Shown here: piece by piece, positions 1 through 34,279 of the stretch
How positions within the stretch are numbered: the stretch's first letter is position 1
Layout: each line of letters begins with the position of its first letter
DNA from: a virus
Virus record (IMG/VR): IMGVR_UViG_3300030012_000593
Location: 1 to 34,279 of that record
Strand: one strand, 5' to 3'
DNA length: 34,279 nt
Translations under genes and position numbers: made by a program
The notes under the pieces: generated by a model
Database searches by the model: none
Seen by the model: only the letters and a program-made list of their open reading frames with translations
What the model was told of the DNA's origin: nothing

Positions 1-3000
1 TTCCATTATGAAATATCTCTAAATCGTTATTATTTCCAATTAAAATCTTTTCATCGTCATAAAGAGTTAAACCGTCAGAGACTAAAACACCATTAACCTT
101 AGCTCCTGTTGAAGTTGTCTCTAGCTTAGGTGTATTCCCACCATCATAATAGAGTTCTGACTGACCATTTTTAATTGCTCTAATAAATCTTTCATCTGCA
201 TCGCTTCGAACTATAAAATTACCAGTATTTGTTATATATAGATCATTAGTGCCTGCATTTCCACTATCAATATAATTATTGGATCCATCATGATATATAG
301 CTAAATCTTGCGATTCACCGATCTGTAATTTTCCTGTATCGTTAATAATGTTTAGGTTGCCAGACGAATCTATAACAGCTACCTGTGTATCATTTGTACC
401 AAATATAATATCTGCGTCAGATGTGTTATATACAAGTAAATCACCATTTGTATCTCCCGATACACCTAGGTAACTTGTACCGTGATCGTTATGACATTTT
501 ATTTGTGATCCTCTGCCATTTCCAGTTGCATGAAAATCAGCACTAATATTACTAGCACTTTGTTCGGCAACAATACTTCCAGTAACTTTTACTCCTGTTG
601 AAGTTGTCTCTAGCTTAGGTATACTCCCACCATCATAATAGAGTTTTACTGCTTCGTTTTGTATAGCTTGAATAGAATTGTCAGCACCGGCATCTGTGGC
701 ATTTGTTTGTACAGACCAACTTGTTCTTGCTCTATTGATAATTGCACCTGATGCATGGTTCCTTATAAATGAGTCCGTTCCGTCAAAATAGATTTGTAGG
801 TCATTTCCAGTTCCAACACCTAACTTGTAGTTATCTTGTAAATTAAGAACATTACTTCCAAAATATGATTTTAAAGTTCCGTTATGTTGAAACTTTAAAG
901 CATTATTTTTTTGATTTATTATTCCATCTGTACCATCATAAGAAAGTTTTAGTTCCGATGTAGCTCCAAGTTTTATTTCATCGTCATCACCCATTAAAAG
1001 ATCACCTATAATTTCTACACCATCTGGATGAGTTTGAAATTTCTTTGTACCATCACATCTGAGTTCAACTTGCCCATTATGAACAAATTTTGCGCTATCT
1101 TCACCTGATAAAGCTTGAATAAAAATATCACCACCAACATCAGAAGCTACATTGTTTCTTATATATAAATTACCTGTGTTGTTATCAATAACAGAATTAA
1201 CACCTGAGTGAAAAAACTGTAAATCATTACTAGCTCCAAGTTTTAGCTTTGCATTATCAACAAAAGTTATATCACCAGAAATTGCACCGCCAGCAACATT
1301 TAAAGAGGTGGCTTCTTGCCAAGCAGAACCAGTATAAACTTTTAATTTATCATTAGTAGTATCAAAATAAAGATCTCCTTCGTGAAGATGATCTCCGGGA
1401 TCAGAAGCTGCAATACGATATATATTAGCGAAATTGTTAATAGAAGCTACGTTAGTAGCAGCAGTATTTACATTTCCGATATTGTCAGAAACTGTTTCTA
1501 CGTCATCTGCATTTGGTAAATATCTATGAAACTTATATGTATGTGTTGTAGAAGTTGTTTCTACTAAAATTCCAAATCCAGCTTCTAAAGTTTTACCAGA
1601 ACCACAATGTGTAATAGTTACATCATTTCCAGAGCCAGCACCGTCTGTAATAACAACTGTACCTGTAAGACTGTTATCAGCGGTATGACTACCAGCTAAA
1701 ATTCCTACAGAAACTATAGTGCCGGGTCCGTTATTTATATCAGGGTTAGCTGCTGGAAAGCTTGTTTCATTTGCTATTGGTACAAAACCACCAACTGCAT
1801 CTACTAAGTTTACTACTTGTGAATTAACCTGTGCTTCTGTTCTAAATAGTTCACCTGTACGTTTAGCAGAATATACTTTACTATCGCTGGTAGATGTACC
1901 AGAGGTGACAATGGAATCACCTTTAATATTGTTTACATATATATCTTTCCAAAGAAGAGCGGGGTGACCTAAATCTTTATCACCATCTGTTACTGGTATA
2001 ATGTTAACATAACTAGCAAGTCCCAAAAAAGATGTAGCTAATTGAATCTGATTATCACAGTAAAGAGCTACACTGGCATCATCTGCAATGACAATTCCTT
2101 CTTCTCCCGCTTTTGCTTGAATATGTATATCACCACTATGATCTACACCTCCAACATTATTTCGTATATATAAATGGCTTGTTGGACTATTAGCATTATG
2201 TCCATTATCTATGAAAAAATCATCTCCTACTTTTTTCATCTGTAAGTCGCCCGACCCAGCCCCTACACTTAAATGGCTGCTCTCAACGCTTACGTCTCCT
2301 TGGACAACTAAAGTACCACCTAAAGTTGTATTGCCTGTTACTCCTAAAGTGCCTCCTATAGTTGTATTGCCTGTTACATCAACACTACCAACATCAAGGT
2401 TTCCAGTTATATCAATATGACCGTCTGGATTTACTAAAAATCTTACTGCACTATTTGTACTATCAGTTATCCCAAATCCTCCACCAGTATTAGCGATGAA
2501 ATAATCAGGATTATCACCACTGTCAATAAGATCTATTCGTGGGGCAGAGCTTGTGATTGTTATATCACCACTACCTACAGTTCCAGTTGTAGATATACTT
2601 TGACTACCAAAATCAGGTGATATTTTTGTACCGTCAATAGCAGCATCACTAGCTACAAGATCATTATCAATAGAGTCATCTGCAATTTTTGTACCATCAA
2701 CTGCATCAGCTGCAATTTTTGCAGAAGTTATAGCTTCGTTTCTAATTTTATGTGTAACTACATCTTGTCTAGCTTCATCACCTACAAATCTTGCAGTTTT
2801 ATGAATAAGATTTAGATCACCAGCTTTGATAGAAGATCCAGCAGTAAAACTTGCTAAAGGATTATCTATTGCTGTTTTTCTATATATGTGTATGACGTCA
2901 GTATTGCTATAGTCATCACCAAAAGTAATAGCAGTTCCATCAGTGGGAATGTGATATTCACCAGAAGAGGGTGAAGAACTAGTAGAAAATTGAAGTTCAT

Positions 3001-3106
3001 CACCTCCATTTACTCTTACCTTTATATCTTCCTCATTTATATATTCAATTGTAAAGCCCAGTGGGGTGGCACCAGTACCGTTTTTAAATTCTTCAGTTGT
3101 TGCCAT
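1..3106 (-). CDS. 17: Tail fibre protein, gp17-like (partial, C-terminus beyond window)
   Basis: The ATG is at 3106 and the frame stays open to the left edge, giving about 1035 residues with no stop. The N-terminus (MATTEEFKNGTGATPLGFTI, then a beta-rich stretch with HIYRKTAIDNPLASFTAGSSI and ARQDVVTHK) matches the T7 tail-fibre N-terminal family that anchors fibres to the tail. The rest is repetitive: several units of the form L-x-LG-x-x-x-DLx-I/F-x-x-DG-x-x-x-x-I, often followed by LYIRNN and DIxIQA, with two VTGNTT-GGTL units near residues 240-260. Such repeats are known from marine phage fibres and suggest a long beta-structured shaft. The receptor-binding tip lies outside the window. It starts 9 bp after the gp16-like gene, as in T7. 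Role by homology: host recognition. Confidence 0.9.
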   Translation of the reverse strand, partial: MATTEEFKNGTGATPLGFTIEYINEEDIKVRVNGGDELQFSTSSSPSSGEYHIPTDGTAITFGDDYSNTDVIHIYRKTAIDNPLASFTAGSSIKAGDLNLIHKTARFVGDEARQDVVTHKIRNEAITSAKIAADAVDGTKIADDSIDNDLVASDAAIDGTKISPDFGSQSISTTGTVGSGDITITSSAPRIDLIDSGDNPDYFIANTGGGFGITDSTNSAVRFLVNPDGHIDITGNLDVGSVDVTGNTTIGGTLGVTGNTTLGGTLVVQGDVSVESSHLSVGAGSGDLQMKKVGDDFFIDNGHNANSPTSHLYIRNNVGGVDHSGDIHIQAKAGEEGIVIADDASVALYCDNQIQLATSFLGLASYVNIIPVTDGDKDLGHPALLWKDIYVNNIKGDSIVTSGTSTSDSKVYSAKRTGELFRTEAQVNSQVVNLVDAVGGFVPIANETSFPAANPDINNGPGTIVSVGILAGSHTADNSLTGTVVITDGAGSGNDVTITHCGSGKTLEAGFGILVETTSTTHTYKFHRYLPNADDVETVSDNIGNVNTAATNVASINNFANIYRIAASDPGDHLHEGDLYFDTTNDKLKVYTGSAWQEATSLNVAGGAISGDITFVDNAKLKLGASNDLQFFHSGVNSVIDNNTGNLYIRNNVASDVGGDIFIQALSGEDSAKFVHNGQVELRCDGTKKFQTHPDGVEIIGDLLMGDDDEIKLGATSELKLSYDGTDGIINQKNNALKFQHNGTLKSYFGSNVLNLQDNYKLGVGTGNDLQIYFDGTDSFIRNHASGAIINRARTSWSVQTNATDAGADNSIQAIQNEAVKLYYDGGSIPKLETTSTGVKVTGSIVAEQSASNISADFHATGNGRGSQIKCHNDHGTSYLGVSGDTNGDLLVYNTSDADIIFGTNDTQVAVIDSSGNLNIINDTGKLQIGESQDLAIYHDGSNNYIDSGNAGTNDLYITNTGNFIVRSDADERFIRAIKNGQSELYYDGGNTPKLETTSTGAKVNGVLVSDGLTLYDDEKILIGNNNDLEIFHNG
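103..156 (-). repeat. 54-bp direct repeat in tail fibre gene, copy 2
   Basis: This 54-bp segment differs at only two positions from 592-645, in the same orientation and reading frame. Both copies encode the same shaft motif, LYYDGG-x-x-PKLETTSTG-x-KV. Near-identity at the DNA level points to a recent internal duplication or gene conversion rather than only protein-level conservation. Confidence 0.85.
592..645 (-). repeat. 54-bp direct repeat in tail fibre gene, copy 1
   Basis: Partner of 103-156, 52 of 54 bases identical by eye, 489 bp upstream in the sense of transcription. A shorter 17-bp exact repeat lies at 2325-2341 and 2361-2377, encoding the two GNTT-GG units. Confidence 0.85.
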
Positions 3107-3115
3107 TTTATTTAA

Positions 3116-6100
3116 TTATTTTGGAATGTTAAGGATTTTGTCTATAGTTCCTTTATTTGCGTTTCTGTTTCTTAGTTTTTGTTCTCTTTCTTCAAGCATT
3201 AACTTTTGAACGTCGTTATCATTTTTAAGGCTTGCCCAAGCTTGTTTCTTAGCCCTATCAAATACTTTTGCAATTCGTTTGTAATGAGGAAATGATCTTG
3301 GTTCAACATCACTCATACCATTTTTTCTGTAGTAGTTCATCTCAGCAAGAGAAATTTGTATCGACTCCTCTGCTGCCATCTTGTCGAAAATTGCTTCTAA
3401 ATTTTGCTCACCTATAGCCTTCTGGAACATTGATCTAACTTTTGGACTATCAGATAAATCTGTTCCATCTGGAGCTGAATATGTAGAAGTTCTCATGTCA
3501 TAACCACTGTTAAATAACAACTCTCTACCGGGTGTGTAATCTATGTTGAAGTTCACAGGTGAAACCGCATTGAACATACGAGTAATAAAGTTGTGATCTT
3601 TAATAGGTTTGCCAGTTAAGATGTCGTATTTAATTGGTAGTGGATCTGCAGCAATATTTTCAGTTATTAAGTTTCTATTTCTAATTGAGTCTTGTAAATC
3701 TGAACCTAACTCTCTTGTGTAAGGTGTGAGAACTTTACCTATCTCATTTCTAAGACTAGATAATGGAAGAGTATTGTTCATCAATGATGCAATAATCCTT
3801 TCTTGCTGCCCGGGTGCACCAGAAAATAAATCTACAAATGACTGTAATCCTGCTAAGTATGATTTACTTGTAGCAGTACTAGCCAATGCCATTGCTAATT
3901 TAGATAATCTATCTTCTGCCCACTCTTCACCCATTAACTGTTGATGATCTCCTATATCTGCTACTAACGCAAGTATTTGGTTGTAAGGTTCAAAGGCATC
4001 ATAGTTAACCCATACATTACCAATCTTGATTGTTCTTGGTTTCCATCCAGCATCTAACCATGCTTGTCTTTGTGTTCTATCTGTTGGTCCATTACCATGT
4101 AATCCACCACTAAGATATGCCATTGATGCCATACTCAATGCTGCACCACCCATAGCTAATCTTCCGTTCTGAATAGCTTTAGCATTCATAAGATCACGAG
4201 TATTAAATATGCCGTACTTATTAAGTGATTGAAGATTATCTCCGGGTTTTGCTTTAGCTATCTGGTTAAATTCTTTTACTAAAAAGTTAAATCCGGGAGT
4301 ATGTTTTGCAGTTAGTGCTAAGCCGTTAATACCTGTTCTAGCAAATAGGAAGAATGGTCTAGCCCAAGGTGCTTCGTTAAAAGCTTCACCAAGTTTTTGT
4401 GAAAAACCTGTTAAGTCTTGAGTAAGAGTAGCTTCTTTTCTACTAAATTCAGCAGCTTTATCAGTTAGATTTCCAAACTTATCAAATATTTCAGCATTAA
4501 AATTATCTTCGTACTGTCTAAAAAACTTAGCATCTAGGTTTTGGAAGTTACCATCAGGTAATAATTCTGCTGCTTTTAAGAATGCCTTTTCTCTAGCTCT
4601 AGCTCTACCAATAATTAATGCAAAAGCATCATCAGTAGATGCCATAATTTTGGTTGAGTAAGTTAAGAAACTACTGTCATTTAAACTTCTAACCATATTT
4701 GCTGTTCTATATAATGCCTTATCTACCTTGTCTCCTCTTGTCTCTGCCCAGTGACCATACATTTGCCATTGGTCATCTAGTTTAGTTCTCTCTACATATC
4801 TGGTTTTCATTGTTGAAAGATCACCAGCCCAATAAGAATTAAGTTTTCTTTTAAATAATTCAAAGGATTCTGGTATTGCTTCACGCATAGCATTTAGTGA
4901 TGCTAAACCAGCTCTCATTGTTGTACCGTCACCCTTCATCAAACCACCTAAAGCCATAGCCATAGGTCTAGTAAAGGTTGCAGTTGATGTACCTAAGATT
5001 GCTCGGACTGCTGTTTTTGGTCCAGACAAAACACTATGAGTAAACATAGTTCCCATCTCTCTTAAAAATGCACCAGTCTTTTTAGGATCTCCACCCCATT
5101 CACCGCCTCTCATCTTAACTCTCATAAACTGGTCAAGATCGTCGAGTGTATGAATATCTTTAGCCATAGAGATACCCTCGAACATAGCCTTAAATATCTC
5201 GTCACCTTCATCGCCAGTTATATTCAACGCCATACGAAAAGCATCAATACTTTCCTGTACTTGTTTATCTATCATTTCAGCTTGTAGTTTTGGAGTAACT
5301 GTTTTACCCCTCATCTTTCCGTACTGACGAAGTTGTTGAGATATGTCTGCACTAGCCATCTTTCTGATCCTTAAACCAGCGATTAGTTTTTCAACCATCT
5401 TCTGAGCAGGACCATCAATATCTTTTATGTCATATATATTTGCTAATTCTCTAGCTGCAACTCCTGCATCTCTAATCTCATTAAATAGAGAAGCATTAAT
5501 CATGTCTATAGCATCAGCATATTCACTACTGACATACTCATATAGTTTTTTCTTTCCACTTTTACGTTCAAATCTTTCCTTACTAATTTCTTTCCAAAAC
5601 TCTTCAGGAGTCATGTCAGATGTATTTCTTCCTTCAAAAACAGCTTTATAAGTATCAAGATCCTGTGCATACATTTCATCAAGAGTCTTACCTTGTCTTG
5701 CAGCAGTCTCTTTCATCTGCTCAACATAACCTTGACTTCTAAATCTACGCAGTACTTTCTCTATAACTTTTCTTGATTCTTTTGTTCCTTTAGTAAGTGC
5801 AGTGACTTCAGTGTTAGATAGTGAGGAACCAATACTTCCTTCTTCAGAACCTAGTTGTGTTTTTTTCTGTCTTCTAGCTTTGTTAAGAGCTGGACCTGTC
5901 TCTAATGAAGTAGTACCACCTTGTGATTTATTAGCTAGTTTTGGATTCTTACTTGCTCTAAATCCGGGTTCTTTCATTTGAGTAGCAGCTTCTTCTAGTT
6001 GCTGAGACTTAACACTTTTTCTTCTAGAATCAATAACCTCTTGTATTGCTTCTTTAGGTTTGCCTTTAGAAACACCAAACAGAACGGTGTCAAATACTCC

Positions 6101-6781
6101 TCCAATTAACATACCTTCTGCTACGTTTTTGACGGTCTTCATTATTGGACTATCAGAATCTTGTGTAGCGAGTGGTGTGTCTAGTAGAGGAAATCGTTCC
6201 TTCAGCATTCCAGAAATATTATCGTCTTGTGAGTCTTTATCTAGTAAGTCGAATCTTGCTCCAGTTAATGCACCAGTTTTAAGACTTTGCATAAAGGTTA
6301 AGCCTTGACCAACTTTTCCTACACCTCCAAATCCACCTGTTAAACCTAAAGTAGTAAATACTTCAGCACCTGTTCTAATTAAACCACCCCACCAAGTTTT
6401 AGTTTCTAAAGGATCATTATCTCCATAAAGTAATGAATCCCACTCAGTCTGATAGCCCTCTTCAGTTTCAGATTCTTCTTGCATTTCTCCAGAGAGAAAG
6501 TCAATGACTCTTTCTGGAGCAGTAATTATATTAGCTACACCATCTCTTGCACCAGCTAGTGGAGCTTTGACAGTATCAGCTATATAGTCACCTAGATTTG
6601 TTCCTTCAGGTTTATTAGCTTCAGCTTTTTGTTCTTCTATTTGAGCGTTTTGTTCTCGAAGCACGGCTCGCTCTTGCTCGGCTTCTTGCATGTTTTGGAC
6701 TGCCGCAGCAGTCTCTTCTTCGCTTAGTCCATCTCCAGATATTCCTATCTCGAGAGTTATGTCATCTTCCATAGTTACCAC
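3116..6781 (-). CDS. 16: Internal virion (core) protein, gp16-like
   Basis: This 1221-residue protein sits between gp15 and the tail fibre, the position of T7 gp16 (1318 residues), a core protein that is ejected and forms part of the DNA-entry channel across the envelope. The first codon of the open frame is GTG at 6781; an ATG at 6772 ([13 protein letters not shown]) is an equally good start, and neither has a clear Shine-Dalgarno site. The N-terminal ~60 residues are Glu/Gln-rich and probably coiled coil. Hydrophobic helical stretches occur around residues 640-670 and 915-935. I see no lytic transglycosylase domain at the N-terminus, unlike T7 gp16. The assignment rests on position, size and neighbours more than on motifs. 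Confidence 0.8.
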
Positions 6782-6817
6782 GGTAATATTGCCTAATGAA
6801 CGGCAAGTAAACCGCAG

Positions 6818-8881
6818 TTACTCGTCCGTTATCATTAAGGCTTTTTTGTTATAAATAGATGTTTTTGTATTTTGATCTCCAGCTCCTTCTGCCTCAAGTC
6901 TTGCTCTTGTGATCTTTTCACGAGTTGGAAATTTATATATAAGATTTAAAATGTTTTGATTATATTGTTCTTGTTGTTCGTCTACTTTCACTTCTTTATC
7001 TATAAGATGCTTGAGTTGAGAGTTAGCTAGATCAACAGGATTGATACCCATTCTCATTGCTAAATCTTTGTAGTAAGAAGGTAGATCTTTAGATTGTTTG
7101 AGAGGAGTATTATGCCAAGCTATTAAACCAGCATCTATCTCTGCATTAGATGTAATTTTATTTCTTCTCCACTTACCTCCACCTGATTGCGTCATAGATA
7201 CTTGCATCATACGGTTATAAGTTTCATCACCATCATCTGTAAAATCTATACTCATCATTTTATTGAGAATATTAGGATTTCCTACAGCTTGTTGCACTGC
7301 AAGTTTTGCAGCTCTATCAGCATCAGCTTCAGTAGCTACTTTCACATTACCTTTATATAAAGTGTCCTTGTAAGTTGTGAAATATAACTCATGTAAATTA
7401 TCACGTAGTGCCAACCATCGAGGAGACTTAGCATCTGTCTCTCCAAACCTTTCTTGAGAACCTTCGTTGGTATAAGCCGTAATAAACTCAATAGCTTTCT
7501 TGTGGTCATCAGTCCCTGGGACAGAAGATCCAGCAACAATGAGCTTATCTTTATACTTATTAAATAACTCTGTACTGACATTAGCTAGTTCAAAATCATA
7601 AACACCACCTTGGTAGCGGATAGATTCTTGAATATGCTCTTCAGCAACATCGTCATCTAAATGACCTTTTAATGCACCTTGTATATCACTAGGAATAAAA
7701 CCATCGTACTTTTGTTTATACACAGCCATAAGCTGCATTTTTTGTTCGTTAGTAGGATTCTGTAAAGACTTAATTATTTCTACATCAGCAGCTATATCAG
7801 CATTTCTGTCATCTGTTTTAGCAGATTGTGCCTTGACGTTTGCATCTGCTAATTCTTCTCCAAGACTATCCCATTCTTTCCAAGAAGTCATAGTCTTAGT
7901 AGATCCATCACGAGCTGTTATTTCGTGATTAACTATAGACATAGCTTCTGCATATGAAATCTTATTATCAGCTACTAAATCAATAAGACTTTCTTTAAAA
8001 GCTATTCTTCCTGCTTGTATAGAAACTTGATTTCTAGCTGCATATCTAGCAGACCAATCGTGAGCCAGTTGATGCCCCACATTAGGATCAGCCGTAACAA
8101 ATCCAATTTCTATCCTCTTGTCATCAAATTCTTTGATCTGAATTTTATAAGCAGTTTCTCTTTTTACAGCTTGTTCTTTTCTTCTTTTTGCATCAAACTT
8201 ATCTATCTCAGGTTTTACAACAGTAGCTACAAGTGCTTCATTTAATCCTGCAAATTGTTTTGCAAATTCAAATTTAATTTTAGTATCTAGTGCTGCTTGT
8301 TCTTGTGGAGATAAATCATCTAGATATCCTACCGAAACTTGTTTACCATCTCTGATAACATCTATCTTTACAGTTTCATAAGCATCATAAACGTACTGGT
8401 CATAGGTTTTAGCTTTTTCTAAAGCATACTGTTCATGAACCATATACTGTTCCCAGCCTGCCATTTTGCGAAACTCTTGAGCAGTTATTGAGTCACCAGT
8501 TTCTGATTCATATTTAGAAGCAAATTCGTTAGTAGCTAGGTGATCTTCAAATAATTGATCCCTTTCACCTCTAAACTGAGCTTCTAATTCTGGACTAACA
8601 CCTCTAGTTAATATGTCTAGTTTTATCTCTGCTTCTCTATCTTGTCTGTATTTGTCTTGTTTTTTCTTTATGTAGTCAGCTAAAGATGATGATAAGTCTG
8701 CTATCTGACCCCATGTTTTTTCAGTATTCCTAATTCTATCAGCAGAGTTTTTTTGTAATTGCTGTAGATATCTTTCTTCTGAAGCTTGTATTTGTGCATC
8801 AGATTTTTCCTGTTCTGGAATGATATCAACTATCTTTTCTGGTGTGAATGATTGTTGATTTATATTATACTCAGGGATCAT
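6818..8881 (-). CDS. 15: Internal virion (core) protein, gp15-like
   Basis: 687 residues, close to T7 gp15 (747). The ATG at 8881 overlaps the gp14-like stop (ATGA), so translation is probably coupled. The protein is hydrophilic and strongly helical, with charged heptad-like stretches in the first 150 residues (for example IKKKQDKYRQDREAEIKLD) and no membrane segment. In T7, gp15 forms part of the internal core and, with gp16, the periplasmic part of the ejection conduit. The call rests on size, helical character and the gp14-gp15-gp16-fibre order. A 36-bp gap (6782-6817) separates it from the gp16-like gene; I see nothing specific in it. Confidence 0.8.
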   Translation of the reverse strand: MIPEYNINQQSFTPEKIVDIIPEQEKSDAQIQASEERYLQQLQKNSADRIRNTEKTWGQIADLSSSLADYIKKKQDKYRQDREAEIKLDILTRGVSPELEAQFRGERDQLFEDHLATNEFASKYESETGDSITAQEFRKMAGWEQYMVHEQYALEKAKTYDQYVYDAYETVKIDVIRDGKQVSVGYLDDLSPQEQAALDTKIKFEFAKQFAGLNEALVATVVKPEIDKFDAKRRKEQAVKRETAYKIQIKEFDDKRIEIGFVTADPNVGHQLAHDWSARYAARNQVSIQAGRIAFKESLIDLVADNKISYAEAMSIVNHEITARDGSTKTMTSWKEWDSLGEELADANVKAQSAKTDDRNADIAADVEIIKSLQNPTNEQKMQLMAVYKQKYDGFIPSDIQGALKGHLDDDVAEEHIQESIRYQGGVYDFELANVSTELFNKYKDKLIVAGSSVPGTDDHKKAIEFITAYTNEGSQERFGETDAKSPRWLALRDNLHELYFTTYKDTLYKGNVKVATEADADRAAKLAVQQAVGNPNILNKMMSIDFTDDGDETYNRMMQVSMTQSGGGKWRRNKITSNAEIDAGLIAWHNTPLKQSKDLPSYYKDLAMRMGINPVDLANSQLKHLIDKEVKVDEQQEQYNQNILNLIYKFPTREKITRARLEAEGAGDQNTKTSIYNKKALMITDE

Positions 8882-9519
8882 GATTGAGTTGTTGTTTGAG
8901 TTGACATACCATCCAGACCAGCACCTAACGCCGAACCCATACCAAGCATGAATGTCAGTCCTACATTTTGATAAACCGGTGGAGGTGGTGCTACATCAGC
9001 TATAGGTTGTATTGCTACTTTGCTGAATGATCTATTTACATCTGACTTAAGCTGTCTATTTACATTTTCATTACTTTCTCTAGCTTTATAACCAGCCTGT
9101 ACTAAACCTCTTGATCTCATTGCTTGATTAAAACCAAACTTTGCTAAGTTACTAGCTAAAAGTCTACCTAAAGATCTTCCTCGAATACCACGTTCTGCTG
9201 CTGATACTTCTAGGGAACCTTCTTGCATTAATACTTTTTTAAAGTCTTCTTGGTTTTCAAGTATTGCTAAAGATCTTGCATTATTTAATTGTATTTGTGT
9301 TCTTGTATATGCTCGTTGAGCTGCAATATTTGCTAGATCAACTTCTTGTTCAAACTGAACTTTCTTACTTGCGTAAGTTGTTCTTCTTTGCATCCAAGCT
9401 CGTTCTCTTACTTTAAGTTGGTGCTCATAGTTACGTTTACGTTCTGCGTTAGCTTGACTTGCTGCTTGAGCTTGACCTACTGCAGAGAACATTGGACCGA
9501 TTGCTGCTGTACTACACAC
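8878..9519 (-). CDS. 14: Internal virion (core) protein, gp14-like
   Basis: 213 residues, T7 gp14 is 196. The start is GTG at 9519 inside the last codons of the gp13-like gene (8-bp overlap, GTGTGTAG). The N-terminus MCSTAAIGPMFSAVGQAQA is small-residue rich and hydrophobic, followed by a long helical AERKRNYEHQL section, the pattern of podovirus gp14 proteins, which insert into the outer membrane after ejection. The C-terminus carries a Pro run (APPPP) and a second Gly/Ala/Met-rich stretch. First of the three consecutive core genes gp14-gp15-gp16. Confidence 0.8.
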   Translation of the reverse strand: MCSTAAIGPMFSAVGQAQAASQANAERKRNYEHQLKVRERAWMQRRTTYASKKVQFEQEVDLANIAAQRAYTRTQIQLNNARSLAILENQEDFKKVLMQEGSLEVSAAERGIRGRSLGRLLASNLAKFGFNQAMRSRGLVQAGYKARESNENVNRQLKSDVNRSFSKVAIQPIADVAPPPPVYQNVGLTFMLGMGSALGAGLDGMSTQTTTQS

Positions 9520-9943
9520 GGCAAAATTCTATAAAGGATAAATTATTTGGTCCATAAGTTAATCTCCTTAGAAATTTAAAACCTAGGAACCTAAGTAACT
9601 TGATATGGACTTTGTTTCTTTCGTCAACAATATTCCACAGTAACTTTTCTTTTCTGGATTTCACATATCTCATTGCTTCTCTTGCAAAGGTATGTGGATA
9701 ATCAAGGATTGATGGAGTACAAAGCATCCAGATTTGTCCATTTTCATGAACTCCTGCCATGCCTGCCAAGTCTCCGTTTGGACAAGTGAAGTAAACTGAG
9801 TCGCAGTTATGAAATCCTACGACCAGTGCATTAAGAGGATCATGTCCATGACCTTCTGTAACTTCTCTATAATCGTCTGGTAGTAAATTAGAAGCCACAC
9901 GAATTGCAGCTTCTAATGTTGCTGGGTGAATGTATTTACTCAT
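9512..9943 (-). CDS. 13: gp13-like protein, GNAT-fold family
   Basis: 143 residues, T7 gp13 is 138. The C-terminal half resembles T7 gp13: a KLLWNIVDERNKVHIKLLRF segment with a Trp-Asn pair and a His-Ile/Val-x-Phe-Leu element, then a G-F-K-F strand and a terminal FIEFC strand, typical of the acetyltransferase-like fold of this family. In T7 the protein is needed for virion morphogenesis; a catalytic role has not been shown, and I do not infer one. Its ATG (9943) overlaps the end of the preceding 52-residue gene by 8 bp, and its end overlaps the gp14-like GTG start. Confidence 0.72.
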   Translation of the reverse strand: MSKYIHPATLEAAIRVASNLLPDDYREVTEGHGHDPLNALVVGFHNCDSVYFTCPNGDLAGMAGVHENGQIWMLCTPSILDYPHTFAREAMRYVKSRKEKLLWNIVDERNKVHIKLLRFLGFKFLRRLTYGPNNLSFIEFCRV

Positions 9944-10094
9944 GTAAAGTTGCTTGTAATTTATCTAAGGTTCCTTGCATCCAAGGCTCCCAAGGATTAC
10001 CTAGTGGGAGTGTCATACCTTTATACATGCGGTTTTTGAGTAGCCATGCAATGTATATACGTACTTCTTTTTCCGTAAGGGGGATGTTATACAC
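9936..10094 (-). CDS. Small conserved-looking protein between gp12 and gp13 (52 aa)
   Basis: A GTG-started frame of 52 residues fills the gap between the tail tube B gene and the gp13-like gene. Its GTG sits inside the last codons of gp12 (GTGTATAA, 8-bp overlap) and its stop overlaps the next ATG by 8 bp, the same coupling style used by its neighbours, which is the main support. The sequence runs YNIPLTEKEVRIYIAWLLKN and then contains LGNPWEPWMQG; the Trp/Pro-rich centre and amphipathic ends look like a folded small protein. I do not recognise a family. A virion-assembly role is only inferred from position. Confidence 0.65.
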   Translation of the reverse strand: MYNIPLTEKEVRIYIAWLLKNRMYKGMTLPLGNPWEPWMQGTLDKLQATLHE

Positions 10095-13000
10095 GCTCGT
10101 AAAAATTATTTGAATAAACTCCTTCCCACGTCAAATTATGTAGAGTGGCAGGAGATGGGTGTGTTGATTTAATAGTTAAAGATGTATTTATATTGCGGTC
10201 ATATATAGGGACTGTCCTTAAAACATTGTCATCGAATATTCCAGCTGTGTTAGCTAAAACATTATTTGCAGGAGTGACTTCAAATATCTCTGTATATTCT
10301 TTCCTACCTTTTCTTGATAATGTTGTTTCATATACTCCTACTGGTCCAAAACCTAATTTAACTCTGTGCAATATGGTATTAGATCTAGTATCTGCTTTAA
10401 ATTGTTCTCCTTGCTGGAGGATATAATAAATAGTAGGAAGAGTTATAGACATGGTATATAGATAACCTATTTGAAATGTCTGTCCCTGCCAGTTTCCTTC
10501 TAGCTCTAAAGTATTTCCATTAACAGTTATTTTTCCATAACTACCGTCTGAGTTATATGCTGCTAATTGACCAACACCATTAAGACCAGAAGGTTTAGTT
10601 AAGGTAGATTTATTATTAACAGAGTCATATGTCCAACTATTTGTTTCCATTAAATAATCAAGATGTATCCTATTACCCTCAAGAGCAAAAGTATTACTAT
10701 CCATTCTTATGGAAAACTTAAGTAACTCTCGTTGTGAATCATTTTCATTATTTTCAAGAACTACAAATAATGAATCATCCTGCATACAATGATATTTAAT
10801 ATTTCCCGGTAAAGTCCATCTAAACCAAGATGCTAACTTTCTATCTCTTATCTGGTCAAAATATTTGTACCCATATAACGTAGAATTATCTTCCTCGCTA
10901 AATAATACTATTGAGTTTTCTCTAGAATTACTAATTAATTTTAAATCATCCTCAAAAAGTTTAGATACTACTGCACTTTGTTCGATAACTTGTGGTTCAC
11001 CTTCTCTCTGGACTTGAGTCATTTCAAAGAATCTAGAGTGTTTACCAGCATTATCTAAGAAACCTATTGTAGTTCCTAAAGAAATAGGATTACTTTTAAA
11101 GTTAAAGTTATAAGTTGATAAAGCATTTATCTTTGCAGTTCTAGTACTAAATACATCACTATCTGTCGTTAACATGAATTGTTGATTTTTAGTAAATAGA
11201 ATTAATCCGGTATTTACTTGTATCCCATCAAACAATATTGCTGGATATTCTGAACTAGCTGATATATCTATTGGATCACTATCAATAACCTGTATAGCTG
11301 ATTTAGCAAAGAAGTTTGTAAAGTCTCCCGGTCTAGACATAACTATATTTTCATCAGATAAAAGTGCCATTCTATTTCTAAAGAACAACATCTTTGTTAT
11401 TGGAGAACCTATAAAAGATGGTTCTGGATTAGTTACGTCATCACCGACAATTGCATCATCCCATTGAGGAACAAAAAATACTCGGTTAACATTACATGCA
11501 ATACCTCCAGCATTACTTCCATGGTTTCCTTCATTATTAGGAGATTGATAAGAAAAACTATTATTATCTATTTTTGTTATTTTATAATTACCATTTTCTA
11601 ACAAATTACTATCCATACGTACAGTATCATCAGTTATGAATCCATGATTAGTTAAATTAACTGTGACTGTATTATTTGCAGTAGTAGAAAAGAAAGCAGC
11701 TTGTCTATTTAAACTTGAAATTCGATAGTCAGATCCGTCTTGTTCTGTAAGTCTAAAATTACCATCAGCAGTTCTTATAAGAAGTACAGGCATGCTGCTT
11801 TTTTTAAAACTTTTAGTTCTTCCCGGCTTAGCACATTCTTCCCATGTACCCTCTCCATCCATAAAAGTACCGTCATCTTTTTCTTTTCCAAAAAACTTGA
11901 CGTAATGATTATCTTCATCAGCCACACTATTAATAACTTCTACGACCATTCCATGTTTACATTGAGAAGGTAAGTCACCTATATCATTTACTTTTCCAGC
12001 TATAACATTTAACAACTCTCCTACTGGTGTTGAGGCATTAAAGTTTGAAGTACGTTTTATATGTAGACCAGTACCGATCATTGTAATATCACTAGCACTA
12101 ATGTTTCCTTCCGCAATAATTGCAGATCTAATATCACCAAGAATACTTTCAGCTGTAATAGTTGTTTCTGTATCGAAGGGTGTAGGTTGTGGTCTAACTA
12201 AAGCTAAGTTTGCTTGAACTTTTGAAATACTTATGGTGTCTATAGATACTTTGTAATAACCATCTTTCATAAATACATAAAAGTAATCTCCTTCTTCCCA
12301 ACCTTCTCCACCATGTAAAAGATCAAAAGTAGTAGTATATCTAGCTTGATACGTTGTAGTCTGACTGTTTCCAGATCCTTCTGTATAAGGTACTGACTGA
12401 CCTGTAGTAGCTATACGAAAATATAAATTCTTTCTACCTTGTTGACTGCCTACCGCATATGACACATCACCACTGTAATTCCCACTAGCTGGAGCATCTG
12501 CTGTAAAACTAAAACTATCGTCATCTATTTTTGTAATAGTTTTAGTAGTATCTACTGCATCACCATTAATGAAATCAAACTGAACTTGATCGTTAGTTGA
12601 TAATCCATGTGATGTACTGTTTATTGTTACCGTAGTTTGAGTATCATTTTGAGTATATGTAGCACTAACTGGTTTTTTAAAAATATTTACTTGATAACTA
12701 TAGTTAGTGTCAGATTGAGTACTGTCAGCAAGAATACCACCTGTAGCTCCTTCGTCAGTAAGTGTCTTATTACTATCTATTGAAAATATACGCGTGCCAA
12801 CATTAGGAGCGAAGGCATCTCTGCCATCACCAGCTTCTTCACCACATCTAGCATTATTACCATCTCCTCTTGTGGCATGAGTTCTCATATAAAAACTAGA
12901 ATCACAATAGTTATTACTTGAATTTATTAGTGTTACATTTATACGAGTAGCTGTTTTTACTGTACTGAAATGGCTATCTTGAGAACCATCTTGATCGAAT

Positions 13001-13542
13001 ATATTTACTGCATACTGCTTGGAGTAAGAAATACTTTTTAATTCAATATATACTTCTTTTAAAAAATCACCTTCTGGTTCTAATGCAGATGGTGATGTAT
13101 CCATTTCAGTGCTAACAGTTCTATTAGTTAGATAGGTAAAGTCATTTAGAGTTAATGTTTGAATATCGTCATCATTTGTATGGTCTAAATATGTGTTGTT
13201 GCCTATTGCGTTTACAACATCAATTGATGCCCCTTGTTGATGAATTACTGATCCATCAGATGCTTTTACTTCAACAGCTGCCCACATTTTGACAGTGCCA
13301 TTTCTAGCTATTTGTCCTATATATTGTTCATTCTCATCTCTGTAGTAATGAAACCATTTTCCATTATTAGTAGAACCGGTCAAAGTACTAACAAACTTAC
13401 CAGCCGGTCTTTTTAATAATCCTTGTGTTATGTCGGGAACAGCATTTACCATGTCCCTTACCTGACCGGGAATCTTTTGCTCGTCAGGTTGCTGTGATAT
13501 ACCACCATTAAGGCTGTGTATAGTTTGTGTAATGTTTGCCAT
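10087..13542 (-). CDS. 12: Tail tubular protein B, gp12-like
   Basis: 1151 residues, much longer than T7 gp12 (794). The N-terminus (ITQTIHSLNGGISQQPDEQK, then QVRDMVNAVPDITQGLLKRP) is the signature of the family: Gly-Gly-Ile-Ser-Gln-Gln-Pro, then Asn-x-x-Pro-Asp, then Gly-Leu-x-x-Arg-Pro. The core (VGDDVTNPEPSFIG, FFRNRMALLSDENIVMSRPG) is also typical. gp12 forms the tail nozzle that, with gp11, closes the portal. Two inserted beta domains of a shared type lie at about residues 294-365 and 617-686, each with a Val-Thr-x-x-x-x-x-HG-L/F turn and a later IT-K-ID-x-x-SF strand; they account for part of the extra length. Its ATG overlaps the gp11 stop (TAATG). Confidence 0.92.
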   Translation of the reverse strand: MANITQTIHSLNGGISQQPDEQKIPGQVRDMVNAVPDITQGLLKRPAGKFVSTLTGSTNNGKWFHYYRDENEQYIGQIARNGTVKMWAAVEVKASDGSVIHQQGASIDVVNAIGNNTYLDHTNDDDIQTLTLNDFTYLTNRTVSTEMDTSPSALEPEGDFLKEVYIELKSISYSKQYAVNIFDQDGSQDSHFSTVKTATRINVTLINSSNNYCDSSFYMRTHATRGDGNNARCGEEAGDGRDAFAPNVGTRIFSIDSNKTLTDEGATGGILADSTQSDTNYSYQVNIFKKPVSATYTQNDTQTTVTINSTSHGLSTNDQVQFDFINGDAVDTTKTITKIDDDSFSFTADAPASGNYSGDVSYAVGSQQGRKNLYFRIATTGQSVPYTEGSGNSQTTTYQARYTTTFDLLHGGEGWEEGDYFYVFMKDGYYKVSIDTISISKVQANLALVRPQPTPFDTETTITAESILGDIRSAIIAEGNISASDITMIGTGLHIKRTSNFNASTPVGELLNVIAGKVNDIGDLPSQCKHGMVVEVINSVADEDNHYVKFFGKEKDDGTFMDGEGTWEECAKPGRTKSFKKSSMPVLLIRTADGNFRLTEQDGSDYRISSLNRQAAFFSTTANNTVTVNLTNHGFITDDTVRMDSNLLENGNYKITKIDNNSFSYQSPNNEGNHGSNAGGIACNVNRVFFVPQWDDAIVGDDVTNPEPSFIGSPITKMLFFRNRMALLSDENIVMSRPGDFTNFFAKSAIQVIDSDPIDISASSEYPAILFDGIQVNTGLILFTKNQQFMLTTDSDVFSTRTAKINALSTYNFNFKSNPISLGTTIGFLDNAGKHSRFFEMTQVQREGEPQVIEQSAVVSKLFEDDLKLISNSRENSIVLFSEEDNSTLYGYKYFDQIRDRKLASWFRWTLPGNIKYHCMQDDSLFVVLENNENDSQRELLKFSIRMDSNTFALEGNRIHLDYLMETNSWTYDSVNNKSTLTKPSGLNGVGQLAAYNSDGSYGKITVNGNTLELEGNWQGQTFQIGYLYTMSITLPTIYYILQQGEQFKADTRSNTILHRVKLGFGPVGVYETTLSRKGRKEYTEIFEVTPANNVLANTAGIFDDNVLRTVPIYDRNINTSLTIKSTHPSPATLHNLTWEGVYSNNFYERV

Positions 13543-14171
13543 TATCTATTCAATGCTTTGTAAGGTTGATATGTTCTATATAGACTTTGATTTGGAAAAC
13601 CCATAAAGTTATGATCACCTTGCTGTGTTTCATATTCCAAAGCATTAGCTTTAGTCATCTCTTCTTGAGTTGCTAAGAGTTTTACTAAATCAGCATTAGA
13701 GACTAATTGTGTTGCTGCACGTACTGATGCCCTAGCAATTATGTATCTCTGTATAGCTGGAGGTACATCATCAAATGGTAAAAGACTTACTATGTCAAAG
13801 TAATAGTCTGAGGTGAAGACAAATGTTTGATTAATAGTATCGAATAACTTTCCGTGTTTCCTAACAACATTTGTACTACGATCAATCTGTCCATCACTAA
13901 TGTCATACAGAATAGCGTTAGCGGGAATTAAATAGTTACCATTAGTATCTGGAGATTTTAATACTCTGTACTCAGAGTTAAAAGTCCATCCACATGTTTG
14001 TATGTCCTTATTTGCTTCGTCTAATAAATTTTTTACGAATGAAATCTCTGGGTTAGCAAGAGGATCTACACCTCCACTAGGTGTAAGAGATGTGATAGGT
14101 GATTGACCAATGCTACCCAATATAGAGTTCACTGCGGATAGTTCGGTATCGGTGCTTATTTGAATAGCCAT
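13542..14171 (-). CDS. 11: Tail tubular protein A, gp11-like
   Basis: 209 residues, T7 gp11 is 196. The N-terminal SAVNSILGSIGQSPI motif and the LDEANKDIQTCGWTFNSEYR segment are typical of the tail tube A (adaptor) family, which forms the ring between portal and nozzle. The centre (PPAIQRYIIARASVRAATQ) is the expected helical part. The ATG at 14171 directly follows the eight-T tract of the terminator at 14172-14195, so no free ribosome site lies between them. It is followed without a gap by gp12. Confidence 0.9.
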   Translation of the reverse strand: MAIQISTDTELSAVNSILGSIGQSPITSLTPSGGVDPLANPEISFVKNLLDEANKDIQTCGWTFNSEYRVLKSPDTNGNYLIPANAILYDISDGQIDRSTNVVRKHGKLFDTINQTFVFTSDYYFDIVSLLPFDDVPPAIQRYIIARASVRAATQLVSNADLVKLLATQEEMTKANALEYETQQGDHNFMGFPNQSLYRTYQPYKALNR

Positions 14172-14195
14172 AAAAAAAAGGGAGCCGAAGCTCCC
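14172..14195 (-). terminator. Rho-independent terminator after the capsid gene
   Basis: On the minus strand a 6-bp GGGAGC/GCTCCC stem with a TTCG tetraloop is followed at once by eight T residues. It lies 22 bp after the capsid stop and directly before the gp11 ATG, the same map position as T7 terminator T-phi after gene 10. It probably lowers transcription of tail genes relative to capsid. Confidence 0.93.
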
Positions 14196-14216
14196 GTATA
14201 AAGAATAAAAAGTTGG

Positions 14217-15395
14217 TTAAGTACCAGCTACGTTTTCAGGATATGTAGTACCAAATGCTGCTGGAGCAGTAGCACCAATATACAATTCAACTGCGGCAGC
14301 AGGATTTAAGAAATCCGCTCCCATAGCTAGTCTTCCAAGGATTACGTCACCTTGGTAAACAACTGAAACGTCGCCTGAAGTTACCTGAACTTGTGGTCCA
14401 ATAGCCTCTACAACCCCTGCGGCTTCCTTCTGGAAGATTAATCCACATGATTTATCAAAGGCAGTAGCTCCACCATAGTTGTTGTTAAAGCCACCAGCTC
14501 CTATGTTGGTTTGTTTAGTTGCTGCTTCGATATCATCACCTACGAAGTCTCCTCTCTTACCGGGGTCAGGAGCACGACCTACACCAGTCGCAGTGTTGTA
14601 CTTAACACCATGCTGACCTAAGAAAGGTATATTCATAGACTTGAAAATCTTGATACCAGCTATTTCAACAACGCCATTACCATTTTGTAATGCAGAACCT
14701 TGAACATCTCTGTTTACAAGACCGTTACTACCTATGTCCTGTATAAGAGCATAGTATTGACGTGGGTTGATTACTGCAACACGACCTTGAGAGCTAACTC
14801 CCTTTTCGTCTAGTGCTGCTGCTGCATCGTAGAAAGCTTTAACTAAATTATCTGCTGTGTAAGCATCTGTTTCAGCAGTTGTTGAACCTACGCGGATCTG
14901 TGTTCCACCGGGTTCTCTGAAAGAAGATGTTTTACCAACTGGACTAGCTTGTCTAGCTCCTTTTGCAATAGCTCTGAAGATGAGTCTGTCATACTTCTCT
15001 GCTAATGCATATCCAATCTTCTTACTTATTTCTCCTCTCAATTCGTAATGAGCAAGTGTCTCGTCTAGTTCATAAACGAATGCACTTGAGATAAGAAGGT
15101 CATCACATGTGATTGTCTTCTCTGCGACTGGAGGTGCTCCGTCGCTGTTACCTAAAATTGAATTTCCGGGAGTATGGAACTCAGCAGTTGTTCTACCTGT
15201 GTAGATGAACTGTAAAGATTTTCCATTCTTTAATGTTCTCTTCATTACCAAGTCACGAGCAATTGACTCATGCTGGAAGCCTTTGAACATTTCTCCACTA
15301 AACAATTTTAAGTAAAGTGCTCTGTTATCAGCACCATCATTTAAACGACCCTGCCTTGTAAGTGAGGAGGTCATTCCTGTACTCTGTTGAGCCAT
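14217..15395 (-). CDS. 10: Major capsid protein, gp10-like
   Basis: 392 residues, close to T7 gp10B (398). The N-terminus has TRQGRLNDGADNRALYLKLF and FKGFQHESIARDLVMKRTL, followed by GKSLQFIYTGRT and a TPGNSILGN segment; the centre has YDRLIFRAIAKGARQA and RVAVINPRQYYALIQ, matching the HK97-fold capsid proteins of T7-like cyanophages. It follows the scaffold/photosystem cluster and is preceded by a 185-bp leader with a strong -10 box, so it probably has its own transcript. A strong terminator follows its stop. No frameshift product like T7 10B is evident. Confidence 0.92.
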   Translation of the reverse strand: MAQQSTGMTSSLTRQGRLNDGADNRALYLKLFSGEMFKGFQHESIARDLVMKRTLKNGKSLQFIYTGRTTAEFHTPGNSILGNSDGAPPVAEKTITCDDLLISSAFVYELDETLAHYELRGEISKKIGYALAEKYDRLIFRAIAKGARQASPVGKTSSFREPGGTQIRVGSTTAETDAYTADNLVKAFYDAAAALDEKGVSSQGRVAVINPRQYYALIQDIGSNGLVNRDVQGSALQNGNGVVEIAGIKIFKSMNIPFLGQHGVKYNTATGVGRAPDPGKRGDFVGDDIEAATKQTNIGAGGFNNNYGGATAFDKSCGLIFQKEAAGVVEAIGPQVQVTSGDVSVVYQGDVILGRLAMGADFLNPAAAVELYIGATAPAAFGTTYPENVAGT

Positions 15396-15444
15396 GATTT
15401 TTTCTTAAAATTTAAGGGTATATATTGTCGTTCCTAACGCTAGA

Positions 15445-15473
15445 ATTATAGCAGTCTTAATTGGTCTAACGTG
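15445..15473 (-). promoter_or_regulatory. Sigma-70-like promoter upstream of capsid gene
   Basis: The minus strand has a perfect TATAAT (15450-15445) preceded by TGC, an extended -10 element, about 50 bp before the capsid ATG. The hexamer at a 17-bp spacing (15473-15468) is CACGTT, a poor -35, and lies in a GTCT-N6-AGAC inverted repeat at 15466-15479. It looks like a host-polymerase promoter for late capsid expression. Confidence 0.6.
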
Positions 15474-15548
15474 AGACTGGCACGTTTTGTGGTCTTTTCC
15501 CACCGTCGACGGCTTAAAGGTATCCTCCTCAGAGGGCTTTAGCCAAAT

Positions 15549-15595
15549 TGAGTAGGGAGGAATCGAACCTCCCTTAATCACCTATTTGATTACTC
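15549..15595 (-). other. tRNA T-arm-like hairpin in capsid leader
   Basis: The minus strand holds GGAGG-TTCGATT-CCTCC (15572-15556), which fits the tRNA T-arm rule exactly: 5-bp stem closed by G-C, and a 7-base loop TTCGATT. The next bases TACTC pair with GAGTA at 15595-15591, and a small ATCA/TGAT hairpin sits between, so the whole can fold as a shortened tRNA-like structure. There is no D arm, no canonical 7-base anticodon loop and no full acceptor stem, so it is not an ordinary tRNA. It may be a tRNA relic or a leader element. Confidence 0.5.
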
Positions 15596-15635
15596 TTGTG
15601 TAAGCAACGCCACGATATACGAATGTAACTTTCAT
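15582..15635 (-). CDS. Micro-ORF, MKVTFVYRGVAYTRVIK
   Basis: A 17-codon frame begins at ATG 15635 with a good Shine-Dalgarno site (GGAGAT, 7 bases upstream). The frame is also open back to an ATG at 15680, which would give 32 residues. Beta-like peptides of the form MKVT-x-x-YRG-V occur in other cyanophages as far as I recall, which together with the ribosome site is why I list it. Function unknown; it lies directly before the T-arm-like hairpin. Confidence 0.45.
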   Translation of the reverse strand: MKVTFVYRGVAYTRVIK

Positions 15636-15669
15636 GGTTATCTCCATATACCTAAGCCCCGTTCCATGC

Positions 15670-15711
15670 TTAGGAATCATGCGTCCCCGAAGGGATGAAC
15701 GGACGTGGCAT
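15670..15711 (-). CDS. Micro-ORF, MPRPFIPSGTHDS
   Basis: A 13-codon frame whose ATG overlaps the stop of the 51-residue basic protein (TAATG) and whose end overlaps the ATG at 15680 of the next small frame. The only support is this stop/start linkage, which repeats the style of the rest of the genome. The Pro-rich peptide could be a leader rather than a protein with its own function. Confidence 0.25.
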   Translation of the reverse strand: MPRPFIPSGTHDS

Positions 15712-15866
15712 TATTTTTTCTTCTTTGCAGTTTTAGCTGCTCGCTTGAAGTTCGCGTTTGTAGGAGCACCTTTAGCTCCAGGTTTTCTCATCTTTTCACC
15801 TGATCCAGCAGCTATGCGTTTACGCTTGGCGTGGATGTTTGCATAAAGTCCTCTTTTAGCAGGCAC
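15711..15866 (-). CDS. Small Lys/Arg-rich protein (51 aa)
   Basis: A GTG-started frame of 51 residues: PAKRGLYANIHAKRKRIAAG, then SGEKMRKPGAKGAPTNANFK and a Lys-rich tail ending KKKK. The KRGLYANIHAKRKRIAAGSG core is familiar from small proteins in many marine phages, near structural genes. It overlaps the preceding 24-residue frame by 11 bp. The high positive charge suggests nucleic-acid binding or a packaged basic protein, but this is inference. Together with its neighbours it forms a run of basic micro-proteins just before the capsid gene. Confidence 0.7.
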   Translation of the reverse strand: MPAKRGLYANIHAKRKRIAAGSGEKMRKPGAKGAPTNANFKRAAKTAKKKK

Positions 15867-15930
15867 AACGAGTACCTTTCTTAGGTGGTCTTCCTCTTTT
15901 TGTACCGTAGGTACCTTTTCCTTTTGGCAT
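15856..15930 (-). CDS. Micro-protein, basic (24 aa)
   Basis: ATG at 15930, 2 bp after the stop of the 79-residue gene. The frame starts MPKGKGTYGTKRGRPPKKGT and ends with a Cys-x-Cys pair. The KGKGTYG-x-KRGRPPKK pattern, with an AT-hook-like RGRPP, suggests DNA contact. It is short, but its frame is coupled on both sides (11-bp overlap with the next GTG). Function unknown. Confidence 0.5.
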   Translation of the reverse strand: MPKGKGTYGTKRGRPPKKGTRCAC

Positions 15931-15932
15931 AA

Positions 15933-16172
15933 TTAACATTTCCATTTACGTAGGGCAAGAGCCTTTCTAGTAGGCTTGCCGTTTGGTTTTTTCATCGGTC
16001 CTTTTACTCCCGACATGCGGGCACAGAATGAACGCTTGCGAGGACCGCCTCCCGGCTGTGGTGCCTTGAGGTTTGATCCTGTCGCTCTGTTGTATTTATC
16101 TCTGCCCGCTTTCGTCAGTCCTCCCGTCCGACTCTTGTGCTTGCCTATCTTCAAGCTTACGTTCTTGCTCAT
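15933..16172 (-). CDS. Basic phage protein with [11 protein letters not shown] motif (79 aa)
   Basis: The ATG at 16172 ([20 protein letters not shown]) is preferred; an in-frame TTG upstream at 16187 would add 5 residues. The protein is strongly basic, with [20 protein letters not shown], an R/S/F-CARMSG segment and a terminal ALALRKWKC. Proteins with the [17 protein letters not shown] pattern, SFCARMSG and KPTRKALALRKW are common in marine phages of several types, always small and of unknown function. It is the largest of the three basic proteins between psbA and the capsid gene, and a role in the capsid or in DNA binding is possible but not shown. Confidence 0.75.
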   Translation of the reverse strand: MSKNVSLKIGKHKSRTGGLTKAGRDKYNRATGSNLKAPQPGGGPRKRSFCARMSGVKGPMKKPNGKPTRKALALRKWKC

Positions 16173-16311
16173 TATTACAAAATTCAAATCTTGTTATACT
16201 GGCTTTCATTGCATCATTTTGATGTGACATATTATTCCAATGACGAGTTACTCCAGAGATGATAAAGAGATTAGTTACGAGTGTAAGAGCTAATACAAAT
16301 TTATCAAGCAA
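16096..16311 (-). CDS. Putative small membrane-anchored protein (71 aa)
   Basis: The frame opens with TTG at 16311, inside the last codons of psbA (8-bp overlap), and overlaps the next basic gene by 77 bp. Residues 2-20 ([19 protein letters not shown]) form one hydrophobic segment, followed by a hydrophilic tail rich in Glu, Arg and Gln, the layout of a type II anchored protein. No clear Shine-Dalgarno site is present and the last third is probably constrained by the overlapping frame. It could be a spanin- or holin-like protein, or not expressed; I cannot assign a function. Confidence 0.45.
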
Positions 16312-17383
16312 TTTCTGGAGCTATTAATGCAACCTCTGTAGATTCAGCACAAGCTAAATCAAGAGGGAAGTTGTGAGCGTTACGCTCGTGCATAACTTCA
16401 AAACCAAGGTTTTGTCTATTAACAATGTCAGCCCATGTAGGGATAACCTTTCCATTAACATCAACAACTGATTGGTTAAAGTTAAAGCCATTTAGGTTAA
16501 ATGCCATTGTGCATATACCCATTGAGGTCAGCCATATGCCGACCACAGGGAATACAGCTAGGAAGAAATGTAAAGCACGGCTATTATTGAAAGAAGCAAA
16601 TTGGAAAATTAGTCTCCCAAAGTACCCGTGTGCAGCGACAATATTATACGTCTCTTCATCTTGCCCAAACTTATAGCCATAGTTCTGTGATACTTCCTCT
16701 GACGTTTCTGCAATAAGTGAGGAAGTAACCAAACTTCCATGCATAGCAGAGAAAAGAGATCCACCGAAAACCCCAGCAACACCAGCCATATGGAATGGGT
16801 GCATGAGTATATTATGTTCTGCTTGGAATACGAACATGAAGTTAAAAGTACCAGAAATACCAAGAGGCATGCCATCACTAAAACTCCCCTGTCCGAAAGG
16901 GTAGACTAAGAATACTGCGAGAGCTGCTGATAGTGGAGCTGTATAAGCTACAAATATCCAAGGTCGCATTCCAAGTCTGTATGAAAGTTCCCACTGCCTT
17001 CCTGCATAGGCAGCTACACCTATCAAAAAATGGAACACAATGAGTTGATATGGTCCACCGTTATATAACCACTCGTCCAAAGTGCCGGCTTCCCAGATAG
17101 GGTAAAAGTGCAGTCCTATTGCGTTGGAGCTAGGGACGACTGCTCCAGATATAATATTGTTTCCATATAATAAAGAACCGGAAACTGGTTCACGTATGCC
17201 GTCGATGTCCACAGGTGGTGCACCGATAAAGGCGAGTATAAAGCAAGTAGTAGCAGTAAGTAATGTAGGAATCATTAAGACACCAAACCAACCGACATAA
17301 AGCCGGTTGTTAGTGCTAGTGACCCACTCACAAAACTTCTGCCAATTATTATTAGCTTCTCTAGTTAGTGAGATTGCTGCCAT
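16304..17383 (-). CDS. psbA: Photosystem II reaction centre protein D1
   Basis: 359 residues and collinear with cyanobacterial D1. The functional residues fall at their standard numbers: Tyr161 (YZ), His198 (P680 ligand), His215, Ser264, His272, and the manganese-cluster ligands Asp170, Glu189, His332, Glu333, Asp342 and the C-terminal Ala344. His190 and His337 are also present. The precursor has a 15-residue tail after Ala344 (starting CAESTEV) to be removed by the host CtpA protease. Residue 130 is Gln, the form associated with low-light D1. Five membrane helices are expected in the thylakoid. Phage D1 replaces host D1 that turns over quickly in light. It follows hli with TAAATG spacing and probably shares its transcript. 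Confidence 0.98.
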
Positions 17384-17587
17384 TTAAAAAACTCCGGGAA
17401 TGATTTGTCCGGTAGTTACGTATGCGCCTATTGCTGCAACGAATCCAAGCATTGCTGCCCATCCGTTAAAACGCTCTGCTTCAAATGTCATAATTGGATT
17501 TTTGTTTTCTTTGTGATGTGTCATTAATCGTATTGGTGGTTCGTATGGGTAAATATTTTCAACCAACTTTTCTAAATCTTTGCTCAT
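17384..17587 (-). CDS. hli: High-light-inducible protein (HLIP)
   Basis: 67 residues. The C-terminal half contains the chlorophyll-binding helix AERFNGWAAMLGFVAAIGAY followed by TTGQIIPGVF, the phage-type HLIP pattern in which the usual ELxNGRxAM motif has Trp after Gly. The N-terminal half is hydrophilic. These single-helix thylakoid proteins protect photosystems from excess light and help D1 replacement. The ATG overlaps the scaffold stop (TAATG) and psbA follows directly, giving the hli-psbA pair known from cyanophages, here placed between the scaffold and capsid genes. Confidence 0.95.
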   Translation of the reverse strand: MSKDLEKLVENIYPYEPPIRLMTHHKENKNPIMTFEAERFNGWAAMLGFVAAIGAYVTTGQIIPGVF

Positions 17588-18378
17588 TAGAATTGAAGGT
17601 CTGATTGATCAAGTTTTGCTATAACGTCAGCTCTATATGCTGGATCACTGTCATAGCGAGGGTCAGACATAGCAGCTACTAATTCAGCCTGTGATCTAAA
17701 TAAATCACCTGAGCTACTAGCGGCTTTACCTTGTAACATCCTTCCTTCATAACCATTTGCTTCGTCAAACTGACGTTGCAAACCTTTGAAGGCAATGTTA
17801 ATAGCTGCTGTATTTCCTGTATCTACGACAGAATCATATGCGTCGATACTGGCATTATCTAAATTTGCAGCAGCCCACTCAACAACTTGGTTGTAGTTGG
17901 CTTCTCCACCAGCTGCATTCTGTACAGTGTTTACCTGTGCATCAGATAATTCAATAGCTTGTTGTGGAGCTTGAGGATTATTTGCTTGAATATCCAAGTA
18001 AGCATTAACTAAATCTTGGCTACTCATTTCAGAAAACCTTTCTATAGTCTCCTCACTAAGAGAACCATTGTTTGAATAGTATTCTTCTGATGCTTCATTA
18101 ATTAATGAAACCGCAGGCGAATACTCAACTTCCTCTTCCTCTAATTCTTGTTGATCGGTTTCTTCTTCATATTCTCCGTCATATTCTTCGTTACCTTCAC
18201 CTAATTTTTTCTGTAGGTTTAGGTAAGCTTGCTCTAAATCTTCAGCATTCTTATATTTTCCAGCTAATAAATTTTCTTGTTCTTCTACTAACTGTTCTCC
18301 AACAGCCAGTGAATCCTGTTCCTCTTCGGTAAGGATAGTGGTGTCTGGAGTATTATCACTTGTAAATGTTTCAGCCAT
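17587..18378 (-). CDS. 9: Capsid assembly scaffolding protein, gp9-like
   Basis: 263 residues, T7 gp9 is 307. It is very acidic, with an LTEEEQDSLAVGEQLVEEQE segment and runs of Glu around residues 62-85, helical Ala/Gln-rich C-terminal half, and the LAGKYKNAEDLEQAYLNLQK element common to podovirus scaffold proteins. It sits between the portal and the capsid cluster, the position of gene 9. Its ATG overlaps the portal stop by 8 bp. The protein guides procapsid assembly and leaves before maturation. Confidence 0.9.
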   Translation of the reverse strand: MAETFTSDNTPDTTILTEEEQDSLAVGEQLVEEQENLLAGKYKNAEDLEQAYLNLQKKLGEGNEEYDGEYEEETDQQELEEEEVEYSPAVSLINEASEEYYSNNGSLSEETIERFSEMSSQDLVNAYLDIQANNPQAPQQAIELSDAQVNTVQNAAGGEANYNQVVEWAAANLDNASIDAYDSVVDTGNTAAINIAFKGLQRQFDEANGYEGRMLQGKAASSSGDLFRSQAELVAAMSDPRYDSDPAYRADVIAKLDQSDLQF

Positions 18379-19927
18379 CTTGCGGTTGTACTACTGGTGG
18401 TGGTTGTTTTGTTGGATCAGCTATTGGTGAATTAGCAAATTGACCAGCTTGTTCTAGTAAGGTTTGATTCTGTTGGTTCTGCATCATCTCTGCCTTCTCT
18501 TCTCCTAACTGCATCTCAGTCTTAACAAGATTAAGTACGTCAATACCTTGTGCTGCAGCTAATCTTTTTATTGCTTCTAAAGGATTTATGAATTTTATTA
18601 AAGCTTCCGGTCCTACTGTCTGTGCAATAGTTGACATAAACATAGTTAATGCTTCTCTGTCTTGACCTCTACCTAAAGCATTTACACCCGCAACTATTGC
18701 TGGTCTAATAACATCTTTAGGTAACTTTGGTAATTCATTACTTCTTTGTAATACCAAAAGTGTTCTATCTAAATAAGGTATAAGAAATGATGAAGTTAGT
18801 AATGAGAATATTCCTCCTAGCTGTTGCTCAAGTTCTAACTGTGTAAGGCGTACCTCTTCAGCAGTTACTCTTTCGGCATTCCTTACATTCATAACAAGGA
18901 AAGCTTCAAGCAATCTTCTTTCTATAGTTTGTGCCATCTGTGCAGCAGTAGAGAAGTCAGCAGTTTTACCAACTTGTACAACTTGTACGTCCTCTGCTCT
19001 ACCTTGAACAATGGCTCCGTTACCAGCCTTTGCAATAGTGGCTGGCTTTGTAGTTGATGATGGGCTAACCAAGAAAATTACTTTCGAGGCTGCAGCAGCA
19101 CCTTCTACTAGGGCTTGTGATAATCCCTCTAAAGATTTGAGGTCGCCAAGAAATTCTTCGACTCTACCTCTACCATACTGTTCTCCATCTACGGAATTAA
19201 AAGTCAGGACTAACCATGGACTTGCATTCTTTGGAGCAGTACTTCTTGTATTGGGAATTATCTTATCTAATACTTCTTGGTGCCATACCCATCTGCCGTT
19301 ATCTAGTCTCACGTATGTGTAAACTTCGACATCATCAGAATGACTACCGCTGGTTTCGTCAATACCAGTATTAGGTTGTGGCTTAGGTACTTCAAACCCA
19401 AGCACGTCTCGACTTATCAATTCCTTTGTAACTATTTCTAGGACGTTACCGTTTCCATCTCTATTAACGACATACCTATTAAGCGGATAGTTTTTAATAC
19501 CATCTTTACCCATAAATAACAGAGAGTTACCACCAACAATTAAATGTTTAAGTGCTTGGTGTATAACAACTCTGTCATTGGACGCAGCTATGTAATCCAT
19601 AACCATGCGTTCCATTTTGGATAGTGATAGGTCAAGTTCTGACCTCGCTGCCATTGGTAAATCTTCACCTAACTTATCTTCTCTTACTTGTAGCTTAAAA
19701 AAAGTTCCTTGTGGAGGTAGGATTGCAAGCATTAATTTTGCTGCTAATCCTACTGTGCACTTGGATCCTACTGATTGCCACGGTATGTTTAAAGATTCGT
19801 GTGTAGGTCTTGAAGATGTATCGTCTTTAATTAGGTAAGGTAACGTGAGTTCACTACACTCAACTGCTTTATCTAGGAATTGTCTTCGATCTGTTACCAG
19901 TTGATTGTATCTTTCACGTGCCAACAT
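18371..19927 (-). CDS. 8: Head-tail connector (portal) protein, gp8-like
   Basis: 518 residues, T7 gp8 is 536. Typical segments include LARERYNQLVTDRRQFLDKA at the N-terminus, SVGSKCTVGLAAKLMLAILP, GRVEEFLGDLKSLEGLSQAL, and RVTAEEVRLTQLELEQQLGG near residue 350-370, which match T7-like portal proteins. The C-terminus is Gln/Pro-rich. The portal is the dodecamer at the vertex through which DNA is packaged. It starts 2 bp after the proline-rich small gene and leads the head-gene block. Confidence 0.93.
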   Translation of the reverse strand: MLARERYNQLVTDRRQFLDKAVECSELTLPYLIKDDTSSRPTHESLNIPWQSVGSKCTVGLAAKLMLAILPPQGTFFKLQVREDKLGEDLPMAARSELDLSLSKMERMVMDYIAASNDRVVIHQALKHLIVGGNSLLFMGKDGIKNYPLNRYVVNRDGNGNVLEIVTKELISRDVLGFEVPKPQPNTGIDETSGSHSDDVEVYTYVRLDNGRWVWHQEVLDKIIPNTRSTAPKNASPWLVLTFNSVDGEQYGRGRVEEFLGDLKSLEGLSQALVEGAAAASKVIFLVSPSSTTKPATIAKAGNGAIVQGRAEDVQVVQVGKTADFSTAAQMAQTIERRLLEAFLVMNVRNAERVTAEEVRLTQLELEQQLGGIFSLLTSSFLIPYLDRTLLVLQRSNELPKLPKDVIRPAIVAGVNALGRGQDREALTMFMSTIAQTVGPEALIKFINPLEAIKRLAAAQGIDVLNLVKTEMQLGEEKAEMMQNQQNQTLLEQAGQFANSPIADPTKQPPPVVQPQDG

Positions 19928-19929
19928 TG

Positions 19930-20190
19930 TTAGTTAAGTCCTCCACTTGGCATGTTACCTTGACCTGTATTTACTTTTGGACTGATTTTTATTCTGGTTG
20001 AACCTGTACCTTGAGAGTACTGGCTCTTATTTTTATTCCCACGATCATCTTTAGCTCTCTTCACCTGTGGATTCACATCCTTAATTATTGGATCAGGAGG
20101 TGGGGTTGTAGGTGTAGGAGGTAAAGGTGGTGGTGGTGCTGGGGGTAAGGGTGGTGGCGGTGGTGAACTATTGCCTCCGAATAAACACAT
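19930..20190 (-). CDS. Proline-rich small protein next to portal (86 aa)
   Basis: The N-terminus MCLFGGNSSPPPPPLPPAPP leads a tract in which about 20 of residues 10-34 are proline. The second half is basic and Ser/Gly/Asn-rich (KRAKDDRGNKNKSQYSQGTG). Small MC-x-FGG proteins with Pro tracts next to portal genes are familiar from marine podoviruses, and this one ends NMPSGGLN. It may be a minor virion component, but no function is established. The ATG overlaps the preceding stop (TAATG) and the portal ATG follows 2 bp after its stop. Confidence 0.75.
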   Translation of the reverse strand: MCLFGGNSSPPPPPLPPAPPPPLPPTPTTPPPDPIIKDVNPQVKRAKDDRGNKNKSQYSQGTGSTRIKISPKVNTGQGNMPSGGLN

Positions 20191-20375
20191 TAGTTTTCGT
20201 CCTCTTGTATTGATTTTATGTACTCAACCACACTGGCTTGACCAGCTCTATACATGATTGATTGGATATCTTCTTTTGGGTGAATAGGTTTCCACCCAAA
20301 ATCTCTATCTAATTTTTCAATTATTTCATTAAGCCTATCGTTGTGAAGCTTAAGAGTATTGAGGGAGATTGACAT
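20190..20375 (-). CDS. Small hypothetical protein (61 aa)
   Basis: I use the ATG at 20375 (MSISLNTLKLHNDRLNEIIE), which overlaps the end of nrdB by 26 bp; the open frame reaches further upstream but that part only shadows nrdB. The protein is helical, with the first 25 residues amphipathic, then FGWKPIHPKEDIQSIMYRAG and an acidic end QEDEN. Position between nucleotide metabolism and portal is constant in T7-like cyanophages as far as I recall. Function unknown. Confidence 0.7.
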   Translation of the reverse strand: MSISLNTLKLHNDRLNEIIEKLDRDFGWKPIHPKEDIQSIMYRAGQASVVEYIKSIQEDEN

Positions 20376-21066
20376 TTGAGTGCTCAAAAAATGCAGGCAT
20401 TCTTGCTGCCTTGGTCTGTGAAAATTCTGGTGCCTTGCCTTCGTACATAAGTCTGTCGCTGGCATCTAACCAAAATTTTTTGTTTAAATATCTATCGTCA
20501 GGATTATTTTTTAATGGTTGCATGATCCAGTTGATAGTAGCTTTTCTTAGTTTGTCTAATGATTGACTAGGTTCTAGACCTAGCTCTGCACAAACCAAAC
20601 TATTGGTAGCCACATGAACTTGTTCATCTCTTGATATATCTGCACTAACAGTTCTAAGACCAGCGTCACCGTTGAATCTAAAGAAAGGTAGTAATACAAA
20701 AAAGATTGCTCTTTCTGCTACTAACGCTTTGCAGATTGTATGGTCTGGATGTTCTTCCCAAGCCGCGCGTAGGCGCAATGCTTCTGCTTCCGCTTTATCA
20801 TCTACGCCTAATGCGTTGGTGATATAACCTAAAGCTTGATCGTGTTTGATCTCGTCTTGGACGTTGCTTGCTAGAAGTGCTCTGGCAGAGTCGGGAACAT
20901 TTTTATCAAGAGCTTCTGTAATGAACTCGCCAACTGGTAACTCCATATGCCGTATTGCAAGGCAACGGAAGATGGTTTCTTCGGCTCCATTTTTTAATTC
21001 TCCTTTCGTAGTTTGGACGGGTGTCCATGTCCTTTTTCTGGACAGTAATTTTATATAGGGATTCAT
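20350..21066 (-). CDS. nrdB: Class I ribonucleotide reductase, beta subunit (Tyr-less)
   Basis: 238 residues, shorter than cellular NrdB (about 375). It is a ferritin-like helical protein with both metal-binding ExxH motifs: Glu72-Ile-Lys-His75 and Glu148-Gln-Val-His151; Glu118 (VAERAIFF) and probably Glu42 complete the ligand set. In E. coli NrdB the radical tyrosine is four residues after the first His; here that position is Leu79, although Tyr81 is nearby. The tail ends NVNLPQYS, with a near-terminal Tyr as used in radical transfer to the alpha subunit. Its ATG overlaps the nrdA stop (ATGA), so the two are coupled. Proteins of this type in cyanopodoviruses were long called hypothetical; reclassification as class I beta has been reported. 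Confidence 0.82.
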   Translation of the reverse strand: MNPYIKLLSRKRTWTPVQTTKGELKNGAEETIFRCLAIRHMELPVGEFITEALDKNVPDSARALLASNVQDEIKHDQALGYITNALGVDDKAEAEALRLRAAWEEHPDHTICKALVAERAIFFVLLPFFRFNGDAGLRTVSADISRDEQVHVATNSLVCAELGLEPSQSLDKLRKATINWIMQPLKNNPDDRYLNKKFWLDASDRLMYEGKAPEFSQTKAARMPAFFEHSNVNLPQYS

Positions 21067-22433
21067 TGTCCGCAGTCACATTGGATTATGCTACTTAGAT
21101 AGTCTTCAACCTCATTCTCTTCTAGAGCTGCATAGGCATTAGACTTGTCTTGTACATCGCCCATAACTTGAAGGCTGTAATACAAGGAAGTTTGTGGACT
21201 AGCAATCCACTCTTCAATAAATGCTTCATCGTATGTCACCATGTCACTCCAAGAGTTGAAGCTATAGCCATGAAGCAATCCAGTTTTTTCAAGCATAATC
21301 ATTATCTGATCTGCTACTTTTTTATACGTCTCCCATCCGACTTCGGATGCGATCTCTACGTCACCATATGAAACTGTCTCAACACCAAATGTACCCGAAT
21401 CCCTATCAACTGTTCTAGCTATAGGAGGTGCGATCTCTGGTGTTGAAGTGAATCCAGCAGTATCTCTACTCCTGTATGAACAACTGGCAGTAGGAGCTAT
21501 GGCGAATGCTCGTTCCATGTTGTTCTCACGTGCTATATTCGCAGCTATTTCTATGCCCAAGTACAGTTCGCGTGCTGCGATTCCAGCGATACCGTGGATG
21601 GTAGTGCCATGATTAATAGCCTCTAACGCATCCCCAAACTGGGCATAGGTAATTTTATTAAGCCTTAAAAAGTTTGCTAATCCAAGCAATCCAAGTCCGA
21701 CTTGCTTGTCCTCTTTCGGGTCAAGGTACTCTCCAGATTCTCCGACACCTGTCGTAGGATGGAGACGGCACAGTTCTGACATACCTTCACGGAAAGCTTG
21801 TCGCAAGTTTCCGATATCACAGGCACCGAGATTGATATGCTGGAGGAGACAGGTACCACGTGAGGGCAAATAAACTTCGAGGCAAACATTTCCTCTAATT
21901 CTTTTTCCATATTTGTTGTATTTTATTTTGTTAAGCCAGATGTCACCCCTTCCAATCCCGGCAAGGATGGCGGATTTGACTTCAGGTTTTGTATTTGACC
22001 AGTCTTCTCCTTTAAGATTGACACACCTTTTAACCCACGGTAAATCTTGACGAGGGGACTCGACAAAAGTAAGGATATCGGGATGAGTAATATCAAGATG
22101 GAGGACAACAGCACCGTTCCTGTACGTACCTCCGCGCCTAAGAATTTCATTTAATGTTGAGTAAATTTTTCCGAATGATGTTGGTCCTGATGCAACAAGT
22201 GTGTCAGTTCCTTTAATGCTTTTTGTTCCGTTTGGTCGCAATTTCGACAAGTGAACTGCAACTCCTGCTCCATAGCGGAGAGCATGCGATACAAACTTCC
22301 AACTCGCTTCAATTCCATTTGGTCCTTCCATTGAATCTTCAACAACGAAGACTGTGCATGATACGGGTAGACGTGATTCTGGATTATCCATCCATGACTG
22401 GACTCGACCAGTCCTAGCAATTTTGTTAGCCAT
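21063..22433 (-). CDS. nrdA: Class I ribonucleotide reductase, alpha subunit
   Basis: 456 residues, catalytic domain only, with no N-terminal ATP cone. It reduces ribonucleotides to deoxyribonucleotides. Visible residues: Cys26 (PVSCTV) and Cys195 (redox pair), Asn182-Val-Cys184-Leu-Glu186 (NxCxE, radical Cys and acid/base pair), PTASCSY at 314-320 (phosphate loop), and the Tyr418-Tyr419 pair in TSLYYSL, the radical-transfer dyad of class I enzymes. The C-terminus has Cys452-x-Cys454 for re-reduction. The Tyr dyad and the adjacent beta gene argue for class I rather than the B12-dependent class II name often used for these phages. The ATG follows the MazG-like stop directly. Confidence 0.93.
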   Translation of the reverse strand: MANKIARTGRVQSWMDNPESRLPVSCTVFVVEDSMEGPNGIEASWKFVSHALRYGAGVAVHLSKLRPNGTKSIKGTDTLVASGPTSFGKIYSTLNEILRRGGTYRNGAVVLHLDITHPDILTFVESPRQDLPWVKRCVNLKGEDWSNTKPEVKSAILAGIGRGDIWLNKIKYNKYGKRIRGNVCLEVYLPSRGTCLLQHINLGACDIGNLRQAFREGMSELCRLHPTTGVGESGEYLDPKEDKQVGLGLLGLANFLRLNKITYAQFGDALEAINHGTTIHGIAGIAARELYLGIEIAANIARENNMERAFAIAPTASCSYRSRDTAGFTSTPEIAPPIARTVDRDSGTFGVETVSYGDVEIASEVGWETYKKVADQIMIMLEKTGLLHGYSFNSWSDMVTYDEAFIEEWIASPQTSLYYSLQVMGDVQDKSNAYAALEENEVEDYLSSIIQCDCGQ

Positions 22434-22808
22434 TTATATGAGTGAATGTAAATTAGGTTTTTTGTAATTAGGTCCTTTTAATATCTTTCCGTCTTCTCTG
22501 TAAATTGGTTTACCATCAACATCTAATTTAGATAAGTTGCTTTGATGTATTAGTGCTAATGCTCGATCAAGATCCCAACCCATGTTGGCAGCGTATTGAT
22601 AACAGACATATACAAGATCGGCTAACTCTTTCAGACATTCTTCCTTGTATTTATCTGATTCTCTAAACAACATACCTTCAGCTTCAATAAACTCTCCATA
22701 CTCTTCAGTTATTAAGTCAACTTGATACTGTCTTACTGGTTTACTGTCAGAACTTTTTATTTTATAAAGTGTTCTAAACTCTTTTGCTTGTTCTTGATTC
22801 GATTTCAT
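22434..22808 (-). CDS. MazG/PRA-PH-like nucleotide pyrophosphohydrolase
   Basis: 124 residues. It has the helical EExxE...ExxD metal-binding pattern of the all-alpha NTP pyrophosphohydrolases: TEEYGEFIEAEG at about residues 34-45 and KELADLVYVCYQYAANMGWD at about 60-79. The end, SNLSKLDVDGKPIYREDGKI with the LKGPNYKKPNL tail, is the usual C-terminus of phage phosphoribosyl-ATP pyrophosphohydrolase-like proteins. Such enzymes hydrolyse NTPs or alarmone-related nucleotides; the substrate here is unknown. It overlaps the preceding gene by 35 bp and is followed directly by nrdA, consistent with a nucleotide-pool role. Confidence 0.85.
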   Translation of the reverse strand: MKSNQEQAKEFRTLYKIKSSDSKPVRQYQVDLITEEYGEFIEAEGMLFRESDKYKEECLKELADLVYVCYQYAANMGWDLDRALALIHQSNLSKLDVDGKPIYREDGKILKGPNYKKPNLHSLI

Positions 22809-22986
22809 TTAATAAATAATGGGCAGCTTTTTTTAAATCTTTGATGTCGTCATCTTTATATCCAGTACGACATACGTATTTAATTACGTTTCCAAGGTGA
22901 TAGTTAAGATCTTGATCTCTTATAAAATCCCAGACCTCTATGTTTCCTCTTTGGTAGTAATCAGGACCTTCGTTTTTTTGCTTCAT
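22774..22986 (-). CDS. DUF3310-family protein (T7 gp1.7-related)
   Basis: 70 residues. The sequence PDYYQRGNIEVWDFIRDQDL followed by NYHLGNVIKYVCRTGYKDD and a LKKAAHYLLNEIE helix is the DUF3310 pattern found in many phages. The T7 nucleotide kinase gp1.7 carries a domain of this family, but whether this short version has kinase activity is unknown. The start at 22986 overlaps the end of the preceding gene by 26 bp. Confidence 0.85.
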   Translation of the reverse strand: MKQKNEGPDYYQRGNIEVWDFIRDQDLNYHLGNVIKYVCRTGYKDDDIKDLKKAAHYLLNEIESRTSKRV

Positions 22987-23173
22987 CTAAAAGTGGGCGC
23001 ATTAAAGTGGATAATTTAAAAACTTGTGTTTGTAATTTGAGGTAAAGCTCGATCATTGTCTCTTTATCAATTTGATGTAGAGCTAGTTCTATCTCCCTCA
23101 ACTCCAAGTCTTGATGGAGAGTTAATTTTGTAGTCTCTAAGGGGTTGCCAGAGGATTGGTTCTTTTTTTTCAT
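22961..23173 (-). CDS. Small helical protein overlapping exonuclease gene (70 aa)
   Basis: ATG at 23173. The first 35 codons lie within the exonuclease C-terminus in another frame (107-bp overlap) and the last 8 overlap DUF3310. The core LELREIELALHQIDKETMIE and YLKLQTQVFKLSTLMRP reads as an amphipathic helix pair with regular Leu/Ile spacing, which random out-of-frame sequence rarely gives, so I accept it. Without it, the 80 bp between exonuclease and DUF3310 would be a rare gap. Function unknown. Confidence 0.6.
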   Translation of the reverse strand: MKKKNQSSGNPLETTKLTLHQDLELREIELALHQIDKETMIELYLKLQTQVFKLSTLMRPLLDEAKKRRS

Positions 23174-23855
23174 GATCGTAGTCTTCCGTAGTTAAAATTC
23201 TTGCGAGTCTTGCATTCATCAATGCATCTTCTTCAGTCATTCCTTTCTCTTCAAAAGTTTCAACGACTGCTTGCCATGTGTAACCTTTCTCCTCAAATAT
23301 TTTGATGGCTTTCTTAATACCTATACCGGGAACACCGCTGTAACCGTCTGTGTTATCACCAGCCATTGATTGTATTAAATGCCACCGCGCTCCCTCATCT
23401 TTGGTAATATCAACTGTCTCATTGAAGTCATATAATCTACCGGGAATCTGTCTCATATCTTTATCAGGTGAGACAACTATGTTACCGGGAAACTTCGTGG
23501 CATAAATACCAAGTGAGTCATCAGCTTCGAGGGTATCCTTGAGGATAACTCTGTATTCTTTTTTAAGGTGATTTATGACCCTTTTGAATCCACAGGGCTT
23601 TTTTCGTTGTCTATGTCCCTTGTAATCTGGAGAAATTTTTTTCCTAAAATTCTGAGGGCTTGTAAAAAATAATATTAGTTCATCATTAAACGAACCTAAT
23701 TGTGTCTGAATCTTGTTTAACTCTCTTTTAACGCATTTATAAGCTTCAGAGAAATCTGAAGTAACAACTATTACGTCTTCACCAAAATCCATTTCAGTTT
23801 CTGTTGCTGCACAACATTTATAAACTATGTAGTCGCAATCTATTAATAATTTCAT
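23067..23855 (-). CDS. 6: 5'-3' exonuclease, gp6-like (FEN family)
   Basis: 262 residues, T7 gp6 is 300. Acidic metal-binding residues of the 5'-nuclease family are present: Asp6 and Asp8 (LLIDCDY), SPDYKGHRQ (helical-arch base), LEADDSLGIYA, SPDKDMRQIPG and the helix-three-turn-helix GDNTDGYSGVPGIGIKKA. It removes RNA primers and degrades host DNA to supply nucleotides. The C-terminal ~35 residues overlap the next small gene and are Ser/Thr-rich, so they may be unconstrained. It follows the polymerase by 4 bp. Confidence 0.93.
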   Translation of the reverse strand: MKLLIDCDYIVYKCCAATETEMDFGEDVIVVTSDFSEAYKCVKRELNKIQTQLGSFNDELILFFTSPQNFRKKISPDYKGHRQRKKPCGFKRVINHLKKEYRVILKDTLEADDSLGIYATKFPGNIVVSPDKDMRQIPGRLYDFNETVDITKDEGARWHLIQSMAGDNTDGYSGVPGIGIKKAIKIFEEKGYTWQAVVETFEEKGMTEEDALMNARLARILTTEDYDHEKKEPILWQPLRDYKINSPSRLGVEGDRTSSTSN

Positions 23856-23859
23856 ATAT

Positions 23860-25185
23860 TTAATGCACGTCAGCCCATGTCTTGCCTTGTTTAGCTTCAG
23901 CAGCTATGGGACAACGTAATTTGTAGTATTCTCCAGCTAAAACGGCTGCATTTTCTAAAACACCCATTAATATTTGTGCATGTTCCTGAGTTGTTTCGTA
24001 TTGCAACTCGTCATGCACGAACGCTAATTGATGAGTGTGAGCATTGTGTTGTACTGCTTCATTAGCAATAACCATCCAGCGTTTAGCTATTATTCCTGCT
24101 GAACATTGCAATAAATAATTCAGTCCTTTATGTGAGCTATCAACAATAACTCTTCTACCATCTAATGCTTTGATCCAGCCAACAGATGCTTTGTGTGCTA
24201 CTGCTTGTAATAGTTCTGATAAACCTTCAATAGCAGCAACGTATGCTTCTCTTATTTCTTGACCTTTTTTCTTAGCCTTAGCTGGAGAAAGAGTGTTGTC
24301 ATAACTCATACCAAGTTTTTCATTTCCAGCACCATACAAAAATGCATATGTAACTGTCTTAACTTGGCGTCGTGTGATTCCTATTTTGTCAGCATTAACT
24401 TGATGAATATCGTCGTTCAGTAATATGTCGGCATATCGACCTCCGTCATATCGTCCCAAGTAATGAGCTAACATTCGTAGCTCTATTCCAGATAGGTCAG
24501 CACCTACCATTACTTTTCCCGGAGTTGCTTTAAATAGTTCTCTAAATTCATTTGAGGCAGGAACTTGTGCCAAATTAGGTTTTCTATGTGCACACCGAAA
24601 AGTGTTAGTAGCCACAGAACAATGATGATGTATTCTGCTTTCACTCGTAACAAGCTTGTTCCATGCGTTCACGCCTTCGGATATCATTCCAAGCTTCTTC
24701 TTTATCGTCAAACATTTCGCACATTGTTTCGAGAAGGGAATATCTATCTCCATCAATGTAATCTCGTCGATAATTGGTTTCCCAGTCGTCGTGATCTTGC
24801 TCAGTTTTACATTTAAGTGCGTCGTCAGTATCCATGCTATGTGGTCCCGTGATGTTGGATTAAATTCTTTTAATCTTTGTATTTCTGCTCCTGCAACATA
24901 TCCTTGTGTCCGGTTATCTCGTTTAGGTGTGAACATTGGTCCAGCAACGAAGGGATATTGTTTTCGTAATATTTCAAGAGTGTCTTCCATCTCTCTTCGG
25001 AGAGATGACTCAAGTTGCTGTGCTTTTCTTTCGTCAAAGTACCATCCGTGTATTTCTTGTTCTGTTAGTATTTGTGCTGCTTCATGCTCTAATTTGAGCG
25101 CGTCAGATAGGGGCGGAAGTGCTCGCATAATTTTGTTGTAACTTTTACGTCTTGGACCATATAATCTTGCATTTCTTGACTCCAT
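23860..25185 (-). CDS. 5: DNA polymerase, family A polymerase domain (3' part of split gene)
   Basis: 441 residues from ATG 25185; a TTG at 25194 would add three. Homology to T7 gp5 begins near LSDALKLEHEAAQIL and runs to the end (WADVH, compare T7 WAICH). Motif A: VGADLSGIELRMLAH with the catalytic Asp; motif B: RRQVKTVTYAFLYGAG; motif C: LAFVHDELQYE. The region matching the T7 thioredoxin-binding insert is cut to about 25 residues, so the host thioredoxin is probably not used as in T7. The ORF overlaps the exonuclease-domain ORF by 97 bp in the -1 frame. GGAAAGA just before ATG 25185 could serve as its ribosome site. The first ~25 residues do not look like polymerase. Confidence 0.9.
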   Translation of the reverse strand: MESRNARLYGPRRKSYNKIMRALPPLSDALKLEHEAAQILTEQEIHGWYFDERKAQQLESSLRREMEDTLEILRKQYPFVAGPMFTPKRDNRTQGYVAGAEIQRLKEFNPTSRDHIAWILTTHLNVKLSKITTTGKPIIDEITLMEIDIPFSKQCAKCLTIKKKLGMISEGVNAWNKLVTSESRIHHHCSVATNTFRCAHRKPNLAQVPASNEFRELFKATPGKVMVGADLSGIELRMLAHYLGRYDGGRYADILLNDDIHQVNADKIGITRRQVKTVTYAFLYGAGNEKLGMSYDNTLSPAKAKKKGQEIREAYVAAIEGLSELLQAVAHKASVGWIKALDGRRVIVDSSHKGLNYLLQCSAGIIAKRWMVIANEAVQHNAHTHQLAFVHDELQYETTQEHAQILMGVLENAAVLAGEYYKLRCPIAAEAKQGKTWADVH

Positions 25186-25607
25186 TCTTTCCAATCAGCC
25201 GTCTTACCAAATTCACCTTTATATTCGCCTAATCTGTAACCGTAAGCTTCTAAAGAATGCCTTCCATATAGTTGCATTGGCATATGTCTCCAGTTTCTTC
25301 TTTTGTCAATTTCCATCAGGTTTGGATGGAATGTCCTAGATAAAATAAGAGTGTCAACAAGCTCACCATTATAAGAAAAGCAATCATTGAGCTTCCTAAT
25401 AACGGGGATATCGTAACCAATGATATTATGACCAGCAATAACTTTGCTACCCATAATTTGATTGATACCATCTTTGATCGAACCCGACTCTCCACCCCTA
25501 TTGTTAAATACGTAGGATGTTTCCGTTTCGGTATCGAAAGTGGCAATGCAATGTATCTTAGATACGTCATATAATAATCCGTTTGTTTCTATATCAAATA
25601 CCAGCAT
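25089..25607 (-). CDS. 5: DNA polymerase 3'-5' proofreading exonuclease domain (5' part of split gene)
   Basis: 172 residues matching the N-terminal exonuclease of T7 gp5. Exo I: VFDIETNG with Asp5 and Glu7; Exo II: AGHNIIGYDIPVI with Asp66; then HSLEAYGYRLGEYKGEF; Exo III: YMVQDVKVT with Asp153. The domain looks complete and active. The frame ends LTRSN soon after Exo III, where T7 gp5 continues into the polymerase part; that continues here in the -1 frame. The ATG follows the helicase stop by 2 bp. Either the polymerase is a two-chain enzyme, or expression needs frameshifting, or there is an indel. Confidence 0.9.
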   Translation of the reverse strand: MLVFDIETNGLLYDVSKIHCIATFDTETETSYVFNNRGGESGSIKDGINQIMGSKVIAGHNIIGYDIPVIRKLNDCFSYNGELVDTLILSRTFHPNLMEIDKRRNWRHMPMQLYGRHSLEAYGYRLGEYKGEFGKTADWKEWSQEMQDYMVQDVKVTTKLCEHFRPYLTRSN

Positions 25608-25609
25608 GA

Positions 25610-27172
25610 TTAAAAATCTGTACTGGGATTAAATACTGGTTCTGTAGTTTCATCGTATTTACATGTTTCTTTGTTGTATTTCAATTGACATGCAACACCA
25701 ACTTCTCCTGAGTAACGATTCTTTAGTACACGTAATATCGTCACGTCATCAGCTTCAGTTTGCTGGTTTCTTTCAAGTCCCCAGACTTCATCTGCAAGCT
25801 GAGATATTGCAGCGGATCCTCTTAGTTGACCTAAAGTTACCCGTGCTCCTTCTTCATGGTTTTTATCTGTCTGTGTACGACGTAAGTGAGAAACTAAAAA
25901 TAGTTTTATTCCAGTTCGTTCAACTAAACTTCTGAGCTTAGTCATGGTGGTGTCTATCATCTTTCTCTCATCTCCATCTAATCCAGAAATTAATATGGAT
26001 AAGTGGTCGAGGAAGATTGTTTTTGTTTCGAGCGCAAGTGCCATATATTCAATACGGCTGTAAATAATATCAGGATCAGCACTCCCAAAGTGGTCATAAA
26101 GGAAGAGGTTCCAGTCTTTGAGGGTGTAGTCATATGCTTCTTGCAATGTTTCTTTGGTATGTTCTCCAAGATGCAAAGCCTTTCCAGTTGCTACAGACAT
26201 AAGCCCCAGGGCTGTTCTTCTATTAGATTCTTCTAGTGCGATATACCCGACACGCTCGTTCTTGTTTAAAAAGTGAGTCGCCAACTGTCTTGTCAGGGTT
26301 GATTTACCTTGACCTGTTCCTGCACTAATTACCGTTAGCTCTCCATATCTGCATCCATGAGTTAGTCTTTGCAATCCTGCAAAGGGATATTCAAAATCGC
26401 ATGGAGGACTAGGGTTAGTTACTAGTTCTAATAAAGATTTACCATCTACTATTCCATCCGGTTGATACGGCGACGCATTCCAGATAGCTTTGCGGATCGC
26501 TTCAGCGTCTCCATTTTGTAAAGCATCGGAAGCATCTTTGTATGGATCCGGAAGATGTGCAATCTTAACTCTTCCAGACGGTAAGAGTGACGCAACTGAT
26601 TCAGTCGCTTTTTGACCCGCTTCGTCCTTGTCGAAGAAAAGAATGATTTCCGCATATCCTTGAAAAAGTTCAAGCTGTTTTTGTATATCTTTCTTTGCCG
26701 ACGACGCTCCATGCGGAAGAGAGATATGCGCCCAGTTCGGGTACGCTTCCCAACCTGATAACGCATCCAGTTCGCCTTCGTAAACAATAATACGTTTACC
26801 AACAGAAGGAAACAGAGACTGCCCAAATAAAGTGTCAGTAGTAATTCCTTCATACTTAAACTCTTTTATCTTGTTTTTGGTTTTGAATCCTCGTAAAGTT
26901 CTATCGCTGCCATAATAAGGGAAGCGGAGAAATTCTCCATCTCTATATACTTTGTAGTGTTCACATGTAGACTCGCTAATTCTTCGTTTATTAAGTCTTT
27001 GTGCTGATCCTTTGAATGTTGCATTTGAGTGCATGTATTGATTGTGATTATTGTTGTCAGTAGTTAAGTTTTGACAACTAAAACAAAATGTGTTTCCGTC
27101 GCTATATATAGCTTTCGCATCAGAAGAGCCACACACTTCGCATGGCTCATGTCTTAAAAATTCTGCTGTCAT
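25610..27172 (-). CDS. 4: Primase-helicase, gp4-like
   Basis: 520 residues from ATG 27172, which overlaps the endonuclease stop (ATGA); a TTG three codons upstream is less likely. Zinc-binding motif: Cys11-x2-Cys14 and Cys30-x2-Cys33. TOPRIM primase core: YEGELDA (Glu132) and FFDKDEAG (Asp181, Asp183). Helicase domain: Walker A SAGTGQGKST with Lys290, Walker B TIFLDHLS with Asp389, and the H4-like GQLRGSAAISQLADEVWGLE. The tail ends NPSTDF; a C-terminal Phe is also found in T7 gp4, where the tail contacts the polymerase. The ring helicase unwinds DNA and primes the lagging strand. Confidence 0.96.
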   Translation of the reverse strand: MTAEFLRHEPCEVCGSSDAKAIYSDGNTFCFSCQNLTTDNNNHNQYMHSNATFKGSAQRLNKRRISESTCEHYKVYRDGEFLRFPYYGSDRTLRGFKTKNKIKEFKYEGITTDTLFGQSLFPSVGKRIIVYEGELDALSGWEAYPNWAHISLPHGASSAKKDIQKQLELFQGYAEIILFFDKDEAGQKATESVASLLPSGRVKIAHLPDPYKDASDALQNGDAEAIRKAIWNASPYQPDGIVDGKSLLELVTNPSPPCDFEYPFAGLQRLTHGCRYGELTVISAGTGQGKSTLTRQLATHFLNKNERVGYIALEESNRRTALGLMSVATGKALHLGEHTKETLQEAYDYTLKDWNLFLYDHFGSADPDIIYSRIEYMALALETKTIFLDHLSILISGLDGDERKMIDTTMTKLRSLVERTGIKLFLVSHLRRTQTDKNHEEGARVTLGQLRGSAAISQLADEVWGLERNQQTEADDVTILRVLKNRYSGEVGVACQLKYNKETCKYDETTEPVFNPSTDF

Positions 27173-27525
27173 TTCAACCAATCAACTGGTATGCAATGTG
27201 CAGCACACCATTTTATGTTGTATCTGTCGCACCATTTTGCATATGTTGTTTTTGACTTTTTAGAAATACGTTTATATGGATCTTGAAATACCATACGTAG
27301 ATCTATTGTTGGGTTATCTTTTATTACTTGTCTGATCTTTCTTCTAGAAGGAGGATCCCAATATCCTTTTATTTCTAGTATGACTCCCTTATTAGGTAAT
27401 ACAAAATCGGGCGTATATTGATGTTCAATTGTGTAAGGGTAGGAAATTTCCTCATATTCATAGTCAATTCCCAGTTCTGCCAATAGATCAGCTACTTTTT
27501 CCTCTAGCCCTGATCTGAAAGCCAT
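27169..27525 (-). CDS. 3: Endonuclease I (Holliday-junction resolvase), gp3-like
   Basis: 118 residues, T7 gp3 is 149. The catalytic set of this PD-(D/E)xK nuclease is visible: Glu8 or Glu9 in FRSGLEEKVAD, Asp40 in YTPDF, and Glu51-x-Lys53 in ILEIKGYWDP. It resolves branched DNA and helps degrade host DNA. The ATG overlaps the ssb stop (TAATG), and the order ssb-endonuclease-helicase is as in T7 except that the lysozyme gene 3.5 is absent between genes 3 and 4. Confidence 0.94.
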   Translation of the reverse strand: MAFRSGLEEKVADLLAELGIDYEYEEISYPYTIEHQYTPDFVLPNKGVILEIKGYWDPPSRRKIRQVIKDNPTIDLRMVFQDPYKRISKKSKTTYAKWCDRYNIKWCAAHCIPVDWLK

Positions 27526-28100
27526 TAGAAATCATCGTCAGGTTCAACTGATGCTGGTGTTAAATCAGGAGTTACATTTGGTTCTGAAGCCTTAAAGCCA
27601 GAAGTTGTACCAAACAACTCAGCAGCTCCTGCCTCGTCTAAATCTCCTGTATCAACTCCAACCTCTGATTGTATGCTTACGATTTGTACACCAGATAATT
27701 TAAGTGAGGTGCCATATGTCTGACCATCCTTTAATATGTATGGCTTCTGTATAAATCCTAATTTAACCTTGCTGCCTGCAAAGAGTGGTGTGTTTTCGTC
27801 CTTGATTGGAGTTCCTTCTGTGTCTACAACAGGTGGTTTTTTATCATCTGACCAAGAAAACTTAATTGTATATTTACCTTTAGATACCTCTTCCCAAGGT
27901 GTAGGTTTTAGCAAAGCTCTCTTTGGGTTTTTTAATTTTGATTCAGCCCATTTAAGACAGTCTTCTCTTTCAGTCTCTAGCGCAGAGATTATGTCATCTC
28001 CTACAACTGCTTTTAATGTATAACCAAATTTACTTGGCTTTAACACAGCTTGAAAACCTTCAAGGGTCACAGGCTCTGCGGTGATATGTATGTTTCTCAT
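27525..28100 (-). CDS. 2.5: Single-stranded DNA-binding protein, gp2.5-like
   Basis: 191 residues, T7 gp2.5 is 232. The protein has an OB-like beta-rich middle (KVKLGFIQKPYILKDGQTYG, then TSLKLSGVQIVSI) and a highly acidic tail ending SVEPDDDF. The terminal Phe after acidic residues is the hallmark of gp2.5, used to contact the polymerase and helicase. It overlaps the RNA polymerase stop (TAATG). It protects ssDNA and promotes annealing during replication. Confidence 0.93.
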   Translation of the reverse strand: MRNIHITAEPVTLEGFQAVLKPSKFGYTLKAVVGDDIISALETEREDCLKWAESKLKNPKRALLKPTPWEEVSKGKYTIKFSWSDDKKPPVVDTEGTPIKDENTPLFAGSKVKLGFIQKPYILKDGQTYGTSLKLSGVQIVSIQSEVGVDTGDLDEAGAAELFGTTSGFKASEPNVTPDLTPASVEPDDDF

Positions 28101-30475
28101 TAACAGAAAAAATATGTTGAATCAATTACGGCTTCTGGTTTCAAGTCGCCAATAATCGGTGGGTCATTCTCTGCACCTATCGCTAGGGCAAAGTCGGTTA
28201 GTGGTTCATGGTCCGCGAACAGACGCATGTAAGTTTTTCGTACCAATGTGGACAAAATACACATGTCAGTAGCTCGACAGAGAACAGAATCGTGTATGGT
28301 CGCAATTGGTTTATTGAACTCGGTAACAGCAAAGTGAAGCAAACTTGCATCTAATGAATGAATTAAATTTGGTGCAGTAGCATTCTTATGATGCTTAAGG
28401 TCAACAACCTTTTTGCTACTACCAATAGATATTCTGCAGTTACCCATTAACTTTGTCTGAATTACAATTGGAGGTCCTTCACCTTTCATAAGTTTTTGGT
28501 TCACCTCAAACCCGCTAGGGGTTTTCCATTGTATTTTGTCAGCTCCGTTTTTAATAGTATTTCCTACTTCGCTCTCAATCCATCTCATAACTTGCATTGG
28601 ACCGGGAACTACAATTTCCATTGCTGATCTCACAGCTTTAACGCATTGTGTCAACTCGTCCTTGTCTGGCGTAATACCTTTCTCAATAAATGCTTCTCTA
28701 ATATAGGAACGGTTAGAGAATGGCTTAGCATTGTAAGGTATGGTCATAACGCACCTTTTAGTAGTCTTTCTATCCCAGAATGGGCGAAGCCTGTCAGGAA
28801 TACGATCCATACTCTTTTCAGCTATAAGCTTATAAGCATCTTGAGGTTTACTGGAACCAACTACATTAACCAGTTTTGCGGTACTGACGTCCTTGGCTAA
28901 TCCAGCTAAAATCTGCAAACCACTACAAGTTGCATCTGTTGCTACTGGTAGATAGGTTATATCACGATGTTCATGATGTAATTCGTAATACTCAACACAT
29001 GCAGCCATAAACTGCCAAGGTTCGTCAGCATTTTCCCAGTCAGCAATGTTACCAATAGGATCTGACCATACTCGGTGAACTAATTGCATATTCTCTGGAT
29101 TATCTATCCAAGCAATGCGCTCTTCCATTGTCGCCTTATCTAAACCATAGGTAGTAGCGAGCTGGAACTTAATCCATTCCATCCCCTTACTATTAATCTT
29201 TGCACCTTCTGCAAATAACAATAAACTTTTACCAAAGTCAGTGTCTTGTGGTGTCAAGAAAGCTGGTATTGGATATGCTCTACCACGATAGTCAAACGAA
29301 AATGGAATATAAAATTCTTTCTTTTCAAATTCACGTACAACATTCATTGTCATACGAGTCCTACAGGACTTACGCACTTCTGCTGCCTGTGCATTCATTA
29401 CTTTTGTTTTAGCTTTCTTCCAATCTTTTAAAGCTTGCTTATTTGTATCAGCATCTGCTGGCAAGTTTGGTATTGGATGATCTACTACAGGTTTAAATTT
29501 ACCTACCTCTATACCTCTCTCCTCCAACTCCTTAGCTACTTTAACTATGAATGGATTTAGCTTATATTTTACGGATTGTAAGGCGTTTATAAATTGGTAA
29601 GGTATTTCACCCTGTATTACTTGTTGATCGGTTCCCCGTATGAACTTATGACATTTTGTTAAGTCGTTGAGGTAATAACCACCGTCTTGAAGAGGGTTCC
29701 AATTACGGGGCTTGATAAACATAGGCTTAGCCAAAGGACTAAATGTTTCCGCGATGCTTGTGAGAGTTTCTTTGTGTTCAATTAATTTAGGGGTGGGGAT
29801 GAGTACTAATATTTCTTTCTTACCTTTAGGCATGTTGAACTTTTCAAACCAACCAGAAACTTCCATCAATACGTCAAGGCACCACGTTCCGACCTTGATT
29901 TTAATTGTTTTATTCCAACCTACCCATGGATTAATATCACATTTGTGCATGGTTGTTTGAATAGATTTACGTTTGTATTCTGTGCCCTTGGCTTCGTGCC
30001 AGTAGTTTCTTTTGAGGACAGTCAGCAAAGCTGGTGCCTCCTGCTCGTAGTATCGCATTTGCAGATCAGCTTCGATAGCTGACGCAACAGCGGTAGCAAT
30101 TGTATTTATTTGATGTTTATTTTTACGTGAGGAAAAAACATGGTCAAATACGACCTTGCCAGTCAATAAAGCTAAAAGCTCACTGCTCTCAGGGAAAATA
30201 TATTTTGAGAGAATGGCGTGGTTTTTTCCTGCATACTTCCTTGAATATTCTTTCTTCTTATTTATTGCGTCAATGAAGGAAGGCAAGATAGCACTGATTG
30301 ATGAGGAGCCATAAATTGTGGCACTAGCATACGTTTGATCTTCTAATTTCTGTGTAGTTAAACGTAACCTTTCTAGCCCTGCACTTATTTGTTTACGCTC
30401 GAATGCTTCCTGCTCTTCTATTACTCTAGAAGTTAGCATAGCTCGGTAGATTTTTTCGTGCACTTTCGTACACAT
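28100..30475 (-). CDS. 1: T7-type single-subunit RNA polymerase
   Basis: 791 residues from ATG 30475; a TTG two codons upstream (30481) is also open and no clear Shine-Dalgarno site decides. Numbering from the TTG, catalytic residues are Asp516 (TDATCSGLQ), Lys575 and Tyr583 (KRCVMTIPYNAK) and Asp731 (TIHDSV), matching T7 Asp537, Lys631, Tyr639 and Asp812. The FDYRGRAYPIPAF segment is also typical. It is about 90 residues shorter than T7 RNAP (883), mostly in the N-terminal promoter-binding domain. It transcribes the phage middle and late genes. A terminator lies just upstream of its start. Confidence 0.97.
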   Translation of the reverse strand: MCTKVHEKIYRAMLTSRVIEEQEAFERKQISAGLERLRLTTQKLEDQTYASATIYGSSSISAILPSFIDAINKKKEYSRKYAGKNHAILSKYIFPESSELLALLTGKVVFDHVFSSRKNKHQINTIATAVASAIEADLQMRYYEQEAPALLTVLKRNYWHEAKGTEYKRKSIQTTMHKCDINPWVGWNKTIKIKVGTWCLDVLMEVSGWFEKFNMPKGKKEILVLIPTPKLIEHKETLTSIAETFSPLAKPMFIKPRNWNPLQDGGYYLNDLTKCHKFIRGTDQQVIQGEIPYQFINALQSVKYKLNPFIVKVAKELEERGIEVGKFKPVVDHPIPNLPADADTNKQALKDWKKAKTKVMNAQAAEVRKSCRTRMTMNVVREFEKKEFYIPFSFDYRGRAYPIPAFLTPQDTDFGKSLLLFAEGAKINSKGMEWIKFQLATTYGLDKATMEERIAWIDNPENMQLVHRVWSDPIGNIADWENADEPWQFMAACVEYYELHHEHRDITYLPVATDATCSGLQILAGLAKDVSTAKLVNVVGSSKPQDAYKLIAEKSMDRIPDRLRPFWDRKTTKRCVMTIPYNAKPFSNRSYIREAFIEKGITPDKDELTQCVKAVRSAMEIVVPGPMQVMRWIESEVGNTIKNGADKIQWKTPSGFEVNQKLMKGEGPPIVIQTKLMGNCRISIGSSKKVVDLKHHKNATAPNLIHSLDASLLHFAVTEFNKPIATIHDSVLCRATDMCILSTLVRKTYMRLFADHEPLTDFALAIGAENDPPIIGDLKPEAVIDSTYFFC

Positions 30476-30489
30476 ATACAATAAAGAAA

Positions 30490-30513
30490 GGGACTAGCTT
30501 CTCAGCTAATCCC
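30490..30513 (-). terminator. Rho-independent terminator between attP and RNA polymerase gene
   Basis: On the minus strand a 10-bp stem GGGATTAGCT / AGCTAGTCCC (one G-T pair) with a GAGA loop is followed by TTTCTTTATT. It stands 27 bp after the tRNA-like attP core and 14 bp before the polymerase ATG. It would stop reads coming from the integrase side or from a tRNA promoter. Confidence 0.88.
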
Positions 30514-30540
30514 GTCCACTTAATACTTTAAACTCTGGAA

Positions 30541-30581
30541 GATTTTAAGTCCGGCGCGTCTACCAATTCCGCCACACTCCC
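30541..30581 (-). other. attP: Putative attP core: 5' half of tRNA-Leu(UAA)
   Basis: On the minus strand the 41 bases GGGAGTG...TTAAAATC read as a tRNA-Leu from the 5' end through the anticodon loop: acceptor strand GGGAGTG, the D arm GCGGAATTGGTAGACGC, and anticodon TAA inside CTTAAAA. Pairing stops after this, with no 3' half. T7-like cyanophage P-SSP7 is known to carry a 42-bp identity with host tRNA-Leu just after its integrase, and the layout here is the same. Recombination would restore a whole tRNA. Confidence 0.85.
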
Positions 30582-30600
30582 AAGGCGTTTGCGCAATTTA

Positions 30601-30629
30601 ATTGTAACAACGGACTTAAAATAAGACAA
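30601..30629 (-). promoter_or_regulatory. Sigma-70-like promoter in front of the tRNA-Leu attP half
   Basis: Minus strand TTGTCT (30629-30624), 17-bp spacer, TACAAT (30606-30601). The expected start point lies about a dozen bases before the tRNA 5' end at 30581, as for real tRNA genes. It reads through attP towards the terminator and RNA polymerase gene. Confidence 0.6.
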
Positions 30630-30676
30630 AATTCTTTGTAAAAAGTGATGATTTTAACATCTATAGACGCATTGGA

Positions 30677-31552
30677 TTACGCAATAGCGAAGTCTATAGA
30701 GTTTACACGCTTAGCCAGTTCTTTATCAGCTGCATGTAAGTAGCGTTCAGTTACGCGGGTGGAGCTGTGACCCATATGGTCAGCAACGTCCTTGATATTT
30801 ACACCTGATTGAATCAGGAGTGTGCCATTTGTATGGCGTAGCCCATGGAATGTGTATGTTCCATCCGTGCGGTTGATGTGTCGTAAGCATTTGCGAAAAT
30901 GCCTGCGAAGCTGGTCAGCATTGAGCCAGTCATCACCAAAAATATAAGTCCTATCTTCGTTGCACCTTCGTACAAGCATAGGAATTAATTGGTCATGTAT
31001 CCCGCAAGTACGAGATTGTTGTCCACGACGTTTTGGTTTCATTACAGTGATGATTTTATTTGTAAGGTCAACTTTGTCCTTGGTTAACTGCAAGATTTTT
31101 TCCTGCCTTATACCTGTTAAAGCTGCAAATAAAATGATGTCAGCCAATGCATCATGCATTAGTGAGTCACGTGCAAATACAACCATTGACTTGAGTTCTT
31201 CTGCTGTAAAAGCATTTCGTTCAAGTGCGTCCTCGTCTTCACTAAATCTTTTAAATCTAGGGACTGTCCAGTCCTGAGATAAAAGACCGTATTCTTGTGA
31301 AAACTTTAGGACTTGCGATACTGCTGATATGTATCTATTTAGTGATCCATGCTTTAACCCTTGAGCTTTTAACTCATAACAATCGTCCAAAATCAGACGC
31401 ATTGTAATTTTATGAGGGTCAAATGTTAAAGGATGTAATTCACCAAACTTACCAGAATATAGAATTGCAGACTTACGACCTCCGCCAGTTACCCATGCTG
31501 GGTGGCGACGTAATGTGTAATCTCTGCATTGTTTCCAAGTGGATTTAACCAT
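30677..31552 (-). CDS. int: Tyrosine-recombinase integrase
   Basis: 291 residues. The C-terminal catalytic domain carries the full set: Arg149 (LTGIRQEK), Lys173 or nearby (MKPKRRG), His236-x-x-Arg239 (FHGLRHTNG), His262 (MGHSS) and the nucleophile Tyr271 (TERYLHAAD). The N-terminal SAM-like core-binding part covers residues 1-105. It would catalyse site-specific recombination at the tRNA-Leu site directly downstream. Its ATG overlaps the winged-helix gene by 8 bp, so both are probably made from one transcript. Integrases are common in these cyanophages although lysogeny has rarely been seen. Confidence 0.95.
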   Translation of the reverse strand: MVKSTWKQCRDYTLRRHPAWVTGGGRKSAILYSGKFGELHPLTFDPHKITMRLILDDCYELKAQGLKHGSLNRYISAVSQVLKFSQEYGLLSQDWTVPRFKRFSEDEDALERNAFTAEELKSMVVFARDSLMHDALADIILFAALTGIRQEKILQLTKDKVDLTNKIITVMKPKRRGQQSRTCGIHDQLIPMLVRRCNEDRTYIFGDDWLNADQLRRHFRKCLRHINRTDGTYTFHGLRHTNGTLLIQSGVNIKDVADHMGHSSTRVTERYLHAADKELAKRVNSIDFAIA

Positions 31553-31904
31553 AAAGAATGTCTCTGAGTTGTTTGACTAATAAGACTCCTTGAGGAGATA
31601 GCTTCATGACTTGCTTACGCATGTCAGATGGATCTCTGTATTTGATAATCCAATTTAAGCCGTTTTTACCGAGCCGATGCTTGTGAGAAAGCCAGTCAGT
31701 ATTCCTAGACGCACTTGCGCTTGGCATGTTTAAACCTATATCTTTGTCCTGTAACTGCAATTTAGTGCAGTCATCATGACTAGCAATATAAAGAAACACA
31801 CTAATCACCTGTGCTGGGATCTCTGGGTCGTAACTCCTGAATAGCTCCATTGCCTTCAGAAGTTTCTCCATCTGATGATCTGTTGTCTGGCGGAATACTT
31901 CCAT
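31545..31904 (-). CDS. Putative winged-helix (MarR-like) DNA-binding protein
   Basis: 119 residues from ATG 31904, preceded by TAAAGGCA. In-frame ATGs at 31871 and 31850 are also possible, and the last has GAAGGCA before it. The layout fits a MarR-type winged helix: helix MELFRSYDPEIPAQVISVFL, a helix-turn-helix around HDDCTKLQLQDKDIGLNMPS (Ser/Ala-rich recognition helix SASASRN), a charged wing (WIIKYRDPSDMRKQVMKLSP) and a final helix LSPQGVLLVKQLRDIL. Position upstream of int suggests it controls integrase or early genes. The assignment is by pattern only. Confidence 0.6.
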   Translation of the reverse strand: MEVFRQTTDHQMEKLLKAMELFRSYDPEIPAQVISVFLYIASHDDCTKLQLQDKDIGLNMPSASASRNTDWLSHKHRLGKNGLNWIIKYRDPSDMRKQVMKLSPQGVLLVKQLRDILYG

Positions 31905-32022
31905 TGCCTTTAGCGTTCGGACATTGATATTCTATCATAAGATTACCAACGTGGATAGAAAAGTCACAAAACTTGTCCGAATCATAGCCGATATACAAGT
32001 TTTGGAATGAAATAAGTTCCAT
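31801..32022 (-). CDS. Hypothetical protein upstream of the winged-helix gene (73 aa)
   Basis: ATG at 32022, about 15 bp after the start expected for the promoter at 32045-32072. The first 35 residues (MELISFQNLYIGYDSDKFCD, then FSIHVGNLMIEYQCPN) look like beta strands of a folded domain; the rest is low-complexity Ser/Gly/Glu/Asp-rich and lies in the 104-bp overlap with the winged-helix gene. I do not recognise it. The N-terminal half is convincing; the C-terminal half may be free sequence. Confidence 0.6.
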   Translation of the reverse strand: MELISFQNLYIGYDSDKFCDFSIHVGNLMIEYQCPNAKGNGSIPPDNRSSDGETSEGNGAIQELRPRDPSTGD

Positions 32023-32044
32023 AAAAAACTGTTACAACGAAAAT

Positions 32045-32072
32045 ATACTAGGTATTTTTTTTGAACAATCAA
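32045..32072 (-). promoter_or_regulatory. Sigma-70-like promoter for the winged-helix/int module
   Basis: Minus strand TTGATT (32072-32067), 16-bp spacer rich in A, TAGTAT (32050-32045), in the 60-bp gap (32023-32082), one of the few true gaps in the early region. It would drive the 73-residue gene, the winged-helix gene and int. Confidence 0.55.
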
Positions 32073-32082
32073 GGAAAATTTG

Positions 32083-32214
32083 TTACATTCCAATGCATTC
32101 GGTATCGTCCGCTACCTGTTGAGCCATAATTTCTAGGATTTCCTTTTTATGTGAATGAATGTTAAGCTGATCAATCAATTGCTGTAATCTTTTGTTAAAA
32201 GTCTGTTCTTTCAT
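32083..32214 (-). CDS. Small early protein (43 aa)
   Basis: ATG at 32214 overlaps the preceding stop (ATGA). The sequence starts MKEQTFNKRLQQLIDQLNIH and continues with a second helix KKEILEIMAQQVADD, giving an amphipathic helical hairpin. It is the last gene of the early cluster before the promoter at 32045. No family recognised. Confidence 0.6.
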   Translation of the reverse strand: MKEQTFNKRLQQLIDQLNIHSHKKEILEIMAQQVADDTECIGM

Positions 32215-32522
32215 GGATTGTTAAAGTCTATTGGTGGTTTATGTAAATGCCATACGCCTTCCATTGTTGCGAAGACTATGACCTGATCGTCCTTGATTAC
32301 TTCTTTTAGCTTTTGTTTGGCGTAGTGTTCAGATTTGTAGCTATATTCTTTTACTTTGCCGTTCTTTTTATCGTATGTGCGAATAATCCCATAGTGAGAA
32401 CTAGGTAATTGATAGCCATAAATTTTCCAATCAAGTAAATCCTCATACTCCATAGGAGGAAAGAAGCTGTCAGGGCATTCCGATATCGCCTGCCAATTAT
32501 TTGGATAGTATTTCTTTTTCAT
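32211..32522 (-). CDS. Early hypothetical protein (103 aa)
   Basis: ATG at 32522, coupled to the preceding stop (ATGA). It is Tyr/Trp-rich and basic, with MKKKYYPNNWQAISECPDSF, LDWKIYGYQLPSSHYGIIRT and a last strand MEGVWHLHKPPIDFNNP. A middle segment (KVKEYSYKSEHYAKQKLKEV) is a strand-helix unit. It looks like a compact alpha/beta fold, possibly nucleic-acid binding, but I do not recognise it. Early podovirus proteins of this kind often act against host functions; that is only context. Confidence 0.75.
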   Translation of the reverse strand: MKKKYYPNNWQAISECPDSFFPPMEYEDLLDWKIYGYQLPSSHYGIIRTYDKKNGKVKEYSYKSEHYAKQKLKEVIKDDQVIVFATMEGVWHLHKPPIDFNNP

Positions 32523-32683
32523 ATAATGTATTCAACGTCGATTAGTTTGTAATAAAATACTTTGCAGTAAGCATCAGCTTCGTATGCAGCCTCCTCGTCA
32601 TCATCCGCATGTATAAATGTGAATCTTGGATCTGGACTTTTGAGAGGATCTAAAGGTTGATAAGTTAATTTGTAAGTGCTCAT
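32519..32683 (-). CDS. Early hypothetical protein (54 aa)
   Basis: ATG at 32683, ends with a TGA overlapping the next ATG. Sequence MSTYKLTYQPLDPLKSPDPR, then FTFIHADDDEEAAYEADAYC. The strand, acidic turn, and helix with EAA-x-EADAY followed by a strand resemble other tiny phage proteins that begin with a Tyr-rich strand and a D-x-EEA helix. Upstream, 32684-32766 is an 83-bp gap without a gene; it holds the palindrome AGACGTCT and a TTTTCACAAACATCACGGACGC stretch echoing the right-end repeats. Confidence 0.65.
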   Translation of the reverse strand: MSTYKLTYQPLDPLKSPDPRFTFIHADDDEEAAYEADAYCKVFYYKLIDVEYII

Positions 32684-32766
32684 TGCGTCCGTGATGTTTG
32701 TGAAAATATGGTTACTGGTATATAGCGGCGTTATTACAGACGTCTTCTAGGCGATCCTCGAAGGAG

Positions 32767-32955
32767 TTAGAAGAGAAATCCCCCTTCTTTGTCAAATTCT
32801 TTTAATTTCTCTTTAACTTTGTATGGTTTGAGCCTTATGTCCATGTATAAGACAAGGTATTCGGCTGCTGCTCTAACCTTGTCATCATCCCAGTCAGGTT
32901 CTGCTTTGCGCACTGCTGCTGAGTAGTTGAGCTGTTGGGTTATGTCAATTGTCAT
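32767..32955 (-). CDS. Early hypothetical protein (62 aa)
   Basis: ATG at 32955, overlapping the preceding stop by 4 bp. The protein is a charged helical chain: DITQQLNYSAAVRKAEPDWD, then DDKVRAAAEYLVLYMDIRLK, ending EGGFLF. No motif recognised. Gene order and coupled spacing support it as real. Confidence 0.7.
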   Translation of the reverse strand: MTIDITQQLNYSAAVRKAEPDWDDDKVRAAAEYLVLYMDIRLKPYKVKEKLKEFDKEGGFLF

Positions 32956-33137
32956 AGGATTGGTTCTCCTTCGGGTGATAGTTGTAATGCGTAGTCATAT
33001 TTCTTTTCAAGTATTTTCATGTCATCAAGTATGCCTTCATCGTTTTTAATTGCTTTGATAGCTGCGTCTGAAGAGTTTGCTTTCACGTGATAATATTTCA
33101 CGATTGTTTGAGTTGTTCTAACTTCGTATTTAGTCAT
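32952..33137 (-). CDS. Early hypothetical protein with KYYxVKANSxDAAIKAI pattern (61 aa)
   Basis: ATG at 33137 overlaps the preceding stop by 4 bp. It has a strand TKYEVRTTQTIVKYYHVKAN, then helix SSDAAIKAIKNDEGI, then acidic and strand segments ending LSPEGEPIL. The strand-helix pattern is shared by many tiny phage proteins that begin with a Tyr/Val-rich strand and a DAA-x-KAI helix. Function unknown. Confidence 0.7.
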   Translation of the reverse strand: MTKYEVRTTQTIVKYYHVKANSSDAAIKAIKNDEGILDDMKILEKKYDYALQLSPEGEPIL

Positions 33138-33355
33138 AAGGTGGGTTCGTAAATTTTGAAATAACCATTACATGTAAAAAGCCATTGAATGTTTTTTGCG
33201 TCCTTGCCGTATTCCTTTTCTAACTTTGCGTCTATTAGTCGTGATATTGTTTCTTTATCTCTCCAATCCAATAAATCCACTACATTTATTTCTTTGTTTC
33301 TTTTGACATTACGTTGATACTTTTCAAATTCATCATGCATTTCAAATAATTCCAT
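33134..33355 (-). CDS. Early hypothetical protein (73 aa)
   Basis: ATG at 33355 overlaps the preceding stop (TAATG). Charged helix MELFEMHDEFEKYQRNVKRN, then VVDLLDWRDKETISRLIDAK and a C-terminal strand part WLFTCNGYFKIYEPTL. No family recognised. It sits in the uninterrupted early cluster. Confidence 0.7.
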   Translation of the reverse strand: MELFEMHDEFEKYQRNVKRNKEINVVDLLDWRDKETISRLIDAKLEKEYGKDAKNIQWLFTCNGYFKIYEPTL

Positions 33356-33609
33356 TAAACAGACCCCAAACGCTCAAGCTGTTGATCTATTAATATTTGC
33401 TCATAGTCGAAATCGTCCTTGCGATCTGTTAATTCTTCCCATTCCAACGCGCTGTTGCTCATATCTTGTAATCGTTGAATTATTTCCGCAGGCTTGTATC
33501 GTTGATGTGCATTGTCACCATATGCAATCTCACAGACCTTTTCAATGTCTGATTCTTTCCACTGTTTTATCATAATATTTGTTGCCCAGTAATCCTTGAT
33601 GGTGTTCAT
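33355..33609 (-). CDS. Early hypothetical protein (84 aa)
   Basis: ATG at 33609 overlaps the preceding stop (ATGA). An all-helical, acidic protein: MNTIKDYWATNIMIKQWKES, DIEKVCEIAYGDNAHQRYKP, then AEIIQRLQDM and a Glu/Asp-rich C-terminal helix. No family recognised. Confidence 0.7.
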   Translation of the reverse strand: MNTIKDYWATNIMIKQWKESDIEKVCEIAYGDNAHQRYKPAEIIQRLQDMSNSALEWEELTDRKDDFDYEQILIDQQLERLGSV

Positions 33610-33761
33610 GCTGTCTCCTTGTTTTTAAGATCTTTTTTAAGCTCACCAATCATGTAAACCATTTCTTCAAGTTGTCCGATTGGAATACTAGTGGAATTAA
33701 GCATTTTTTTAACACCTTTTTCTATGGTGTCGAGATAATAATTTCTGGTGTATGGAATCAT
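33606..33761 (-). CDS. Small early protein (51 aa)
   Basis: ATG at 33761, coupled on both sides by ATGA overlaps, with GGAGGAAG directly upstream as a strong ribosome site. The sequence runs MIPYTRNYYLDTIEKGVKKM, then LNSTSIPIGQLEEMVYMIGE and a Lys-rich end. Two helices with a short link. The exact fit between neighbours makes this short gene convincing. Function unknown. Confidence 0.75.
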   Translation of the reverse strand: MIPYTRNYYLDTIEKGVKKMLNSTSIPIGQLEEMVYMIGELKKDLKNKETA

Positions 33762-33958
33762 GCTTCCTCCTTGATTGGTGGTTGTTGTACTAGTGGGATA
33801 AGTTCTTCTATCTCTGCATTGGTTAACGTATGCTTCCTTGTCTTGGCAAGAAACCTTGCGTCCATGACAAGTATCTCCAGATTGCGGAGCTGTTCAAGTG
33901 TTAAGTCGATTTGTGTCCTTGATTGACTTAATGTGAATTGATGGTTTTTTAGATCCAT
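33758..33958 (-). CDS. Early hypothetical protein (66 aa)
   Basis: ATG at 33958, overlapping the preceding gene by 10 bp. Residues 10-45 (LSQSRTQIDLTLEQLRNLEI, then LVMDARFLAKTRKHTL) form an amphipathic helix or coiled coil, followed by TNAEIEELIPLVQ and an acidic end KEEA. No family recognised. Confidence 0.65.
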   Translation of the reverse strand: MDLKNHQFTLSQSRTQIDLTLEQLRNLEILVMDARFLAKTRKHTLTNAEIEELIPLVQQPPIKEEA

Positions 33959-34218
33959 GATTCTCCGTCTGGTTCTGGGTAAATAGGTGCAGCGTCCTTG
34001 TCTAATTGCTCAACGGTGTCAAGCATTAATTGCAGTGAGTCATAACTTAGTTCTTCGCCATCTATTAAGCGTTTAATTTGATTAGATAGGTAGGCATAAT
34101 GAGCAAAGTTATATGTATGCGGTTGCGTCTTTGCGTCCATGCTTGTGAATGATTGTGTCATGAGTGTGGCGTCCTTGATTGTGAATGATTGTGAGCATGA
34201 TTGTGATGCTTGTGACAT
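33949..34218 (-). CDS. First early gene, hypothetical protein (89 aa or 63 aa)
   Basis: The frame is open from ATG 34218, but the first 26 codons are made of the CACAA(T/G)CAT repeats and read as low-complexity Ser/Gln/Thr. ATG 34161 or ATG 34140 (MDAKTQPHTYNFAHYAYLSN) are likelier starts for a folded protein; none has a Shine-Dalgarno site. The rest is helical (QIKRLIDGEELSYDSLQLML, DTVEQLDKD) with a C-terminal PEPDGESWI. It is the first gene behind the right-end repeats and so probably the first transcribed by host polymerase. Function unknown. Confidence 0.6.
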   Translation of the reverse strand: MSQASQSCSQSFTIKDATLMTQSFTSMDAKTQPHTYNFAHYAYLSNQIKRLIDGEELSYDSLQLMLDTVEQLDKDAAPIYPEPDGESWI

Positions 34219-34237
34219 ATGCTTGTGAATGATTGTG
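34139..34237 (-). repeat. Array of eight CACAA(T/G)CA repeats at the early end
   Basis: On the minus strand the 8-base word CACAA(T/G)CA occurs eight times in 99 bp (plus-strand copies start at 34139, 34149, 34175, 34185, 34197, 34206, 34219 and 34229), several 9-12 bases apart. A 15-bp exact repeat occurs at 34143, 34179 and 34223. The array covers the start of the first gene and ends beside a TTTTTTAAAAATTTT stretch, so it may be a promoter-proximal or replication-linked site. The remaining 34238-34279 holds no gene. Confidence 0.8.
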
Positions 34238-34279
34238 AAAATTTTTAAAAAACGACGAGACCCCAGTCATAGAAAGGGA

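Follow-up and report, generated by a model that had tools for sequence, protein, structure and literature searches.

A probably insulated, promoter-bearing tRNA-Leu attachment site in T7-like cyanophages and its scars in Prochlorococcus genomes

The gap between the integrase and RNA polymerase genes of a T7-like cyanophage is best read as an insulated attachment site carrying its own promoter, in which a terminator would shield the genes behind attP in both the free and the integrated state (we put the probability of this reading at roughly 77%). The integrase would recombine the phage 5' half of tRNA-Leu(UAA) with the host gene, and the tRNA rebuilt at attR would be transcribed from a tRNA-type promoter borne by the phage. 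The phage promoter in the free state, or the host promoter after integration, would then point at the genes behind attP, and a single terminator behind the tRNA half would block transcription from either. The shielded gene would usually be that of the RNA polymerase; certain phages would have ssb and replication genes there. Natural attL and attR junctions and inherited scars support this reading at the sequence level. T7-like cyanophages integrate in the laboratory yet no lysogen has been found, and the scars bear on whether these phages were ever temperate.

Gene order of the integration module

The window, i.e. the whole stretch of DNA analyzed here, is the 34.3-kb linear virus record IMGVR_UViG_3300030012_000593 (34,279 nt), a T7-like cyanophage whose kin are P-GSP1, P-SSP2/3 and P-SSP7. 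Its minus strand carries, in this order, a regulator, an integrase, a promoter, a 41-bp 5' half of tRNA-Leu(UAA), an intrinsic terminator and a T7-like RNA polymerase. It thus holds the integration module of T7-like cyanophages (int, tRNA-Leu attP and T7-like RNA polymerase in a cyanopodovirus), and the order from promoter to polymerase is the one given in a preliminary description of this DNA. The small transcription regulator 5' of int (31545..31904, minus; phrog_9665, E 1.5e-39) matches in position the MarR-type gp0.7 of P-SSP7; a Pfam search with it gave no match above the cut-off. The tyrosine integrase (30677..31552, minus; PF00589, E 1e-22; PHROG integrase) has relatives at 16 IMG/VR loci, and about 95 bp separate its stop from the tRNA half. 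The polymerase (PF00940, E 6e-63) occupies 28100..30439 on the minus strand, its start being placed by comparison with relatives. While the earlier coordinates of promoter, tRNA half and terminator stand, the polymerase start at 30475 had to be abandoned: the corresponding frame hits TAA in relatives such as L002 and L005, in which ATCTACnGAGC is followed by the start ATG of the gene, equivalent to 30439 here.

Two small elements lie between terminator and polymerase. The polymerase leader contains an inverted repeat, GTGTAC-GAAA-GTGCAC (30458..30473, minus), conserved in relatives, and S-TIP37 has CTGTGC-N6-GCACAG at its place. The motif ATCTACCGAG, just 5' of the polymerase ATG (30442..30451, minus), is conserved in many Prochlorococcus attP phages. 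Both could be a regulator operator, an integrase arm site or a leader element. Integrase arm sites in the form of direct repeats (TCTAnCG) flanking the core are convincing in P-SSP7-type phages; the arm-site test was weak overall (mean longest match of 9.4, against 8.8 in shuffles), and such sites are retained as a lead. We also considered ATCTACCGAG as a repeated phage promoter, and found 3 near-matches in the window against 1 expected, which is unconvincing. Elsewhere on the minus strand, positions 15651-15704 match a Glutamine-II riboswitch aptamer, scoring 46.8 bits where the gathering score is 33.

The attachment site and its promoter

The attP core is the tRNA-Leu(UAA) 5' half, from the tRNA 5' end to the anticodon loop (30541..30581, minus). 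Its 41 bp occur once in the window and are identical at 115 Prochlorococcus tRNA-Leu(UAA) loci that run on into the host 3' half, the exact identity between phage and host spanning 41-46 bp at all 115 loci. The match to a host tRNA-Leu that the preliminary description had presumed is therefore real. ARAGORN found no complete tRNA in the window, at this site or elsewhere. When the window attP was joined in silico to a host locus, the same program recovered tRNA-Leu intact at attR but not at attL, and it also returned an intact tRNA-Leu(TAA) at natural attR junctions, so that integration would indeed rebuild the host tRNA, as had been proposed. The site combines what characterizes a tRNA-gene attP: an adjacent tyrosine integrase, a core identical to the host, and a tRNA rebuilt at one junction. 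In all phages compared, the identity between attP and host stops directly behind the anticodon loop. In the window this loop reads CTTAAAA (30543..30549, minus), and the identity ends just 3' of it. Since the anticodon-loop region is a common place of strand exchange for tyrosine recombinases (PMC8371274), this is probably where crossover occurs.

The phage brings the 5' half of the tRNA, and not the usual 3' half, and would therefore have to supply the promoter of the rebuilt gene. The putative sigma-70-like promoter (30601..30629, minus) consists of TTGTCT, 17 nt and TGTTACAAT (TTGTCT-17-TACAAT with an extended -10), and its position is conserved. Prochlorococcus-type attPs have TACAAT, TATAAT or a near variant 18-19 nt 5' of the tRNA start, and host tRNA-Leu loci have TTGGTT-18-TACGAT at equal distance from the tRNA; the promoters of Synechococcus attPs are weak by consensus. 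A promoter scan of the region as a single sequence gave no enrichment (13 found, 14 expected from shuffles) and was dropped as evidence, its count being no better than chance. The promoter call is supported because the position relative to the tRNA is kept, not because of the match to consensus. From this position the element is predicted to act as a promoter, and the fixed distance would be kept because the tRNA rebuilt at attR depends on the phage promoter.

A conserved hairpin behind the tRNA half

Behind the tRNA half lies a predicted intrinsic terminator (30490..30513, minus), a stem-loop of GGGATTAGCT-GAGA-AGCTAGTCCC with a 10-bp stem and a GAGA loop, followed by a U-tract (30480..30489, minus). 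The RNA fold of the region has a z of -2.9. We gathered attP loci from IMG/VR and from isolates, and compared 40 distinct phage attPs. A hairpin follows the cyanopodovirus attP in all 40, against 65 of 900 dinucleotide shuffles (7%). The caller recognized 39 of them, each with a tail rich in T, at 26-45 nt from the start of the region scanned behind the core; in the remaining one, L270, the stem is 6 bp long and is accompanied by TTTTTATT. Among phages that lack int, the caller was positive at 3 of 21 polymerase fronts, all three weak or poor-tailed (Fisher 1.8e-11, a value that overstates independence since the phages are related). The sequence 5' of the polymerase in these int-less phages is coding, where read, and their closest representatives (polymerase identity of 68-70%) have coding sequence at the place of the terminator.

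The stem was aligned over 17 distinct sequences, of which 16 come from phage loci and one from the attL in scar L247. Pairing is kept in 97% of the cells, both sides have changed at 6 of the 10 pairs, and the stem scores 0.579 for covariation (shuffles: 0.263 +/- 0.027). In 23 of the 170 cells the pair is G-U on this strand, hence A-C on the opposite one, and from this it follows that the structure belongs to an RNA running from integrase to polymerase. Stem sequences vary by clade, and the tRNA-Leu isoacceptors that they follow are of three kinds. In S-TIP37, S-CBP1, S-CBP2, S-CBP3, S-SRP01, SS120-1 and S-TIP28 the hairpins do not resemble in sequence those found in the Prochlorococcus clades, and they sit behind differing tRNA-Leu isoacceptors. 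With its GC-containing stem, U-rich tract and compensatory changes, the element has the features of an intrinsic terminator, and it is predicted to act as one. The strong terminator first noticed at 30513-30490 is well supported by the position conserved in 40/40 attPs and by the covarying stem.

Junctions and scars in Prochlorococcus genomes

Bacterial genomes were scanned with a pattern of the tRNA 5' half, and the search was then run across the genus, in 266 Prochlorococcus genomes. The pattern scan returned Prochlorococcus tRNA-Leu(UAA) loci including true attL and attR junctions, the two junction types that the preliminary description had proposed to look for. One attL lies on contig G041:C40 (L243). 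The host side has dnaA, a glutathione-reductase-like gene, an amidohydrolase gene and the host tRNA promoter; the phage side has, behind the tRNA half, the phage terminator, then an intact polymerase sharing 91% identity with its P-SSP7 counterpart, then ssb, and more phage DNA up to the contig end. The host tRNA promoter here faces the phage terminator, as had been predicted for the integrated state. Neither int nor attR of this prophage was found in what is a partial genome, which makes their absence uninformative. Malmstrom (2013) reportedly described a partial prophage from a single cell of Prochlorococcus.

Decayed scars with both ends were found in nine further genomes. The two ends lie 0.55-1.5 kb apart in L118, L198, L244, L245, L246, L247, L282, L283 and L284, and also in L096. 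Remnants of the polymerase N-terminus or of the integrase C-terminus persist in L118, L198, L247 and L282, as well as, by eye, in L284. Two other loci (L192, L193) have the attR end only, with integrase remnants. In L244 and L282 the insertion went into an older attR, hence the site was used repeatedly. The attL tRNA half is mutated in L198, L283 and L284, with promoter and tRNA intact at attR. Most scars come from single-cell or draft assemblies, but several genomes of independent origin give the same picture, as does a 620-kb contig (G012, L282). As these sequences read, insertions at tRNA-Leu, some of them in tandem, were passed on for long enough to decay.

The phage promoter expected ahead of the rebuilt tRNA is present at natural attR junctions. 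A phage-type promoter stands 5' of an intact tRNA-Leu(UAA) at 11 of the 115 loci and, counted by genome, in 15 of the 266. An intact tRNA junction was found in 204/266 genomes, nearly always one per genome, and ARAGORN returned an intact tRNA-Leu at every attR tested. Judging by these loci, some Prochlorococcus lineages now have a captured phage promoter ahead of the sole tRNA-Leu(UAA) found in them, an essential gene. Scars L096, L245 and L246 have a second promoter that is host-like. In this second host-type copy the promoter is preceded by a (TCTAG)CGCGTCCATT- or GCGAGTCTATC-like sequence, which resembles TCTAGCGTGTCCAC behind the int stop of P-SSP7-type phages. The widespread host-type promoter, too, may have been captured from a phage long ago.

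Several scars hold further sequence. In L118 and L284, from two genomes, TPR-repeat-like genes that resemble each other lie between what remains of polymerase and integrase, possibly phage cargo or a shared insertion. A similar outer-membrane-protein-like sequence (recognized by eye) occurs inside or beside the scars of L282, L192 and L206, which suggests that tRNA-Leu scars are places of gene gain. Distant T7-like polymerases (27-28% identity) were also seen at L235, L236 and L237 in two Prochlorococcus-genus genomes (G119, G083) and probably belong to other phages.

Insulation rather than a switch

The preliminary description had proposed a built-in lysogeny switch: integration would help silence the lytic polymerase by setting the host promoter against the phage terminator. 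On such a reading the prophage would be held dormant. Parts of this picture agree with our data, since the attL arrangement with an intact polymerase exists in nature, integration separates the polymerase from the phage early operon, and the scars reveal that some integrations were inherited. What speaks against it is that the terminator lies 5' of the polymerase already before integration, so that in free and integrated phage alike it separates a tRNA promoter from the polymerase. It also persists with no polymerase behind it: SS120-1 and S-TIP28 carry their polymerase upstream of int, a small gene and ssb follow attP, and the terminator is kept. Conversely, Syn5 and S-CBP42 have int, with no attP behind it and no terminator there. 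Being kept when the polymerase moves and missing without attP, the hairpin belongs to the attP module; on this comparison it is a component of that module and not a polymerase-specific switch. P-SSP7 and S-TIP37, which share the layout, integrate into tRNA-Leu as shown by PCR, from 2 h post infection and at low frequency, and deletion of int or attP abolishes integration in S-TIP37; they form no stable lysogens (zero among about 3e9 plated cells), and the group has no known classical repressor (PMC8776855). The only repressor candidate in the window is the regulator at the MarR position. A switch is thus unlikely. The part of the proposal that holds is that the host promoter is kept off the polymerase at attL; toggling between states does not. 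By gene order, integration removes read-through from the phage early operon onto the polymerase. With the gating of the polymerase set aside, the terminator may still shield lytic genes in general. As we read these layouts, it is insulation that would make integration tolerable.

It is quite unlikely that the hairpin just ends the regulator-integrase mRNA in lytic growth, limiting the polymerase to read-through, and that its adjacency to attP is incidental. LUZ100, which has the same gene order as the window, does have a strong terminator mapped directly behind int and before the polymerase, and a model of partial read-through and MarR regulation was proposed for it (PMC10134795). Against this reading, int without attP comes without terminator in Syn5 and S-CBP42, and the hairpin always lies past the tRNA half and in no case on its int side. 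That the stretch from promoter to terminator yields a short, ~100-nt RNA acting in infection, e.g. as a decoy tRNA half, is hardly credible: the two signals do enclose about 115 nt, but the stretch from tRNA half to terminator is unconserved beyond clades.

Beyond insulation, we hold as a tentative and rather doubtful extension that T7-like cyanophages have a repressor-free temperate state arising from attP geometry. Integration would part the polymerase from the early operon, the terminator would shield it from the tRNA promoter, and prophages of this kind would have been passed on stably and frequently enough to leave scars and, more than once, to replace the promoter of an essential Prochlorococcus tRNA. 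Since the promoter and the terminator can be mutated, they give a handle on the cost of integration in the available pairs P-SSP7/MED4 and S-TIP37/WH8109, and the signature of int, tRNA half and terminator offers a means to locate attP sites and their hosts in metagenomes.

Comparison with known systems

The attP itself is already known from P-SSP7 and S-TIP37, where int is likewise followed by a host-identical tRNA-Leu segment, and we read the same layout of promoter, half, terminator and polymerase from their sequences. The published account mentions neither promoter nor terminator, and the word "terminator" is absent from it (PMC8776855). We found no description of the promoter-attP-terminator layout in the open-access literature. 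The P-SSP7 regulator upstream of int activates expression of host rne (RNase E) (PMC9692554). What is new here are the scars, the captured promoters and the terminator rule.

A T7-like phage that bears int and has a terminator before its polymerase is also already known: LUZ100, which resembles the window in having regulator, integrase and terminator ahead of the polymerase, with low-level read-through proposed. It differs in that its tRNA-Leu gene is upstream of int and attP is unmentioned (PMC10134795), whereas the window-type terminator follows a partial-tRNA attP and stays when the polymerase moves. Between terminator and polymerase, where a LUZ100-type module would be expected to have a phage-specific promoter, the window shows the conserved hairpin and motif described above. 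Our analysis adds three things to what was known: the terminator is strictly tied to an attP made of a partial tRNA, a promoter is paired with it, and host genomes preserve a record of such insertions.

Archaeal elements of the pTN3 type likewise bring a tRNA 5' half and the promoter of the rebuilt tRNA, and such 5'-half sites with an element-borne promoter are said to be seldom met in bacteria (PMC8371274). The cyanophages differ in that a whole phage group is concerned, with an additional terminator and with promoter replacements fixed in hosts. In mycobacteriophages with tRNA-dependent lysogeny, too, integration into an essential tRNA gene must keep tRNA function, but they carry a complete spare tRNA gene (PMC10865867), whereas here the host gene would be rebuilt with a phage promoter and 5' half. 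Pelagiphages were considered as a parallel and set aside as a different design: HTVC019P lacks such a layout, and HTVC011P has, between int and polymerase, an apparently complete tRNA-Leu (L280, 5597-5740), behind which come a weak hairpin and its run of T.
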